In this document: positions 1 to 58,092 of the stretch, in pieces
Numbering within the stretch: the stretch's first letter is position 1
Layout: each line of letters starts with the position of its first letter
NCBI GenBank assembly: GCA_028688575.1
Contig: JAQTXW010000007.1
Location: forward strand, 1 to 58,092
DNA: 58,092 bases
Direction of reading: 5' to 3'
DNA from: Methylotenera sp.
Lineage (GTDB): Bacteria; Pseudomonadota; Gammaproteobacteria; Burkholderiales; Methylophilaceae
Notes under the pieces: model-generated
The model's database searches: none
Seen by the model: the letters and a program-made list of their open reading frames with translations, nothing else
What the model was told of the DNA's origin: nothing
Program-made: the position numbers and the translations under genes

Positions 1-582
1 TTACGCAAAGTTGGCTGATGCGAAATCCCAGTTAGCCAACGAAGCTAAGAACACTTCGACAAATTTAGCGCGTGCGTTACGATAATCAATGTAGTAAGCG
101 TGCTCCCACACGTCAATCGTGAGTAGTGCTTTATCGCCTGTGGTGAGCGGTGTGCCTGCTGCACCTGTATTAACGATATCTACAGAACCATCCGCTTTTT
201 TAACCAGCCATGTCCAGCCTGAGCCAAAATTGCCGACTGCTGAAGCTTGAAACGCTTTTTTAAACTCGTCAAATGAGCCCCATTTTACATTAATCGCATC
301 TGCCAATGCGCCAGCAGGTGCGCCGCCGCCATTTGGCTTCAAGCTGTTCCAGAAGAAAGTGTGGTTCCAAACCTGAGCTGAGTTATTGTAAATACCACCA
401 GAAGATTTTTTGATAATATCTTCAAGGCTGGCATTCTCAAATTCAGTGCCTTTGATCAGGTTGTTTAAGTTGGTCACGTAAGTTTGATGATGCTTGCCAT
501 AGTGAAACTCTAAAGTTTCTTCAGAAATGTGGGGTGCGAGTGCGTTTTTCGCAAAAGGTAATGCGGGTAATTGATGTTCCAT
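1..582 (-). CDS. sodB: Superoxide dismutase [Fe]
   Basis: Converts superoxide to hydrogen peroxide and oxygen in the cytoplasm. The 193-residue length is normal for Fe/Mn-SOD. All four metal ligands are in place: His27 (FHYGKHH), His74 ([10 protein letters not shown]), Asp157 and His161 (DVWEHAYY). Gln70 just before the second ligand, in AQVWNH, is characteristic of the iron enzyme; Mn-SODs carry the glutamine elsewhere. The ATG is preceded by AAGGAG at 5-nt spacing. The stop codon is the first three bases of the window, so the gene is complete. It appears monocistronic, with a candidate IscR-type operator about 50-75 bases upstream (631-655). Family call is secure; Fe rather than Mn is likely from the sequence only. 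Confidence 0.97.
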
Positions 583-630
583 GATGACTCCTTGAATGAG
601 AAAAATTTTTGTACGTGTTATTTTGCCATA

Positions 631-655
631 AAATCAGACTAAAATAGTAGGGTAT
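631..655 (-). promoter_or_regulatory. Candidate IscR type-1-like operator upstream of sodB
   Basis: Read on the minus strand, the 25-bp stretch begins ATACCCTACTATTTTAGTC and matches the E. coli IscR type-1 consensus (ATASYYGACTRWWWYAGTCRRSTAT) at about 21 of 25 positions by eye, including ATA, ACT and AGTC. It lies about 50 bp upstream of the sodB start, where an Fe-S/iron-responsive regulator would make sense. The consensus is from enterobacteria and the regulator gene is not in the window, so this is a candidate only. Confidence 0.35.
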
Positions 656-739
656 TGTGATTTTTTATTGCCATGTATATGAGCGGCATTTGTTCATCTT
701 TGATGTATGGGTAAGCATGCTGAAGCCAAAAGCAAACGA

Positions 740-1621
740 TTATTTTTTTCTGGCACGCGGGTGCGCGTGGTCGTAAATTTTAGCTAAATGCTGAAAATCC
801 AAGTGCGTATAAACCTGTGTGGTGCTGATGTTGGCATGGCCTAGCATTTCCTGCACTGCGCGCAGATCCTGGCTTGATTGTAGCACGTGTGTAGCAAAGC
901 TGTGGCGTAGCAGGTGCGGGTGTACATCTGCATTGATTCCCTGCTTGATCGCCCAGGTTTTGACGCGATATTGAATGGCGCGCGGACTGATTCTGCAGCC
1001 TTGCTGGGTAATAAACACAGCTTGCGTGTCCTGGCTGTTAATGGTGGTCTGGCTACGCCTGTCTAGCCAGGTTAGAATCGCTTGGCTGGCATGGCTACCC
1101 AAGGGGATGATGCGAGTTTTGTTGCCTTTACCCGTAACGGTGATTGTTCCCTCACTCAGGTCCAGCATGTTGATGTTTAGATTTACTAACTCTGCCAGGC
1201 GTAAACCTGAGGAGTAAAACAGCTCTAAGATTGCGTGGTCGCGTATGGTTAAAAAGTCATCACCCGCAATATCTACAAATTTGATGGCCTGATCTACAGA
1301 GAGTGCTTGAGGTAAGGTTTTGGCTGATTTAGGGGCACGTAGGCCGATAATGGGGTTTTCAGTAAATCCTTTGTGATGGATGAGGTAATGATAAAAACCA
1401 CGCCAAGCAGAAAGCGCACGTGAGATGCTTTTGCTACCTAAACCTCGTCCGTGCAAGGTGGCGATATATCGCCTGATATGGGAGTTTTTAAGGGTGTCCA
1501 GCTCAACCTTGTTGGCGAGTTCCGCTAATAGCTCAATATCACGACGATAGTTTTTGCAGGTGAGCGCGCTTAATCCGCGCTCAAAGGTTAAATGCTGAAG
1601 ATAGTCATCCAAGTACAGCAC
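740..1621 (-). CDS. xerC: Site-specific tyrosine recombinase XerC
   Basis: Acts with XerD at dif to resolve chromosome dimers at division. The 293-residue protein has the N-terminal SAM-like core-binding domain (residues about 1-90) and the C-terminal catalytic domain. Catalytic residues are visible: Arg in SSGLRLAELV, Lys in GKGNKTRIIPLG, HLLRHSFATH, the His of LGHANISTTQ and the nucleophilic Tyr in VYTHLD. The basic tail HPRARKK is typical of XerC rather than XerD. The start used is GTG, 12 nt after the DUF484 stop, so the two genes are probably cotranscribed. The dapF-DUF484-xerC order is widely conserved in proteobacteria. Confidence 0.95.
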   Translation of the reverse strand: MLYLDDYLQHLTFERGLSALTCKNYRRDIELLAELANKVELDTLKNSHIRRYIATLHGRGLGSKSISRALSAWRGFYHYLIHHKGFTENPIIGLRAPKSAKTLPQALSVDQAIKFVDIAGDDFLTIRDHAILELFYSSGLRLAELVNLNINMLDLSEGTITVTGKGNKTRIIPLGSHASQAILTWLDRRSQTTINSQDTQAVFITQQGCRISPRAIQYRVKTWAIKQGINADVHPHLLRHSFATHVLQSSQDLRAVQEMLGHANISTTQVYTHLDFQHLAKIYDHAHPRARKK

Positions 1622-1633
1622 GTGGTTTTTTAG

Positions 1634-2326
1634 TTACAGGTTTAATGTAAATAAATGATTGAGCAAAGCCGCTGAAACCAGCTCGCCTATGTGCTCAAGG
1701 TAAAGTGTGCCCATGTCAACTTTAAAGCGTTGCGCATCTTCAGCACCTAGAATCAACACGCCAAAAGGACGTTGATTGGCGGCTTTTTTACTTAAAGGCA
1801 CAAATGCAAATGATTTTAGTTCGCCCTCTAAGAGCTTATCAGCAATTTCAGGCTTGTGGCCGCAGTGTGGCTGATTTAAGCGCATCACCCATTCGTTAAA
1901 TTCGTCTGATACTGGAGAGAACACCACATCTTGGGCAATGGCATTGTTACTGGGTTTTACCCAAATGCGAATCATTGACTGGGTGACACCAAAATCCAAC
2001 TGCAGGGTTTCTGCAATTAAATGTTGCAATGCGCTAAAGCTTTGCTGGTTAAGCAGATTGACGCTGAATTGATGCACTTTTTCACTTATGGCATCGTTTT
2101 CTTCTGCATGCTTAATCATTTGCGCCATCATAGCTTCAAGCACGCGGATTTTGTCGCGCTGTGCCAGCTGCTGGCGCTCAGCTAACGAAATAACGCCGCT
2201 TCCATGTGGGTTAGGTAGGGCAATGTCCGCCAGTAAATGTGCATGTTGTTCAAAAAAATCAGGGTGGTTACGTAAGTAGTCTTTGACTTCTTCTGTAGAA
2301 ATTAAAGTGTGCTGCGTATGTGTCAT
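1634..2326 (-). CDS. DUF484 family protein
   Basis: A 230-residue DUF484 protein with a GAF-like fold, commonly found between dapF and xerC. Residues about 1-80 form an acidic/helical N-terminus (EEVKDYLRNHPDFFEQH, then SLAERQQLAQRDKIRVLE), which is the recognisable family signature. The remainder resembles the GAF-like part, including SFAFVPLSK and FGVLILGAEDAQRF. No catalytic motif is visible and the biochemical role is unknown. It is in the middle of a three-gene minus-strand operon with about 54 bp to dapF and 12 bp to xerC. Family assignment is firm, function is not. Confidence 0.9.
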   Translation of the reverse strand: MTHTQHTLISTEEVKDYLRNHPDFFEQHAHLLADIALPNPHGSGVISLAERQQLAQRDKIRVLEAMMAQMIKHAEENDAISEKVHQFSVNLLNQQSFSALQHLIAETLQLDFGVTQSMIRIWVKPSNNAIAQDVVFSPVSDEFNEWVMRLNQPHCGHKPEIADKLLEGELKSFAFVPLSKKAANQRPFGVLILGAEDAQRFKVDMGTLYLEHIGELVSAALLNHLFTLNL

Positions 2327-2380
2327 GAGCTGTCTTTCTAATGATGGTTAGCGTATCCGTATGTGCGTTAAGTTATTTAT

Positions 2381-3214
2381 TTAACTAATTGATTCTAAAT
2401 CAACTTCTCCAGTAAAAACAGTGCGGGCAGGGCCTGTCATCATTACAGGTGAAGTGCCGCCAAGCCAAGTGATGCGTAGCTCGCCACCACGTGCAGAAAC
2501 GGTAACAGGGGAGCTGAGTTTTCCTAGCTGAATACCCGCTACCACAGCGGCGCAAGCGCCAGTGCCACAGGCCAGTGTTTCACCGCTGCCGCGCTCAAAT
2601 ACTCTCAATTTAATATGCTGCGGATGGATGATTTGCATAAATCCAGCATTGACCCGCTCAGGAAACCTCGGGTGGTGCTCAATTTTGCTGCCAAGTGCAG
2701 TGACAGGGGCTTTCTCAATGTCATCAACAAGTTGCACCGCATGCGGGTTTCCCATAGAAACTGCGCTTATCTGCAGTATCTGCCCATCTACCTCCAATGA
2801 GTAACTGGGTGCAGCGTTATCAGCAATAAACGGGATCTCATGAGGGCTGAATTTGGGCGGTCCCATATTCACTGTAACCATGCCATCATCTTCTAATTTA
2901 GGCGTGATAATGCCGCTTGCAGTTTCAACACTGATTTCACTTTTATTTGTGAGTCGCTGCTCAGAGACAAAACGCACAAAACAGCGTGCGCCGTTGCCGC
3001 ATTGTGCAACTTCGCTGCCATCCGCATTAAAAATGCGGTATTTAAAGTCTGCCATATTAGAGGGTTCCACCAGCAACAGCTGATCAAAACCAATGCCAAA
3101 CTGGCGGTGTGCGAGTTTTTGTATTTGCATCGCTGTAAGCGAAAACTTTTGTGTGATGCCGTCAATGACCATGAAGTCATTGCCTGCACCCTGCATTTTT
3201 GTAAATTTAATCAT
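2381..3214 (-). CDS. dapF: Diaminopimelate epimerase
   Basis: Interconverts LL- and meso-diaminopimelate in the lysine and peptidoglycan pathway, in the cytoplasm. The two catalytic cysteines are visible in QCGNGARCF and [14 protein letters not shown], each in one half of the pseudo-symmetric fold. The N-terminal [14 protein letters not shown] is the family signature. The frame is open up to a GTG at 3259 (292 aa), but homologs begin just before KMxGxGNDF, so the ATG at 3214 (277 aa) is preferred; an ATG at 3220 is nearly as good, and none has a clear ribosome binding site. It heads the dapF-DUF484-xerC operon, divergent from metK. Identity is certain, exact start is not. Confidence 0.95.
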
Positions 3215-3457
3215 TTTGGTCATTTGCATATTGTATGAGAATGCGTGCGAACTCGTCACAAATATTCATGTTATATCGTTTTTACTACTTAAAATTTTGC
3301 TTCAAGAATATCGGCCCCTGCTATTTTTAAGGTAACTATTCAATCTGTTGGGTGAATGGCACACTGAACTTAGTGTACAATTCATGCTTCCTAATGCTTG
3401 CTTTAGCCTTTAGTAAGTATCTTTATTAATGATTAATTTTTTCTTCCAAGGCGCATA

Positions 3458-4621
3458 ATGAACGAATATCTATTTACTTCAGAATCAGTATCTGAAGGGC
3501 ATCCAGACAAATTAGCAGACCAGGTTTCAGACAGCATTTTAGATGCTATTTTAACGCAAGATCCCACAGCACGGGTTGCTGCTGAAACATTGGCCAATAC
3601 GGGATTGATTGTATTGGCGGGTGAAATCACCACCACAGCGAATGTAGACTACATTAAAGTGGCACGTGATGCGATTAAACGTATCGGATACGACAATACC
3701 GATTATGGCATTGATTATAAAGGCTGCGCGGTTCTAGTGGCTTACGACAAGCAATCTCCTGACATCGCACAAGGGGTGGATGGTGCGCATGATGATCCGT
3801 TAGATCAAGGCGCAGGGGATCAGGGGCTGATGTTTGGTTATGCGGTAGATGAAACGCCACAACTCATGCCGCTGCCAATCTGGTTAAGCCACCGTTTAAT
3901 GGAGCGTCAGGCGCAGTTGCGTAAAGATGGGCGCTTGCCTTGGCTACGACCGGATGCCAAATCACAGGTGACCGTGCAATATGTGGATGGCAAGCCTTAC
4001 AAAATTGATACGGTTGTTTTATCCACACAACATGCACCAGAAATGACTTTAGAAGCCATAAGAGAAGCGACGATAGAAGAAATCATCAAGCCAGTCTTAC
4101 CTAAAGAGCTTATTAAAGGTGACATCAAATACCTGGTGAACCCAACAGGCCGCTTTGTGATTGGTGGCCCGCAAGGTGATTGCGGCTTAACAGGCCGTAA
4201 AATTATCGTGGACACCTATGGTGGTGCTGCACCGCATGGAGGTGGCGCATTCTCTGGTAAAGATCCTTCAAAAGTTGATCGCAGCGCCGCCTACGCTGGG
4301 CGGTATGTGGCGAAAAACATCGTGGCAGCTGGTTTGGCTGCACGTTGTCTGGTACAGATAAGCTACGCGATTGGTGTGGCACGCCCAACTTCTGTGATGG
4401 TTGAAACTTATGGAACAGGTAAGGTTTCAAATGAAGTGTTAACTGCATTGGTATCAGAGCATTTTGATTTGCGACCAAAAGGCATTGTTAAAATGCTGGA
4501 TTTGCTACGCCCAATCTACGCCAAAACTGCCGCATACGGTCACTTCGGCCGCGATGAACCAGAATTCACTTGGGAAAACACCGACAAAGCAGCGGCACTG
4601 CGTGCTGCTGCTGGGCTGTAA
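3458..4621 (+). CDS. metK: S-adenosylmethionine synthetase
   Basis: Makes S-adenosylmethionine from methionine and ATP, the first step of the activated methyl cycle continued by ahcY and metF downstream. The 387-residue length is typical. Signatures: [16 protein letters not shown] at the N-terminus, [12 protein letters not shown] near residue 118 and [19 protein letters not shown] near 262. The ATG follows AAGGCGCATA. The last 37 bases of the gene, including its stop, are the start of a 119-bp tandem duplication, so a non-functional copy of the C-terminal coding tail follows the gene. No recognised SAM riboswitch was found in the 240-bp upstream gap. Confidence 0.98.
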
Positions 4622-4834
4622 GTTCAAAGTGTTTGTTGGTGTTTCGGCGTAGGCTAACTTCGCGCAGCGAAGTTAAGCGTAGCGGCCGTAGCCAGTTGTT
4701 TATCAAAGCAGCGGCACTGCGTGCTGCTGCTGGGCTGTAAGTTCAAAGTGTTTGTTGGTGTTTCGGCGTAGGCTAACTTCGCGCAACGAAGTTAAGCGTA
4801 GCGGCCGTAGCCAGTTGTTTATCAAAGCAGCGGC
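4585..4834 (+). repeat. 119-bp tandem duplication spanning the metK 3' end
   Basis: Copy 1 is 4585-4703 and copy 2 is 4704-4822; they differ at one visible position (CGCAG versus CGCAA in a hairpin loop). A third partial copy of 12 bases starts at 4823. Each copy carries the last codons and stop of metK, then a stem-loop with an 8-bp stem TAACTTCG/CGAAGTTA and GC-rich flanks. There is no T-run after the hairpin, so it does not look like an intrinsic terminator. This fills most of the 300-bp gap between metK and the HD-GYP gene. Confidence 0.9.
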
Positions 4835-4922
4835 GCAATTTTGCAAAAGCAGTGCACCATTCCAACCGTGATTAGCCATTTTGGCTTATGGTTTGGTCGA
4901 TGTGTGTTGAGAGAGAGTCGTT

Positions 4923-6149
4923 ATGTTAAAAACGGTTTCTACAAAACAAGTGCGTTTGGGGATGTTTATTCAAGAGCTAAAAGGTGCTTGGATAGACCAC
5001 CCTTTTTGGAAAAAAGCGTTTAAGCTGGAAGACACATCCGACTTGATTAAATTGCAAAAAAGTGTGATTCTGGAGGTGGTGATTGATACATCGAAAGGCC
5101 TAGATGTCGCAGAACTGGGAGTGCAGTCGGAAGCAGCGGTGGCCGTGGATGCAGAAGTGCCTGTGGCAGTCGAAGCGCAGCCAATGAAGCAAGTTAAGCC
5201 CAAACCTGACCGTATCACTGCCGATGAAGAGCGTGCGCGCGCCAAGCAGGTAATTTCAGCCTCAAAAAAAGCCGTTACCTCGATGTTTAACGATGCGCGC
5301 ATGGGTAAAGCCATTAAGGCAGAGGCCGCGATGCAGTTTGTGGATGATATCGCAGCATCCGTTTCGCGCAATGAGGGTGCGCTGATTAGCCTTGTACGTC
5401 TTAAAACCAAAGATGATTACACCTACATGCACTCGGTTGCTGTCTGTGCACTGATGGTGGCACTTGCAAACGAATTGGGGCTTTCAGAAGCTGAAACCAA
5501 ACAGGCGGGCTTGGCTGGGCTGTTGCATGACATAGGTAAAGCCGCAGTCCCGATGGAGGTGTTGAATAAGCCTGGTGCCTTAACTGAAGATGAATTTACT
5601 TTAGTGAAGTTGCACCCTGAGCGTGGGCATGCGATGTTGTTGCAGGCCAATATTACAGATGCCGTTACCTTGGATGTTTGTTTGCATCATCATGAAAAAA
5701 TGGATGGTAAGGGTTATCCGCATCAGTTGAAAGCGGATGAGATCAGTTTGTTTGCCAGAATGGGTGCGGTGTGTGATGTATACGATGCCATTACCTCAAA
5801 CCGTCCGTATAAAGCAGGTTGGGAGCCAGGCGTATCTCTGCAGCGGATGGCACAGTGGACAGGTCATTTTGATGAGGTGATCTTTAAGGCGTTTGTTAAG
5901 AGTGTGGGAATCTACCCGATAGGCTCTATGGTCAAGTTGAAGTCTGGGCGCCTGGCTGTGGTGGTGGATCAAAGCCCTAAATCGTTGCTCACGCCAATAC
6001 TTAAAGTGTTTTTCTCAACAAAATCCAATACACGGCTACCTGTAGAAGTGGTTGACTTATCTAAGCCTGGGGCGAACGACGCGATTACAGGGCATGAAAA
6101 TCCTGCAGCCTGGGGGATTCATGATGTTGATAAGTTATGGGCTCAGTAA
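4923..6149 (+). CDS. HD-GYP domain phosphodiesterase with DUF3391
   Basis: Predicted cyclic di-GMP phosphodiesterase. The 408-residue protein starts with a DUF3391-type N-terminal region (MLKTVSTKQVRLGMFIQEL), then an Ala/Val/Pro-rich linker at about 65-100, then the HD-GYP domain. Metal and catalytic residues visible: His170 (YMHSVAVCALM), His202-Asp203 (LLHDIGKAAVP), His231 (HPERGH), His255-257 and the GYP motif at 264-266 (DGKGYP). No membrane segment was seen, so it is probably cytoplasmic. It sits between metK and ahcY but with large gaps on each side, so cotranscription is doubtful. A GGDEF protein (23254-24720) could supply the substrate. Confidence 0.93.
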   Translation: MLKTVSTKQVRLGMFIQELKGAWIDHPFWKKAFKLEDTSDLIKLQKSVILEVVIDTSKGLDVAELGVQSEAAVAVDAEVPVAVEAQPMKQVKPKPDRITADEERARAKQVISASKKAVTSMFNDARMGKAIKAEAAMQFVDDIAASVSRNEGALISLVRLKTKDDYTYMHSVAVCALMVALANELGLSEAETKQAGLAGLLHDIGKAAVPMEVLNKPGALTEDEFTLVKLHPERGHAMLLQANITDAVTLDVCLHHHEKMDGKGYPHQLKADEISLFARMGAVCDVYDAITSNRPYKAGWEPGVSLQRMAQWTGHFDEVIFKAFVKSVGIYPIGSMVKLKSGRLAVVVDQSPKSLLTPILKVFFSTKSNTRLPVEVVDLSKPGANDAITGHENPAAWGIHDVDKLWAQ

Positions 6150-6231
6150 TCTTTTGATGCTTTATTGGTGATTCTAGCGATATTGGTAGACAAAACAATA
6201 ATCGCGTATAATCAGCCAATTCAAGATTTAA

Positions 6232-6304
6232 CTTCTGAGGGGCGTTGCGAGGGCTTTGTATCAATTGGCTCCCAGGCTCAGAAAATGCAGTAAACGACGC
6301 TCAC
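6232..6304 (+). promoter_or_regulatory. S-adenosylhomocysteine (SAH) riboswitch
   Basis: Primary and secondary structure match the SAH aptamer class. The 5' strand GGGCGTTG (6240-6247) pairs with CGACGCTC (6295-6302), allowing G-U pairs. A pseudoknot forms between CTGAG (6235-6239) and CTCAG (6277-6281), and the conserved CCCAGGCTCAG and AAACGACGCTCA blocks are present. It lies about 95 bp upstream of ahcY, the usual target; SAH binding turns on SAH hydrolase. The family match is from recalled consensus, not a covariance search. Confidence 0.88.
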
Positions 6305-6313
6305 CAATATTAA

Positions 6314-6328
6314 CCGTGCCGGGCACGG
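6314..6328 (+). other. Hairpin between SAH aptamer and ahcY start, possible expression platform
   Basis: A 6-bp perfect stem CCGTGC/GCACGG with a CGG triloop lies 10 nt after the aptamer. Further on, a C-rich run (CCCCTTCCCCCC, 6360-6375 region) could pair with the G-rich stretch after this hairpin (GGGATATGGGTGAGG). Alternative pairing here could link ligand binding to ahcY translation; this is inference. Confidence 0.4.
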
Positions 6329-6398
6329 GATATGGGTGAGGCAAGCGATTCTCTACAAACACCCCTTCCCCCCGGTCACACATTCAAGGAAACAACAC

Positions 6399-7808
6399 AT
6401 GAATACTGTGACTGAATTTAATGACTACATTATTGCTGACATTAACCTAGCGGCTTTTGGCCGCAAAGAAATTGCGATTGCTGAAACGGAAATGCCAGGG
6501 CTCATGGCGATACGCGAAGAGTTTGCAAAATCACAACCACTCAAAGGCGCGCGTATTACCGGCAGCTTGCACATGACGATTCAAACAGCGGTGCTGATTG
6601 AAACATTAAAAGATCTGGGTGCAGAAGTGCGCTGGGCGTCATGCAACATCTACTCAACACAAGATCACGCAGCAGCGGCAATCGCGGCAGGCGGCACACC
6701 TGTATTTGCAGTCAAAGGTGAAACGCTGACAGAGTACTGGGATTACACGCATCGTATTTTTGAATGGACCGATGGCGGCTACTCCAACATGATTCTGGAT
6801 GACGGCGGCGATGCGACTTTGTTATTGCACCTTGGAACACGTGCAGAAAAAGATTTATCGGTAATCGCAAACCCCACCAGTGAAGAAGAAACCTGCCTGT
6901 TTGCGGCAATTAAGGCCAAACTGCAGCAGGATTCCACATGGTACTCAACACGCCTGCAACAGATTAAAGGCGTGACCGAAGAAACGACAACAGGCGTTCA
7001 TCGCTTGTATCAAATGCACAAAGAGGGCAAGTTGGCTTTCCCTGCGATTAATGTCAATGATTCAGTGACTAAATCAAAATTTGATAATTTATATGGTTGC
7101 CGTGAATCATTGGTTGATGCAATCAAACGTGCAACCGATGTGATGATTGCGGGTAAAATCGCCATCGTTGCGGGTTATGGTGATGTGGGCAAGGGCTCAG
7201 CGCAAGCGTTGCGAGCCTTATCAGCCCAAGTCTGGGTGACGGAAATTGACCCAATCTGTGCATTGCAGGCCGCGATGGAGGGCTACCGCGTGGTGACAAT
7301 GGACTATGCGGCAGAACATGGCGATATCTTTGTGACCTGTACAGGTAACTATCATGTGATTACGCATGACCACATGGCGAAAATGAAAGACCAGGCCATT
7401 GTATGTAATATTGGCCATTTTGATAATGAGATTGATGTAGCTTCTTTAGAAAAATACGAATGGGATGAAATCAAGCCTCAGGTGGATCACGTGATTTTCC
7501 CTGATGGCAAAAAAATCATTTTGTTGGCAAAAGGCCGCCTGGTTAATTTGGGTTGTGGTACAGGGCACCCAAGCTATGTGATGAGTTCATCATTTGCGAA
7601 TCAGACGATTGCGCAAATCGAGCTGTTTACGCAAACTGATAAATACCCAGTGGGTGTATACACCTTGCCTAAACATTTGGATGAAAAAGTAGCGGTATTG
7701 CAGTTGAAAAAACTCAATGCACAGCTTTCTACATTAACCGATGAGCAAGCAGCTTATATCGGCGTGAAGAAAGAAGGCCCGTTTAAGCCAGATACTTATC
7801 GTTACTAA
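6399..7808 (+). CDS. ahcY: Adenosylhomocysteinase
   Basis: Hydrolyses S-adenosylhomocysteine to adenosine and homocysteine, relieving product inhibition of methyltransferases. The 469-residue protein shows the substrate region ([46 protein letters not shown]), the NAD-binding glycine motif [16 protein letters not shown] and the invariant C-terminus [10 protein letters not shown]. The frame extends to a GTG at 6336, but that start would sit in the riboswitch expression region. The ATG at 6399 follows AAGGAAA at good spacing and gives the usual N-terminus, so it is preferred. The upstream SAH riboswitch predicts induction when SAH accumulates. A holin-like gene and metF follow on the same strand with short gaps. 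Confidence 0.98.
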
Positions 7809-7849
7809 TTAGTTGATTTGAGTACGATTTCGCCGTAAAGGGTTGTGAT

Positions 7850-8191
7850 ATGAGGTTGTTACTGATTTGGTTTCTGAACGCGGTGGCCTTACTGGCAACG
7901 GCTTATATGGTGCCAAATATTTATGTTGCAGGCTTTACGGCGGCATTGGTGGCATCACTGGTGATAGGTTTAGTCAATGTGTTGATTAGGCCTATTCTGG
8001 TGTTGCTCACGTTACCCATCACGATACTGACATTAGGTTTATTTATTCTGCTGATTAATGGGGTGCTGTTTTATGCTGTTGGCCACTGGCTAAAAGGCTT
8101 TGAAGTGCAAACGGTTACGGCGGGAATTATCGGCGCATTAGGCTACAGCCTGCTTTCATGGCTGTTTTCTGAGCTACTGCTGGGTAAATAA
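7850..8191 (+). CDS. Phage holin family (Phage_holin_4_2-like) membrane protein
   Basis: A 113-residue, very hydrophobic protein with about four membrane segments (around residues 2-20, 26-46, 48-80 and 92-111). It resembles the small Phage_holin_4_2/YvlD-type family found as a chromosomal gene; there is no phage context here, so a lysis role is not implied. It sits 41 bp after ahcY and 36 bp before metF on the same strand, an arrangement common in betaproteobacteria. Function is unknown; family membership is likely. Confidence 0.8.
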   Translation: MRLLLIWFLNAVALLATAYMVPNIYVAGFTAALVASLVIGLVNVLIRPILVLLTLPITILTLGLFILLINGVLFYAVGHWLKGFEVQTVTAGIIGALGYSLLSWLFSELLLGK

Positions 8192-8227
8192 ATTTAGACA
8201 TAAAATACGATAGATGAGCATGAAGCC

Positions 8228-9061
8228 ATGACGAAAAAATTTGAAGTGAGTTTTGAGTTTTTCCCACCCAAAACCAGCGAGGGGGTGGATAAGTTACGTG
8301 AAGCGCGTACCCAGTTAGCAAGATTTAACCCTGAATTTTTCTCGGTCACCTTTGGTGCGGGCGGCTCTACCCGTGACAGAACCATGGATACGGTGCTGGA
8401 GATTCAACAAGAAGGCTTTCAGGCAGCGCCGCATATTTCCTGTATCTCCTCCAGCAAGGCAGAAATCCGTGATTTATTGCAGGCTTACCAGTCGCATGGG
8501 ATTAAGCGATTGGTGACATTGCGCGGTGATGTTCCATCTGGAGAGGTGAGTGCGGGTGATTTTCGCTATGCATCTGAACTGGTTGCGTTTATCCGTGCTG
8601 AAACAGGCCGCCATTTCACGATCGAGGTAGCCGCATATCCTGAGTTTCATCCTGAAGCGCGCACGCCAGCGGCAGATTTGCAGAACCTGAAGCGCAAAGT
8701 GGAAGCAGGCGCTGACTCTGCCATCACCCAGTATTTTTATAATGCTGATGCCTATTTCAGGTTTATGGACCAATGTGAGGCATTGGGTATTAACATACCT
8801 GTTGTGCCAGGCATTATGCCGATTTATAACATTACTCAGCTGTCACGCTTTTCAAGTATTTGTGGTGCAGAAATCCCGCGCTGGTTAAAAATGCGGCTCG
8901 AAGAATATGGCGATGACATCGCTTCTCTACGTGCGTTTGGTGTGGATGTGGTCTCTGAGTTGTGTGAAACTTTGCTCGTGCAGGGTGTATCAGGCTTGCA
9001 TTTTTACACCCTGAATCAATCAGCGATGATTAGTCATATTATTGATAACATTGCAGAGTAG
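8228..9061 (+). CDS. metF: 5,10-methylenetetrahydrofolate reductase
   Basis: FAD enzyme that reduces methylene-THF to methyl-THF, the methyl donor for methionine synthesis. It completes the SAM-cycle set with metK and ahcY. The 277-residue length fits bacterial MetF. Family features: SFEFFPPKTSEG at the N-terminus with the catalytic Glu, VTFGAGGSTRDRT, LVTLRGDVP, EVAAYPEFHPEA, DSAITQYFYNADAYFRF, VPGIMPIYN and the C-terminal LHFYTLNQSA. It is probably transcribed from the ahcY promoter and ends at a hairpin shared with the convergent smg gene. Confidence 0.97.
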   Translation: MTKKFEVSFEFFPPKTSEGVDKLREARTQLARFNPEFFSVTFGAGGSTRDRTMDTVLEIQQEGFQAAPHISCISSSKAEIRDLLQAYQSHGIKRLVTLRGDVPSGEVSAGDFRYASELVAFIRAETGRHFTIEVAAYPEFHPEARTPAADLQNLKRKVEAGADSAITQYFYNADAYFRFMDQCEALGINIPVVPGIMPIYNITQLSRFSSICGAEIPRWLKMRLEEYGDDIASLRAFGVDVVSELCETLLVQGVSGLHFYTLNQSAMISHIIDNIAE

Positions 9062-9098
9062 CGATCAAAAAACCGCCTGTAATATCAGTCTGACCAGT

Positions 9099-9136
9099 AA
9101 AAACCGACCAGCACGGTTAGTGTTGTGTCGGTTTTT
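9099..9136. terminator. Bidirectional intrinsic terminator between metF and smg
   Basis: A 10-bp perfect stem, AAAAACCGAC (9099-9108) with GTCGGTTTTT (9127-9136), has additional pairing in the loop (AGCAC with GTGTT). Its flanking A and T tracts suit termination from both directions between convergent metF and smg. The right arm and most of the loop lie inside the last codons of smg. Confidence 0.8.
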
Positions 9137-9590
9137 GTTGATTAAGCAGAATATCCTCGATAAATAAGTAGTCCTTGGTTTTATCTGGCCCAGTTTTGCT
9201 GGCACCCCAAGTGGTCATCAGTACAATCCAGCGCATTTCTTCTATGGTAATTTCGAGCTGAGGGACGTTCATCGCCAGATCTAAAACCAGCTCACGTTGT
9301 GATGTGTTGAGAATGTTGGCTTGCACTAAAAACAAAATAAAACGGATACTCTCGCTGGAAATTTTTTTAAGTTCGGCCTCTGTAAAGATGCGTAAATTGG
9401 CAGGGTCCGCCATTTGGAAGAGTTCAGATTTTGCAGTCATTGCCTCGAGTTGATTAAACCAGTCAAAGGCACCGTTAATGTCATCTTTATCAAAGCCCGC
9501 TGCAAATAGCTCCTTGGATAAAGTCTTTTCGTCTGGCCTGAACTGCGTGTCTATGTAGTTTTCAAACATGTAAACCAATACTTCAAACAT
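9117..9590 (-). CDS. smg: Smg / DUF494 family protein
   Basis: A 157-residue acidic protein of the DUF494 (Smg) family, recognised by MFEVLVYMFENYIDTQ at the N-terminus, GFDKDDINGAFDWFNQL, FTEAELKKISSESIRFILFL and the end region IEEMRWIVLMTTWG. Its molecular function is not established. It is the last gene of the lysM-dprA-smg run, 49 bp after dprA; smg next to dprA is conserved in beta- and gammaproteobacteria. The 3' end is part of the bidirectional terminator. Confidence 0.93.
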   Translation of the reverse strand: MFEVLVYMFENYIDTQFRPDEKTLSKELFAAGFDKDDINGAFDWFNQLEAMTAKSELFQMADPANLRIFTEAELKKISSESIRFILFLVQANILNTSQRELVLDLAMNVPQLEITIEEMRWIVLMTTWGASKTGPDKTKDYLFIEDILLNQQKPTQH

Positions 9591-9639
9591 TGTTGTTATC
9601 CTTATTTTAAGATGGTTTATGTAAACGGCTACTTACTAG

Positions 9640-10749
9640 TTATATAATTCGTTGATACTGTTCTCCCGCCAAGTTTGCGACCTTTCCTTCAAGTTCCAGT
9701 AGCATAAGCATGGATGAAACTGCGCTTACCGTCAAGCCACTCACAGCAACTAATTGCTCCAGGCTAATTGCCTCAAATCCCATGGTGTTCAGCAATAAGT
9801 GGTTCTCTGAATCATCTGTAGTGGATTTGCCATCTACAGTCAAAGCAATGCGAGGGTTCGGCGTATCGAGTTTTAATTCTTCAGTGATGTCCTGTAAGCA
9901 ATCTACCAGTTTTGCCCCCTGCTTAATCAACTGATGGCACCCCTTAGACATGGGGGAATGGATCGAACCTGGGATTGCAAAAATTTCACGCCCTTGTTCA
10001 GCAGCAAGTCTTGCGGTGATTTGCGAGCCACTTTGCAAGTTGGCTTCCACCACCAGGCAACCAAGGCTCAGGCCGCTGATAATGCGGTTTCGCTTGGGAA
10101 AATTCTGTGGTTTTGAGGGTGTACCTAAGGAGAACTCAGAGATAATCAAGCCCTGCTGTGCGATTTGATGGGCAAGATCTCGATGTTTAGCGGGGTAAAC
10201 AATATCCAAGCCTGTGCCTACTACAGCGATGGTGGCGCCGTTGGCACTAAGCGCACCGCGGTGTGCTGCACCATCAATGCCTAAAGCTAGACCACTCACA
10301 ATGCACAAACCATAAGCACTTAAATCGTGGGCGAACGCTTCTGCATTTTTTTCGCCTTGTACCGAGGCGTTGCGGCTGCCCACAATAGCAATGCCAGGTT
10401 GGTTGAGTAAGGCAAGATTGCCCTTGGTGTATAAAAATGGCGGGGGGTCAGTAATCTCCAGAAGCGATTTTGGGTATTCAGCATCGGCAAGTGTCACGAT
10501 GTGGTTGTTGGGAGATGCCAACCATTGCGTCAGCGTATCTATGCCAGTTTGTGCAGGCCCTTTCTGGATTTCTGCTGCAATAGCAGCCGACACAATTTCT
10601 GTCAGCTGTTTATAACTCGCACGGTAAATATTTTCTGGGTTGCCAAATGCCTTGAGCAGGTGATAAAAAGTTTGGCTGCCAACACCTGATATGTTGGCCA
10701 AACTCACCCACAGCGATTTTTCTGCAACTTCCCCGCTGTGGTCATCCAT
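9640..10749 (-). CDS. dprA: DNA processing protein DprA
   Basis: Binds incoming single-stranded DNA and loads RecA during natural transformation. The 369-residue protein has an N-terminal helical SAM-like region (about 1-75), the Rossmann-like DprA core (PPFLYTKGN, GIAIVGSRNASVQGEKNA, CIVSGLALGIDGAAHRGAL, PKRNRIISGLS, IFAIPGSIHSPMSKGCHQLI) and a C-terminal winged-helix (DprA_WH) region of about 60 residues. It is cytoplasmic. The upstream lysM gene ends 29 bp before it. With the type IV pilus genes at 48957-54097 it suggests, but does not prove, DNA uptake ability. Confidence 0.96.
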   Translation of the reverse strand: MDDHSGEVAEKSLWVSLANISGVGSQTFYHLLKAFGNPENIYRASYKQLTEIVSAAIAAEIQKGPAQTGIDTLTQWLASPNNHIVTLADAEYPKSLLEITDPPPFLYTKGNLALLNQPGIAIVGSRNASVQGEKNAEAFAHDLSAYGLCIVSGLALGIDGAAHRGALSANGATIAVVGTGLDIVYPAKHRDLAHQIAQQGLIISEFSLGTPSKPQNFPKRNRIISGLSLGCLVVEANLQSGSQITARLAAEQGREIFAIPGSIHSPMSKGCHQLIKQGAKLVDCLQDITEELKLDTPNPRIALTVDGKSTTDDSENHLLLNTMGFEAISLEQLVAVSGLTVSAVSSMLMLLELEGKVANLAGEQYQRII

Positions 10750-10778
10750 ATCAAGGCACTAAGATATTTAGGCAGAGT

Positions 10779-11948
10779 TTAGGGTGTTTTGACGGAGTCC
10801 ATTGTATGCACTGGCTGAGATGCCTGCATGATCAGGCCGTAAGATACGCGGTCGAACACGCGGAAAATCATCAATAGGCCGATACGTTCATCAGGCAGCT
10901 TGATATAGCCTGGCTCCAGCACCAGTTCCTGGCTGGCTTCCGGTGCCTTTTCAAAATTGACAACTGGCTTACCTTCTTCATCACGTGAGACTTCAAAGTT
11001 AAGTTCTTTTAACTTTGGTTTTTCTTCAGCTTTTTGTTTTTGGATATGTTCCAACGATTCTTTAGTAGGTTCTGGATCTTTAATCACGCGACCGTAGCGG
11101 TTAATGGCAAGCACATGGCCAACTTCAAGACCATCAACAGCACCGCGACTGATTGATACGATGCTTTCAGGGCCTGCTTCAGCCACGCCACCGTACACTT
11201 TCATGATGCGGCCAGCAATTTGAGTTTCTGGAGCACGTGGTGCAAAGTTGGTAATGGGGTTGTCGCTACTGGGCACGAGCCTGTCTTTGACAAAAATTTC
11301 TTCTTTGGCCTTTACAATTTCAGCCGTGGCTGGTTTCCCGTATTTTCTGATTCTGGCATCACCCAGATAGGTGGCTTCAACGCCTAATACTTCTTTGCTG
11401 TCCGGGTCAATCAGTTCGTCGCTAGGGCGATAAACATACCAGTCAGTAGTTTCATTCTCAGGAATCTCATTAATATACACGCGTGTGCCTGGGCTTAGTA
11501 CCACACGGTCATCTTGACCTGCGATAATTCTTGGTGACTCGGCAAGCTGGTCTTTTTCGATAATCAATGGCTGGCTTAAGAAAGGGGCAATCACATTCAG
11601 CGGAATGGTATGAATGGCGGCTTTATCTAACGGTTCAACCCTAACACCTGGCTCTAATGTCACCGTTTCGCGCAATAGTCTTAGCTGGGGTTCGCTGCCA
11701 GACAGGTCTAAAAACACCACGTCTCCTGGGTAAATCAGATGCGGGTTCTTGATTTGTGTGCGGTTTAATTTCCAGACTTTAGGCCACAGCCATGGGTCTT
11801 TGAGGAATTTTCCAGAAATTCCCCATAATGTGTCGCCCTTAACGACGACGTGGCGGTCTGGGTGGTTATCTTTTAGGGCGATGACCTGTGCATTAAGATT
11901 TAAGCTTAAGCAGCAAAGCACGAGCAGCGTTATAATATTGCGGAACAT
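10779..11948 (-). CDS. LysM peptidoglycan-binding domain protein
   Basis: A 389-residue exported protein. The N-terminal signal peptide (MFRNIITLLVLCCLSLNLNAQ) is followed by a LysM domain at about residues 30-80 (HVVVKGDTLWGISGKFLKDP, NPHLIYPGDVVFL). The remaining about 300 residues have no recognised catalytic motif and contain a Lys/Glu-rich stretch at about 295-335. It is the first gene of the minus-strand lysM-dprA-smg run and is divergent from def, an arrangement seen in many betaproteobacteria. Probable cell-wall-bound periplasmic protein; the precise role is unknown. Confidence 0.88.
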   Translation of the reverse strand: MFRNIITLLVLCCLSLNLNAQVIALKDNHPDRHVVVKGDTLWGISGKFLKDPWLWPKVWKLNRTQIKNPHLIYPGDVVFLDLSGSEPQLRLLRETVTLEPGVRVEPLDKAAIHTIPLNVIAPFLSQPLIIEKDQLAESPRIIAGQDDRVVLSPGTRVYINEIPENETTDWYVYRPSDELIDPDSKEVLGVEATYLGDARIRKYGKPATAEIVKAKEEIFVKDRLVPSSDNPITNFAPRAPETQIAGRIMKVYGGVAEAGPESIVSISRGAVDGLEVGHVLAINRYGRVIKDPEPTKESLEHIQKQKAEEKPKLKELNFEVSRDEEGKPVVNFEKAPEASQELVLEPGYIKLPDERIGLLMIFRVFDRVSYGLIMQASQPVHTMDSVKTP

Positions 11949-12055
11949 AGATTGATGACCTCGGTCAAAAATGCACTAAGAAGATATGCGATTGGTATGA
12001 TTTGTTTAATAGATCAAGCACGCACACCGCGAATTTAGGTTAAATTTATCATGTA

Positions 12056-12069
12056 ATTCATTAATGAAT
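12056..12069. promoter_or_regulatory. 14-bp perfect palindrome in the lysM/def divergent region
   Basis: ATTCATTAATGAAT reads identically on both strands and lies in the 190-bp AT-rich region between the divergent lysM and def starts. It could be an operator, but AT-rich palindromes of this size also arise by chance. Confidence 0.2.
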
Positions 12070-12139
12070 CAAGCTTTTATGGAAAAAGCTATTGTTTTAA
12101 GATAATTTTACGCCTTTCAATAAAGATAGAAGAGTTTTT

Positions 12140-12640
12140 ATGGCAATTTTAGATATCCTGAATTACCCAGATCCCCGACTGCACACAGTTGCAAAACCCG
12201 TCAAAGAAGTAAACACTGCGATTCGTGAGTTAATCAGGAATATGGCGGAAACAATGTACGATGCGCCAGGAATAGGTCTTGCTGCAACTCAGGTAAATCA
12301 GCATATCCAACTTTTGATTATAGACACCAGCGAAACAAAAGATCAGCTACAGGTGTTTATTAACCCTAAAATATTAGAACGTGATGGCGAACAGGTATAC
12401 GAAGAGGGGTGTTTATCGGTCCCTGGCGTTTATGAGAGTGTGACTAGAGCAGAAAAAGTGCTGGTTGAGGCGATGGATGAACACGGCGAGCTATTTACCT
12501 TGGAAGCCCACGGCTTGCTAAGTGTGTGCATTCAGCATGAGATGGATCACTTGCAGGGCAAGGTGTTTGTTGAATATTTATCGCCACTGAAACGCAACCG
12601 CATTAAACATAAAATGCTGAAGCAACAGCGTGGCAAATAA
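12140..12640 (+). CDS. def: Peptide deformylase
   Basis: Removes the formyl group from nascent N-terminal methionine. The 166-residue protein has all three family motifs: GIGLAATQV (residues about 45-53), EEGCLSVPG with the metal-binding Cys, and QHEMDHLQG with the two metal-binding His and the catalytic Glu. Upstream is an AT-rich region with AGAAGAG before the ATG. fmt follows after 47 bp, so the pair makes and removes formyl-methionine. Confidence 0.98.
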
Positions 12641-12687
12641 TTCCAGCGCGCTAAGCGATCAACAGTAAAAAAACAAAGGATAGTCAT

Positions 12688-13656
12688 TTGAAAATTATAT
12701 TTGCGGGTACGCCTGATTTTGCAGTCCCAGCTTTGGCAGCACTTATCAAGGCAGGGCACGAGGTGGTGATGGTGCTTACCCAGCCAGACAGGCCAGCGGG
12801 GCGAGGCATGCAGCTGAAGGCTAGCCCTGTGAAAGTGCTGGCCGAGCAGCATGGTTTACAAGTATTTCAGCCATCGCATTTAAAACCAGCAGAGGTGCAG
12901 GCACAGATTCAGGCAGTGAATGCGGATGTGATGATAGTTGCAGCGTATGGCTTGATTATTCCAACGCCTGTTTTAGAGATGCCTAAATATGGCTGCTATA
13001 ACATCCATGCCTCCTTATTGCCACGCTGGCGGGGCGCTGCGCCGATTCATCGTGCAATTCTGGCAGGGGATGCAGTCACTGGTGTGACCATTATGGAGGT
13101 GGTGCCCGCACTGGATGCAGGTGCCATGATAAGTAAGGGCGTGGTGCCCATCAAAGAAACTGATACGACAAAAAACCTTCATGATGCGCTCGCTAATATA
13201 GGAGCTGAGTTAATGGTGGATGCCATGCGACAGCTTGCCGCTAATGGTAAGTTGGCGAGCGAACCGCAGGACGAGTCGTTGGTTACTTACGCACACAAGC
13301 TTGAAAAAGCAGAAGCGGCAATTGATTGGCAGCAAAGTGCTCAGGAAATTTCACGCCAGATTCGTGCATTTAATCCATTTCCCGTTGCGCAAACTTATTT
13401 GCGCAGTGAGGTTTGCCGCATCTGGATGGCAACAGCGTGCTTCACAGATGGCAATTTAACTATGCAAAAATCTGGCGCAAATGCAGGTGAGATTCTGGAT
13501 GTGCATGACGGGATTGTAGTAGCCTGCGGCGAAGGCTTTTTGCGCATTACTGAGTTGCAGGCCCCTGGTGGCAGACGCCTTGATGCACAGACCTTTGTGC
13601 AGGGGCACCACTTGAAATCAGGCGACGCGTTCTCTGCTAGTGCTGGTACGCCTTGA
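12688..13656 (+). CDS. fmt: Methionyl-tRNA formyltransferase
   Basis: Formylates Met-tRNAfMet using 10-formyl-THF. The 322-residue protein has KIIFAGTPDFAVPALAAL at the N-terminus, the catalytic formyltransferase motif NIHASLLPRWRGAAPI and a C-terminal OB-like domain from about residue 205. The start is TTG, chosen because an AAAGGA ribosome binding site lies 7 nt upstream and the next residues match the family N-terminus exactly. It is cotranscribed with def. A dispersed repeat follows 16 bp after the stop. Confidence 0.98.
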   Translation: MKIIFAGTPDFAVPALAALIKAGHEVVMVLTQPDRPAGRGMQLKASPVKVLAEQHGLQVFQPSHLKPAEVQAQIQAVNADVMIVAAYGLIIPTPVLEMPKYGCYNIHASLLPRWRGAAPIHRAILAGDAVTGVTIMEVVPALDAGAMISKGVVPIKETDTTKNLHDALANIGAELMVDAMRQLAANGKLASEPQDESLVTYAHKLEKAEAAIDWQQSAQEISRQIRAFNPFPVAQTYLRSEVCRIWMATACFTDGNLTMQKSGANAGEILDVHDGIVVACGEGFLRITELQAPGGRRLDAQTFVQGHHLKSGDAFSASAGTP

Positions 13657-13671
13657 ATTTTAACGCATGCA

Positions 13672-13858
13672 TCATTATCCCAGACTTTCCATCAGGCGAT
13701 TTTACCTCTACTTGCATGTCAACTTGCCTATTTTGCGTCTTTTTTGCGCATATTTTCTGTCAATAGAATGACTATTGCCCATAAAATCTGCACAATAAAT
13801 CCATCAATCTGTGCGGTATTGCCTCTGCAAGTCCTAATAATGGATAATCTGGGATTAT
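13672..13858. repeat. Dispersed inverted-repeat element, copy A
   Basis: A near-full copy, about 187 bp, of a family described under findings. The left end TTATCCCAGACTTTCCATC and the reverse complement of the right end (ATAATCCCAGATTATCCATT) are imperfect inverted repeats. A central hairpin CAATAG/CTATTG (13761-13777) is present. No reading frame or transposase is seen. It nearly fills the 247-bp fmt-htpX gap. Most bases match copy B at 28881-29061. Confidence 0.85.
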
Positions 13859-13903
13859 CTAATCAACCGTAGCGATGTTTCTAGATAAGCCCAGAGGTGC
13901 GAG

Positions 13904-14767
13904 ATGTTAGGTAACTGGTTGAAAACAGCGGTGCTAATGGCGGCCATTGTCGCATTATTTGGCATGGTGGGTGCGGCGTTAGCCGGTGCCAGTGGCATGG
14001 CGATAGCATTGCTTATTGCGGGGGCGATGAATGTCTATGCTTACTGGTTTTCAGATCGGGCGGTACTAAAAATGTACAGCGCACAGGAAGTCACCCCTGA
14101 TAATAGCCAGTTTCTTGCTTATTACCAAATGGTGAAAGCTTTGGCAGAACAAGCAGAGCTTCCCATGCCTAAGGTATATGTGATTAACGAGTCCCAGCCA
14201 AATGCATTTGCAACAGGACGCAGCCCAGAATATGCGGCAGTGGCAGCCACGACAGGCATTATGCGAATTTTAAATGCACGTGAGTTGCGTGGTGTGATGG
14301 CGCATGAGCTTGCGCACATAAAAAACAGAGACACTTTAATTTCCACCATTTCGGCCACGATTGCAGGCGCAATTGCCTCGATTGCACAGTTTGGCATGCT
14401 GTTTGGCAGTGGGCGAAGTGGCGGTGACGGTCGTGGAACCAATCCGCTGCTAGCTTTGCTGGTGATGTTGTTTGCCCCATTGGCTGCGTCACTTATTCAA
14501 ATGGCCATCTCGCGTGCGCGCGAGTTTGAGGCGGATGAAGCAGGCGCTGAGATAAGTCGTGATCCTGCAGCGCTGGCAAGCGCGCTGGAAAAAATTCATT
14601 ATTATGCGCATCAAATGACCAATCATATTGCTGAAGCGCATCCTGAAACAGGGCAGATGATGATCATTAATCCGCTGTCAGGCGTTTCGATGGATAACTT
14701 GTTTAGTACACATCCTAGAACGGAAGAGCGAATCGCGCGATTATTAGCGCTAGCGAGACTTTACTAA
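13904..14767 (+). CDS. htpX: Membrane zinc metalloprotease HtpX
   Basis: Inner-membrane protease for quality control of membrane proteins. The 287-residue protein has two N-terminal membrane segments (about residues 7-28 and 30-50), the M48 zinc motif HELAH ([15 protein letters not shown]), two further hydrophobic segments at about 150-205 and the third zinc ligand in the [12 protein letters not shown] motif. [14 protein letters not shown] at the C-terminus is a family hallmark. It appears monocistronic; a perfect stem-loop follows the stop. Confidence 0.96.
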
Positions 14768-14773
14768 TCATCT

Positions 14774-14806
14774 CAACTGATGGTAGATGTGCCACACCAT
14801 CAGTTG
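14774..14806. other. 11-bp perfect stem-loop between convergent genes
   Basis: CAACTGATGGT (14774-14784) and ACCATCAGTTG (14796-14806) form a perfect 11-bp stem with an 11-nt loop between htpX and the convergent secreted-protein gene. It may act as a terminator in both directions, though neither side has a convincing T-run. Confidence 0.55.
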
Positions 14807-14825
14807 GCGTAAGGGTAGCCGATGG

Positions 14826-15290
14826 TTAATCGTGATGTTTACCCTTATTTTTGCCTTTTCCGTGGCCTCTACTCTGTTCATGATGTCTGCCGTTGTTTTG
14901 CCTGTCATCATAGCCCTCGTGATGTCGTTCGCGGTAAATCGGCGCATACTCATGCTGATACCAACTGTCCTGCACAAAATATACAGGCTGACCGCATGCG
15001 TGGTAGCGACCGCAATATTTAGGCCAGTTTTTAGCATGACCAGGTGGCACGCGTAGATAGACTGGCTCGACCATTTCTGTATGGCGGTGCACCATAATGG
15101 GTTTTCTATAGATAACGCGCGGCGGCGGGTAGGGGTAGTCGCCTATATCTATATGGCCATAAAAGCCTGGCTGACCAATGCTGATTGACACGCCCACATC
15201 TGCTGCCATGGATAAGTTGGCGGTGCACAGTAGAAAGGCGGAAATCAGCACGCGTTTTAATAGGGTCGTGAATGAAATAGCATGTTGCAT
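14826..15290 (-). CDS. Secreted His/Gly/Lys-tailed protein of unknown function
   Basis: A 154-residue predicted exported protein. The start chosen (15290) has AAGGAG 7 nt upstream; an in-frame ATG at 15341 would add 17 residues and spoil the signal peptide. The signal peptide is MQHAISFTTLLKRVLISAFL with cleavage near SMAADVG. The mature part has a Pro/Tyr-rich segment (GDYPYPPPRVIYRKP), PVYLRVPPGHAKNWPKYC and CGQPVYFVQDSWYQ, with two Cys. The last 35 residues are rich in His, Gly, Lys and Arg with several HH pairs. Similar small proteins of unknown role occur in betaproteobacteria. A metal-binding role for the tail is speculative. Confidence 0.75.
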   Translation of the reverse strand: MQHAISFTTLLKRVLISAFLLCTANLSMAADVGVSISIGQPGFYGHIDIGDYPYPPPRVIYRKPIMVHRHTEMVEPVYLRVPPGHAKNWPKYCGRYHACGQPVYFVQDSWYQHEYAPIYRERHHEGYDDRQNNGRHHEQSRGHGKGKNKGKHHD

Positions 15291-15424
15291 GACATACTCC
15301 TTAAGTTGGACATTGAATTTAACGTACAAATGGTGCGGCACGATGACAGGCGTCTGTTAGCTTACCCCTAACTCTCGCATTATCAAGTAAAATCTGGCTT
15401 TAGTCTTTAAGTTAGAAATTTATT

Positions 15425-16729
15425 GTGTATCTCTCCCAACTCATTGCTGCTGATGCGATCAATCAGGTGCTGTCAGGGCGTAATCTCACGCTGGCATTGC
15501 CCGATGCTCAGGCGCGTTTTCCTCAGGCCACACCTCAGCAGCGAGGCGGGGGGGCGGATTTAAGCTATGGTACGCTACGTTTTTATGGCGAGATTGAAGC
15601 ATATCTGAGCCTGTTGCTTGAAAAACCTTTGACCGATCATCGTATTTACACGTTGTTGCTGGTGGCAATCTACCAGTTGTTGCATGATAAAGCAGACGCA
15701 TTTACAGTGGTCAATCAGGCGGTGCATGCGGTATCCCAGCTAAAAAGACCTGCCCCCAAGGCTTGGGCAAAAGGCCTGGTGAATGGCGTGTTACGAAATT
15801 TTTTACGGCAGAAAGCCCATTTAACTGCGCTGGTGAGTGCTAATGAAGTGGCGTGTTATTCATATCCACAGTGGTGGATCAATAAGCTTAAATTGCAATA
15901 TCCACAACATTGGCAGCAGATGCTGCTAGCTGGAAATCAGCACCCGCCGATGACCTTGCGCATGAATCAGAAAAAGACCACGATGCCAGATTATCTCAAT
16001 CAGCTGCAGAATCAGGCAATGGAGGGGATTCAGCTAGGGCTGCAGGCTGTGATGTTGACGAAGCCAGTTGCCGTTGAAAAAGTCCCTGGGTTTAAAGAGG
16101 GAGTCGTTTCTGTGCAGGATTACGGCGCGCAACTCGCTGCGCCATTATTAGATGTTCAGGCAGGAATGCGGGTGTTAGATGCCTGCTGTGCGCCTGGCGG
16201 CAAAACAGGACATTTACTTGAGATGGCCAATGTGAACTTGACAGGCCTGGATAGCGATGAAGAGCGTCTGGCACGCGTGCAAAGTAATTTAGCGCGCTTG
16301 CAGTTGCAGGCTGATTTGTTGGTGGGTGACGCTGCCACAGACGCTTGGTTTGATGGCAAGTTATTTGACAGAATTTTGGCGGATGTGCCTTGTACCGCGT
16401 CTGGAATCGTGAGGCGTCATGTGGATATCAAGTGGTTGCGCCGCGAGCGCGATGTCAGCACCTTTGTTTTGCAGCAGCGTAAAATTCTGCCTAGTTTGTG
16501 GCAGAGGCTGGCAAAGGGTGGTAAATTGCTTTATGTGACCTGTTCTGTTTTTCATGAAGAGAATCAGGGGCAAATTGATCAGTTTTTAAATAGTCACGCA
16601 GATGCAACGCAACTGCCAATAGAGTCGATACTTAGCCAGCAATATAACAATATGACTTACATGAATGGGCAACTCATTCCAAACGATTTTCATGATGGTT
16701 TTTTCTATGCTTTGTTACAAAAGAATTAA
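15425..16729 (+). CDS. rsmB: 16S rRNA (cytosine-967-C5)-methyltransferase
   Basis: Methylates C967 of 16S rRNA with SAM. The 434-residue protein has the N-terminal NusB-like RNA-binding domain (about 1-130) and a Rossmann methyltransferase domain. Motifs: SAM-binding DACCAPGGKTGHLLEMA, DVPCTASGIVRRHVDIKW with one conserved Cys and YVTCSVFHEENQ with the other. The start is GTG. It is the first gene of the rsmB-DUF4390-ntrY-ntrX run, whose order is conserved in betaproteobacteria; the next gene overlaps its 3' end. Confidence 0.96.
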   Translation: MYLSQLIAADAINQVLSGRNLTLALPDAQARFPQATPQQRGGGADLSYGTLRFYGEIEAYLSLLLEKPLTDHRIYTLLLVAIYQLLHDKADAFTVVNQAVHAVSQLKRPAPKAWAKGLVNGVLRNFLRQKAHLTALVSANEVACYSYPQWWINKLKLQYPQHWQQMLLAGNQHPPMTLRMNQKKTTMPDYLNQLQNQAMEGIQLGLQAVMLTKPVAVEKVPGFKEGVVSVQDYGAQLAAPLLDVQAGMRVLDACCAPGGKTGHLLEMANVNLTGLDSDEERLARVQSNLARLQLQADLLVGDAATDAWFDGKLFDRILADVPCTASGIVRRHVDIKWLRRERDVSTFVLQQRKILPSLWQRLAKGGKLLYVTCSVFHEENQGQIDQFLNSHADATQLPIESILSQQYNNMTYMNGQLIPNDFHDGFFYALLQKN

Positions 16730-17276
16730 GCAATTATTTTGCGTGTTGGGGCTTGTGTTATTTGCCAGCACCTGTGTTGCTGCCTCTAATAGCCTGCATA
16801 TCAGAAGTGCCAATATCATTAGCTATGAAGATGAGTTTTTATTGAATGCGGATGCTGAGATTAATTTCAGTAAGGAGATGGAGAAGGCAATTCTTAAAGG
16901 CTTTACTTTTAACTTTATCATTGAGTTTCAGCTGTTTTCTCCTAGAACTTATTGGTTCGATGATGAAATTGTCACGACAGTGCAGCAAGTGAGCCTGAGT
17001 TATCATGCGTTGACCAAGCAGTATATTCTTGTGCGCAACGAGCAGCAGCGCACTTTGGCTACGCTGGATGAAGCGATTGAGGATTTATCTGTTATTCAGG
17101 ATCTCAAAGTGTTTCAAAAAAAGGATATAGAGAAAGACAGACCTTATAAGGCAGCGCTCATGATGCGTCTTGATCATAAATCTTTACCGAAGGCGATGCA
17201 GGTAGAGGGCATGTCTTCAAATGAGTGGAAAATGAGCTCGCAGCGATTTGAGTGGGTTCCCAATTTACTCAAATGA
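16707..17276 (+). CDS. DUF4390 domain protein, exported
   Basis: A 189-residue predicted periplasmic or membrane-anchored protein of the DUF4390 family, typically found between rsmB and ntrY. The signal sequence is at residues 1-25 (KRIKQLFCVLGLVLFASTCVAA). Family features follow: DEFLLNADAEINFSKEMEKA, GFTFNFIIEFQLF, YWFDDEIVT and the end WKMSSQRFEWVPNLL. The start at 16707 overlaps rsmB by 23 bp; ATGs at 16692 and 16695 in the same frame are alternatives. Its stop overlaps the ntrY start as ATGA, so translation is likely coupled. The role is unknown; context suggests a link to the NtrY sensor. Confidence 0.85.
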   Translation: MLCYKRIKQLFCVLGLVLFASTCVAASNSLHIRSANIISYEDEFLLNADAEINFSKEMEKAILKGFTFNFIIEFQLFSPRTYWFDDEIVTTVQQVSLSYHALTKQYILVRNEQQRTLATLDEAIEDLSVIQDLKVFQKKDIEKDRPYKAALMMRLDHKSLPKAMQVEGMSSNEWKMSSQRFEWVPNLLK

Positions 17277-19408
17277 AATACATCGTATTTACCAGTGCGT
17301 TTCTAGGCGGATTTTTACTCTACTTGCTTTCCAATGCGAGTGCAAATACTGCTGCATCGGGTGAGTACTACACCTTGCTGGTGGTGCTGAATGGCTTGTT
17401 GGCATTGGCGCTGGTTGCATTGATCGCGGTGCAGCTTTTCAAGTTGTATCAGAATATTCGCCAGCGGGTGATGGGAAGTCGCTTTACACTCAGGCTGTTA
17501 GGCTCTTTTGCCCTGATGGCAATTATTCCAGGATTAATCGTCTATCTGGTATCGGTTAATTTTTTAACACGGTCGATTGAGTCCTGGTTTAATGTGAAGG
17601 TGGAGTCTGCGCTTGAGGGTGGCTTGAACCTCGGGCAAACAGCGTTAGAGATCATGCTGGTAGATGTGAAGGAAAAGGGTGAGAACATGGCAACAAGTCT
17701 TGCACTATTGCCCGCGAATGCACATTTTGCCATCTTGAACGAGTTACGTGAACGTAATGCGGTGCAAGAGGCTGCCCTTTTGACGCCGCAAGGTAGGATT
17801 TTGGCGGTGTCCAGTGGCGATGCCAGCAGTTTTTTGCCAGACTTACCTAGCATTACGCAGTTAAGGCAGGCGCGTCAGCGCCTTTATGGCAACATTGAGC
17901 CTATCGATGGCAAGGGGTTGTTCTTGCGGGTGTTGGTCCCTGTTAATGTGCAAGATTTTGTAGGTGAAACGCGTATTTTACAGCTGATGCAGCCCGTGCC
18001 GAAAGCACTTGCGACTACAGCAGAAGCTGTGCAGGATGTTTATCAGGACTACCAGCAGTTATCTTATAGTCGTATGGCATTGCGTGAGGTGTTTGCTTTA
18101 ACCCTGACATTGGTCATGATGCTGTCGATGCTGACTGCGGTTGCCATTGCGTTTGTGTTAAGCAGGCGCTTGTCTGCACCTTTACGGGTGCTGGCGGAGG
18201 GCACAAAAGCCATTGCCAGCGGTAACTACAGCACCATTCTACCTGCACACGGTAAAGATGAGCTGGGAGTGCTGGTGCAGTCTTTTAACAGTATGACGCA
18301 GCAGTTAGGTGATGCGACCAAGGCCGCAGATAGAAACCGTGCCCGCGTTGAGGCTGCACGGGGTTATCTGGAAACCATTCTGGCGCATTTGTCATCTGGT
18401 GTACTGGCATTAAACGAGCGCGGTGAACTGCGCACATTTAATGAGGCAACCGTCAATATTTTAGGGGTGTCGTTAGAAAAATATGTAGGGTTTACCCCAA
18501 ATAAAATTATTGAAAAACAGCCACATTTGGCCAATTTCTTTCAAGTGGTTGTCATGCATGGCAAGCGTGACGAAGGTGGCCCGCAGAAAGAAGACGTGCA
18601 AACGCAGATTGAATTGGTGACTGATCAGGGGCTGCAGATTATTACCTTGCGCGGCACAAAATTGCCTGACGGAGGCTATGTGGTAGTGTTTGATGATGCT
18701 ACAGCTATGGTGCAGGCACAGCGCGATGCTGCATGGGGTGAAGTGGCAAGACGTTTGGCGCACGAGATAAAAAATCCATTAACGCCTATTCAGCTGTCAG
18801 CTGAGCGCATTGCACACCGGCTTAGCCATAAATTGGAAAGTGCCGACGCCGAAGTTTTGCAGCGATCAACACAGACGATTGTGAATCAGGTGGATGCTTT
18901 AAAACAGATGGTGAATGAATTTAGTGAATACGCAAGGTCACCTGCTTTGCATTTGAATAAACTGGATATCAATGCCCTGATTAAAGAAGTGTTAGCATTG
19001 TATGACATACCTAAAATCAAAATAAATTTACAGCTGGCATCTGAGCAACTGCTGATTAAGGGTGATGGCAACATGTTGCGTCAAGTATTGCATAATCTGT
19101 TGCAGAATGCGCAGGATGCCTTGGTGGACCAGCCGTCCCCCGAGATTATGATTCATACCAAAGCATGGCAAAACAGCATGACATTGACTGTGCAGGATAA
19201 CGGCGGTGGCATCCCTACTGAGATGATGTCGCGCGCGTTTGAGCCCTATATGACCACCAAGCCACATGGCACTGGGCTTGGCCTGGCGATTGTGAAGAAA
19301 ATCGTTGAGGAGCATAGAGGTAGCATAAAAATTGAAAATGTAGTCCAATCTGAGCTGGGTTTGGGTGGTGCTGTGGTCACTATCACTATCCCACTCTTCA
19401 ATGATTAA
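17273..19408 (+). CDS. ntrY: Two-component sensor histidine kinase NtrY
   Basis: Membrane sensor kinase paired with NtrX. The 711-residue protein has about four membrane segments (residues roughly 2-20, 32-56, 77-96 and 277-300) bounding an extracytoplasmic sensor region, then a HAMP domain (LSRRLSAPLRVLAEGTKAIA), a PAS domain (about 355-465), the phosphoacceptor motif RLAHEIKNPLTPIQLSAERI and the HATPase motifs NLLQNAQDAL, DNGGGIP and GTGLGLAIVKKIVEEH. The start is the ATGA overlap with DUF4390; the frame extends 7 codons further upstream. It is cotranscribed with ntrX (34-bp gap). Confidence 0.94.
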   Translation: MKYIVFTSAFLGGFLLYLLSNASANTAASGEYYTLLVVLNGLLALALVALIAVQLFKLYQNIRQRVMGSRFTLRLLGSFALMAIIPGLIVYLVSVNFLTRSIESWFNVKVESALEGGLNLGQTALEIMLVDVKEKGENMATSLALLPANAHFAILNELRERNAVQEAALLTPQGRILAVSSGDASSFLPDLPSITQLRQARQRLYGNIEPIDGKGLFLRVLVPVNVQDFVGETRILQLMQPVPKALATTAEAVQDVYQDYQQLSYSRMALREVFALTLTLVMMLSMLTAVAIAFVLSRRLSAPLRVLAEGTKAIASGNYSTILPAHGKDELGVLVQSFNSMTQQLGDATKAADRNRARVEAARGYLETILAHLSSGVLALNERGELRTFNEATVNILGVSLEKYVGFTPNKIIEKQPHLANFFQVVVMHGKRDEGGPQKEDVQTQIELVTDQGLQIITLRGTKLPDGGYVVVFDDATAMVQAQRDAAWGEVARRLAHEIKNPLTPIQLSAERIAHRLSHKLESADAEVLQRSTQTIVNQVDALKQMVNEFSEYARSPALHLNKLDINALIKEVLALYDIPKIKINLQLASEQLLIKGDGNMLRQVLHNLLQNAQDALVDQPSPEIMIHTKAWQNSMTLTVQDNGGGIPTEMMSRAFEPYMTTKPHGTGLGLAIVKKIVEEHRGSIKIENVVQSELGLGGAVVTITIPLFND

Positions 19409-19442
19409 TGGTGATAGATTAGAAATTAGAGTTTAGAAACTT

Positions 19443-20756
19443 ATGGCATCAAAACATATATTAGTGGTTGATGACGAGGTGGGAATCCGCGAATTATTGC
19501 GTGATATCCTGCAGGATGAGGGATACCGCGTACAGCTGGCTGAGAATGCAGCTGTAGCAAGGGCTATGCGCGCACATGAGCGCCCAGACGTTGTGTTGCT
19601 TGATATCTGGATGCCTGATTGCGATGGTATCAGCTTATTAAAAGAGTGGGCAAACGCGAACTTGCTGACCATGCCTGTCGTCATGATGTCGGGTCATGGC
19701 ACGATTGATACCGCAGTTGAAGCCACGCGCATTGGTGCGTTTGATTTTCTGGAAAAGCCCATTGCCTTACAAAAACTTTTAAAAACCGTAGCAACCGCCT
19801 TAAAACATAGTGAGCAAGCGCCGCGCTCCGAAATGAGTCTGGTAAGTTTAGGTAAAAGCCCGCTTGTAGTCGCCTTGAAAGAGCGCTTGGATAAAATTGC
19901 TGCGAGTAACAGTGTTGCACCTGTTCCTGTGTTATTGATTGGACCTAAAGGCGGTGGTGCGGAGTTGTGCGCGCGGTTTCTGCAAAATGAAAATACACCA
20001 TGGCTACACCTGCAAGAGTTTAGCCAGCTGGTTCAGACGCCTTTGGATATTTTGGCACAGGTGACAGATGGTGTATTGTTTATTGATGAGATTGCCGAGT
20101 TAAGTAAAACCGAGCAAAGGGGTTTGCTGCTGCTGCTCACTAAAGCAGAAAAATATCACGTGCGCGTTGTTTGTGCGACTAGCCATAATTTGCCTAAATT
20201 ACAGGCAGAGGGTTTGTTTGACCATAATTTACTACAAATTCTGTCTGCAACCTCTTTGCGTGTTCCAGCCCTAGATGAGCATAAAGAAGATATCCCAGAT
20301 TTAGTCGTAGCGATTGCAAATTTGCAGTTTGAGCTGTTTGATATCCCGTATCGGGAGTTTGATGTCGCAGCGCTCAATGCATTGCGCAATGCGCCTTGGC
20401 CAGGCGATATTGCGCAGTTGGAGGCGGTGGTCTGCAATCTGATACAAACGAGTTTGGGTGAGAGAATCGGATTAGAGGATGTTAACAGAGTGACACATCA
20501 GTTTGATGTGTCACTGCAGCGTAATGTTGAGCCTTTAAATGTGGAAGCGCCCTCGTCAGCTGGGCTGGCTGCAGTGGCAGAATTTAATCTGGAGCAGCCA
20601 TTGCGAGAGGCAAGAGATGATTTTGAGCGCCTTTATTTTACACATCATATTAAGCGTGTGGCGGGCAATATGAATAGGCTGGCTGAAGTTTCAGGTTTGG
20701 AGCGTACGCATTTGTATCGCAAGCTCAAACAGCTGGACATCAAAGCTAAGGGCTAG
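19443..20756 (+). CDS. ntrX: NtrX-type response regulator with degenerate AAA+ domain
   Basis: Cognate regulator of NtrY, 437 residues. The receiver domain (1-120) has the acidic pair at 10-12, phosphoacceptor Asp54 (VLLDIWMPDCDG) and Lys104-region (FLEKPIALQ). The central region aligns with sigma-54 activators but is altered: the Walker A position reads LLIGPKGGGAEL instead of GESGxGKE, and the segment between it and Walker B (GVLFIDEIAEL) is about 30 residues short and lacks GAFTGA. The C-terminal Fis-type helix-turn-helix is intact (VAGNMNRLAEVSGLERTHLY RKLKQL). It probably regulates by DNA binding with ordinary RNA polymerase rather than by activating sigma-54. Confidence 0.88.
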   Translation: MASKHILVVDDEVGIRELLRDILQDEGYRVQLAENAAVARAMRAHERPDVVLLDIWMPDCDGISLLKEWANANLLTMPVVMMSGHGTIDTAVEATRIGAFDFLEKPIALQKLLKTVATALKHSEQAPRSEMSLVSLGKSPLVVALKERLDKIAASNSVAPVPVLLIGPKGGGAELCARFLQNENTPWLHLQEFSQLVQTPLDILAQVTDGVLFIDEIAELSKTEQRGLLLLLTKAEKYHVRVVCATSHNLPKLQAEGLFDHNLLQILSATSLRVPALDEHKEDIPDLVVAIANLQFELFDIPYREFDVAALNALRNAPWPGDIAQLEAVVCNLIQTSLGERIGLEDVNRVTHQFDVSLQRNVEPLNVEAPSSAGLAAVAEFNLEQPLREARDDFERLYFTHHIKRVAGNMNRLAEVSGLERTHLYRKLKQLDIKAKG

Positions 20757-20861
20757 TCTTTGGCAGTCGCTGCTGTTATTCGCGTGATGCGTTAACCCGT
20801 TTTGGTAGCGCGTTACGTTTAACTGATAAGCAGAGTAATATTGTGCATGCTTGAGCCAATC

Positions 20862-21452
20862 ATGACCGATGAATATCTTATGCGCAAATTCTGTGCGGGT
20901 GATGTACACGCCTTTGATTTGTTATACCAGCGTCATGAAAAGCCAATTTATCGGTATATCCGCAGGCTGATGGGGGACGCATTAAACGCGCAGGCCGATG
21001 ATGTTTTTCAGGATGTATGGATACGCCTCATTGATGCGCGCATGCAGTGGCAGCCGCGTGAAAACGCAAGTTTTAAAACATGGCTATATACATTGGCGCA
21101 TCATCGGGCGATTGATATATTACGTAAAAGTGGCCGTGAAGTTTCAGTAGATGATGGCTGGTTGGACGATGAGCAGGTGGCACCCTGGCAATTATGGCCT
21201 GCTGCTCACGCCTTACAGCCAGAACAACAGGCATTCTGGCGTAAGGCTGGCCAGCGCTTGCTGCATTGTCTGGATAGCTTGCCGGCAATACAGCGTGCGG
21301 CATTTTTGCTGCACCATGAGGATGGTCTGAGTGTGGATGAAATGAGCTTGGTATTGAATGCTGAGTTTGAAGCAATTAAAAGCCGCCTGCGTTATGCTTT
21401 GTCGAAGTTGCGCGCGTGTATGGGCGCTTATTTGCCACCGATGGTGGATTAG
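20862..21452 (+). CDS. ECF-family RNA polymerase sigma factor
   Basis: A 196-residue sigma-70 family group IV factor. Region 2 is clear (FDLLYQRHEKPIYRYIRRLM, DDVFQDVWIRLID, FKTWLYTLAHHRAIDILRK) and region 4 follows a linker of about 55 residues (LDSLPAIQRAAFLLHHEDGL, SVDEMSLVL, AIKSRLRYALSKLR). There is no region 3. The start is uncertain: ATG at 20862 is used, with ATG 20847 and GTG 20841 in the same frame. A likely anti-sigma gene starts 23 bp after the stop. The upstream 105 bp contain repeated GTTAAC/GTTTAAC and GTTACG motifs that could be an autoregulated promoter. The signal sensed is unknown. Confidence 0.9.
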   Translation: MTDEYLMRKFCAGDVHAFDLLYQRHEKPIYRYIRRLMGDALNAQADDVFQDVWIRLIDARMQWQPRENASFKTWLYTLAHHRAIDILRKSGREVSVDDGWLDDEQVAPWQLWPAAHALQPEQQAFWRKAGQRLLHCLDSLPAIQRAAFLLHHEDGLSVDEMSLVLNAEFEAIKSRLRYALSKLRACMGAYLPPMVD

Positions 21453-21475
21453 GCAGCGAGTATGGGCTTGATGGC

Positions 21476-22411
21476 ATGACGATACGTGATGAATATTTAC
21501 AGCAAGTGCTGAAGCACACGCCTGACAGGCTATTCACGCCTAATGAAAATGCCAGTCGTGCTGTACTGAGTTACGCACGGCAGGCAATCGCAAACGAGAG
21601 GCGCGCATGGTGGCACACGATCCTCCTGTGGCTAAAAAGACCGCTGGTTTCAAATTGGCAGCGAGCTGGGGCGGGCAGTCTGGCTACGGCTTTGGTGGTG
21701 ATGTTGATTTTCTGGCAAATGGTGCCAGAAAAAGAGACATGGCTGGATACTTTACCTGATCGCACGTTTAATACTGTAAAAAACAATGCAGTGGCGTTGA
21801 TGCAGGATGAAAAATCATCAGAGCAAAAAGCGCCATCAGCGCGATTGGCAGAGCGCGCTGAGATCAATCAATCGCAGGAGTCATCAGTGGCAACTCAGCC
21901 TGAACATGCACTTAGTCATGGCGAACAACAGTCGATTGCGCCAGATGATGAGATGGCCGTGACCACGGAAATTGCGTCACCTCAAACCTCAACCTCCAGT
22001 GCTGATGCCGTAAGCGGCATACTCTCTGCCAGCCAGGCAAGGGATAGCAGGCGACAAAAAACCGAAGTAGCCAGCCCTGAGCTTACTAAGGCACAGCCCG
22101 CTAATAAAGAGGCTGTACTCGACATAACACAATTGCTAGAGTTGATTAAAAATGAGGGGGGGCAGTCCGTTGCGGCCAGAGATATTGAGGCAGGAATACT
22201 ACGCTTGTTGAAAATTGACATGCAAATAGCGACACAGGCAAATTCAGCGACATGTTTGCAAGTGGCCTCAGTGGATGCGTCGCCTGATCTGGAAACGGGC
22301 TATCAGGTGCTAATCATCAGCACTTGTGATAGCTCAGTGCAACTAGTCAACAGCGTGGCAGATTATAATCAGCAGATGCAGGCCTGGTTTCAAAAATTAC
22401 AGAAAAAATAA
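21476..22411 (+). CDS. Putative membrane anti-sigma factor
   Basis: A 311-residue protein with an N-terminal cytoplasmic part (about 1-70, DEYLQQVLKHTPDRLFTPNE), one membrane segment at about 79-97 (LATALVVMLIFWQM) and a long low-complexity Ser/Ala/Glu-rich extracytoplasmic part, ending in a more ordered domain (about 210-311) with two Cys. Immediate linkage to the ECF sigma gene and topology fit an anti-sigma factor. The zinc-type HxxxCxxC motif is absent, so it is not of the ZAS class. The start ATG at 21476 is preferred over an upstream GTG at 21416 that overlaps the sigma gene. Function is inferred from context. Confidence 0.6.
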   Translation: MTIRDEYLQQVLKHTPDRLFTPNENASRAVLSYARQAIANERRAWWHTILLWLKRPLVSNWQRAGAGSLATALVVMLIFWQMVPEKETWLDTLPDRTFNTVKNNAVALMQDEKSSEQKAPSARLAERAEINQSQESSVATQPEHALSHGEQQSIAPDDEMAVTTEIASPQTSTSSADAVSGILSASQARDSRRQKTEVASPELTKAQPANKEAVLDITQLLELIKNEGGQSVAARDIEAGILRLLKIDMQIATQANSATCLQVASVDASPDLETGYQVLIISTCDSSVQLVNSVADYNQQMQAWFQKLQKK

Positions 22412-22413
22412 TA

Positions 22414-23067
22414 ATGAAAGATAATGTGCAACATTTAAGGCAACTAGTCGCGCAGCAAGCCGCACGTATGATGGCAGAAGAAGGCATTTCAGACTTTGCT
22501 TATGCAAAAAAGAAAGCAGGTAAGCAACTTGGCGCAGTTGAATATCACGCTATGCCCTCAAATGCCGAAATCGAGGAGGCGCTTAAATTATATAACGCGC
22601 TTTTTCTGGGTGAAGCACACCCTGAAAATCTGCGTGATTTGCGCCAGAACGCTTTTTTTACCATGCAGTTATTGCAAAAATTCAACCCGCATTTGACTGG
22701 TGCGGTGCTGGATGGCACTGCGGGGCTTTCCGCAGAAACGCAAATACATTTGTTTGCTGACAGCCTCAAAGAGGTCGAGATGTTTTTGCTTAACCAGCAG
22801 ATACCTTTTGATGTGAATGAAAAATCCTATCGCATCATGAATGATGGCAAGCGTGACAAAAAAGGTGACTATCGTAAGACGGTGCCCGTATTTACATTAG
22901 AAACTGATACAGGGCTGATTAAACTCAGTGTGTTTGAGGTAGATGATATTCGCGTGGCAACCAAACGCGCTGCTGACGGCAGTAATGCCGCGCGCCTGAA
23001 TCTGGAGGGTGTCAAAGCGTTGTTGGAAGAAGAAACGCTACGTGAGTATCTCTTGCCTCAAGCTTAA
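22414..23067 (+). CDS. Conserved protein, possible nucleotidyltransferase-like fold
   Basis: A 217-residue soluble protein, no signal or membrane segment. N-terminal helices (RQLVAQQAARMMAEEGISDF, AYAKKKAGKQLG) are followed by LPHLTG-type text HLTGAVLDGTAGLSAETQIHLFAD. That segment resembles the Gly-Ser/Asp region of minimal nucleotidyltransferases found in similar betaproteobacterial proteins, but the acidic metal ligands are not evident. The C-terminal half has VPVFTLETDTGLIKLSVFEV. It starts 2 bp after the anti-sigma stop, so it is in the same operon. Function unknown; the fold suggestion is weak. Confidence 0.6.
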   Translation: MKDNVQHLRQLVAQQAARMMAEEGISDFAYAKKKAGKQLGAVEYHAMPSNAEIEEALKLYNALFLGEAHPENLRDLRQNAFFTMQLLQKFNPHLTGAVLDGTAGLSAETQIHLFADSLKEVEMFLLNQQIPFDVNEKSYRIMNDGKRDKKGDYRKTVPVFTLETDTGLIKLSVFEVDDIRVATKRAADGSNAARLNLEGVKALLEEETLREYLLPQA

Positions 23068-23087
23068 TCCACAAAAAAGACACAAAG

Positions 23088-23185
23088 TGTGCGGCATTGC
23101 TATTTTTAGCAACACTTACCAACTTGCTGGCTTTAGTGTTGATTATCAGCTGCTGGCAAGTCCTAATAATGGAAAATCTGAGGTT
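23088..23185. repeat. Dispersed inverted-repeat element, fragment D
   Basis: Two blocks of the right half of the element family lie just behind the preceding gene: TGTGCGGCATTGC (23088-23100) and CAAGTCCTAATAATGGA with the terminal AAATCTGAGGTT (23157-23185). They are separated by about 56 unrelated bases in which the full copies have only a few. The left end is missing, so this looks like a decayed or rearranged copy. Confidence 0.65.
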
Positions 23186-23253
23186 GTTAGTGAGCTGATG
23201 TAAGGCCTTGCTATTAGCTTAGGATAGGTTTTAGCGATGCTGAAATTCAACTG

Positions 23254-24720
23254 TTAATAGACTGAGGGCAGCGTTTTATTCCATACGACAATCTGGTTTC
23301 TGCCTGCATGTTTAGCTGCATATAGCGCCTGATCAGCCGCACGCATTAAATCTGCGTGATGCTCAAAACGTTCACCGCCATCCATATTAGACACCACGCC
23401 AATGGAGACTGTGACTTTGATCACGCTGCCATCCTCATGAACATAGGCAATATTCGCAACGCAATCTTTAAGCCGCACCAGCAGTTTGGCCGAAGATAGC
23501 AGTGATGTGCCAGGCAGCAGGACAGCAAATTCCTCACCACCGTAACGAGCAAAGACATCATCCTGACGTATCTGACCAAAAATCTCGCGTACCACTGCCA
23601 CCAGAATAGCATCTCCTGTTGGATGGCCGTATTTATCATTAATCTGTTTAAAGTGATCAATGTCTACCATGGCAATGGTAAAAGGCAGGCCTTGCCTGTT
23701 GGATAAATCAAACTCGGCTTGCAGTGCGTTATCAAAATAACCACGGTTGTAAGCACCAGTGAGTGTGTCGCGCTGTGACCGCTCTTCCAAATCACGCATT
23801 TTCATCAAGCTGTGCATTTCAATCAGTTCTTTTGCTTCATCCATCAGTCCATTCAGTGCTGATGGGTGAACCAGTGTGATATCAAATAACTCTTCTACAG
23901 GATGCAGGCCTATTTTGATGATTTCGATAATCTCTATAAGGGCAGCATGGTCTAAATCCAGCCAGCGTTTAGCTGCATTAATCGCAGTGGATATGGTGTC
24001 TTCTTTGTTTGGTGTTAAGAAATAATCTGCAATATAGCCAGAAACGGCAACGCAGGCTGTCATTACAGATTGACTGTCTTTGGGGCCAGGCTGACCATGG
24101 CTTGTAAGGCATGCGTGTGCGATGTAATCAGGCATGTTCCAGCGTTTAAGCAGGGCAAAGCCAATTTCATCGTGTCCAGCGCCAAAAGTGGCGCGTTCTG
24201 TGGCTAATAATTCATCATGGCTGGGTGCGCTGGCATAAACAGCGGCGTACTCCTCAGGCATGATGGCATCAAAGGCCAGAATGCCAACATCCTGTAGCAA
24301 AGCGGCTAGAAATACATCATCTGGTGTTTTATAGTGTAGTTTTTCGGCAAGTGCACGTCCCGCTAGCGCGGCTAAAATAGTGCGTCGCCAGAACAGGTTG
24401 TTGCTGATACTCCCACTTGCATTATGCTGTATCAGCGAGTTTGTGATAGCGAAGGATAACGCAATCATGATGGCGGCCTGGGTCCCCAGCATGCTTACTG
24501 CCTGCCGCACATTTTCAGGTGTGCGCCGCGATTTATATAAAGGGGAGTTAGCCGCCTTGATAATTTTTATCGACAGGGCAGGGTCGTAAGTAATCTGGTT
24601 GCATATCTGCACCATATCGGCATACGGGTCGTTTGCAAGCGCAATCACCTTCATTGCAATGGCTGGAATGCTGGGCAATGTAGTACAAAAGCGAAAGCGC
24701 TGTGCTAGTGTATCATTCAC
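23254..24720 (-). CDS. HDOD-GGDEF diguanylate cyclase
   Basis: A 488-residue signalling protein. Residues about 15-210 form an HDOD domain (LPSIPAIAMKVIALANDPYA, LSIKIIKAANSPLY, LLQDVGILAFDAI), and about 325-480 a GGDEF domain with active site RYGGEEFAVLLPG and the helix DTLTGAYNRGYF. The allosteric I-site RxxD (RQDD) lies exactly five residues before GGEEF, so product inhibition by c-di-GMP is expected. No membrane segment is visible. The start codon is GTG. It is 47 bp downstream of hemB on the same strand but has no functional link to it. It counterbalances the HD-GYP phosphodiesterase at 4923-6149. Confidence 0.92.
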   Translation of the reverse strand: MNDTLAQRFRFCTTLPSIPAIAMKVIALANDPYADMVQICNQITYDPALSIKIIKAANSPLYKSRRTPENVRQAVSMLGTQAAIMIALSFAITNSLIQHNASGSISNNLFWRRTILAALAGRALAEKLHYKTPDDVFLAALLQDVGILAFDAIMPEEYAAVYASAPSHDELLATERATFGAGHDEIGFALLKRWNMPDYIAHACLTSHGQPGPKDSQSVMTACVAVSGYIADYFLTPNKEDTISTAINAAKRWLDLDHAALIEIIEIIKIGLHPVEELFDITLVHPSALNGLMDEAKELIEMHSLMKMRDLEERSQRDTLTGAYNRGYFDNALQAEFDLSNRQGLPFTIAMVDIDHFKQINDKYGHPTGDAILVAVVREIFGQIRQDDVFARYGGEEFAVLLPGTSLLSSAKLLVRLKDCVANIAYVHEDGSVIKVTVSIGVVSNMDGGERFEHHADLMRAADQALYAAKHAGRNQIVVWNKTLPSVY

Positions 24721-24767
24721 TGAGGTTCTTTCTCTGTTACGGTTAATCGTCCAAATTTAATATTAAT

Positions 24768-25763
<996 letters not shown>

Positions 25764-25789
25764 TTAATTTCAAAATTACATTTTTAATG

Positions 25790-26578
25790 CTAAGCAAACA
25801 CTTTGGCCAACTCCGCACCAGGTTCTGGCTGGCGCATAAACGCCTCTCCCACTAAAAATGTGTGCACGTTATTTTTGCGCATAAGCGCAACATCGTCTGA
25901 GGTGAAAATGCCAGACTCTGTGACGACTATTTTGCCCGCAGGTATGCGCGCCAGTAGTGCCAGTGTGGTATCAAGGCTTACTTCAAACGTACGCAGATTG
26001 CGGTTGTTAATACCTAACAAGGGCGTTTCGAGTTGTAGTGCGAGGTCGAGCTCTTCACTATTATGCACTTCTACTAAAACCGCCATACCTAAATCATGGG
26101 CAATATGTTCGAGTTCGCGCATCTTTTCCAGGCTGATGGCAGCTGCAATCAACAATATGCAATCAGCGCCCATGGCGCGCGCTTCATACACTTGATACGG
26201 GTCAATCATAAAGTCTTTGCGTAGTACGGGAAGGCCGCAAGCTGCGCGTGCTTCTTTTAAATAGGCAGGTGAACCTTGAAAGTACACTTTGTCAGTGAGC
26301 ACTGACAAACACGCTGCACCACCTTGTTCATAACTTTTTGCAATTTCAGCGGGTTTAAAATCGGCGCGGATAATCCCTTTTGATGGGCTGGCTTTTTTGA
26401 TTTCTGCAATCACAGCGGGCTGCTGATGGGCGATTTTGGCGCGGATACTACCAATAAAATCACGTGGAGGTAGGGCTGCCTGCGCCGCTTCTTGAACTAA
26501 TTCGAGGGATGTGAGCACCTTGGCCGCCGCGACTTCAGTTTCTTTAGTGGCAATAATTTTATTTAGGATATCTGACAT
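25790..26578 (-). CDS. trpC: Indole-3-glycerol-phosphate synthase
   Basis: Closes the indole ring in tryptophan synthesis. The 262-residue TIM-barrel protein has [20 protein letters not shown] at its N-terminus, the active-site region [51 protein letters not shown] and [15 protein letters not shown]. The open frame extends to 26719, but family proteins start at MSDIL, so 26578 is used. It is separated from trpD by a DUF3465 lipoprotein gene, an unusual interruption of the trpGDC order. Confidence 0.97.
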
Positions 26579-26699
26579 TTTAGTTTGCTTATTACATTGT
26601 TGGGTTTTGGTTGGATTGGGGCGATTCAATAGTATCTTAACATGCGTCACCTGGGCTGTACTATTGAAGTCTTTTAGTGAAGCACTTTTGCAAGGGGCG

Positions 26700-27152
26700 C
26701 TATTGGTACTTCTGGTCATTCAGCATGATCCAGCCCGTGATATGTATCCCTTTAGGGTCGTGATGCGTCCAGTGTATAATCCCGCCTTTAGGGTTGTAAA
26801 CATACTCGCCATGAAACGTGATTTTGTCGCCCACCTGCAATGGTACCCTGGGGGCTAAGTCTATATTATGCGCAAACAACAGGGTTTGTTGGTTATTAAT
26901 CTTGACTAAAAACTTCTGGTGGCGCGCGCCCTTATTGTCATCCGCCAGTAGTTTGATTACTTCGCCTTGCCCTATAACCTGGACGTCACTTAATTTTTGT
27001 GCGTACGCGCGTTCAATCTCGGCGTTTTGGATGCTTGAGCTTTCAATGACAGCAAGCTCGGAGATGTTCCCTTTGGCTGGGGGTGGGTTGCAGCCTGATA
27101 GTAAAGCCGCGCTTATGAATAGCGCAATGAGTGGCAGTAAGTACTTACTCAT
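26700..27152 (-). CDS. DUF3465 family lipoprotein
   Basis: A 150-residue predicted lipoprotein. The signal peptide ends in the lipobox LLSGC (Cys21), which suggests membrane anchoring in the envelope. The DUF3465 features are visible in the C-terminal half: [22 protein letters not shown] (basic/His), [28 protein letters not shown] and [10 protein letters not shown]. This resembles an OB-like fold. Its start overlaps the trpD stop by 4 bp (ATGA), so it is translationally coupled to the trp genes although no role in tryptophan synthesis is known. Confidence 0.85.
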
Positions 27153-28165
27153 TCTCGCGTTTTTGTGATGAGCTGCTGCAATTTCTGCATGGCGTTACCA
27201 TTGTCCAGCGCCGCCGCGGCAACGGTGACGCCAGCTTGCATGGTCTGTGCGATGCCGGCAACATAAATTGCCGCACCGGCGTTCAGTAGCACGATATCTC
27301 TTGCTGGGCCAGTTTTTCCGCCTAGCACATCCAGAATCATTGTTTTAGAAGCGTTGGTATCACTGACTTGAATATTTGCCAAGTCATGCGTGTCCAACCC
27401 AAACTGCTGCGGGTGAAGTGTGTATTCGTGTACCACGCCTGCTTTAAGTTCAGCGACGTGCGTATTACCCGCAAATGAAATTTCATCCATGCCATCTGCG
27501 CCACATACCACCATGACATGTTCGCTACCAAGCTGTTTGAGGACATGTGCCAGCTTGCCAGTGAGTGCCGCAGAAAATACGCCCATTACCTGACGCTTTG
27601 CATTAGCGGGGTTGGTCAATGGGCCTAGCAAGTTGAATAGCGTGCGAACCCCCAGCTCTCTGCGTACGGGTGCGGCATGTTTCATTGCGCTATGATGGTT
27701 GGGTGCAAACATAAAGCCCAGGCCAATTTCGTTCACGCAGTTGGCGACCTGTTCAGGTGTTTGATTCACATTCACGCCGAGTGCTTCAAGTACATCAGCA
27801 CTGCCGCAAACAGAAGAAACTGAACGTCCGCCATGTTTTGCGACCTTGGCACCAGCAGCGGCGGCAACAAACGCGCTGACCGTAGATACATTAAACGTTT
27901 GTATTCCATCCCCCCCAGTGCCGCAGGTATCAACTAAATGGGAGGTGTCAAGGATATTGACTTTAGTAGAAAGCTCGCGCATCACACTGGCTGCTGCGGC
28001 AATTTCATCTACGGTTTCGCCCTTGATACGTAGCGCGATTAATAATGCGGCAATCTGTGCAGAACTTAATTCGCCAGCCATGACCTGACGCATCAAACCT
28101 TGCATGCTTTCAAAGCTTAAATCTTGACCTGTAATCAGGTGGTTAAGGGTTTGTGGGTAACTCAC
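27149..28165 (-). CDS. trpD: Anthranilate phosphoribosyltransferase
   Basis: Transfers phosphoribosyl from PRPP to anthranilate in tryptophan synthesis. The 338-residue protein carries the glycine-rich PRPP motif [58 protein letters not shown] and [16 protein letters not shown]. The start overlaps the trpG stop (ATGA) and the stop overlaps the DUF3465 start (ATGA), so three genes are tightly coupled. Confidence 0.98.
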
Positions 28166-28731
28166 GCGCTGGCTTTCACAAAGTTGTTTAATAATTCATG
28201 CCCATATTCAGTGAGAATGGATTCAGGGTGAAATTGCACGCCTTCAACTGCCAGCGTTTTGTGGCGCACGCCCATGATCTCGCCGTCGTCAGTCCAGGCA
28301 GTAATTTCAAGGCAATCTGGTAGCGATTCTTTTTCTATGACTAAAGAGTGGTAACGTGTTGCGGTGTATGGGTTGGGCAGGTCTTTGAAAACCCCGATGT
28401 TTTTATGGTGAATGAGTGAGGTTTTACCATGCATTAATTGTTTGGCATGTATGATTTTTCCGCCAAAGGCCTGCCCAATGCTTTGATGGCCTAGGCAGAC
28501 ACCGAGTAGGGGTATTTTCCCTGCAAATTCATTAATGAGTGGTACGCTAATGCCAGCTTCATTGGGTGTGCAGGGGCCAGGCGAGATCACAATGCGATCA
28601 GGATTAAGTGCAGCGACTTTGGCTAAGTCGATTTCATCGTTGCGATATACCAATACCTCTTCGCCAAGTTCGCCCAGATATTGCACCAGGTTGTAGGTGA
28701 ATGAGTCGTAGTTGTCGATCATTAAAAGCAT
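28162..28731 (-). CDS. trpG: Anthranilate/aminodeoxychorismate synthase glutamine amidotransferase
   Basis: Supplies ammonia from glutamine to anthranilate synthase (TrpE) and possibly to PabB. The 189-residue class I amidotransferase has [19 protein letters not shown], the oxyanion segment [12 protein letters not shown], the nucleophile Cys in [17 protein letters not shown] and the HPES catalytic His/Glu motif. An AGGA ribosome binding site precedes the ATG. The usual upstream trpE is absent; the gene is preceded by about 150 bp of unannotated DNA and a dispersed repeat. Confidence 0.95.
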
Positions 28732-28880
28732 GTCACATCCTAGCGTGATTAAATTCGGTGAAGCATGAGCACCATATCGTGTTATTTTAACAATGCGTAC
28801 ATGGCTTGTATACGCTAATCATAGGTAAATCCGCAAGCTTTGCTTTATCATTAGCCTTTGGCAATTGCATTGCGTTTGGC

Positions 28881-29061
28881 TTAACCCCAGATTTTCCATT
28901 AGGCGATTTTGCATCTACTTGCATGTCAACTTGCCCATTTTGCGTCTTTTTTACGCATATTTTCTGTCAATAGAATGACTATTGACCATAAAATCTGCGT
29001 AAAAAATCCATCCAACTGTGCGGCGTTGCCACTGCAAGTCCTAATGGGAAGTCTAGGTTAA
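28881..29061. repeat. Dispersed inverted-repeat element, copy B
   Basis: A near-full copy, about 181 bp. The left end TTAACCCCAGATTTTCCATT pairs with the reverse complement of the right end, TTAACCTAGACTTCCCATT. The central hairpin is GTCAATAG/CTATTGAC with loop AATGA (28966-28986 region). The right end reaches into the thiO gene and provides its stop. The 321-bp trpG-thiO gap otherwise holds about 150 bp upstream of trpG with a weak promoter-like TTGCGG/TATACA pair. Confidence 0.85.
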
Positions 29062-30105
29062 ACAGCGATAGGGGCTTGGGTCGATTTCAGGATGATCACC
29101 TAATATCAGGTCGCTGATAAGTGTTGCACTTGCTGGCGCCATGGTGACACCATATCTGAAGTGCCCTGTATTCAGATAAAGGTTGGGAATGGTCGGATGC
29201 TGGCTGATGGTAGGCAGGTTTTCTGGCGTTCCTGGGCGCAATCCACTCCAGTGTTTGTGAATTGGCATGCCTTTAAGTGCTGGTAAAATCGCTTCAGCTT
29301 TGGCCTGCATTTCAAGCTTTGCAGTTTCGGTAACGCTGGTGTCAAACCCGACATCCTCCAGCGTGCTGCCAGCCAGGAGATAGCCGTCTTGCCGTTGTAA
29401 AAGATAAAATCCGTCCTGATATACAATATGCGGCAAGGTATTGACTGGCAATTGGTAAAGCAGAATTTGCCCGCGCATGGGCTTGATGGCGAGCTTGCTC
29501 GAAGTTTCTTTGAGCAATTCATAACTCCATGCACCAGAAGTGACAATGAATAAATCTGCTTCCAGCATGTCGCCTGTTGTCGTTTGCCATTGATTAAGCG
29601 CGGCCGTATTGGCAATGGGCAGTAGCTGCGTTTGCTCCAGCAGTGTGACCTTGTGACAAATCAACCATTGTTTAAGCGCCTGTAATAAGCGGGGGTTTCT
29701 AATCTGTGCAACTTGAGGCAGCAATAAATCATCGCCGATTTTTTGAAATGGCACTTGGTTTCGCATGCACCATTGTGTAGCGATTGTTTCGTCAAAAGGA
29801 GGTTTGATGAGCATGCCGCTTTGGATGCATTCAGGGTCGATGCCTGTCTCCTTTAGTAATTGTGCACTGACTGCTGGATACTGATTGGCACCAGCAAGCG
29901 CGAGTCGACTGACTTCGTCGCGATACATCCATGGCAGTAGCGGAAAAACAAGCCCAGCGCCTGCCCACGAAGATTCGCCAGAAGTTTGGCTGGCAATCTG
30001 ATTGCGCTCAACGACCGTAACACGACAGCCTCGTTTTACCAGTTCCATGGCGGTCATGCAACCTGCGATGCCGCCACCAATGATGACGATGTGATTACTT
30101 TTCAT
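29053..30105 (-). CDS. thiO: Glycine oxidase ThiO-like FAD-dependent oxidoreductase
   Basis: FAD oxidase that in thiamine synthesis converts glycine to iminoglycine. The 350-residue DAO-family protein has the N-terminal dinucleotide motif IVIIGGGIAGCMTAMELVKR, TSGESSWAGAGLVFP, WSYELLKETSS and the C-terminal LNTGHFRYGVTMAPASATLI. Its final codons and TAG stop (..TTA ACC TAG) come from the right end of repeat copy B, so the native C-terminus may have been trimmed or replaced. It follows the antiporter gene by one base on the minus strand. No other thiamine gene is nearby; a general D-amino-acid oxidase role cannot be excluded. Confidence 0.8.
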   Translation of the reverse strand: MKSNHIVIIGGGIAGCMTAMELVKRGCRVTVVERNQIASQTSGESSWAGAGLVFPLLPWMYRDEVSRLALAGANQYPAVSAQLLKETGIDPECIQSGMLIKPPFDETIATQWCMRNQVPFQKIGDDLLLPQVAQIRNPRLLQALKQWLICHKVTLLEQTQLLPIANTAALNQWQTTTGDMLEADLFIVTSGAWSYELLKETSSKLAIKPMRGQILLYQLPVNTLPHIVYQDGFYLLQRQDGYLLAGSTLEDVGFDTSVTETAKLEMQAKAEAILPALKGMPIHKHWSGLRPGTPENLPTISQHPTIPNLYLNTGHFRYGVTMAPASATLISDLILGDHPEIDPSPYRCLT

Positions 30106-30106
30106 A

Positions 30107-32092
30107 TTATTTAAGCGCTACTTTACCCATAAGCAAGGCATTTTCAGCATTAGCCAGCCCTGCAGGCTGCCCAAGCAGCACAACGACATCGCCTTCGGCA
30201 ATGAGGCTCTGTGCGGTAATTTTTGCGCCGTTCGAGTTGGGCCGTCGGATGTGCTTGATTTCCACATCAAAGCTTTCTAATTGCATTTCAGATAAGCGCC
30301 TGCCGACGGCATAAGCTCCTGCTGTAACAATCACGGAATGCAAGCGAGCCTCTTGCTTCTCCAAGGCTTCATTTTCCGCATCAGAAATCCCATGAAAGTA
30401 GCCTTTGAACATATTGTAGCGCTCTTCACGAAACAAACGGATGCGCTTGACGACTCGGTTAAGTGGCACCCCTAGCAACATTAAAGCATGGGAGGCCAGC
30501 ATGAGGCTGCCCTCTAAAATCTCAGGCACGACTTCAGTCGCACCTGCTTCACGCAGGATCTCCATGTTGGAGTCATCTACTGTACGCACAATCACAGGCA
30601 ATTGAGGGTAGCTCTCCTGTGCAATATGTAAAATCTTCATAGCAGCGCGATTGTCCGCATAGCTGATGATAAGCGCCTTGGCGCGGGCGGCACCTGCGGC
30701 CTCTAAAACCACGCGTCTGGCGGCATCACCAAACATGACATTTTCGCCTGCCGCCGCCGCTTCAAGTACTCTGGCAGGGTCAATATCAAGCGCGATGTAG
30801 GGAATTTTCTCCTCCCTTAGAAACCTCCCCAGATATTGGCCGCTACGTCCGTAGCCGCAAATCACCACATGGTCATGCAGATGTAGCCCCGCCTGCTCTA
30901 TTTCGTTCACAACATGGCTGCTGTTGCGCGAGTAGCTTTTGACTAGGCGTCTGGTGATGCGGCCGTTGTATTGAATCAGCACAGGCGCTATGACCATAGA
31001 CAGCAGCGCTACAGCTAACACAACCTGCAAAGCCTGACCGCTGATCAGGTTTTGTTCTGCACCCAATGCCAGTATGACAAAGCCAAATTCTCCCGCTTGA
31101 GCGAGAGTGATCCCCGTGCGAATTGCAACACCAGTTTCGTATTTAACAAAACGCACAACCAATGCCACAATAACCGCTTTGAATAAAATAAAGGCGATTA
31201 GTATCAGCAGTATCAGGCCTAAGTTATTAAAAATCTGCGTGATATTCAGCAGCATGCCGACACTGATAAAAAATAAGCCTAGTAAGATATCCCTGAAAGG
31301 CGCGATGTCAGACTCAACCTGGTAGCGATATTTGGTTTCCGAGATGAGCATCCCCGCAACAAAAGCGCCCAAAGCATAAGATAGCCCCGCTGTTTTTGTG
31401 GCAAATGCAACCAGCAGGGTAATCATCAGCACATTCATCACAAAAAGCTCGCGTGAGCGCTGGCTTGCAACCAAATTGAACAACGGATTTATCAGCCATT
31501 TACCCACGGTAAATAAAAATAGCAGCATGGCGACAGCTTTAAGTGTGGCCATGCCTAATACGTCCAGTAAATCTGCATCTGCAATGCCGAGCGCGGGAAT
31601 CAGCACCAGCACAGGCACCACAATAATGTCTTGAAACAGCAGGACACCTATACTCAAACGTCCATGCCGAGAGTTCAGGTCGATTCGCTCAGCGAGTATT
31701 TTAGACACAATGGCCGTAGATGACATGGTTAAGGCCGCGCCTATCACAAATGAAGTCTGCCAGCTCAACCCTGCAAACATCGAAATTGCCATAATAACAA
31801 TCAGGCTGATAAATACCTGCGCGCCACCTAGGCCAAGTACTTTTTTGCGCATGGCATATAGTTGTGGCAGGCTAAACTCCAGACCAATGCTGAACATTAA
31901 AAAAACAATGCCAAACTCAGCAAACTCGCGGCTAGCTTCGTCGTCAGGCAGCAATCCAAAGGTATGAGGACCTAGCGCTAGGCCAACGCCGAAGTAAGCA
32001 ATCATGGCGGGCAGGCGTAGTTTGCGAAAAATCGCAACAGCAACGACCGAGCTGATGAGTAGAATTAAAATTAACGGCAGTGTGTCAAACAT
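30107..32092 (-). CDS. CPA2-type potassium/proton antiporter (Kef family)
   Basis: A 661-residue inner-membrane transporter. Residues about 1-380 hold roughly 12 membrane segments of the Na+/H+ exchanger domain (PAMIAYFGVGLALGPHTFG, LMFSIGLEFSLPQLYAMRKK, TMSSTAIVSKIL, QDIIVVPVLV). A TrkA-N (KTN) domain follows at about 408-530 (HVVICGYGRSGQYLGRFL), then a TrkA-C domain at about 575-655. The layout fits KefB/KefC/YbaL relatives; glutathione gating cannot be judged from the sequence. It is the first gene of a two-gene run with thiO. The 5' region holds repeats C and E. Confidence 0.9.
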   Translation of the reverse strand: MFDTLPLILILLISSVVAVAIFRKLRLPAMIAYFGVGLALGPHTFGLLPDDEASREFAEFGIVFLMFSIGLEFSLPQLYAMRKKVLGLGGAQVFISLIVIMAISMFAGLSWQTSFVIGAALTMSSTAIVSKILAERIDLNSRHGRLSIGVLLFQDIIVVPVLVLIPALGIADADLLDVLGMATLKAVAMLLFLFTVGKWLINPLFNLVASQRSRELFVMNVLMITLLVAFATKTAGLSYALGAFVAGMLISETKYRYQVESDIAPFRDILLGLFFISVGMLLNITQIFNNLGLILLILIAFILFKAVIVALVVRFVKYETGVAIRTGITLAQAGEFGFVILALGAEQNLISGQALQVVLAVALLSMVIAPVLIQYNGRITRRLVKSYSRNSSHVVNEIEQAGLHLHDHVVICGYGRSGQYLGRFLREEKIPYIALDIDPARVLEAAAAGENVMFGDAARRVVLEAAGAARAKALIISYADNRAAMKILHIAQESYPQLPVIVRTVDDSNMEILREAGATEVVPEILEGSLMLASHALMLLGVPLNRVVKRIRLFREERYNMFKGYFHGISDAENEALEKQEARLHSVIVTAGAYAVGRRLSEMQLESFDVEIKHIRRPNSNGAKITAQSLIAEGDVVVLLGQPAGLANAENALLMGKVALK

Positions 32093-32154
32093 ATGAAATG
32101 GGTAGAGTAAGTTTTATTTTTTGTGAGCTAATATCAACTTATGTGAGCTTAGCA

Positions 32155-32180
32155 TAATCCTGGATTTTTCATCAGGTGAT
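32155..32180. repeat. Dispersed inverted-repeat element, left-end fragment E
   Basis: TAATCCTGGATTTTTCATC followed by AGGTGAT matches the left end of copy A at about 20 of 26 positions. No right end is recognised next to it. It lies 62 bp upstream of the antiporter gene and about 65 bp before copy C. Confidence 0.4.
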
Positions 32181-32242
32181 GCTATCAAAATCAATTTATA
32201 TGTACATCTTGAAGCTGCGTCATTCTTGAGTGGCATAACACA

Positions 32243-32322
32243 TTAAACCCAGATTTTCAATTAGGCGATTTTGCCTCTACTTGCATGTCAACGCCGCCCA
32301 GTTTGATGGAAAGTCTGAGTTA
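32243..32322. repeat. Dispersed inverted-repeat element, internally deleted copy C
   Basis: An 80-bp derivative that keeps both ends: left TTAAACCCAGATTTTCAATT and right, whose reverse complement is TTAACTCAGACTTTCCATC. The first about 50 bp match copies A and B (through CTACTTGCATGTCAAC), then the middle with the central hairpin is missing. It lies in the 508-bp antiporter-kdsD gap, which otherwise is AT-rich and without a convincing gene. Confidence 0.8.
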
Positions 32323-32600
32323 AAACGCTTATTGATTCATCTGTGTTTTTTGGTGGATGAATGGTTGGTATGTAAATTTTTATTAAAAAACTACCCACAA
32401 TTAGCAAAAACTATGCCTAGATATGATTATAATCACATTTTATCGTCAGAATGGTTAGTTTAAGCTAGGGTTAGTCCTTTTTTTACTTGCCAGTGAATTG
32501 CTTGCACCTTTCATGCGTGTTAGATTTTGGTGTCATCTATTTGTGGGTGAGAGGATATGGCCTTTATAAAGGTCTTAAATAAGGTGTGTTTAAGTCGGAT

Positions 32601-33626
32601 ATGGCAACATTATTACAAACTGAGAATGGTTCTGCGTTTAAGGAAGGATCAGCGATAGACGCACAGCCTACCCTTGCCTTGGCAAAAGAAGTGCTGCATC
32701 TGGAATCCCAAGAGATTGATGCACTGGCTGGTCGTCTTGATCATCGGTTTACGCAAGCGGTATCAATGATTTTAAATTGCAAGGGTAGGGTGGTTGTCAG
32801 CGGTATGGGTAAATCGGGTCACATAGGAGGCAAGATAGCCTCTACCTTGGCCAGCACTGGAACGCCTGCTTTCTTCATGCATCCTGCGGAAGCGAGTCAT
32901 GGTGACTTGGGCATGATTACCGCAGGTGATGTCGTAATCGCGCTATCCAACTCGGGTGAGAGTGATGAAATTCTCGCGATTGTGCCACCACTTAAGCGCT
33001 TGGGGGCTCGTATTATTGCGATTACTGGCAATGATGCCTCAAGCTTGGCGGGTGCGGCTGATGTGCATTTGAGCGCGCATGTGTCAAAAGAGGCCTGCCC
33101 TTTGGGGTTGGCGCCTACATCGAGTACAACAGTAGCGCTGGCGCTGGGCGATGCCTTGGCGCTTTGTGTGCTGGATTTGCGTGACTTCACAGCAGAAGAT
33201 TTTGCACGCTCACACCCTGGCGGCAGCTTGGGGCGGCGATTGCTGGTGCGTGTCAGTGACTTAATGCGCACTGGTCAGAATGTGCCTAAAGTCGCTGAGC
33301 ATGCTACATTGGTTGAGGGCCTGCTTGAAATGTCACGTAAGGGCTTGGGATTAACCGCAGTGGTGGATGCGCTTGGTCATCCGATTGGCATTTTCACTGA
33401 TGGGGATTTGCGACGCGCTTTTGGACAAGGCGTTAATATTAATGAAGCTGCAATAGCCGATGTAATGGGCAGGCAACCAACCACCATTGCAGAGGATGCG
33501 ATGGCGATTGATGCAGTTGCGTTAATGGAGCAGCGCAAAATAAACGGATTATTAGTTGTCAATGCAGACGGTAAACTGGTTGGCGCGTTGAATATGCATG
33601 ACTTATTAATGGCAAAGGTTGTTTAA
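32601..33626 (+). CDS. kdsD: D-arabinose 5-phosphate isomerase
   Basis: Isomerises ribulose 5-phosphate to arabinose 5-phosphate, the first step to Kdo for lipopolysaccharide. The 341-residue protein has an N-terminal SIS domain (VVVSGMGKSGHIGGKIASTLAS, HPAEASHGDLGM, ALSNSGESDEIL) and two C-terminal CBS domains (about 220-340). ATG at 32601 is used; a GTG at 32586 would add five residues. It leads the kdsD-kdsC-lptC-lptA-lptB-rpoN run. Confidence 0.95.
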   Translation: MATLLQTENGSAFKEGSAIDAQPTLALAKEVLHLESQEIDALAGRLDHRFTQAVSMILNCKGRVVVSGMGKSGHIGGKIASTLASTGTPAFFMHPAEASHGDLGMITAGDVVIALSNSGESDEILAIVPPLKRLGARIIAITGNDASSLAGAADVHLSAHVSKEACPLGLAPTSSTTVALALGDALALCVLDLRDFTAEDFARSHPGGSLGRRLLVRVSDLMRTGQNVPKVAEHATLVEGLLEMSRKGLGLTAVVDALGHPIGIFTDGDLRRAFGQGVNINEAAIADVMGRQPTTIAEDAMAIDAVALMEQRKINGLLVVNADGKLVGALNMHDLLMAKVV

Positions 33627-34187
33627 TTGAGCGAGATAGAAATCAGTCAGGCGTTAAATCAGCGCTTTAAAAATATTAAACTGCTGATTCTGGATGTGGA
33701 CGGCGTGATGACCGATGGTGGCTTAACCATCGGCGATGATGGGCAGGAGTATAAAACTTTTCATGCGCATGATGGTTTGGGCATGAAGCTGCTTAAGGCT
33801 TCTGGCGTTTCCATGGCGATTATCACTGGACGCACTTCAAATGTTGTTAAAAAACGTGCAGAGAGTACAGGTGTTGCGCACTTTTATCAGGGCGCAGAAG
33901 ATAAATTGGCGGCATTTCAGGATTTGATGCAGGCTAGCGGCTTAACGCCATCACAATGTGCGTTTATGGGCGATGATGTGGTGGATCTGCCACCAATGCT
34001 GCATTGTGGTTTGGCTATTGCCGTGCCAGATTCACCCGCTTTGTTGTTAGAGCACGCGCATTACGTGACAAAAAAAGCGGGTGGCCGCGGTGCTGTGCGT
34101 GAGGTATGCGAGCTTATCATGCAGGCCCAAAATACATGGGAAGCGCAAATGGCACAATTTTTAACGCAGGCTAATATTGCCAATTAG
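33627..34187 (+). CDS. kdsC: 3-deoxy-D-manno-octulosonate 8-phosphate phosphatase
   Basis: HAD phosphatase that dephosphorylates Kdo 8-phosphate in LPS synthesis. The 186-residue length fits. Motifs: LLILDVDGVMTDGGL with the nucleophile Asp, AIITGRTSNVVKKRAE and CAFMGDDVVDLPPM. The start is TTG directly after the kdsD stop (no gap), so expression is coupled. Confidence 0.95.
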   Translation: MSEIEISQALNQRFKNIKLLILDVDGVMTDGGLTIGDDGQEYKTFHAHDGLGMKLLKASGVSMAIITGRTSNVVKKRAESTGVAHFYQGAEDKLAAFQDLMQASGLTPSQCAFMGDDVVDLPPMLHCGLAIAVPDSPALLLEHAHYVTKKAGGRGAVREVCELIMQAQNTWEAQMAQFLTQANIAN

Positions 34188-34241
34188 CATGTTTTGTTTC
34201 TTGAATGCTTGGTGCTGCATATGGCAGAACACGATTAGGTT

Positions 34242-34898
34242 ATGACGGCGCAGTTTGGAGCTAGATCAGCGATTCTTTTCCCCTTGGCGGTGCTGGGGCT
34301 TTTGGCGTTTGTCACGTTTTGGGTGGACAAAGCCGTACAGCCGCAAGCCCCAAGAATTGATGGCAGTAGCCGCCATGATCCTGATTACATCATGCACAAT
34401 TTTGAAACGACACAAACAGATACCAGCGGCGCGTTACGTTACAAATTGGCTGCAGCAGAAATGAAGCACTATCCTGATGATGACAGCACAGATCTGGTAA
34501 AACCACGCTATACGCAATATGCATTGGATAAGCCCTATACCAGGGTGGAGGGAGATACGGGTCTGGTATCTTCTGATGGTGAGCAGGTTGATCTGCATGG
34601 AAATGTGAAGGTGACCAGGCAGGCATTTGAGGGTAAGGGGGAAATGACGGTTGAAACGGACTACCTTGAAATTCGCCCTAACGATGAATATGTGAGCACT
34701 GAGAGCCCCGTTGTGATTAAACAGGCACCTAAAACCGTGATTTATGCCACGGGTATGGTTTATGATAAAAAGAAACAGACCGTGACTTTATTAAACAAAG
34801 TGCGTGCACATTATGTGCGTCCGCCTATTGAAAACAAACAGGCCAAGCCTAAAGTAGCTAATGGTAAAGTTAAAAGAACGACAAAAAACAAACAATAA
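34242..34898 (+). CDS. lptC: LPS export ABC transporter periplasmic protein LptC
   Basis: Bitopic inner-membrane protein that passes LPS from LptBFG to LptA. The 218-residue protein has one N-terminal membrane segment (FPLAVLGLLAFVTFWVDKAV) and the periplasmic LptC/OstA-like beta domain (YIMHNFETTQTDTSGALRYK, GLVSSDGEQVDLHGNVKVTR, YVSTESPVVI). The tail of about 25 residues is Lys-rich, longer than in enteric LptC. It lies 54 bp after kdsC and 91 bp before lptA. Confidence 0.92.
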   Translation: MTAQFGARSAILFPLAVLGLLAFVTFWVDKAVQPQAPRIDGSSRHDPDYIMHNFETTQTDTSGALRYKLAAAEMKHYPDDDSTDLVKPRYTQYALDKPYTRVEGDTGLVSSDGEQVDLHGNVKVTRQAFEGKGEMTVETDYLEIRPNDEYVSTESPVVIKQAPKTVIYATGMVYDKKKQTVTLLNKVRAHYVRPPIENKQAKPKVANGKVKRTTKNKQ

Positions 34899-34989
34899 CC
34901 TCGTCAGCGGCTGGCTGGTGCAGGTGATAAGAAGTAGATTAAATAAGGTGTAGAGATAACCAGCCGCAAAATGCGCATTTGGAGACGCT

Positions 34990-35661
34990 ATGAATAAGCA
35001 GCACCCAACTTTAACAATAAGTCGATTAATCAGCACAGCGCTGGTTGGCTTTATATATTTTTCTTTTTCTACTCAGGCACTGTCAGAGGCGGCGGATAGA
35101 GATAAACCCATCGATTTGGAAGCAGACACTGTGACGGTGGATGATGCAAAACAGATCAGCACTTACAGCGGCAATGTGATTTTAACGCAGGGCACCCTGC
35201 TGATTCGGGCGGATAAATTAATCGTGCGAGAAGATAAAGAGGGCTTTCAGCATAGCACTTCATTAGGTAACCCCACTACCTTCAGGCAAAAACGTGAAGG
35301 TAAAAATGAATATATGGAAGGCAGCGCGCAACGTATTGAATATGATGGGCGTATGGATAAAGTGCAGCTTTACACCAAAGCATGGGTGAAGCGGGGCGAA
35401 GATATTGTGCATGGCGATTATATTATGTATGACGCAAATGCCGAGTATGCAGAAGTGATTGGAGGTGGTTCGCAGTCGAGCACGCCAGGCAGTGCGGGTG
35501 GACGTGTGCGCGCTATTATCCAGCCTAAGAATAAAAAGGCTGCTGAACCTGCCAAGCCAGACACTTTAACTGAGCCTGCTAAGCCGATACCGTCCACAGG
35601 AGGTATCCCTGCCGTGAAAGACATGAGGTTTACCCGTAGCTTGGAAGTGGGCAAACCCTAA
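34990..35661 (+). CDS. lptA: LPS transport periplasmic protein LptA
   Basis: Periplasmic bridge protein for LPS export. The 223-residue precursor has an N-terminal hydrophobic signal (ISTALVGFIYFSFSTQALS) and an OstA/LptA domain at about 36-165 (PIDLEADTVTVDDAKQIST, YSGNVILTQGTLLIRADKL, GSAQRIEYDGRMDKVQLY). The C-terminal 50 residues are Pro/Lys-rich and low complexity, an extension beyond the fold. A GGAGA ribosome binding site precedes the ATG. Confidence 0.94.
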   Translation: MNKQHPTLTISRLISTALVGFIYFSFSTQALSEAADRDKPIDLEADTVTVDDAKQISTYSGNVILTQGTLLIRADKLIVREDKEGFQHSTSLGNPTTFRQKREGKNEYMEGSAQRIEYDGRMDKVQLYTKAWVKRGEDIVHGDYIMYDANAEYAEVIGGGSQSSTPGSAGGRVRAIIQPKNKKAAEPAKPDTLTEPAKPIPSTGGIPAVKDMRFTRSLEVGKP

Positions 35662-35695
35662 GCGCAAAAATTAATGAAGATGATGGTGAGATGTA

Positions 35696-36418
35696 ATGAG
35701 TGAACTGGTCGTAAAAGGGCTACGCAAAGCTTACAAGGCGCGCACCGTAGTGCAGGATATTGGCTTGACTATCAAAAGCGGTGAAGTCATAGGCTTATTG
35801 GGCCCTAATGGCGCAGGCAAGACGACCAGTTTCTATATGATGGTCGGCCTTGTGCCCCTTGATGCAGGTACTATTGTGTTGGATGGACAGGATTTAAGCC
35901 ATATGCCGATTCATATGCGCGCCAGAATGGGTTTGTCTTATCTGCCGCAAGAGCCGTCAATTTTCCGTAAATTAACGGTATCAGAGAATATTTTAGCAAT
36001 ACTGCAGCTGCAGGAAATGTCAGAAGAAGCGATGGATGAGAGGTTGGAAGCGCTGTTGGAAGATCTGCACATTACACATATACGCGACAGCGCAGCGGTG
36101 AGCTTGTCTGGTGGTGAGCGCCGTCGAGTAGAAATTGCGCGTTGCTTAGCTTCCAACCCGGGCTTTATTCTGCTAGACGAGCCATTTGCAGGCATAGACC
36201 CGATTGCGGTGATTGATATTCAGCAGATTATTCGGTTTTTGAGCGCGCGCAATATTGGCGTTTTGATTACAGACCACAATGTGCGCGAAACCCTGGGGAT
36301 ATGTGACCGCGCGTATATTGTGAACCAAGGTCATGTGTTTGCCTCTGGTGCGCCGAGTGAAATTGTTGCAGATGCGCGTGTAAGAGAAGTTTATCTAGGT
36401 AAAGATTTTAGGCTATGA
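35696..36418 (+). CDS. lptB: LPS export ABC transporter ATP-binding protein LptB
   Basis: ATPase driving LPS extraction from the inner membrane with LptF and LptG (not in the window). The 240-residue protein has Walker A ([16 protein letters not shown]), Q-loop ([13 protein letters not shown]), the signature [15 protein letters not shown], Walker B ([13 protein letters not shown]) and the H-loop His in [10 protein letters not shown]. Its stop overlaps the rpoN start as ATGA. Confidence 0.98.
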
Positions 36419-37986
36419 AGCAGGGTTTACACCTAAAATTTTCGCAAAATCTCTCGCTTACGCCACAATTGCAGCAAGCGATTAGGTTGCTGCAACTTTC
36501 TACATTGGAGTTGAATCAGGAAATCGACGTGCTCATGCAAACCAACCCTCTGCTGGAAAGAGGGGATGAAGGTGAGGATGAGTACGGCAATGATGTTGAT
36601 GCGACAGATCCTGTGCTTGAAACGTCAGAAGGCAGTTTAGAATCTTCGCCACAGGATAATACGCCAGCACAGCTGGCTGAACACGACAGCGGCGCTGATT
36701 TTTATGATGCTGATTTAGCTGCGCCAGATACGGTTTCAGCGATGGATTCGACTGAGCCTGAAGCAAAAAATGCTGATTATTCAGAAACTTACTCAGCGGA
36801 ATTTGGTGATGAGTTTGATGAGTTCTCCAATGGCAGCCGCTGGGATGAAAATACAGCACCTGCGGATGATGACAGTGACTTTAAGCCGCAGGAGACCCTG
36901 CATCTGACATTGCACGAGCATTTGCTTTCGCAGTTAAAGCTGATGCCATTATCCGAGCGCGACCAGTCACTGGCCTTGCTGTTGGTGGATAGTATTAGCG
37001 AAGATGGCTATTTGGAGCTGTCGCTAGAAGAAATTCAGGAGCAAGTGCCTGCAGAACTGGAGATCGACGAGCTTGAACTACAAACAGCGCTTCGACATAT
37101 TCAGCACCTGGATCCCGCAGGGGTTGGTGCGCGCAATCTCAGTGAGTGCCTGCAGTTGCAGTTGCAGATGCTGCCCCAGACCACAGCACACCTGGATTTG
37201 GCCAAGCTGCTTGCAAAACAGCATCTGCCTTTGCTTGCTAGCAGGGATTTTGTAAAATTGCGTAAGGCGCTTGCATGTGATGAGCCCACTTTAAAGTATG
37301 TGCAGCAGCTGATTACCAGCCTAAATCCTCGTCCAGGCAGTGCATTCAGTCAGATAGGTTCTGAGCACTATATCCAGCATGAGGTCATCGTTAAAAAAAC
37401 AAAAGGCATATGGATAGCGAGCTTGAACGAGAGCGTGATTCCCAAGCTCAAAATCAATCAACTCTATGCGGGAATTTTAAAACGCAACCGAGATAGTTCC
37501 AGCCAGTACCTGCAAAGCCAGATGCAGGAGGCTAAGTGGATGATTAAAAATATTCAGCAGCGCTTTTCCACCATACTGCGTGTATCGCAGGCCATTGTAG
37601 ATAGACAGCGCAATTTTCTGGAATACGGTGAGGTGGCGATGCGACCATTGGTATTGCGCGAGATCGCTGATGAGCTTGAGCTGCATGAATCGACAATTTC
37701 ACGCGTCACCAGTAATAAATACATGCTGACGCCACGCGGTATCTTTGAGCTTAAATACTTTTTTGGTAGTTCAGTGGCAACCGATACAGGCGGCACTTGT
37801 TCTGCAACGGCTATTCGCGCATTGATTAAGCAATTGGTCGAGCAGGAAAATCCAAAAAAACCGTATTCTGATAGCCAGATTGCAGATTTGCTGGCGAAAC
37901 AAGGCATTGTCGTAGCGCGGCGCACCATCGCCAAATATCGCGAGTCATTAAATATTGCTCCAGCCAGCTTACGAAAATCTTTATAA
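36415..37986 (+). CDS. rpoN: RNA polymerase sigma-54 factor
   Basis: Alternative sigma factor that needs AAA+ activators. The 523-residue protein has the Gln-rich N-terminal activator-interacting region ([20 protein letters not shown]), an acidic linker (about 50-155), the core-binding domain, the helix-turn-helix ([23 protein letters not shown]) and the RpoN box region [14 protein letters not shown] near the C-terminus. It is translationally coupled to lptB. The NtrX in this window lacks the loop required to activate it. Confidence 0.97.
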
Positions 37987-38133
37987 CGCTTTGTTTCGAA
38001 TCAGACGCAAAAAAATTCTCTTATTCAGTGCCACAGAAGGTTTGAAAAGTTGTAAACTGAAACTGTTCCAGCGCTTTTCTTCAATCATTAGGTTAAGTTG
38101 AATAGTGCGGAATTTTTTCAAAAGGAGCAAGTC

Positions 38134-38460
38134 ATGAATTTACAATTAACAGGTCACCATTTAGAAATTACACCCGCTTTGCGTGAGTACGTTGTGAGCA
38201 AATTAGGTAAAATCAGCAATCACTTTGATCATGTGATCGATGTCAAAGTGACAATGAGTGTTGAAAAGCTTGCCCAAAAGGTTGAAGCCACACTCCATGT
38301 GCCTGGTAATGATCTGCACGCTGCATGTCAAGATGAAAATATGTACAGTGCGATTGATATGTTAACGGACAAACTAGATCGTCAAGTGGTCAAACACAAA
38401 GAAAAACATGCCGATCATCATAAAGCGAATGGTGGCGTAAAACACCAGCAGCTTGATTAA
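38134..38460 (+). CDS. hpf: Ribosome hibernation promoting factor
   Basis: Binds the 30S subunit and dimerises or silences ribosomes in stationary phase. The 108-residue short-form HPF has MNLQLTGHHLEITPALREYV, KLGKISNHFDHVIDVKVTM and MYSAIDMLTDKLDRQVVKHK. The ATG at 38134 follows AAAAGGAG, so the upstream in-frame start at 38098 is rejected. hpf directly after rpoN is conserved in proteobacteria. Confidence 0.96.
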   Translation: MNLQLTGHHLEITPALREYVVSKLGKISNHFDHVIDVKVTMSVEKLAQKVEATLHVPGNDLHAACQDENMYSAIDMLTDKLDRQVVKHKEKHADHHKANGGVKHQQLD

Positions 38461-38495
38461 GTCTTTAATTCAACAGTAATATTGATTCATCCAAT

Positions 38496-39437
38496 ATGGC
38501 TCAAATCAACGTCACTGAGCTATTTCAACAAACCCGCCGTAAACTCAAATTAACTTGGGTAGCAGGATTAAACGGCGGGTCCAACACCCTCACTAGCGAC
38601 ACCGTTTCCAAACCATCTCTGGCACTGGTAGGGCATCTTAATTTTGTACATCCCAACCGTGTGCAGGTGTTAGGTTGTGCCGAAATGGATTATCTGCGTA
38701 GTTTGCCTGCTAGTGAAGTACCGCATGCGATAGATAATCTTTACTCTGCGGACTTGGCTGCGGTCGTCGTCGCGAACAATGAAAAAGTTCCAGATGCCTT
38801 GATTGTGGCGGCTGATGCAAGATCAACGCCTTTATTCACCAGCTCATTGCACAGCCCTGAATTGATGGATATATTAAGTCACTATCTTGCGCAAGCTTTG
38901 GCCGAATCCACCAGTGTGCATGGCGTATTTATGGAGGTGCAGGGCTTTGGTGTGCTCATTAAGGGCGTGGCAGCCATAGGTAAGAGTGAGCTCGCGCTGG
39001 AGCTAATTACGCGTGGACATCGCCTGATAGCAGATGATATTGTTGATTTTTTCCGTGTTTCGCCAGAACGTATTGAAGGGCGCTGTCCTGCCCTGTTGCA
39101 GGACTTTCTCGAGGTGCGGGGTTTGGGCGTGCTCAATATCCGTGAGTTATTCGGTGATAATGCAGTTAAACCTACCAAGCCGCTTGATTTGATTGTTCAG
39201 CTTGAAGATGCAGATATCCATGCATTACAGGCCATAAATCGCCTGGAAATTAAAACGCAATATGAAGATCTACTTGGTCAGTCGATTACTAAGGTCCATA
39301 TTCCAATCGCGGCAGGGCGTAACATTGCGGTGTTGGTTGAGGTGGCAGTGCGTAATCATATTTTATTGCTGCGTGGCGTGAATGCAACCAAGCAGCTCAT
39401 GCAGCGCCAGCAGCGCGCCATGAAAAAGCAAAAATAA
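38496..39437 (+). CDS. hprK: HPr kinase/phosphorylase
   Basis: Phosphorylates and dephosphorylates HPr on a serine. The 313-residue protein has the N-terminal domain (1-130) and a C-terminal kinase domain with Walker A GVAAIGKSELALELITRGH (residues about 153-171), IADDIVDFFRV and the signature LEVRGLGVLNIRELFG. The expected ptsN between hpf and hprK is absent; hprK begins 35 bp after hpf. Its target HPr is encoded at 40803-41072. Confidence 0.95.
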   Translation: MAQINVTELFQQTRRKLKLTWVAGLNGGSNTLTSDTVSKPSLALVGHLNFVHPNRVQVLGCAEMDYLRSLPASEVPHAIDNLYSADLAAVVVANNEKVPDALIVAADARSTPLFTSSLHSPELMDILSHYLAQALAESTSVHGVFMEVQGFGVLIKGVAAIGKSELALELITRGHRLIADDIVDFFRVSPERIEGRCPALLQDFLEVRGLGVLNIRELFGDNAVKPTKPLDLIVQLEDADIHALQAINRLEIKTQYEDLLGQSITKVHIPIAAGRNIAVLVEVAVRNHILLLRGVNATKQLMQRQQRAMKKQK

Positions 39438-39459
39438 CCGATCAGGATGACCAGATAAC

Positions 39460-40296
39460 GTGAAGCAATTAATTATTGTCACAGGCCTTTCAGGCTCGGG
39501 TAAGAGCATCGCCCTGCGCGCGCTGGAAGACAACGGCTATTATTGCATCGATAATTTGCCAGCTACCATGCTGCCCACCATTTCTGCCCATTTAAATACA
39601 GACGCACATGAATGTGTTGCTATCAGCATTGATAGCCGAAGTGCCGCGATAGAAACACTACCCGCACATATTGCAAAGCTCAAGGCGCAAGCGATTGATA
39701 CTCAGGTGTTATTCCTAGAGTCTAATGTAGAAACGTTGGTCAAGCGATTTAGCGAAACGCGTCGCAAGCACCCGTTAAGCAGAGACTCTGCAACATTGGC
39801 TGAGAGTATTGCACTTGAGCGGGAGATGTTGAGCGGCTTAGGTAACTTGGGACATGTGATAGACACTAGTTTTTTGAGTGCTAATACCTTGCGTGGCTGG
39901 GTCAAGGATATCGTAGCAATCGAACATACTGGCCTGACTTTATTGTTTACTTCTTTTGGGTTTAAATATGGCATTCCGCTGGATGCGGATTTTGTGTTTG
40001 ATGTGCGTTGCCTGCCAAATCCGCATTATGATCCTGCTTTGCGTGAGCTGACGGGGCTAGATGAAAAAGTCAGCACTTTTCTGGCAGATCACGAAGTGGT
40101 GAAAGAAATGCTCAAAGACATCACCATTTATGTGGAAAAGTGGCTGCCTTGTTTTGTGCTGGATAATCGTAGTTACCTCACTGTTGCCATCGGCTGCACT
40201 GGCGGCCAGCACCGCTCTGTTTATATGGTGGAACAGCTCAGGCAATATTTTAAAGATACGCAAAAAGTACTGGCCAGACATCGGCAGTTAAAGTAA
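39460..40296 (+). CDS. rapZ: RNase adapter protein RapZ
   Basis: A 278-residue nucleotide-binding protein of the YvcJ/RapZ family; in enterobacteria it directs RNase E to the GlmZ RNA, and in other lineages the target is unknown. It has Walker A GLSGSGKSIALRALEDNG, YCIDNLPATMLP, the TRRKHPLS segment, FTSFGFKYGIPLDADFVFDV and the C-terminal IGCTGGQHRSVYMVEQL. The start is GTG. It follows hprK by 22 bp, and the hprK-rapZ-EIIA-HPr-EI order is standard. Confidence 0.96.
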   Translation: MKQLIIVTGLSGSGKSIALRALEDNGYYCIDNLPATMLPTISAHLNTDAHECVAISIDSRSAAIETLPAHIAKLKAQAIDTQVLFLESNVETLVKRFSETRRKHPLSRDSATLAESIALEREMLSGLGNLGHVIDTSFLSANTLRGWVKDIVAIEHTGLTLLFTSFGFKYGIPLDADFVFDVRCLPNPHYDPALRELTGLDEKVSTFLADHEVVKEMLKDITIYVEKWLPCFVLDNRSYLTVAIGCTGGQHRSVYMVEQLRQYFKDTQKVLARHRQLK

Positions 40297-40316
40297 AAAT
40301 TAGGAACATACGCATA

Positions 40317-40715
40317 ATGATAGGCATTTTAATTGTAACGCATGGCACACTGGGCGATAGCTTGATTGCCTGCGCAACCCATGTGCTGGGTCGCGCGCCA
40401 GAGCAGACCATGACGCTTGCTGTGGGGAGTCAGGATGCGCCAGAGGATTTAGTGCCAAGTGCTCTACATTTGATTGCTGCGCTTGATACCGGTGGGGGAG
40501 TGTTGGTGTTGTCAGATATGTATGGGGCTACCCCTTCAAATTTAGTAGCCAGACTATTGCAGACAAATCAGGTGGAAGCGGTCGCAGGGGTGAATCTGCC
40601 AATGCTAGTTCGGGCGCTCACCTATCGTGAGCGGCCATTGGCTGAAATGGTGGAAAAGGCCATCAGTGGCGGGCGTGAAGGTGTGGTTTCATTTAGGTGT
40701 GAACGCAATGCGTAG
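40317..40715 (+). CDS. PTS mannose-type EIIA component
   Basis: A 132-residue EIIA domain of the mannose/ManX superfamily. The phosphorylated His is in ILIVTHGTLGDSL (residue 10 by the given start). Other features are GGGVLVLSDMYGATPSNLVARL and VAGVNLPMLVRAL. No EIIB, EIIC or EIID gene is present, so it is probably regulatory, receiving phosphate from EI and HPr encoded downstream. It starts 20 bp after rapZ. Confidence 0.92.
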   Translation: MIGILIVTHGTLGDSLIACATHVLGRAPEQTMTLAVGSQDAPEDLVPSALHLIAALDTGGGVLVLSDMYGATPSNLVARLLQTNQVEAVAGVNLPMLVRALTYRERPLAEMVEKAISGGREGVVSFRCERNA

Positions 40716-40802
40716 CATGGCCTGCAGGCTGTCAATAAAGCAGATAGGTCAGTGCTTAAGTAAGCAGTGTGTATTCAAGTAAAAAAATATTAGGTTATCT
40801 CA

Positions 40803-41072
40803 ATGATTAGTAAAGAATTGGAAATTATCAACAAGTTGGGCTTGCATGCGCGGGCATCCACTAAACTTACACAAATGGCAAGCAAGTTTGCAAGTGAAGT
40901 CTGGATTGCACGTAATGGTCGCAAGGTTAACGCCAAAAGCATTATGGGCGTTATGATGCTGGCCGCGGCGCAGGGCGCTATTGTCACGCTTGAAGCGAGT
41001 GGTACTGATGAGGCAGAGGCGATAGTAGCGCTTGAGGCCTTGATTGAAAATCGTTTTGGTGAAGGTGAATGA
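40803..41072 (+). CDS. ptsH: Phosphocarrier protein HPr
   Basis: An 89-residue HPr. It has the active His in NKLGLHARASTKLTQMA (His15-17 region) and the regulatory serine in KSIMGVMMLAAAQG, the site that HprK phosphorylates. Its stop overlaps the ptsI start (ATGA). Confidence 0.97.
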   Translation: MISKELEIINKLGLHARASTKLTQMASKFASEVWIARNGRKVNAKSIMGVMMLAAAQGAIVTLEASGTDEAEAIVALEALIENRFGEGE

Positions 41073-42835
41073 CGCATTTGATTGCCCCTGGTTTCAGTCT
41101 GCATGGCGTTGGCGTTTCCAGCGGCATCGCGATTGGGTATGCACATTTGGTGTCGCATGCCCTGCTGGAGGTGGTGCATTATCAGTTGGACTCACATCTT
41201 ATTGAAGATGAAGTGAAGCGGTTCGATGATGCAATCTTACAGGTGTGCAATGACTTGGAGCAGGTAAGCAACAATCTGCGCAAAACAGCCCCTGCCGAAT
41301 TAAATGCGTTTATTGGTACGCATCTCATGATGCTGGCAGATAAATCACTGTCTGAAGTGCCCAAAGAGATTATCCGCAGTGAGCGTTGTAATGCCGAATG
41401 GGCTATCAAGTTGCAAATGGATGAGATCGTTGAACAGTTTGAGCACATTGAAGATGCTTATTTGCGTGAGCGCAAGCAGGACGTGGTGCAGGTTGTGGAG
41501 CGCGTTATCAAGGCACTGCTCGGACACCAGCATCAGTTAAGCTTGGAGCAGCAAAATAGCGCACTGAATCAAGAGCGTAAACTGATATTAGTCGCACATG
41601 ACATTTCTCCCGCAGATGCCATTCAGTTCAAACAGCACCAGTTCGCCGCCTTTATCACTGATATTGGCGGCGCTACATCACACACTGCTATTTTAGCGCG
41701 TAGTTTAAATATCCCCTCTATCGTTGCACTTCAGCGTGCGCGCGACTTAATCAATGATGGTGAATTGATTATTGTTGATGGTGATGCGGGGGTGGTGATT
41801 GTTAACCCCTCTAAAGAGGTGTTGGCGGAATACAGATTAAGGCAGGATGAATGGGAGCTTGAGCAGCAAAAACTTCAGCGTATTAAAAGCACGCGGGCTG
41901 TGACGATAGATGGCGTAAAGATAGCGCTTTTTGCGAATATTGAAGTGCCAGAAGATGTAGATGCCGTCAAAGCCTCTGGAGCAACGGGTATTGGCTTATA
42001 TCGGACAGAGTTTTTATTTATGAATCGCCATCAGACACCAGATGAAGAAGAGCAGTTTCTGGCTTATCGGGCCGTAGCCCAAGCGATGAAAGGCGCACCC
42101 GTGGTTATTCGTACCATGGATTTAGGCGCGGACAAACAAACGGGCGCAGAGGCAATTGTGAACGCTGCCAATCCTGCACTGGGTCTGCGCGCTATCCGGC
42201 TTTGCTTGTCTGAGCCGCAAATGTTTCATACGCAATTACGCGCTATTTTGCGCGCATCGCATTATGGGCAGGTGAAAATTCTAATTCCCATGTTATGTAC
42301 TTTGGCTGAGTTAAGGCAAACCAAGTTACTGCTGGAGCGTGCCAAGCAAAGTCTGCGTAGTGAAAACACCCCGTTTGATGAAGTAATCACTATAGGCGGG
42401 ATGATCGAGGTTCCAGCCGCGGCCATCAATGCTGAGGCATTTGCTAACGAGTTAGACTTTCTTTCAGTAGGCACCAATGATTTAATACAGTATACCTTGG
42501 CCATAGACCGCACTGACGATACGGTGGCGCACCTCTACAACCCATTACATCCCGCGGTGCTGAAGCTGATAGAAATCTCCATTAAAGCGGGTGCTAAGTA
42601 TGGTAAGCCAGTCTCGCTGTGCGGCGAAATGGCGGGTGATGCTAAATATACAAAATTACTGTTAGGGCTTGGGCTGCAGCAGTTCTCCATGCATCCGTCA
42701 CATGTGCTGGGTGTTAAACAGCAGGTGCTGCACAGCCAGACTAGTGAGCTAAAACTGCAGGTGCGAAAAATACTCAATCTGACAGAGATAGAAAAAATTG
42801 AACTAGCAACCAAAAAATTTAATCAGATGCATTAG
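41069..42835 (+). CDS. ptsI: Phosphoenolpyruvate-protein phosphotransferase (enzyme I)
   Basis: Uses PEP to phosphorylate HPr. The 588-residue protein has an HPr-binding N-terminal domain, the phospho-His in DIGGATSHTAILARSLNIPS (about 198), the PEP-binding barrel (GLYRTEFLFMNRH, VVIRTMDLGADK, NPALGLRAIRLCL) and the SVGTNDLIQYTLAIDR motif with VSLCGEMAGD and its catalytic Cys. Coupled to ptsH by ATGA. With the single EIIA and HprK it forms a regulatory PTS without sugar permease. Confidence 0.98.
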   Translation: MTHLIAPGFSLHGVGVSSGIAIGYAHLVSHALLEVVHYQLDSHLIEDEVKRFDDAILQVCNDLEQVSNNLRKTAPAELNAFIGTHLMMLADKSLSEVPKEIIRSERCNAEWAIKLQMDEIVEQFEHIEDAYLRERKQDVVQVVERVIKALLGHQHQLSLEQQNSALNQERKLILVAHDISPADAIQFKQHQFAAFITDIGGATSHTAILARSLNIPSIVALQRARDLINDGELIIVDGDAGVVIVNPSKEVLAEYRLRQDEWELEQQKLQRIKSTRAVTIDGVKIALFANIEVPEDVDAVKASGATGIGLYRTEFLFMNRHQTPDEEEQFLAYRAVAQAMKGAPVVIRTMDLGADKQTGAEAIVNAANPALGLRAIRLCLSEPQMFHTQLRAILRASHYGQVKILIPMLCTLAELRQTKLLLERAKQSLRSENTPFDEVITIGGMIEVPAAAINAEAFANELDFLSVGTNDLIQYTLAIDRTDDTVAHLYNPLHPAVLKLIEISIKAGAKYGKPVSLCGEMAGDAKYTKLLLGLGLQQFSMHPSHVLGVKQQVLHSQTSELKLQVRKILNLTEIEKIELATKKFNQMH

Positions 42836-42846
42836 AAAGGTTTAAC

Positions 42847-43203
42847 ATGACGCAGGAAATTATCGTGGCCGATCGCTCGGCGCCCAGCAATGATGACAAA
42901 AATATCGCCACCATCACACATTTGAGCGGTATTTTATTTTCTTTTATTCCCTCACTGATTGTTTGGCTACTTAAAAAAGACGACAATGCTTACTTGTCTG
43001 CGCAAGCAAAAGAGGCGCTTAACTTTCAGATTACGGTATTGTTGGCGCAGTTTGTAGCGGCGGTGCTGCTGGTGATATTGGTGGGTTTCTTGTTGCTGGC
43101 AATTGTTTGGGTGCTCAATGTCGTGTTATGCATCATCGCTGCCATATCCACGAGCAAAGGTGAAACCTACCGATATCCGTTTGCCTTGCGTCTAATCAGT
43201 TAA
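42847..43203 (+). CDS. DUF4870/Tic20-like small membrane protein
   Basis: A 118-residue protein with a polar N-terminus of about 20 residues and about three membrane segments (ITHLSGILFSFIPSLIVWLL, then two around residues 55-105). KEALNFQITVLL is typical of DUF4870 (Tic20-like). AAAGG precedes the ATG by 6 nt. It starts 11 bp after ptsI and may be cotranscribed. Function unknown. Confidence 0.82.
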   Translation: MTQEIIVADRSAPSNDDKNIATITHLSGILFSFIPSLIVWLLKKDDNAYLSAQAKEALNFQITVLLAQFVAAVLLVILVGFLLLAIVWVLNVVLCIIAAISTSKGETYRYPFALRLIS

Positions 43204-43247
43204 CAGGCGTCGAGCCTGTCATAAAGGCTCCTCACCATATTTACACA

Positions 43248-45338
43248 ATGACTACAAGAAAGCATGCCACAGTGACAACAAAAGATTCAGCACTACAAAA
43301 CAACCCCTTATTACACTTTTCAGGCTTGCCAAAGTTTGATGAGATTAAAGCGCAACACATTTCGCCTGCAATAGATTACCTGTTAGACGAAGCACGCCAT
43401 ACGGTTAATACGCTCGCCACAATGCAAAGTGAGGTCACTTGGAGTAACTTTGCGTCTAAACTGGAGGACATGGAAGAAAAGCTGTCGCGCGCCTGGTCAC
43501 AGGTGGGGCACATGAATGCCGTGGTGAATAGTCCTGAGTTACGCGAAGCTTATAACGAAAACCTGTCAAAACTGACAGATTTTTATGCCGATCTTTCTCA
43601 GGATGAACGGCTTTATGCCAAATTTCGCGCATTGCGGCAAAGTGCCGAGTTTAGCGCCCTGTCTGCATCTCAAAAAAAAATCATTGAAAACGAATTGCGT
43701 GATTTTCGCTTAGGGGGTGCAGAGCTGCCGCCTGAGCAAAAAGCGCGATTCAAGGAAATTCAGGAGGCCTTGTCAAAACTTTCCTCTACATTTGAAGAAA
43801 ATGTGCTGGATAATACCAATGCCTATGCGTTATATATCGAAGATGCAGCAACCCTGAACGGAATTCCTGAAGACGTGCTCATTTCAGCTGCTGAGGCGGC
43901 AAAATCAGAGCATAAATCGGGTTGGAAATTCACCCTGCATTTCCCCTCCTACTTGCCAGTGTTGCAATATGCAGATAACCGCCAACTTCGCGAAACCTTA
44001 TACCGCGCTTATGCAACAAGAGCGTCAGAGCTTGGTGAGTTGGATGCCGCAGGGCAGCCTAAATGGGACAACTCCCCGATTATGATGGAGATTCTGCAAT
44101 TGCGTCAGGAAGCCGCACATTTGCTGGGCTTTGAAAATTACGCAGCGCTTTCCATTGCGACAAAAATGGCAGATTCTGCACAGCATGTTAAAAGCTTTCT
44201 GCAAGATCTGGCTGACAGAGCCAAGCCTTATGCACTGAAAGACAAGGCAGAACTTGAAGCTTATGCTTTGAATCTAGGCATCTCCGACATGCAGGCATGG
44301 GATGTGGCCTATGTGTCTGAAAAGCTACGGCAGGAAAAATACGCGTTTTCTGACCTTGAAGTCAAACAATACTTCCCTGAATCAAAGGTGCTGGCAGGCT
44401 TATTCAAAGTGGTTGAAACGATTTTTGGGGTGTATGTCACGCCGTCACAGGCGCCTGTCTGGCATGAAACCGCAAGCTTCTACGACATTAAAGACCATAA
44501 AGGACAATTAATCGGGCAGTTTTATCTGGATTTATACGCGCGTAACAACAAACGCGGAGGCGCCTGGATGGATGAAGCGATTACGCGCCGTAAATCCGAG
44601 GGTGGGCTGACCACGCCCGTCGCCTATTTAACCTGTAATTTTTCTGCCCCTGTGGGTAGCAAGCCTGCATTGTTTACGCATGACGAAGTGCTGACCATGT
44701 TTCACGAATTTGGTCATGGTTTGCATCATATGCTCACGCAGGTGGATGATTACGGCGTATCAGGTATTAAGGGCGTGGAGTGGGATGCTGTCGAACTGCC
44801 TAGCCAGTTGATGGAGAACTTCTGCTGGGAGTGGGATGTGTTACGGCACATGACAGCACATGTGGATACTGGCGAGCAGTTGCCGCGCAGTTTGTTCGAC
44901 AAGATGATCGCTGCCAAGAACTTTCAGGCGGGGATGCAAACTGTCAGGCAAATAGAGTTTTCACTGTTTGATATTCGTCTGCACAGTGAATTTGACCCGC
45001 ATGGTACAGCTTCAGTGCTTGATCTGATAGCGCAGGTGCGTGATGAGGTTGCGGTCGTCCGCCCGCCCGTGTGGAACCGCTTTCCGCACAACTTCACGCA
45101 TATTTTCTCAGGTGGTTATGCTGCAGGTTATTATAGTTACAAATGGGCTGAGGTGCTCTCGGCCGATGCCTACAGCATGTTTGAAGAAGACGGTGTGTTA
45201 TCGAGAGAAGCAGGGCAGCGTTACTGGCAGGAGATTTTGGCACAGGGCGGCTCACGCACGGCGATGGAATCATTCACAGCTTTCCGCGGGCGTGAACCAA
45301 ATATTGATGCACTATTACGCCATAACGGTATGAATTAG
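43248..45338 (+). CDS. prlC: Oligopeptidase A (M3 family)
   Basis: Cytoplasmic zinc metallopeptidase degrading signal peptides and other oligopeptides. The 696-residue protein carries the zinc motif HEFGHGLHHML (about residues 484-494), the third ligand Glu in GVEWDAVELPSQLMENFCW, and SGGYAAGYYSYKWAEVLSAD near the end. About 20 extra residues precede the family's conserved start (NNPLLHFSGLP); no internal ATG offers an alternative. Confidence 0.95.
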   Translation: MTTRKHATVTTKDSALQNNPLLHFSGLPKFDEIKAQHISPAIDYLLDEARHTVNTLATMQSEVTWSNFASKLEDMEEKLSRAWSQVGHMNAVVNSPELREAYNENLSKLTDFYADLSQDERLYAKFRALRQSAEFSALSASQKKIIENELRDFRLGGAELPPEQKARFKEIQEALSKLSSTFEENVLDNTNAYALYIEDAATLNGIPEDVLISAAEAAKSEHKSGWKFTLHFPSYLPVLQYADNRQLRETLYRAYATRASELGELDAAGQPKWDNSPIMMEILQLRQEAAHLLGFENYAALSIATKMADSAQHVKSFLQDLADRAKPYALKDKAELEAYALNLGISDMQAWDVAYVSEKLRQEKYAFSDLEVKQYFPESKVLAGLFKVVETIFGVYVTPSQAPVWHETASFYDIKDHKGQLIGQFYLDLYARNNKRGGAWMDEAITRRKSEGGLTTPVAYLTCNFSAPVGSKPALFTHDEVLTMFHEFGHGLHHMLTQVDDYGVSGIKGVEWDAVELPSQLMENFCWEWDVLRHMTAHVDTGEQLPRSLFDKMIAAKNFQAGMQTVRQIEFSLFDIRLHSEFDPHGTASVLDLIAQVRDEVAVVRPPVWNRFPHNFTHIFSGGYAAGYYSYKWAEVLSADAYSMFEEDGVLSREAGQRYWQEILAQGGSRTAMESFTAFRGREPNIDALLRHNGMN

Positions 45339-45396
45339 ACAATGCAGGCACGGGCTTGCTGTATATTCACGTAACGCATGACTGAAAGTTATCATA

Positions 45397-46167
45397 TTGA
45401 AATTCGCTACCTGGAACGTTAATTCTTTAAATGTTCGATTACCGCATGTGCTAAGCTGGCTCGCTGAGCATCAGCCTGATGTTTTGTGCTTGCAAGAAAC
45501 CAAGCAGGAAGATGCAAAGTTCCCCTATGCTGAGTTTCAGCAAGCGGGCTATCACGCTGTTCACATCGGCCAAAAAACTTATAACGGGGTTGCGATTTTA
45601 AGCCGCCATCCCATGACTAAAGTGCAGGCAAACATCCCAAACTTTGCAGACGAGCAGCAGCGCGTGTTGGCGGTCAGTGTGGGTGATTTGCGTGTGGTTT
45701 GCGCCTACATTCCCAACGGACAAGCTGTAGATTCAGACAAGTACCAATACAAACTACGCTGGCTCGATGCGTTTACGCAATGGCTTCAGCTTGAATTGCA
45801 GACCTACCCAAAATTGCTGATATTGGGTGATTATAATATCGCACCTGAAGACCGTGATTGCCATGACCCTGCTGCATGGGAAGGGCAGGTGTTGGTGTCG
45901 CCACTCGAGCGTGCGGCTTTTCAAAAACTCATAACGCTGGGATTTTATGATAGTTTCAGGCTGTTCGATCAGCCAGATAAAAGCTATAGCTGGTGGGATT
46001 ATCGCATGATGGGCTTCAGGCGCAATCTAGGCATGCGTATTGACCATATTTTGGTGAGCGCGCCACTAAAGTCGCTATGTGATAAAAGCTATATTGACAA
46101 GTCACCGCGCAAATTAGAACGCCCCTCAGACCACACACCTGTGGTGCTGGAGCTTGGCAACGCTTAA
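45397..46167 (+). CDS. xthA: Exodeoxyribonuclease III
   Basis: AP endonuclease and 3'-exonuclease for base-excision repair. The 256-residue protein has KFATWNVNSLNVRLPHVLSWL, the catalytic Glu in LCLQETKQ, GVAILSRHP, ILGDYNIAPEDRDCHDP with Asp/Asn and SDHTPVVLEL with the catalytic Asp-His. The start is TTG with GAAAG 9-14 nt upstream; no in-frame ATG lies nearby. Its stop overlaps the convergent PBP gene by 4 bp. Confidence 0.96.
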   Translation: MKFATWNVNSLNVRLPHVLSWLAEHQPDVLCLQETKQEDAKFPYAEFQQAGYHAVHIGQKTYNGVAILSRHPMTKVQANIPNFADEQQRVLAVSVGDLRVVCAYIPNGQAVDSDKYQYKLRWLDAFTQWLQLELQTYPKLLILGDYNIAPEDRDCHDPAAWEGQVLVSPLERAAFQKLITLGFYDSFRLFDQPDKSYSWWDYRMMGFRRNLGMRIDHILVSAPLKSLCDKSYIDKSPRKLERPSDHTPVVLELGNA

Positions 46168-48755
46168 TGCGGGTTGAATAAGCGCTCAACATTACTCCTC
46201 TCACTGTCTGGTTTTTTCTGCTCCTTGGGCTTGGATGCAGATGAGTTGACACTAGATGCACCTGCTTTTTTAGGGGGGGGCAATTTAGCCTTGTCGTTAG
46301 CGTTTTTTGTATGATCAGGCGGAGACTCACCCCCTCTTGCTGGCAAGTTGCCGCTTGCAGGCGCTGTTGGCTGCATGGCGGGTGGCGCTGTCATCGGCTG
46401 CAATATTCGCTGTGCCTGACTTTGCATATCATCATAGATTGTGCCTTCCAGCATTGAAGGTAAGTCCACCTCTATCTCAGGCGGCAGGTTTTCATTGTAA
46501 AAATACTCATAAATGCCGTTCTCGTCGTTGTCGGCTCTTACACCAGTGGTCGGATCAATTCTTAATGCAATCACCCCGTCTGGAATCTGCAACTCAGTTA
46601 CAGGCAGCTCTTTAAGCGCGTATTCCATATATTTAATCCAGATAGGTAAAGCAGTCGAACCGCCTGTCTCACCTCTACCCAGTCGCTTTGGTTTATCGAA
46701 CCCCACCCATGTGATCGCTACTTGTTTTGGGCTGTAGCCCGCAAACCACGCATCGTAATGATCATTGGTGGTGCCCGTTTTACCTGCAATATCAGGCCTG
46801 CCAAGGCGCAGCGCTTTGGTCGCAGTGCCCTTTCTAATCACATCCTGCATCATCGAGTGCATGATAAAAGCATTGCGCGCATCAATGACGCGTGGCGCAC
46901 CTGTATGAACGCCAACAAACTTGGTTTGCGAGATGACTTTGCCATCATGATCAACAATTTTACTAATGAGATTAGGCTTCACGCGGTAACCGCCGTTAGC
47001 AAATACGGCATAAGCATTTGCCATCTCCCAAGGCGTAGCCGAACCAGCGCCTAACGCCATGGTTAAATAAGCAGGATGGTTTTTGGCGGAAAACCCAAAA
47101 CGGGTGATGTAGTCCTGCGCGTATTGCGGCGTGATGCTATCCAGCATGCGAATAGCCACCATGTTTTTAGATTTAGTAAGCGCCTCTCTTAGGCGAATAG
47201 GGCCATCAAAAGTGCCGTCGTAATTTTGTGGTGACCAGGCTTTTTCGCCAGTCTCATCTGCTGAAAACGCCAATGGCTCATCTTCAACGATACTGGCAGC
47301 TGTATATCCTTTTTCCAGCGCGGCTGAATAGACAAAAGGCTTAAAACTCGAGCCTGGCTGGCGCCACGCTTGCGTTACATGGTTGAATTTATTGCGTGCA
47401 AAATCAAAGCCGCCGACCAACGCACGTATGGCGCCTGTTTCAGGATCCATCGCGATTAAGCCAGACTCAACGAGGGGGAGTTGCGTGATACGCCAGCCAT
47501 TATCATTCTTTGATTCTGCACCCTTTAATACACGGATGAGAGCGCCAGGTTTCAATGTCTTTTTTGAGGCGTCTGTTTCAAGCAATTTTTTTGCAACTAT
47601 TGCAACGCCTTTGCCTGAAAGCACAATTGATTCGCCATGTTTGGTGTAGGCTGTGATGGATTTGTCAGTTAATTTGGTAATAATGGCGGGAATGAGCCCG
47701 TTGGAAATTTCAAAATCATTCAGTGCGTCATCAAGTCCGCGGTGACCGTCAGCGGCTATTAATTTAGCAAGATTAAATGTTCTTTCAGGTCCACGGTAGC
47801 CTTGGCGGGCATCGTAATCCAAAATGCCTTCTCGTACTGCGGCATTTGCAGCCTCCTGGTTCGCTTTACGTATGGTGGTGTAAACATTCAGGCCGCTGGT
47901 ATAAATATCATCATGGTATTGAGCGTATAGACTTTCTCTTACAAGCTCGGCCACAAAGTCAGCAGCAAGGTCGCGTGACGATATGGATGTTTTGAAGCGC
48001 AACGGCTGATTGATTGCTTCTGCATATCTGGCTTGGCTGATAAATCCATAGCGTCGCATATCATTTAACACTTCTTTTTGGCGCGTAATCGCCCGTTTTG
48101 GGTGCACAAATGGATTATAAGCTGAAGGTGCCTTGGGTAAGCCTGCCAATAGCGCAGTTTCTGCCAAATTCAAGCTTTCTAAGGGTTTGCCGTAATATAC
48201 CCTTGAAGCTGCCGCAAAACCATAGGCGCGTTGTCCCAAATAAATCTGGTTGATATAAAGCTCTAAAATCTTATCTTTACTCAGGTTGCGCTCAATCTTG
48301 ATAGCGAGTAAAGCTTCATTAATTTTGGTAGTGATGGTGCGTTTGCCATTGGGCTTGGTGAAAAAGTTTTTTGCAACCTGCATGGTGATGGTGCTGGCGC
48401 CCTCATGGCTCACCCCCGTGACATTATTCTTGATAGCACGCAAAATGCCTTTGGTGTCTATGCCATTATGCTGATAAAAACGTCGGTCCTCAATGGCAAG
48501 CACGGCATCTTTCATGCTTTTGGGTACATCATTAATTTTAATGTAAGCGCGGCGCTCCTCACCGAACTCATCGATTAGGTAGCCATCTTCAGAGTAAACT
48601 CTTAATGGCAGTTTGGGGCGATAATCAGTAAGCGCTTCCAAGGAGGGTAGGTTGGGATAAATCAGCGAAATAGTAATGCCAGCAAAGGCTACAGCCGATA
48701 AAAATCCGACCAAAATAATCAAAAAAAGATAATGCCACCATTTAGTTAAAGTCAT
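46164..48755 (-). CDS. mrcA: Penicillin-binding protein 1A
   Basis: Bifunctional peptidoglycan glycosyltransferase-transpeptidase. The 863-residue protein has an N-terminal membrane anchor (YLFLIILVGFLSAVAFAGIT), the GT51 domain (LAIEDRRFYQHNGIDTKGIL, GASTITMQVAKNFF), an OB-like domain (about 310-430) and the transpeptidase domain with SSFKPF (active Ser), SKNM and KTGTTNDHYD. The C-terminal about 85 residues are Pro/Ala/Lys-rich. It is divergent from pilM, the usual neighbour, with a 200-bp gap. Confidence 0.95.
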   Translation of the reverse strand: MTLTKWWHYLFLIILVGFLSAVAFAGITISLIYPNLPSLEALTDYRPKLPLRVYSEDGYLIDEFGEERRAYIKINDVPKSMKDAVLAIEDRRFYQHNGIDTKGILRAIKNNVTGVSHEGASTITMQVAKNFFTKPNGKRTITTKINEALLAIKIERNLSKDKILELYINQIYLGQRAYGFAAASRVYYGKPLESLNLAETALLAGLPKAPSAYNPFVHPKRAITRQKEVLNDMRRYGFISQARYAEAINQPLRFKTSISSRDLAADFVAELVRESLYAQYHDDIYTSGLNVYTTIRKANQEAANAAVREGILDYDARQGYRGPERTFNLAKLIAADGHRGLDDALNDFEISNGLIPAIITKLTDKSITAYTKHGESIVLSGKGVAIVAKKLLETDASKKTLKPGALIRVLKGAESKNDNGWRITQLPLVESGLIAMDPETGAIRALVGGFDFARNKFNHVTQAWRQPGSSFKPFVYSAALEKGYTAASIVEDEPLAFSADETGEKAWSPQNYDGTFDGPIRLREALTKSKNMVAIRMLDSITPQYAQDYITRFGFSAKNHPAYLTMALGAGSATPWEMANAYAVFANGGYRVKPNLISKIVDHDGKVISQTKFVGVHTGAPRVIDARNAFIMHSMMQDVIRKGTATKALRLGRPDIAGKTGTTNDHYDAWFAGYSPKQVAITWVGFDKPKRLGRGETGGSTALPIWIKYMEYALKELPVTELQIPDGVIALRIDPTTGVRADNDENGIYEYFYNENLPPEIEVDLPSMLEGTIYDDMQSQAQRILQPMTAPPAMQPTAPASGNLPARGGESPPDHTKNANDKAKLPPPKKAGASSVNSSASKPKEQKKPDSERSNVERLFNPH

Positions 48756-48956
48756 GAGAAAATTGTTTTCTAATCAGCCATTAATAACCGCACATTATAA
48801 ATTGCTATCATAAAAGCTGCGAATAAACTGGAAAATAAACCTAAAATAAATCACTTGAATAAAAAATTGCTTTACAGGGTTTAAAGTTGTTGCTAGGATT
48901 TAATGTAATTTATTAGAAATGTGCGTAACTAACGAGATCAGAAAAGGAATTTCAAT

Positions 48957-50030
48957 TTGAAATTCAGCTTTTTTACAGAAACAACGCCACCATTGATTGG
49001 TATCGATATTAGCTCAACCTCCGTCAAGATGGTGGAGCTCTCTGGGGATGGTCGCGGCGGCTACAAGCTCGAGGGATATTCCATATCCCCGTTGGCTAAA
49101 GATGCCATATCAGACGGTAATGTGAATGATCTAGAGAAGGTGGTAGATGCCATTAAGCTTAGTTGGAAACTATTAGGCTCACGTGAAAAACGCGCCGCAT
49201 TAGCTTTGCCTACCTCAGCGGTCATTAGTAAAAAAGTCATTATGGCAGGCGACCTGCGTGAAGAAGACATGGAGGTGCAGGTTGAGGCTGAGGCTAATCA
49301 ATACATCCCCTTTTCACTCGATGAGGTGAATATTGATTTTCAGATTTTAGGCCCGGCACCCAATAGTCCAGATGAGGTTGAAGTGCTCATCGTCGCTGCC
49401 CGCAAAGAAAAAATTGAAGATCGCGTTGCCTCAGCTGAAGGCGCTGGCCTCAAGGCCAGTATTATTGATGTAGAATCCTATGCAACAGAAGCTGCTTACA
49501 CCTTAGTGGCAGGCCAACTGCCTAATGCAGGGCGCGAGCAAACCGTGATGATTGTTGATGTGGGCGCAACCATGACCCATGTCAATGTGCTGCACGACAA
49601 TACCCCCGTTTACGCACGCGAGCAAAACTTTGGAGGCGGCCAGCTCACACAGGAAATTCAGCGCCGTTTCGGACTCTCACAAGAGGAGGCTGAGGTTGCC
49701 AAGCGCAAAGGCGGGTTGCCTGAGAGTTATGAGAGTGAGGTGTTGCAGCCTTTTGTGCAATTGTTGGTGATGGAAGTTGCCAGAGCGTTGCAGTTCTTTA
49801 CCAGTTCTACACAATATAACCGCGTAGATCATATCGTGTTGGCGGGTGGCTGTGCATCAATTCCAGAGATTGACGTCAGCGTGCAGGATCGCACACAGGT
49901 AAATACCATTGTCGCCAATCCTTTTCATAGTATGTCAGTCGGGTCTAGGGTGAGGCAGCAACAGGCGACCATTGATGCGCCAGCATTGCTTATTGCGTGT
50001 GGCCTTGCGATGCGGGGAGTGGCAGCATGA
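48957..50030 (+). CDS. pilM: Type IV pilus assembly protein PilM
   Basis: Actin-like cytoplasmic ATPase of the pilus alignment complex. The 357-residue protein has IGIDISSTSVKMVELS, DLREEDMEVQVEAEANQYIP, MIVDVGATMTHVNVLHD and VLAGGCASIPEIDVSV. The start is TTG with AAAAGGAA upstream at 8-nt spacing. It begins a five-gene run in which pilM-N-O-P overlap by 4 bp each. Confidence 0.97.
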   Translation: MKFSFFTETTPPLIGIDISSTSVKMVELSGDGRGGYKLEGYSISPLAKDAISDGNVNDLEKVVDAIKLSWKLLGSREKRAALALPTSAVISKKVIMAGDLREEDMEVQVEAEANQYIPFSLDEVNIDFQILGPAPNSPDEVEVLIVAARKEKIEDRVASAEGAGLKASIIDVESYATEAAYTLVAGQLPNAGREQTVMIVDVGATMTHVNVLHDNTPVYAREQNFGGGQLTQEIQRRFGLSQEEAEVAKRKGGLPESYESEVLQPFVQLLVMEVARALQFFTSSTQYNRVDHIVLAGGCASIPEIDVSVQDRTQVNTIVANPFHSMSVGSRVRQQQATIDAPALLIACGLAMRGVAA

Positions 50031-50623
50031 TACGTGTAAATTTACTACCACACCGCCAAATCAGGCGTGAAGCTAGGCAGCGTGAATTTGGCTTAATGGC
50101 TTTGTTTTCTGCGGTTGCAGCTGCTGCCATTGTATTCTTGGTATACACCTACATTGGCGGCAAGGTTGAGTCGCAGCTGGAGCGCAATCAGCGCTTGGAA
50201 GCCGCGATTGCAACGCTGGATAAAGAAATTGCCGAGATTAAAGATCTGAAAAATCAAATCAGTGTCATGCTTGAGCGTAAGCAAGTGGTGGAGAACCTGC
50301 AGACCAATCGCAGCGAGGCAGTGGTACTGTTTGATGAGTTGAGTCGTCAATTACCTGAAGGTGTATATTTTAAGAGCATTAAGCAGCAAGGTAACGTGAT
50401 TACGCTAGAAGGTGTAGCAGACACAAACGCTAGGGTGGCAACGCTGGTGCGTAGTCTTAACTTGTCAAAATGGATGGAATCTCCAAGCCTGATTGAGATT
50501 AAAGCGGTGACGACCAATGCGCAAAAGCAGAACCTGTTCACACTAAAAGTAAATTTAAGCAAGAGTCAAGCAGATGCTGATGATGCTTCAACCCCAGCAT
50601 CTAAGAATGTAGGTCAGCCATGA
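50027..50623 (+). CDS. pilN: Type IV pilus assembly protein PilN
   Basis: Inner-membrane pilus protein; its cytoplasmic N-terminus MIRVNLLPHRQIRREA binds PilM. The 198-residue protein has one membrane segment (about 27-46), a coiled coil (about 50-90) and a ferredoxin-like periplasmic domain (LPEGVYFKSIKQQGNVITLE). The ATG at 50027 overlaps the pilM stop; the frame extends further upstream into pilM, but the overlap start fits the family. Confidence 0.96.
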   Translation: MIRVNLLPHRQIRREARQREFGLMALFSAVAAAAIVFLVYTYIGGKVESQLERNQRLEAAIATLDKEIAEIKDLKNQISVMLERKQVVENLQTNRSEAVVLFDELSRQLPEGVYFKSIKQQGNVITLEGVADTNARVATLVRSLNLSKWMESPSLIEIKAVTTNAQKQNLFTLKVNLSKSQADADDASTPASKNVGQP

Positions 50624-51276
50624 AATTAGATGATTTTAATAATATAGACATTAACAATGCAGGGAGCTTGCCTGCTGGTGTTAAAGCGGTATTACTGTCT
50701 GTTGTGTTTGTAGTGCTGGTTGGGTTGGGCTATTATCTGGTCATTAGCCCAGAGCTTGAAGTGCTAGATACCGAGCAGGCTAAAGAGGAAGATCTAAAAC
50801 AGACTTACTTTAATAAAAAAAGCCAGGCATTGAATTTAGAAGCCTACAAGGCGCAGATGGTGGAGGTCGAGAAAACATTTGGTGCATTGTTAAAGCAGTT
50901 GCCAGATAAGTCTCAAATTGATGGTTTGCTGACTGATATCAACCAGGCAGGCTTAACGCGCGGTTTGGAGTTTGAACTGTTTAAACCTGGCCAGGAATCT
51001 CAGGCGGAGTTTTATGCAGAGTTGCCGATTGCCATCAAGGTGATTGGTGGCTATCATGATTTGGGTGCGTTTGCTACTGACGTGTCTAAGCTTTCACGCA
51101 TTGTCACGTTAGGTGAGGTGTCAGTGATTAACCAAAACAAGGATGCGAAGGCTGCTGCTGTTGACGGCAAGCTGGTAATGGAGGCGATAGCAAAAACGTA
51201 CCGTTACCTAGATGCGGACGAAATTGCCGCTAAGCGTCAAGCGGAAAAAGAAAAAGCGGCAAAGAAAGGTAAATGA
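50620..51276 (+). CDS. pilO: Type IV pilus assembly protein PilO
   Basis: Partner of PilN in the inner-membrane alignment complex. The 218-residue protein has one membrane segment (about 25-46, KAVLLSVVFVVLVGLGYYLV), a coiled coil (about 50-95) and the periplasmic domain (LPDKSQIDGLLTDINQAGL, IKVIGGYHDLGAFATDVSKL). It overlaps pilN and pilP by 4 bp each. The C-terminal tail is Lys/Ala/Glu-rich. Confidence 0.97.
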   Translation: MKLDDFNNIDINNAGSLPAGVKAVLLSVVFVVLVGLGYYLVISPELEVLDTEQAKEEDLKQTYFNKKSQALNLEAYKAQMVEVEKTFGALLKQLPDKSQIDGLLTDINQAGLTRGLEFELFKPGQESQAEFYAELPIAIKVIGGYHDLGAFATDVSKLSRIVTLGEVSVINQNKDAKAAAVDGKLVMEAIAKTYRYLDADEIAAKRQAEKEKAAKKGK

Positions 51277-51818
51277 TTCCCGTGAGTGAATACATGAAAA
51301 CAAAATTTCGCGCTTTATGCTATGTCGCTTGTAGTTCGATGTTTGCTGTGCTTTTAACGGCTTGCAGTGGTGATCAAGGGGATGACCTTGATCAGTATAT
51401 GCGCGATGCAGCTAAAGACGTGCAGCCCAAAATCCAACCTCTGCCTGAGGTCAAGTCCTATATGGCATTGCAGTATAATGCTGACAATACACTGGTTGAT
51501 CCGTTTCGTGCACGCAAGGCAGCCAATAAATCCAGCGCATTGCAACCCAATCTTAACCGCCCCAAAGAACCGATGGAGGCTTACCCGTTGGAAAGTTTAA
51601 AATATGTAGGCATGCTATCAAGAAACAAGCTCACTTATGCGCTGGTTAAAACGCCCGACAATACAGTCCAGCAGGTAAAGGTAGGTAATTATGTGGGGCA
51701 GAATTTTGGCAGAGTCATGCAAATTACGGACAGTGAATTAGTGCTCAAAGAAACCATACAAGATGACTTGTCAGGTGATTGGATAGAGCGTGAATCAGCG
51801 GTGGCGTTGCAAGAGTAA
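51273..51818 (+). CDS. pilP: Type IV pilus lipoprotein PilP
   Basis: Lipoprotein linking PilNO to the secretin PilQ. The 181-residue protein has lipobox LLTAC in its signal and the family core YPLESLKYVGMLSRNKLTYAL, VKVGNYVGQNFGRVMQI. The ATGA-overlap start at 51273 is used; the ATG at 51294 would give a more usual signal peptide. Confidence 0.95.
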   Translation: MIPVSEYMKTKFRALCYVACSSMFAVLLTACSGDQGDDLDQYMRDAAKDVQPKIQPLPEVKSYMALQYNADNTLVDPFRARKAANKSSALQPNLNRPKEPMEAYPLESLKYVGMLSRNKLTYALVKTPDNTVQQVKVGNYVGQNFGRVMQITDSELVLKETIQDDLSGDWIERESAVALQE

Positions 51819-51907
51819 ATCGCCTTTTTTTTAAAATAGATTAAATTGATTTGTGGTAAATGTCTTTAAGTATAACCGTCTTAAGGTAATTTAAGATTTA
51901 AGGTGAA

Positions 51908-54097
51908 ATGATGAAAAAAGCGACTTGGGTATTAACGTGTGTGCAGGCGATCTTGTTATTTGGCTTAACAATAAACTCAGGTTTATTAATGGCTGAAGAT
52001 CAGGCAGCATTAAATAACAAAATTGAAAGCATAGACTTTTCATCATTGCCAGGCGGCAAGGTTAATATCCGCATCAAAACAACGGAGCCACTGGCTAATC
52101 CTCCAGCTGGTTTTACGCTGAATAACCCGTCACGCATTGCGCTGGATTTTCCTAAAGTCGCAAATGGCCTGAGCAAAAACAATATTGCTGCTGATCAGGG
52201 CGCACTTAAAAGCGTAACATTGGCGCAGGCCAAAGAGCGCACCCGCATGGTGCTGAATTTAAGTAAAAATGTCGCTTATAGCACCGCACAGTCGGGCAAT
52301 GAAATCACCATCACCTTGCAGACTAATGAGGTTTCTCAAGCAGTAAGTGCTGAAACAAAATTTTCGGAACCTCAAATTACTGGCAAGCAAATTGAAATCA
52401 GTAATGTAGATTTTACCCGTGGGAAAAATGGTGAAGGTCGTGTGATTGTCGAGTTGTCTGACCCGTCAGCAGGTATCAATATCAAACAAAAAGGCAAAAC
52501 GATAGTGGTTGATTTTATCAACACGCAAGTACCCGATAGTTTGCAAAGGCGCTTGAATGTGATCAACTTCAACACCCCCGTAGTGTATGTTGACACCATG
52601 AAAGAAGGCAATAACAGCCGCATGATTATTGAACCCAAAGGCAATTGGGAGCAGTCAGCCTATCAAGCCGATAAAAAATTTATTATTGATGTACGTCAAG
52701 TGGTAGAAGACCCCAATAAACTGGTGCGTGGCTCAAAACCAGGCTACGCAGGCGAAAAGCTGTCACTTAATTTCCAGAATATTGAAGTGCGTTCTGTATT
52801 GCAGGTAATTGCTGATTTTACAGGCCTCAATATTATTACCAGTGACACGGTCACAGGTAACTTAACGCTACGGCTGAAGGATGTGCCATGGGATCAGGCT
52901 TTGGAGATTATTTTACAAAGCAAGGGCTTGGATAAACGTAAAACAGGTAATGTAATTTTAGTCGCCCCTGCCGATGAATTGGCCGCAAAAGAGAAGCTGG
53001 CCTTTGAGAGTCAGCAGCAAATTGATGATGTAGAACCTCTCCGTACAGAAGTATTTACTTTAAATTACATGAAAGCAGAAGCGCTGAAAGATATATTAAG
53101 TGACCCAAAACAGAAGATTCTGTCAAAACGTGGTAATGCGGTGTTAGACCCAAGAACTAATACAGTCTTTGTGCAAGATATTCCGAAATCACTGGAGCAA
53201 GTGCAGGCCATTATCAATAAAACAGATATCCCAGTAAAACAGGTAATGATTGAGTCGCGCCTGGTGATTGCCGATGACAAATATGGCAAACAATTGGGTG
53301 CCAGGTTTGGTGTGACGCAAACTGGCACGCCAGGAAAAAATACGGCCACTCTCAGTGGTAGTTTAGGTAATCGACCAACCGCAGCAAACAATGGTACGAT
53401 TACACAGGGCACACACAATGGCTCTTTGCAGACAGCGCTAACTGACAATATTTTTAAAGATGCGGCAAATAATCTTAACAGTACATTAACCAGCTCCGAT
53501 GGCTTGCCAGATTTAATGTCCAACTTGCCCGTGGCCAATCCTACTGGTAGTTTTGCATTCAGCTTATTTAGATTGTCAGCTGGTTTATTGCTGAATCTGG
53601 AACTCACCGCCATGGAATCAGACAAACGCGGTAAGATTATTTCTAGCCCGCGTGTTACAACCGCAAATCAGCATAAGGCTAAGATTGCATCCGGTACAGA
53701 AATTCCTTATCTGCAAGCATCAAGTAGCGGTGCAACCAACGTGCAGTTTAAAGAGGCGGTGCTAAGCTTGGAAGTTACGCCGCAAATCACGCCTGATGAC
53801 AAAATCATCATGGAATTGCTGGTTAAAAAAGATAGAGTTGGGCAAGTGTTCAATGGTGTGCCTTCAATTGAAACGCAAAACATTCAAACCCAAGTGCTGG
53901 TTGGTAACGGTGAAACTGTCGTGCTTGGTGGTATTTACGAGCAGACAGAGCGTGATGATGTAGATAAAGTACCATTCTTTGGTGACCTGCCAATCATGGG
54001 TAATTTGTTCAAGAAAAAAGTAAAACAGAACGACAAACAAGAGTTGCTGATCTTTATCACACCCAAAATTATGGATGACAGCTTAACATTGCGTTAA
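51908..54097 (+). CDS. pilQ: Type IV pilus secretin PilQ
   Basis: Outer-membrane pore through which the pilus emerges and which also serves DNA uptake. The 729-residue precursor has a signal peptide, two AMIN domains (about 40-130 and 165-270), the secretin/TonB short N-terminal domain (LSLNFQNIEVRSVLQVIADF), an NHN domain with NAVLDPRTNTVFVQDIPKS and the secretin pore (VTTANQHKAKIASGTEIPYL, EVTPQITPDDKIIMELLVKK, PIMGNLFKKKVKQNDKQELL). It is separated from pilP by 89 bp. A strong terminator follows. Confidence 0.97.
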   Translation: MMKKATWVLTCVQAILLFGLTINSGLLMAEDQAALNNKIESIDFSSLPGGKVNIRIKTTEPLANPPAGFTLNNPSRIALDFPKVANGLSKNNIAADQGALKSVTLAQAKERTRMVLNLSKNVAYSTAQSGNEITITLQTNEVSQAVSAETKFSEPQITGKQIEISNVDFTRGKNGEGRVIVELSDPSAGINIKQKGKTIVVDFINTQVPDSLQRRLNVINFNTPVVYVDTMKEGNNSRMIIEPKGNWEQSAYQADKKFIIDVRQVVEDPNKLVRGSKPGYAGEKLSLNFQNIEVRSVLQVIADFTGLNIITSDTVTGNLTLRLKDVPWDQALEIILQSKGLDKRKTGNVILVAPADELAAKEKLAFESQQQIDDVEPLRTEVFTLNYMKAEALKDILSDPKQKILSKRGNAVLDPRTNTVFVQDIPKSLEQVQAIINKTDIPVKQVMIESRLVIADDKYGKQLGARFGVTQTGTPGKNTATLSGSLGNRPTAANNGTITQGTHNGSLQTALTDNIFKDAANNLNSTLTSSDGLPDLMSNLPVANPTGSFAFSLFRLSAGLLLNLELTAMESDKRGKIISSPRVTTANQHKAKIASGTEIPYLQASSSGATNVQFKEAVLSLEVTPQITPDDKIIMELLVKKDRVGQVFNGVPSIETQNIQTQVLVGNGETVVLGGIYEQTERDDVDKVPFFGDLPIMGNLFKKKVKQNDKQELLIFITPKIMDDSLTLR

Positions 54098-54173
54098 CAG
54101 GTGTAAGTGCACGACTTTTGCTAAGAAAGTTGCTTTGGATAACTAAAATCTGACAAAAAATTGCACTTATCAT

Positions 54174-54206
54174 AAAATGCCCATCATTAAGGTGGGCATT
54201 TTATTT
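54174..54206 (+). terminator. Intrinsic terminator after pilQ
   Basis: A 10-bp perfect stem AAAATGCCCA (54174-54183)/TGGGCATTTT (54193-54202), 9-nt loop, followed by ATTTTG. It ends the pilMNOPQ transcript before aroK; the A-tract on the left could also serve the opposite strand. Confidence 0.85.
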
Positions 54207-54242
54207 TGATATGAAAGATAAGATTGCACAAAATAAAAGGCT

Positions 54243-54779
54243 GTGAAGTTGAATAATATTTATTTTATTGGCCTGATGGGTGCAGGCAAAACCACCATCG
54301 GCAGACTGCTGGCAAAGCAGCTTGGCAAGCAGTTTTACGACTCTGATGTAGAAATTGAGCGTAAAACAGGCGTTAAAATTCCGCTCATATTCGAGTTGGA
54401 AGGTGAATCCGGTTTTAGAAAACGTGAACATGCAGCAATAGAAGAGCTTACCCAGTTAAAGGATGTCGTGCTAGCTACTGGCGGGGGTGCGGTATTGATG
54501 CAGGAGAACCGTGACTTACTTAAAAATAACGGTAAAATCATTTATCTGCGTGCCAAGCCGTTTGATTTATACCAGCGCACGCGCCACGATAAAACGCGCC
54601 CCCTATTGCAGGGGGGTAATCCCAGGCAGAAACTGGAGCAGCTATATCTCGCACGTGACCCGATTTACACCGCTGTTGCAGATTACATTGTAGATACTGG
54701 CGCGCAATCAGCCAATGACATTACAAGTGATATTGCAACGCTGCTGGCACAGCAAGTCGATACGAATCTCCACACTTAA
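54243..54779 (+). CDS. aroK: Shikimate kinase
   Basis: Phosphorylates shikimate in aromatic amino-acid synthesis. The 178-residue protein has Walker A GLMGAGKTTIGRLLA, the shikimate-binding DSDVEIERKTG, FRKREHAAIEEL, VLATGGGAVL and the lid segment RTRHDKTRPLL. The start is GTG. aroK-aroB after pilQ is a conserved proteobacterial order. It lies 40 bp after the terminator, so a promoter must lie nearby or readthrough occurs. Confidence 0.97.
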   Translation: MKLNNIYFIGLMGAGKTTIGRLLAKQLGKQFYDSDVEIERKTGVKIPLIFELEGESGFRKREHAAIEELTQLKDVVLATGGGAVLMQENRDLLKNNGKIIYLRAKPFDLYQRTRHDKTRPLLQGGNPRQKLEQLYLARDPIYTAVADYIVDTGAQSANDITSDIATLLAQQVDTNLHT

Positions 54780-54809
54780 AATAGATGAATTAACTTTTGA
54801 TTTAATGAT

Positions 54810-55883
54810 ATGCAAACACTCAAAGTAGCACTGGCCGAAAGAAGTTACCCAATCCACATCGGACGCAATCTGATTACAGAGGCGAATCTGATTTTGCCAC
54901 ACTTAAAACGTAAGCATGTGGCGGTGGTGACCAATACTACCGTTGCACCGCTATATCTCGAAAAATTAACGCAAACACTCGAAAACGCAGGTGTTAAGGT
55001 CATTGCCATAGTGTTACCTGATGGCGAGGCTCACAAAAATGCGCAAACACTCAATTTGATTTACGATGCGCTACTACAAAACCGTTGCGAGCGCAATACG
55101 ACCCTTATCGCGCTGGGTGGCGGCGTGATTGGCGACTTGACTGGCTATGCCGCAGCTACTTATTTACGCGGCGTACCATTTATACAGATTCCTACCACAC
55201 TGCTCTCCCAGGTAGATTCATCCGTAGGTGGCAAAACTGGCATTAATCACCCGCTCGGTAAGAATATGATTGGCGCTTTTTACCAACCGCAATTGGTGCT
55301 GGCAGATATTGACACGCTACAAACACTGCCCGCGCGTGAGTTTTCTGCAGGCATGGCCGAGGTCATCAAATATGGCCTGATTCGCGATGCTCAATTTTTT
55401 GATTGGCTAGAAGCCAACATCAGCCAGCTCATGGATTTGGACGAAGCTGCGCTCACCTACGCAATTTACCGCTCATGTGAAAACAAGGCCGAAGTTGTCG
55501 CAAGGGATGAGCATGAGAATGGTGAGCGTGCATTGCTGAATCTAGGTCACACCTTTGGCCATGCGATTGAAAATGCCATGGGTTATGGCGTTTGGCTGCA
55601 TGGTGAAGCTGTCGCTGCTGGTACCATGATGGCGGCTGACCTGTCGCACCGTATGAATTGGCTTACGGCTGATGAAGTGAAGCGGATTCATGCCATACTC
55701 AGCGCTGCCAATCTGCCATTAAACCCACCAAAACTAGGTGCGGAAAAATACCTCGATCTTATGCAATTAGATAAGAAAGTCGCTGATGGCAAGATTCGGC
55801 TGGTGCTACAGCAAGGCATCGGTAAATCAGTCATTACCAGTGACTACCATGCCGAAAAGTTAAAAGAGACGTTGTCGCTATGA
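54810..55883 (+). CDS. aroB: 3-dehydroquinate synthase
   Basis: Converts DAHP to 3-dehydroquinate, the second shikimate-pathway step. The 357-residue protein has the NAD-binding [13 protein letters not shown] and [39 protein letters not shown], and zinc ligands in [25 protein letters not shown] and [13 protein letters not shown]. Its stop overlaps the dgt start by 4 bp. Confidence 0.98.
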
Positions 55884-57007
55884 TGAGTCTGCACGACCCA
55901 TACGCAGCCCATCCTGAACAATCGCTGGGTCGTGCCTTTAATGAACCACCCTCAGCAACGCGCAATGCCTTTCAGCGCGACCGCGACCGCATTATTCACT
56001 CCACCGCTTTTCGCCGCCTTGAATACAAAACGCAAGTATTTGTAAACCATGAAGGTGATTTATTTCGCACCCGCTTAACGCACAGTTTAGAAGTCGCGCA
56101 AATGGCGCGTGGCATCGCGCGCACACTCAACCTGCATGAAGACCTCACCGAGGCCATCGCATTGGCGCATGATTTAGGACACACGCCTTTTGGTCACGCC
56201 GGGCAAGATGCACTCAATGAATGTATGCGTGATTTTGGCGGCTTTGAACACAACCTGCAATCATTACGCGTGGTAGAACAACTTGAACAGCGTTATGCTG
56301 AGTTTGATGGGCTAAACTTAACCTTTGAAGTGCGTGAAGGCATCCTCAAGCACTGCTCAATTAAAAACGCCAGACAACTGGGTGAAGTAGGTCAACGCTT
56401 TATCGATAAAACCAGCCCCAGTTTAGAAGCGCAACTCACCAATTATGCTGATGAAATTGCCTATAACAACCATGATATCGACGATGGCCTACGCTCAGGC
56501 TTAATCACCATTGAGCAATTGTCAAAAGTAGAGCTATTTGCGCAAAATCTAGCCGAGGTAAAAACCAAATACCCAAAACTAGAACAAAAACGCCTGATAC
56601 ACGAAACCGTGCGGCGCATGATCAACACCTTAGTGGTAGATTTGTGCACGCAAAGCGCACACAACATTGCACAACACCAGCCACAAAGCATCGCCGATAT
56701 TCGCCAGCTACCGCCATTGATTCATTTTAGTAATGAAATTGCCGCACAAAATCAAAAACTCAAACAATTTTTACGCAAAAATCTGTATCACCATTATAAA
56801 GTTAACCGCATGAGCGCAAAAGCCGCCCGCATCGTGCGCGAGCTATTTGCCGTGTTTTTTGAAAACACAGGCTTATTACCCAACGAATTTCAAACCTACG
56901 CTGAAATCGACAAACCACGTGCGGTGGCCGACTACATTGCCGGCATGACCGACCGCTATGCCATCCGCGAACATCGCAAACTGTTTACGGTAGAAGAATA
57001 CTTGTAA
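55880..57007 (+). CDS. dgt: Deoxyguanosinetriphosphate triphosphohydrolase-like protein
   Basis: HD-domain hydrolase that removes triphosphate from dNTPs. The 375-residue protein has [20 protein letters not shown], the metal ligands [12 protein letters not shown] and [19 protein letters not shown], and [17 protein letters not shown] with the distal Asp. Length fits the shorter non-enteric dGTPase-like group. It is coupled to aroB (ATGA). Confidence 0.95.
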
Positions 57008-57018
57008 AAGGTAAAGGG

Positions 57019-57144
57019 CAAAATGGGGTCAGCCTCGATGCAATGAAATGCAATCGAGGTTGCTATGTGAAACCTTGATTCCGCCAAACTTCATCAAGAC
57101 TACGTTCACTTAACCGAGTGCCATGAGAGTCTGACCCCATTTTG
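57019..57144. repeat. 126-bp element with perfect 14-bp inverted ends
   Basis: CAAAATGGGGTCAG (57019-57032) and CTGACCCCATTTTG (57131-57144) are perfect inverted repeats. Just inside the left end is a hairpin CCTCGAT/ATCGAGG (57033-57059). No reading frame is contained. Ends with the TGGGGTCAG core resemble sequences known next to REP-associated/Y1 transposases in proteobacteria, recalled from memory. Part of the element recurs at 57714-57763. It begins 11 bp after the dgt stop. Confidence 0.75.
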
Positions 57145-57184
57145 ACACCATTTTGACACAAGTCCGATCCCATTTGCATCCAAT

Positions 57185-57397
57185 TTAAGCGTACATCAGC
57201 TTACCCGCAGGCTCGGGGATTGCTCTTTTTTGAAGTAGAGCCGTTTCAACCCACTCATCAATGACAGTTTGCACATTGGAAACTGCATCTTGATAACTCT
57301 CTCCATCCGCCATGCAACCGGGGAGTTCTGGCACCTCAACAATAAACCGTTGATCATCTGCACTCCAATAAATCACTAACTCATAACGACTATGCAT
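57185..57397 (-). CDS. hicB: HicB-type antitoxin
   Basis: A 70-residue HicB N-terminal-type protein with the pseudo-RNase H-like strand pattern YELVIYWSADDQRFIVEVPE, the family hallmark LPGCMADGESYQDAVSNVQT and VIDEWVETAL. The usual C-terminal DNA-binding extension is absent or minimal. It is 3 bp downstream of hicA with AGGT in front of its ATG, so the pair is one operon; HicB would neutralise HicA. Confidence 0.88.
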   Translation of the reverse strand: MHSRYELVIYWSADDQRFIVEVPELPGCMADGESYQDAVSNVQTVIDEWVETALLQKRAIPEPAGKLMYA

Positions 57398-57400
57398 TTT

Positions 57401-57649
57401 TTACCTCGCTAACTTATATTTCAATATAAGATTTCTAACTTGTTTTACTTGATAAGCCTTTGCTTTGTTACCTAAAGGTTGAATGTTAATAATTTCAACC
57501 ATTGCAGGGTGTGTATAGATGAAATGGTCGCCTTTAATGCGTAACTCAAAATTTAAAGTTTTTAGTAGGTAGCTTAAATCCGTGAATGACACATTGTTGT
57601 CTGATGCTCCACGCAAAATAACTGCTAAAACATTTTCAAACTTACCCAT
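57401..57649 (-). CDS. hicA: HicA-type mRNA interferase toxin
   Basis: An 82-residue HicA-like protein of the double-stranded RNA-binding fold. The catalytic His is expected in RIKGDHFIYTHP, after LSYLLKTLNFELR; the C-terminal KAYQVKQVRNLILKYKL matches the family. It is somewhat longer at the N-terminus than classical HicA (about 60 residues). AAGGATGAGTT precedes the ATG. It is the first gene of the pair, as in typical hicAB loci. Activity has not been shown for this locus. Confidence 0.85.
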   Translation of the reverse strand: MGKFENVLAVILRGASDNNVSFTDLSYLLKTLNFELRIKGDHFIYTHPAMVEIINIQPLGNKAKAYQVKQVRNLILKYKLAR

Positions 57650-57675
57650 AACTCATCCTTAAGTCTTATATAGTT

Positions 57676-57703
57676 ATTCTACATGATTTGTTCGTGCAAT
57701 CAA
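57676..57703 (-). promoter_or_regulatory. Candidate sigma-70 promoter of hicAB
   Basis: On the minus strand, TTGATT (57698-57703) and TAGAAT (57676-57681) are separated by 16 bp and lie about 27 bp before the hicA ATG. The -10 matches TATAAT at five of six positions; the -35 matches at four. Confidence 0.4.
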
Positions 57704-57713
57704 TTTAGCTAAT

Positions 57714-57763
57714 AAAATGGGGCAGCTAGGTGAAACCTTGATTCCGCCAAGCTTCATCAAGAC
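57714..57763 (+). repeat. Partial second copy of the 57019 element
   Basis: AAAATGGGG (57714-57722) is followed by GTGAAACCTTGATTCCGCC and CTTCATCAAGAC (57730-57763), the same 34-bp block as 57067-57100 with one mismatch. The hairpin present in the first copy is missing. The two copies flank hicAB in direct orientation. Confidence 0.75.
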
Positions 57764-57821
57764 GCTCACTTATGGCAATCGAAAATCGGAGTGCCTGTGG
57801 TACATAACAGCCAAACCCCAA

Positions 57822-57839
57822 TGTTGTAAATTTACAACA
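57822..57839. promoter_or_regulatory. 18-bp perfect palindrome, possible operator
   Basis: TGTTGTAAATTTACAACA is a perfect palindrome 37 bp upstream of a promoter-like pair (57876-57904). This placement fits an activator site, but no regulator can be named. Confidence 0.35.
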
Positions 57840-57875
57840 AATGTAAACAAATGTGACTAAAACCCCAACTTTTAC

Positions 57876-57904
57876 TTGTTTGGTGAAAAAACTTTGTGCA
57901 TACT
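57876..57904 (+). promoter_or_regulatory. Candidate sigma-70 promoter for the truncated last gene
   Basis: TTGTTT (57876-57881) and CATACT (57899-57904) are spaced by 17 bp. Each matches the consensus at four of six positions. If used, the transcript would have a leader of about 145 nt. Confidence 0.25.
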
Positions 57905-58057
57905 ACGTCCTACCTTCTTGGTAAAGCCTTAAGTTTTATTGAGAGAGTTTGCAAATTCTCTCTTGCGTGGGTCGCTACTGCTGGCATGCTGGTAATAGCC
58001 AAAACAAAAGAGGTCAATTAAGTAGTAAAAACAGTAATTCTTTTTATGGAGATTTAT
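57905..58057 (+). other. Long structured leader of the truncated last gene
   Basis: The stretch holds a hairpin GAGAGA/TCTCTC (57941-57962) and a second near-palindrome around 57972-57998 (GCTACTGCTGG...TAATAGC) that can fold using several G-U pairs. No known riboswitch class was recognised. The rest of the 408-bp gap after hicA contains the repeat copy, the 18-bp palindrome and a candidate promoter. Confidence 0.3.
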
Positions 58058-58092
58058 ATGAAAACAACAATTAAATTAGCAGTTGCTTCAGC
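58058..58092 (+). CDS. Truncated gene start, probable exported protein
   Basis: The ATG at 58058 has GGAGA 5 nt upstream. The 11 complete codons read MKTTIKLAVAS, a short lysine-containing start entering a hydrophobic/Ala stretch, as in signal peptides. The window ends here, so nothing more can be said of its function. Confidence 0.6.
   Translation, partial: MKTTIKLAVAS

Follow-up and report, generated by a model that had tools for sequence, protein, structure and literature searches.

The window, that is, the whole stretch of 58,092 nucleotides from Methylotenera sp. analysed here, carries on its forward strand a cluster of four genes in the order rsmB-DUF4390-ntrY-ntrX. The first gene, rsmB (15425..16729), encodes a 16S rRNA methyltransferase (Pfam Methyltr_RsmB-F, 3.1e-53, and synteny). 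The DUF4390 gene (plrP, 16665..17276; PF14334, 2.8e-45) belongs to the family of Bordetella PlrP. Its open reading frame overlaps rsmB at the start, and the real start may sit further inside. In an excerpt of PMC13001219, PlrP is proposed as the third component of NtrYX systems. The sensor kinase gene ntrY (17252..19408; HAMP, PAS, HisKA and HATPase domains by Pfam) encodes the presumed partner of NtrX. Immediately 3' of it, as in NtrX of the beta/PlrR lineage, lies ntrX (19443..20756), which has an ATG start and zero internal stops and encodes 437 aa. The gene for sigma-54, rpoN (36442-37977), is found 15.7 kb downstream, close to the 16 kb given in the initial annotation of this DNA.

After ntrX, positions 20841-22411 hold a sigma-70-family gene (ECF-type) and a gene for a 331-aa protein without a Pfam match. 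When the genus loci were rescanned, with flanks of at most 1.5 to 4 kb, the pair appeared only in G000 and G033. With flanks of the same size, it appeared in 0 of the best 80 named loci of 593 relatives.

The NtrX protein consists of a receiver, a central domain and a Fis-type helix-turn-helix. The receiver (residues 6-116, 19458..19790; Pfam) is intact, with the phospho-acceptor Asp54 as well as D10, D11, S83 and K105. Each of these five residues is found in 139/140 rows of the order and named sets described below (the latter from the best 80 of 593); the one row left has a gap there. The central domain begins with a pseudo-AAA+ core (residues 136-277, 19848..20273; Pfam Sigma54_activ_2, PF14532, 6.1e-43), which by the census, the structure model and the fold comparison has a predicted AAA+ fold but neither L1/GAFTGA nor L2, and no Walker A Lys or arginine fingers. 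Within the core lie a degenerate Walker A, GPKGGGAE (residues 167-174, 19941..19964), and a Walker B-like VLFIDE (residues 211-216, 20073..20090). The core is followed by a helical subdomain that resembles an AAA lid and has lost the sensor II Arg (residues 279-353, 20277..20501; AAA_lid_14, PF25601), and by a fast-evolving linker (residues 358-384, 20514..20594; omega 0.30, pLDDT below 50 at 364-377). The helix-turn-helix with its ERTHLYRK motif (residues 392-431, 20616..20735; HTH_8) closes the protein. The receiver with its phospho-acceptor Asp and the Fis helix-turn-helix are shared with beta/PlrR NtrX. A domain sits between them, and in this the protein departs from the AAA+-less PlrR type.

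NCBIfam NF051870 (NtrX) is the best-scoring model for the protein, with 257 bits, and its curated cut-off of 600 is missed. This cut-off serves annotation and was presumably chosen on NtrX proteins whose AAA+ domain is fuller. We base orthology on synteny and full-length similarity and not on the NF051870 score.

Catalytic and sigma-54 features of the central domain

The census of catalytic positions covers the genus, other families of the order and a set of named loci. Full-length orthologs come from 33 of the 37 genomes of the genus. Of the other four, one has the gene split, one has a fragment at the end of a contig, and two yield no ortholog; these two assemblies are given as 90 and 78 percent complete. 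In the genome with the split gene (G022), ntrX lies in two open frames of 352 and 183 aa, an assembly error or a broken gene. In G001, also of this genus, both the ntrX ortholog (best match 5.5e-27) and rpoN are missing; the two genes are about 16 kb apart in the window, and one missing or deleted stretch may explain both. One genome from each of 24 further families was added. All 24 have an ortholog, 17 with the pseudo-AAA+ domain and 7 without. For the named set, relatives were searched with the peptide patterns LDIWMPD and ERTHLYRK, and the best 80 of 593 were taken, 79 of them full-length; hence they are no evidence for these two motifs. They were ranked by their match to an AAA+-bearing protein, so AAA+-less forms are under-represented, and some come from the same genomes as the order sample. 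Left out of the census were the split gene (L069), two contig-end loci (L070 and L132), a non-syntenic second copy (L071) and nine AAA+-less proteins, in which these columns do not exist.

The second copy, in genome G059 (L071:2083-3597, minus strand), is an NtrX-like protein with no rsmB, DUF4390 or ntrY match within the fetched 7 kb. It has a full-length Sigma54_activat match but lacks GAFTGA and carries Arg where Walker A should have its Lys, and its Fis helix-turn-helix is tandemly duplicated (two HTH_8 stretches).

As a yardstick we used the seven intact sigma-54 activators of the same genome. Its 11 PF00158 matches comprise these seven, ntrX of the window and three that are weak and partial. 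The Walker A Lys, the Walker B Asp-Glu, both arginine fingers, the sensor II Arg and GAFTGA are present in every one of the seven. The initial annotation had described a degraded Walker A, GPKGGGAE, and a missing GAFTGA stretch. Both observations hold: Ala173 stands at the Walker A Lys position, and the whole protein contains no GAFTGA, not even in a loose form, and no G..G.GK P-loop. A displaced GAFTGA or Walker A, which would have spoken against the annotation, was looked for over the entire sequence and rejected.

GAFTGA, the G..G.GK P-loop and the aligned Walker A Lys are each present in 0/33 genus orthologs (own included), 0/17 orthologs of other families and 0/79 named loci (best 80 of 593), compared to 7/7 intact activators. 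The Arg of the first arginine finger is equally absent (0/33, 0/17 and 0/79 of the best 80 of 593), with Asp in its place in all 33 genus orthologs. The sensor II Arg is found in none of the 33 (Ala in each), in 1/17 other families and in 0/79 named loci (best 80 of 593). The second arginine-finger Arg is absent from all 33 genus orthologs but kept in 3/17 other families and 30/79 named loci (best 80 of 593); hence not every catalytic position has been lost across the order. The residue in place of the Walker A Lys differs within the order and named sets together (named again the best 80 of 593): it may be Ala, Phe, Val, Met, Pro, Ile, Ser, Thr, Tyr or His. The Walker B Asp and the sensor II position are variable too. 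By their record titles, the loci without the Walker A Lys among the best 80 of 593 include Nitrosomonas, Nitrosospira, Thiobacillus, Chromobacterium, Neisseria, Snodgrassella, Dechloromonas, Accumulibacter and Aromatoleum.

The receiver, the Walker B-like segment and the Fis helix-turn-helix had been described as kept, and Pfam, the receiver residues and the LFIDE string bear this out. Even so, the Walker B Asp is kept in only 2/33 genus orthologs (own included), and LFIDE is therefore no evidence for a working site.

The distances between the motifs have changed as well. Walker A and Walker B are 41 residues apart in NtrX of the window (39-41 across the census), as opposed to 64-68 in the intact activators; for Walker B and sensor I the figures are 31 (31-32 across the census) and 41. 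Hence the stretches that hold L1 and L2 are both shortened. These two loops couple ATP hydrolysis to sigma-54. Measured against the features of sigma-54 enhancer-binding proteins, the protein lacks the Walker A Lys and GAFTGA and has the AAA+ fold by prediction.

Could the dead state be a sequencing error or a frameshift? This is ruled out, since all 33 full-length genus orthologs share it; it is neither an error nor a one-off. The alignment with related NtrX and the structure model that the initial annotation had suggested as checks thus lead to a dead state common to the genus and a predicted AAA+ fold. The expectation that the protein should neither hydrolyse ATP nor remodel the sigma-54 holoenzyme gains support from the sequence, in which the Walker A Lys, GAFTGA, arginine fingers and sensor II Arg are gone. 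Loss of the P-loop Lys also argues against ATP binding, although a missing Lys alone would leave binding without hydrolysis possible.

The proximity of rpoN is not paradoxical, since the genome encodes seven intact activators. We found rpoN in 60/61 genomes and in 12/12 further genomes that were chosen by locus. Among these there is no genome with ntrX and without rpoN; the sole rpoN-less genome, G001, also lacks the ntrX ortholog. Because rpoN is present in every checked genome that bears an ortholog, the co-occurrence does not show sigma-54 independence. Contrary to our main reading, NtrX is listed as a sigma-54 activator for Acidithiobacillia in part of a comparative study (PMC12194929).

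Distribution and loss of the domain

The pseudo-AAA+ domain is kept in 18/26 sampled families (own included) and the AAA+ domain is absent in 8/26, mostly judged from one genome per family. In seven of these eight families the orthologs are 211-264 aa long, consist of receiver and helix-turn-helix and lie beside ntrY and DUF4390; Pfam, with E up to 1, finds no AAA+ or sigma-54 interaction domain in them. The eighth is represented by two genomes (L095 and L096), with proteins of 230 and 221 aa flanked by ntrY and DUF4390 at both loci. In the loci of the 24 further families, ntrY and DUF4390 are beside the ortholog in 24/24 and rsmB is in 19/24, counting the fetched stretch only. ERTHLYRK is kept in 33/33 genus orthologs, 17/17 other families and 9/9 AAA+-less proteins, as well as in 77/79 named loci (best 80 of 593), a set that was searched with that motif. 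Hence the way the protein reads DNA seems to be retained whether or not the middle domain is there.

How often was the whole domain lost? We built a quick tree of 57 rows from NtrY and the NtrX receiver and helix-turn-helix, with the AAA+ columns excluded. On this tree the AAA+-less state requires two changes, one for a clade of eight rows from seven families and one for G060 separately. Forcing the nine AAA+-less rows into one clade is 39 log units worse (AU p = 0.023). The domain was probably lost two or more times, which is likely and not certain given that the tree is a quick one and holds two long rows, L060 and L067, of which L067 is AAA+-less.

Outside the order, we hand-picked 38 NtrX-like proteins from other orders of the class, chosen by similarity and not by synteny from a list of 183/276 genomes with a match. 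GAFTGA is absent in 38/38, so its loss looks general to NtrX and, as Brucella NtrX lacks it too (alignment), is not peculiar to the protein in the window. In the same 38 proteins the Walker A Lys is kept in 22/38, the median spacing from Walker A to Walker B is 59, and ERTHLYRK occurs in 28/38. Most simply, these sequences would mean an early loss of GAFTGA in NtrX, followed in this order by the further loss of Lys, L1 and L2. Four proteins from other orders of the class (L079, L080, L084 and L085) have a shortened AAA+ domain, L084 and L085 also without the Walker A Lys; this looks like convergent decay.

Four records of metagenome-assembled genomes titled Bordetella parapertussis (L124, L125, L162 and L173, among the matches listed) carry NtrX with the pseudo-AAA+ domain. 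They are 47-55% identical to the window protein. NtrX of Bordetella, as a beta NtrX, is described in print as AAA+-less, and the Bordetella titles may be wrong.

Predicted fold, selection and proposed role

The AlphaFold model, built from 73 sequences with the window protein first, has a mean pLDDT of 90.7 and a pTM of 0.73. The pLDDT is 93-98 in blocks of residues 161-290, which is most of the core. Foldseek gives Brucella NtrX (5m7n) as the top match, and the same protein is the best PDB match by sequence. Residues 134-351 of the model superimpose on the active-state AAA+ domain 1ny6_A with Z 22.5 and an rmsd of 2.3 A over 214 residues. The whole-chain rmsd of 11-14 A reflects domain placement and was left unused.

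Selection was estimated from 13 genus genomes with 12 pairs of moderate dS, which are not independent of each other; a run with 17 pairs agrees. Omega is 0.007 for the receiver, 0.037 for the pseudo-AAA+ core, 0.031 for the lid, 0.30 for the linker and 0.025 for the helix-turn-helix. As a control we took an intact, GAFTGA-bearing NtrC-like protein from 13 genus genomes (11 pairs, with domain limits set by the offset from Walker A), which gives 0.0135 for the receiver, 0.005 for AAA+, 0.024 for the lid, 0.079 for the linker and 0.051 for the helix-turn-helix. Hence constraint on the pseudo-AAA+ domain is about seven times weaker than on a working AAA+ domain and about eight times stronger than on the linker of the same protein. 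With its predicted fold and the purifying selection on it, the dead domain does not resemble debris.

What could such a domain be good for? We think it likely that NtrX of the window is a phosphorylation-driven, sigma-54-independent regulator in which the pseudo-AAA+ domain serves as a scaffold. This reading builds on the absence of catalytic and sigma-54 features, the predicted AAA+ fold, purifying selection, orthology by synteny and the absence of the domain in relatives. From these we infer phosphorylation, a dimer scaffold role and sigma-70 targets. NtrY, presumably modulated by the DUF4390 protein, would phosphorylate Asp54 of the receiver. Phosphorylated NtrX would pair up, bind target promoters through its Fis helix-turn-helix and act on RNA polymerase with the housekeeping sigma-70, by contact or by blocking. 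The central domain would have kept the AAA+ fold and neither hydrolyse ATP nor engage sigma-54; it would sit between receiver and helix-turn-helix as a spacer or dimer scaffold that is rigid and independent of nucleotide. Such a role would explain why the domain is constrained and yet dispensable in the lineages without it. The protein is probably an ordinary DNA-binding regulator, of the sigma-70 type or a repressor, as the initial annotation had supposed from its motifs.

Several published observations bear on these steps, all taken from parts of the papers cited. The phosphorylated form of Bordetella PlrR, which is encoded in the same gene cluster, is essential in vitro (PMC13001219). NtrX of N. 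gonorrhoeae controls respiratory genes (PMC12697260), and in S. meliloti the phosphorylated protein binds its sites, with some of the genes concerned being repressed (PMC9223101). At sigma-70 promoters, GAFTGA-less NtrC is active in both Caulobacter and R. capsulatus (PMC10274813). The same source describes a GAFTGA-less Vibrio regulator, spelt VspR there, that acts with sigma-70 without ATP and does not require phosphorylation. Hence the phosphorylation step may not hold for all such proteins. The DNA sites given for NtrX in the printed excerpts differ between species (GCAN9TGC versus CAAN3-5TTG).

One could also argue that the dead domain does more than hold the protein together. In most sampled beta families it may have become a new module for signal input or partner binding, and other lineages may have cut it out. 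This seems unlikely to us, if far from negligible. If true, NtrX would show an AAA+ motor being demolished, reused or deleted, stage by stage.

A related argument makes the pseudo-AAA+ domain a sensory domain that binds a ligand or a partner, comparable to c-di-GMP binding in FleQ and VpsR, so that the constraint reflects a second input and not a scaffold. The strong residual constraint on a domain without catalytic residues fits this idea, as do the FleQ and VpsR structures among the fold matches. We nevertheless consider it doubtful, for the following reasons. First, LFRS, a FleQ motif, is found in 0/33, 0/17 and 0/79 (best 80 of 593) proteins, but the test is weak, as the motif is missing from the 7 intact controls too. 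Second, the conserved columns, read from column lists, look fold-related and not like a binding patch. Third, 8/26 sampled families dispense with the domain.

It is improbable that ATP is instead kept as a static ligand for oligomerization at sigma-70 promoters. R. capsulatus NtrC needs ATP binding and not hydrolysis, according to a part of PMC10274813, and Brucella NtrX has been crystallised with ATP and with ADP (PDB entry titles). In this order, however, the P-loop Lys is replaced by many different residues, and the Walker B Asp and sensor II are variable.

That the domain is a decaying, near-functionless remnant on its way out is very improbable: its catalytic residues vary, 8/26 sampled families lack it and its omega is about seven times that of the intact NtrC-like AAA+, but values of 0.037 for the domain and 0.007 for the receiver indicate strong selection on the protein, and 33/37 genus genomes, several of which are incomplete assemblies, hold full-length orthologs.

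Comparison with known systems

The protein that we favor as a sigma-54-independent regulator with a scaffold domain can be compared with several known systems. Atypical enhancer-binding proteins of the VpsR/FleQ type are under c-di-GMP control. NtrX of the window resembles them in its three-part architecture and in the fold matches. It differs in that c-di-GMP control is theirs (PDB titles) and that it lacks the LFRS of FleQ. The GAFTGA-less NtrC proteins of Rhodobacter capsulatus and Caulobacter are alike as NtrC-type response regulators, and sigma-70 action is reported for those two in a part of PMC10274813. According to the same text, they need ATP binding or the residues of the ATPase, whereas the P-loop Lys is missing here.

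Alphaproteobacterial NtrX (Brucella, 5m7n; Caulobacter) shares the receiver, the GAFTGA-less AAA+-type domain and the Fis helix-turn-helix, with the absence of GAFTGA in Caulobacter taken from a part of PMC10274813. Brucella NtrX differs in that its Walker A still has the Lys (GPSGAGKE) and lies further from Walker B. Bordetella PlrR and other beta NtrX are alike in the rsmB-plrP gene cluster and its order, the receiver and the presumed kinase partner. A passage of PMC13001219, citing Bonato 2016, says that the AAA+ domain present in alpha NtrX is missing from beta NtrX. Compared with PlrR by this description, NtrX of the window differs in keeping a domain that is predicted to fold and has no active site.

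Our results refine this printed statement, which fits 8/26 sampled families, with a degenerate domain in the other 18/26. We found no description of a degenerate AAA+ domain in beta NtrX in the literature searched; a review sorts NtrX into four classes, a division that Atack 2013 may have made, and part of our observation may be covered there. The results also bear on annotation. PF14532 is matched by 73/73 members of alignment A2, and its Pfam name, "Sigma-54 interaction domain," can mark proteins without the features for sigma-54 work.

GAFTGA-less NtrX is already in print (in the part of PMC10274813 used here), and the degenerate AAA+ of beta NtrX is an intermediate form. Together they form a graded natural series: first NtrX that has the Walker A Lys but no GAFTGA, then a dead and constrained pseudo-AAA+ domain, and finally receiver plus helix-turn-helix. 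Such a series allows the step from a sigma-54 activator to an ordinary regulator to be tested.
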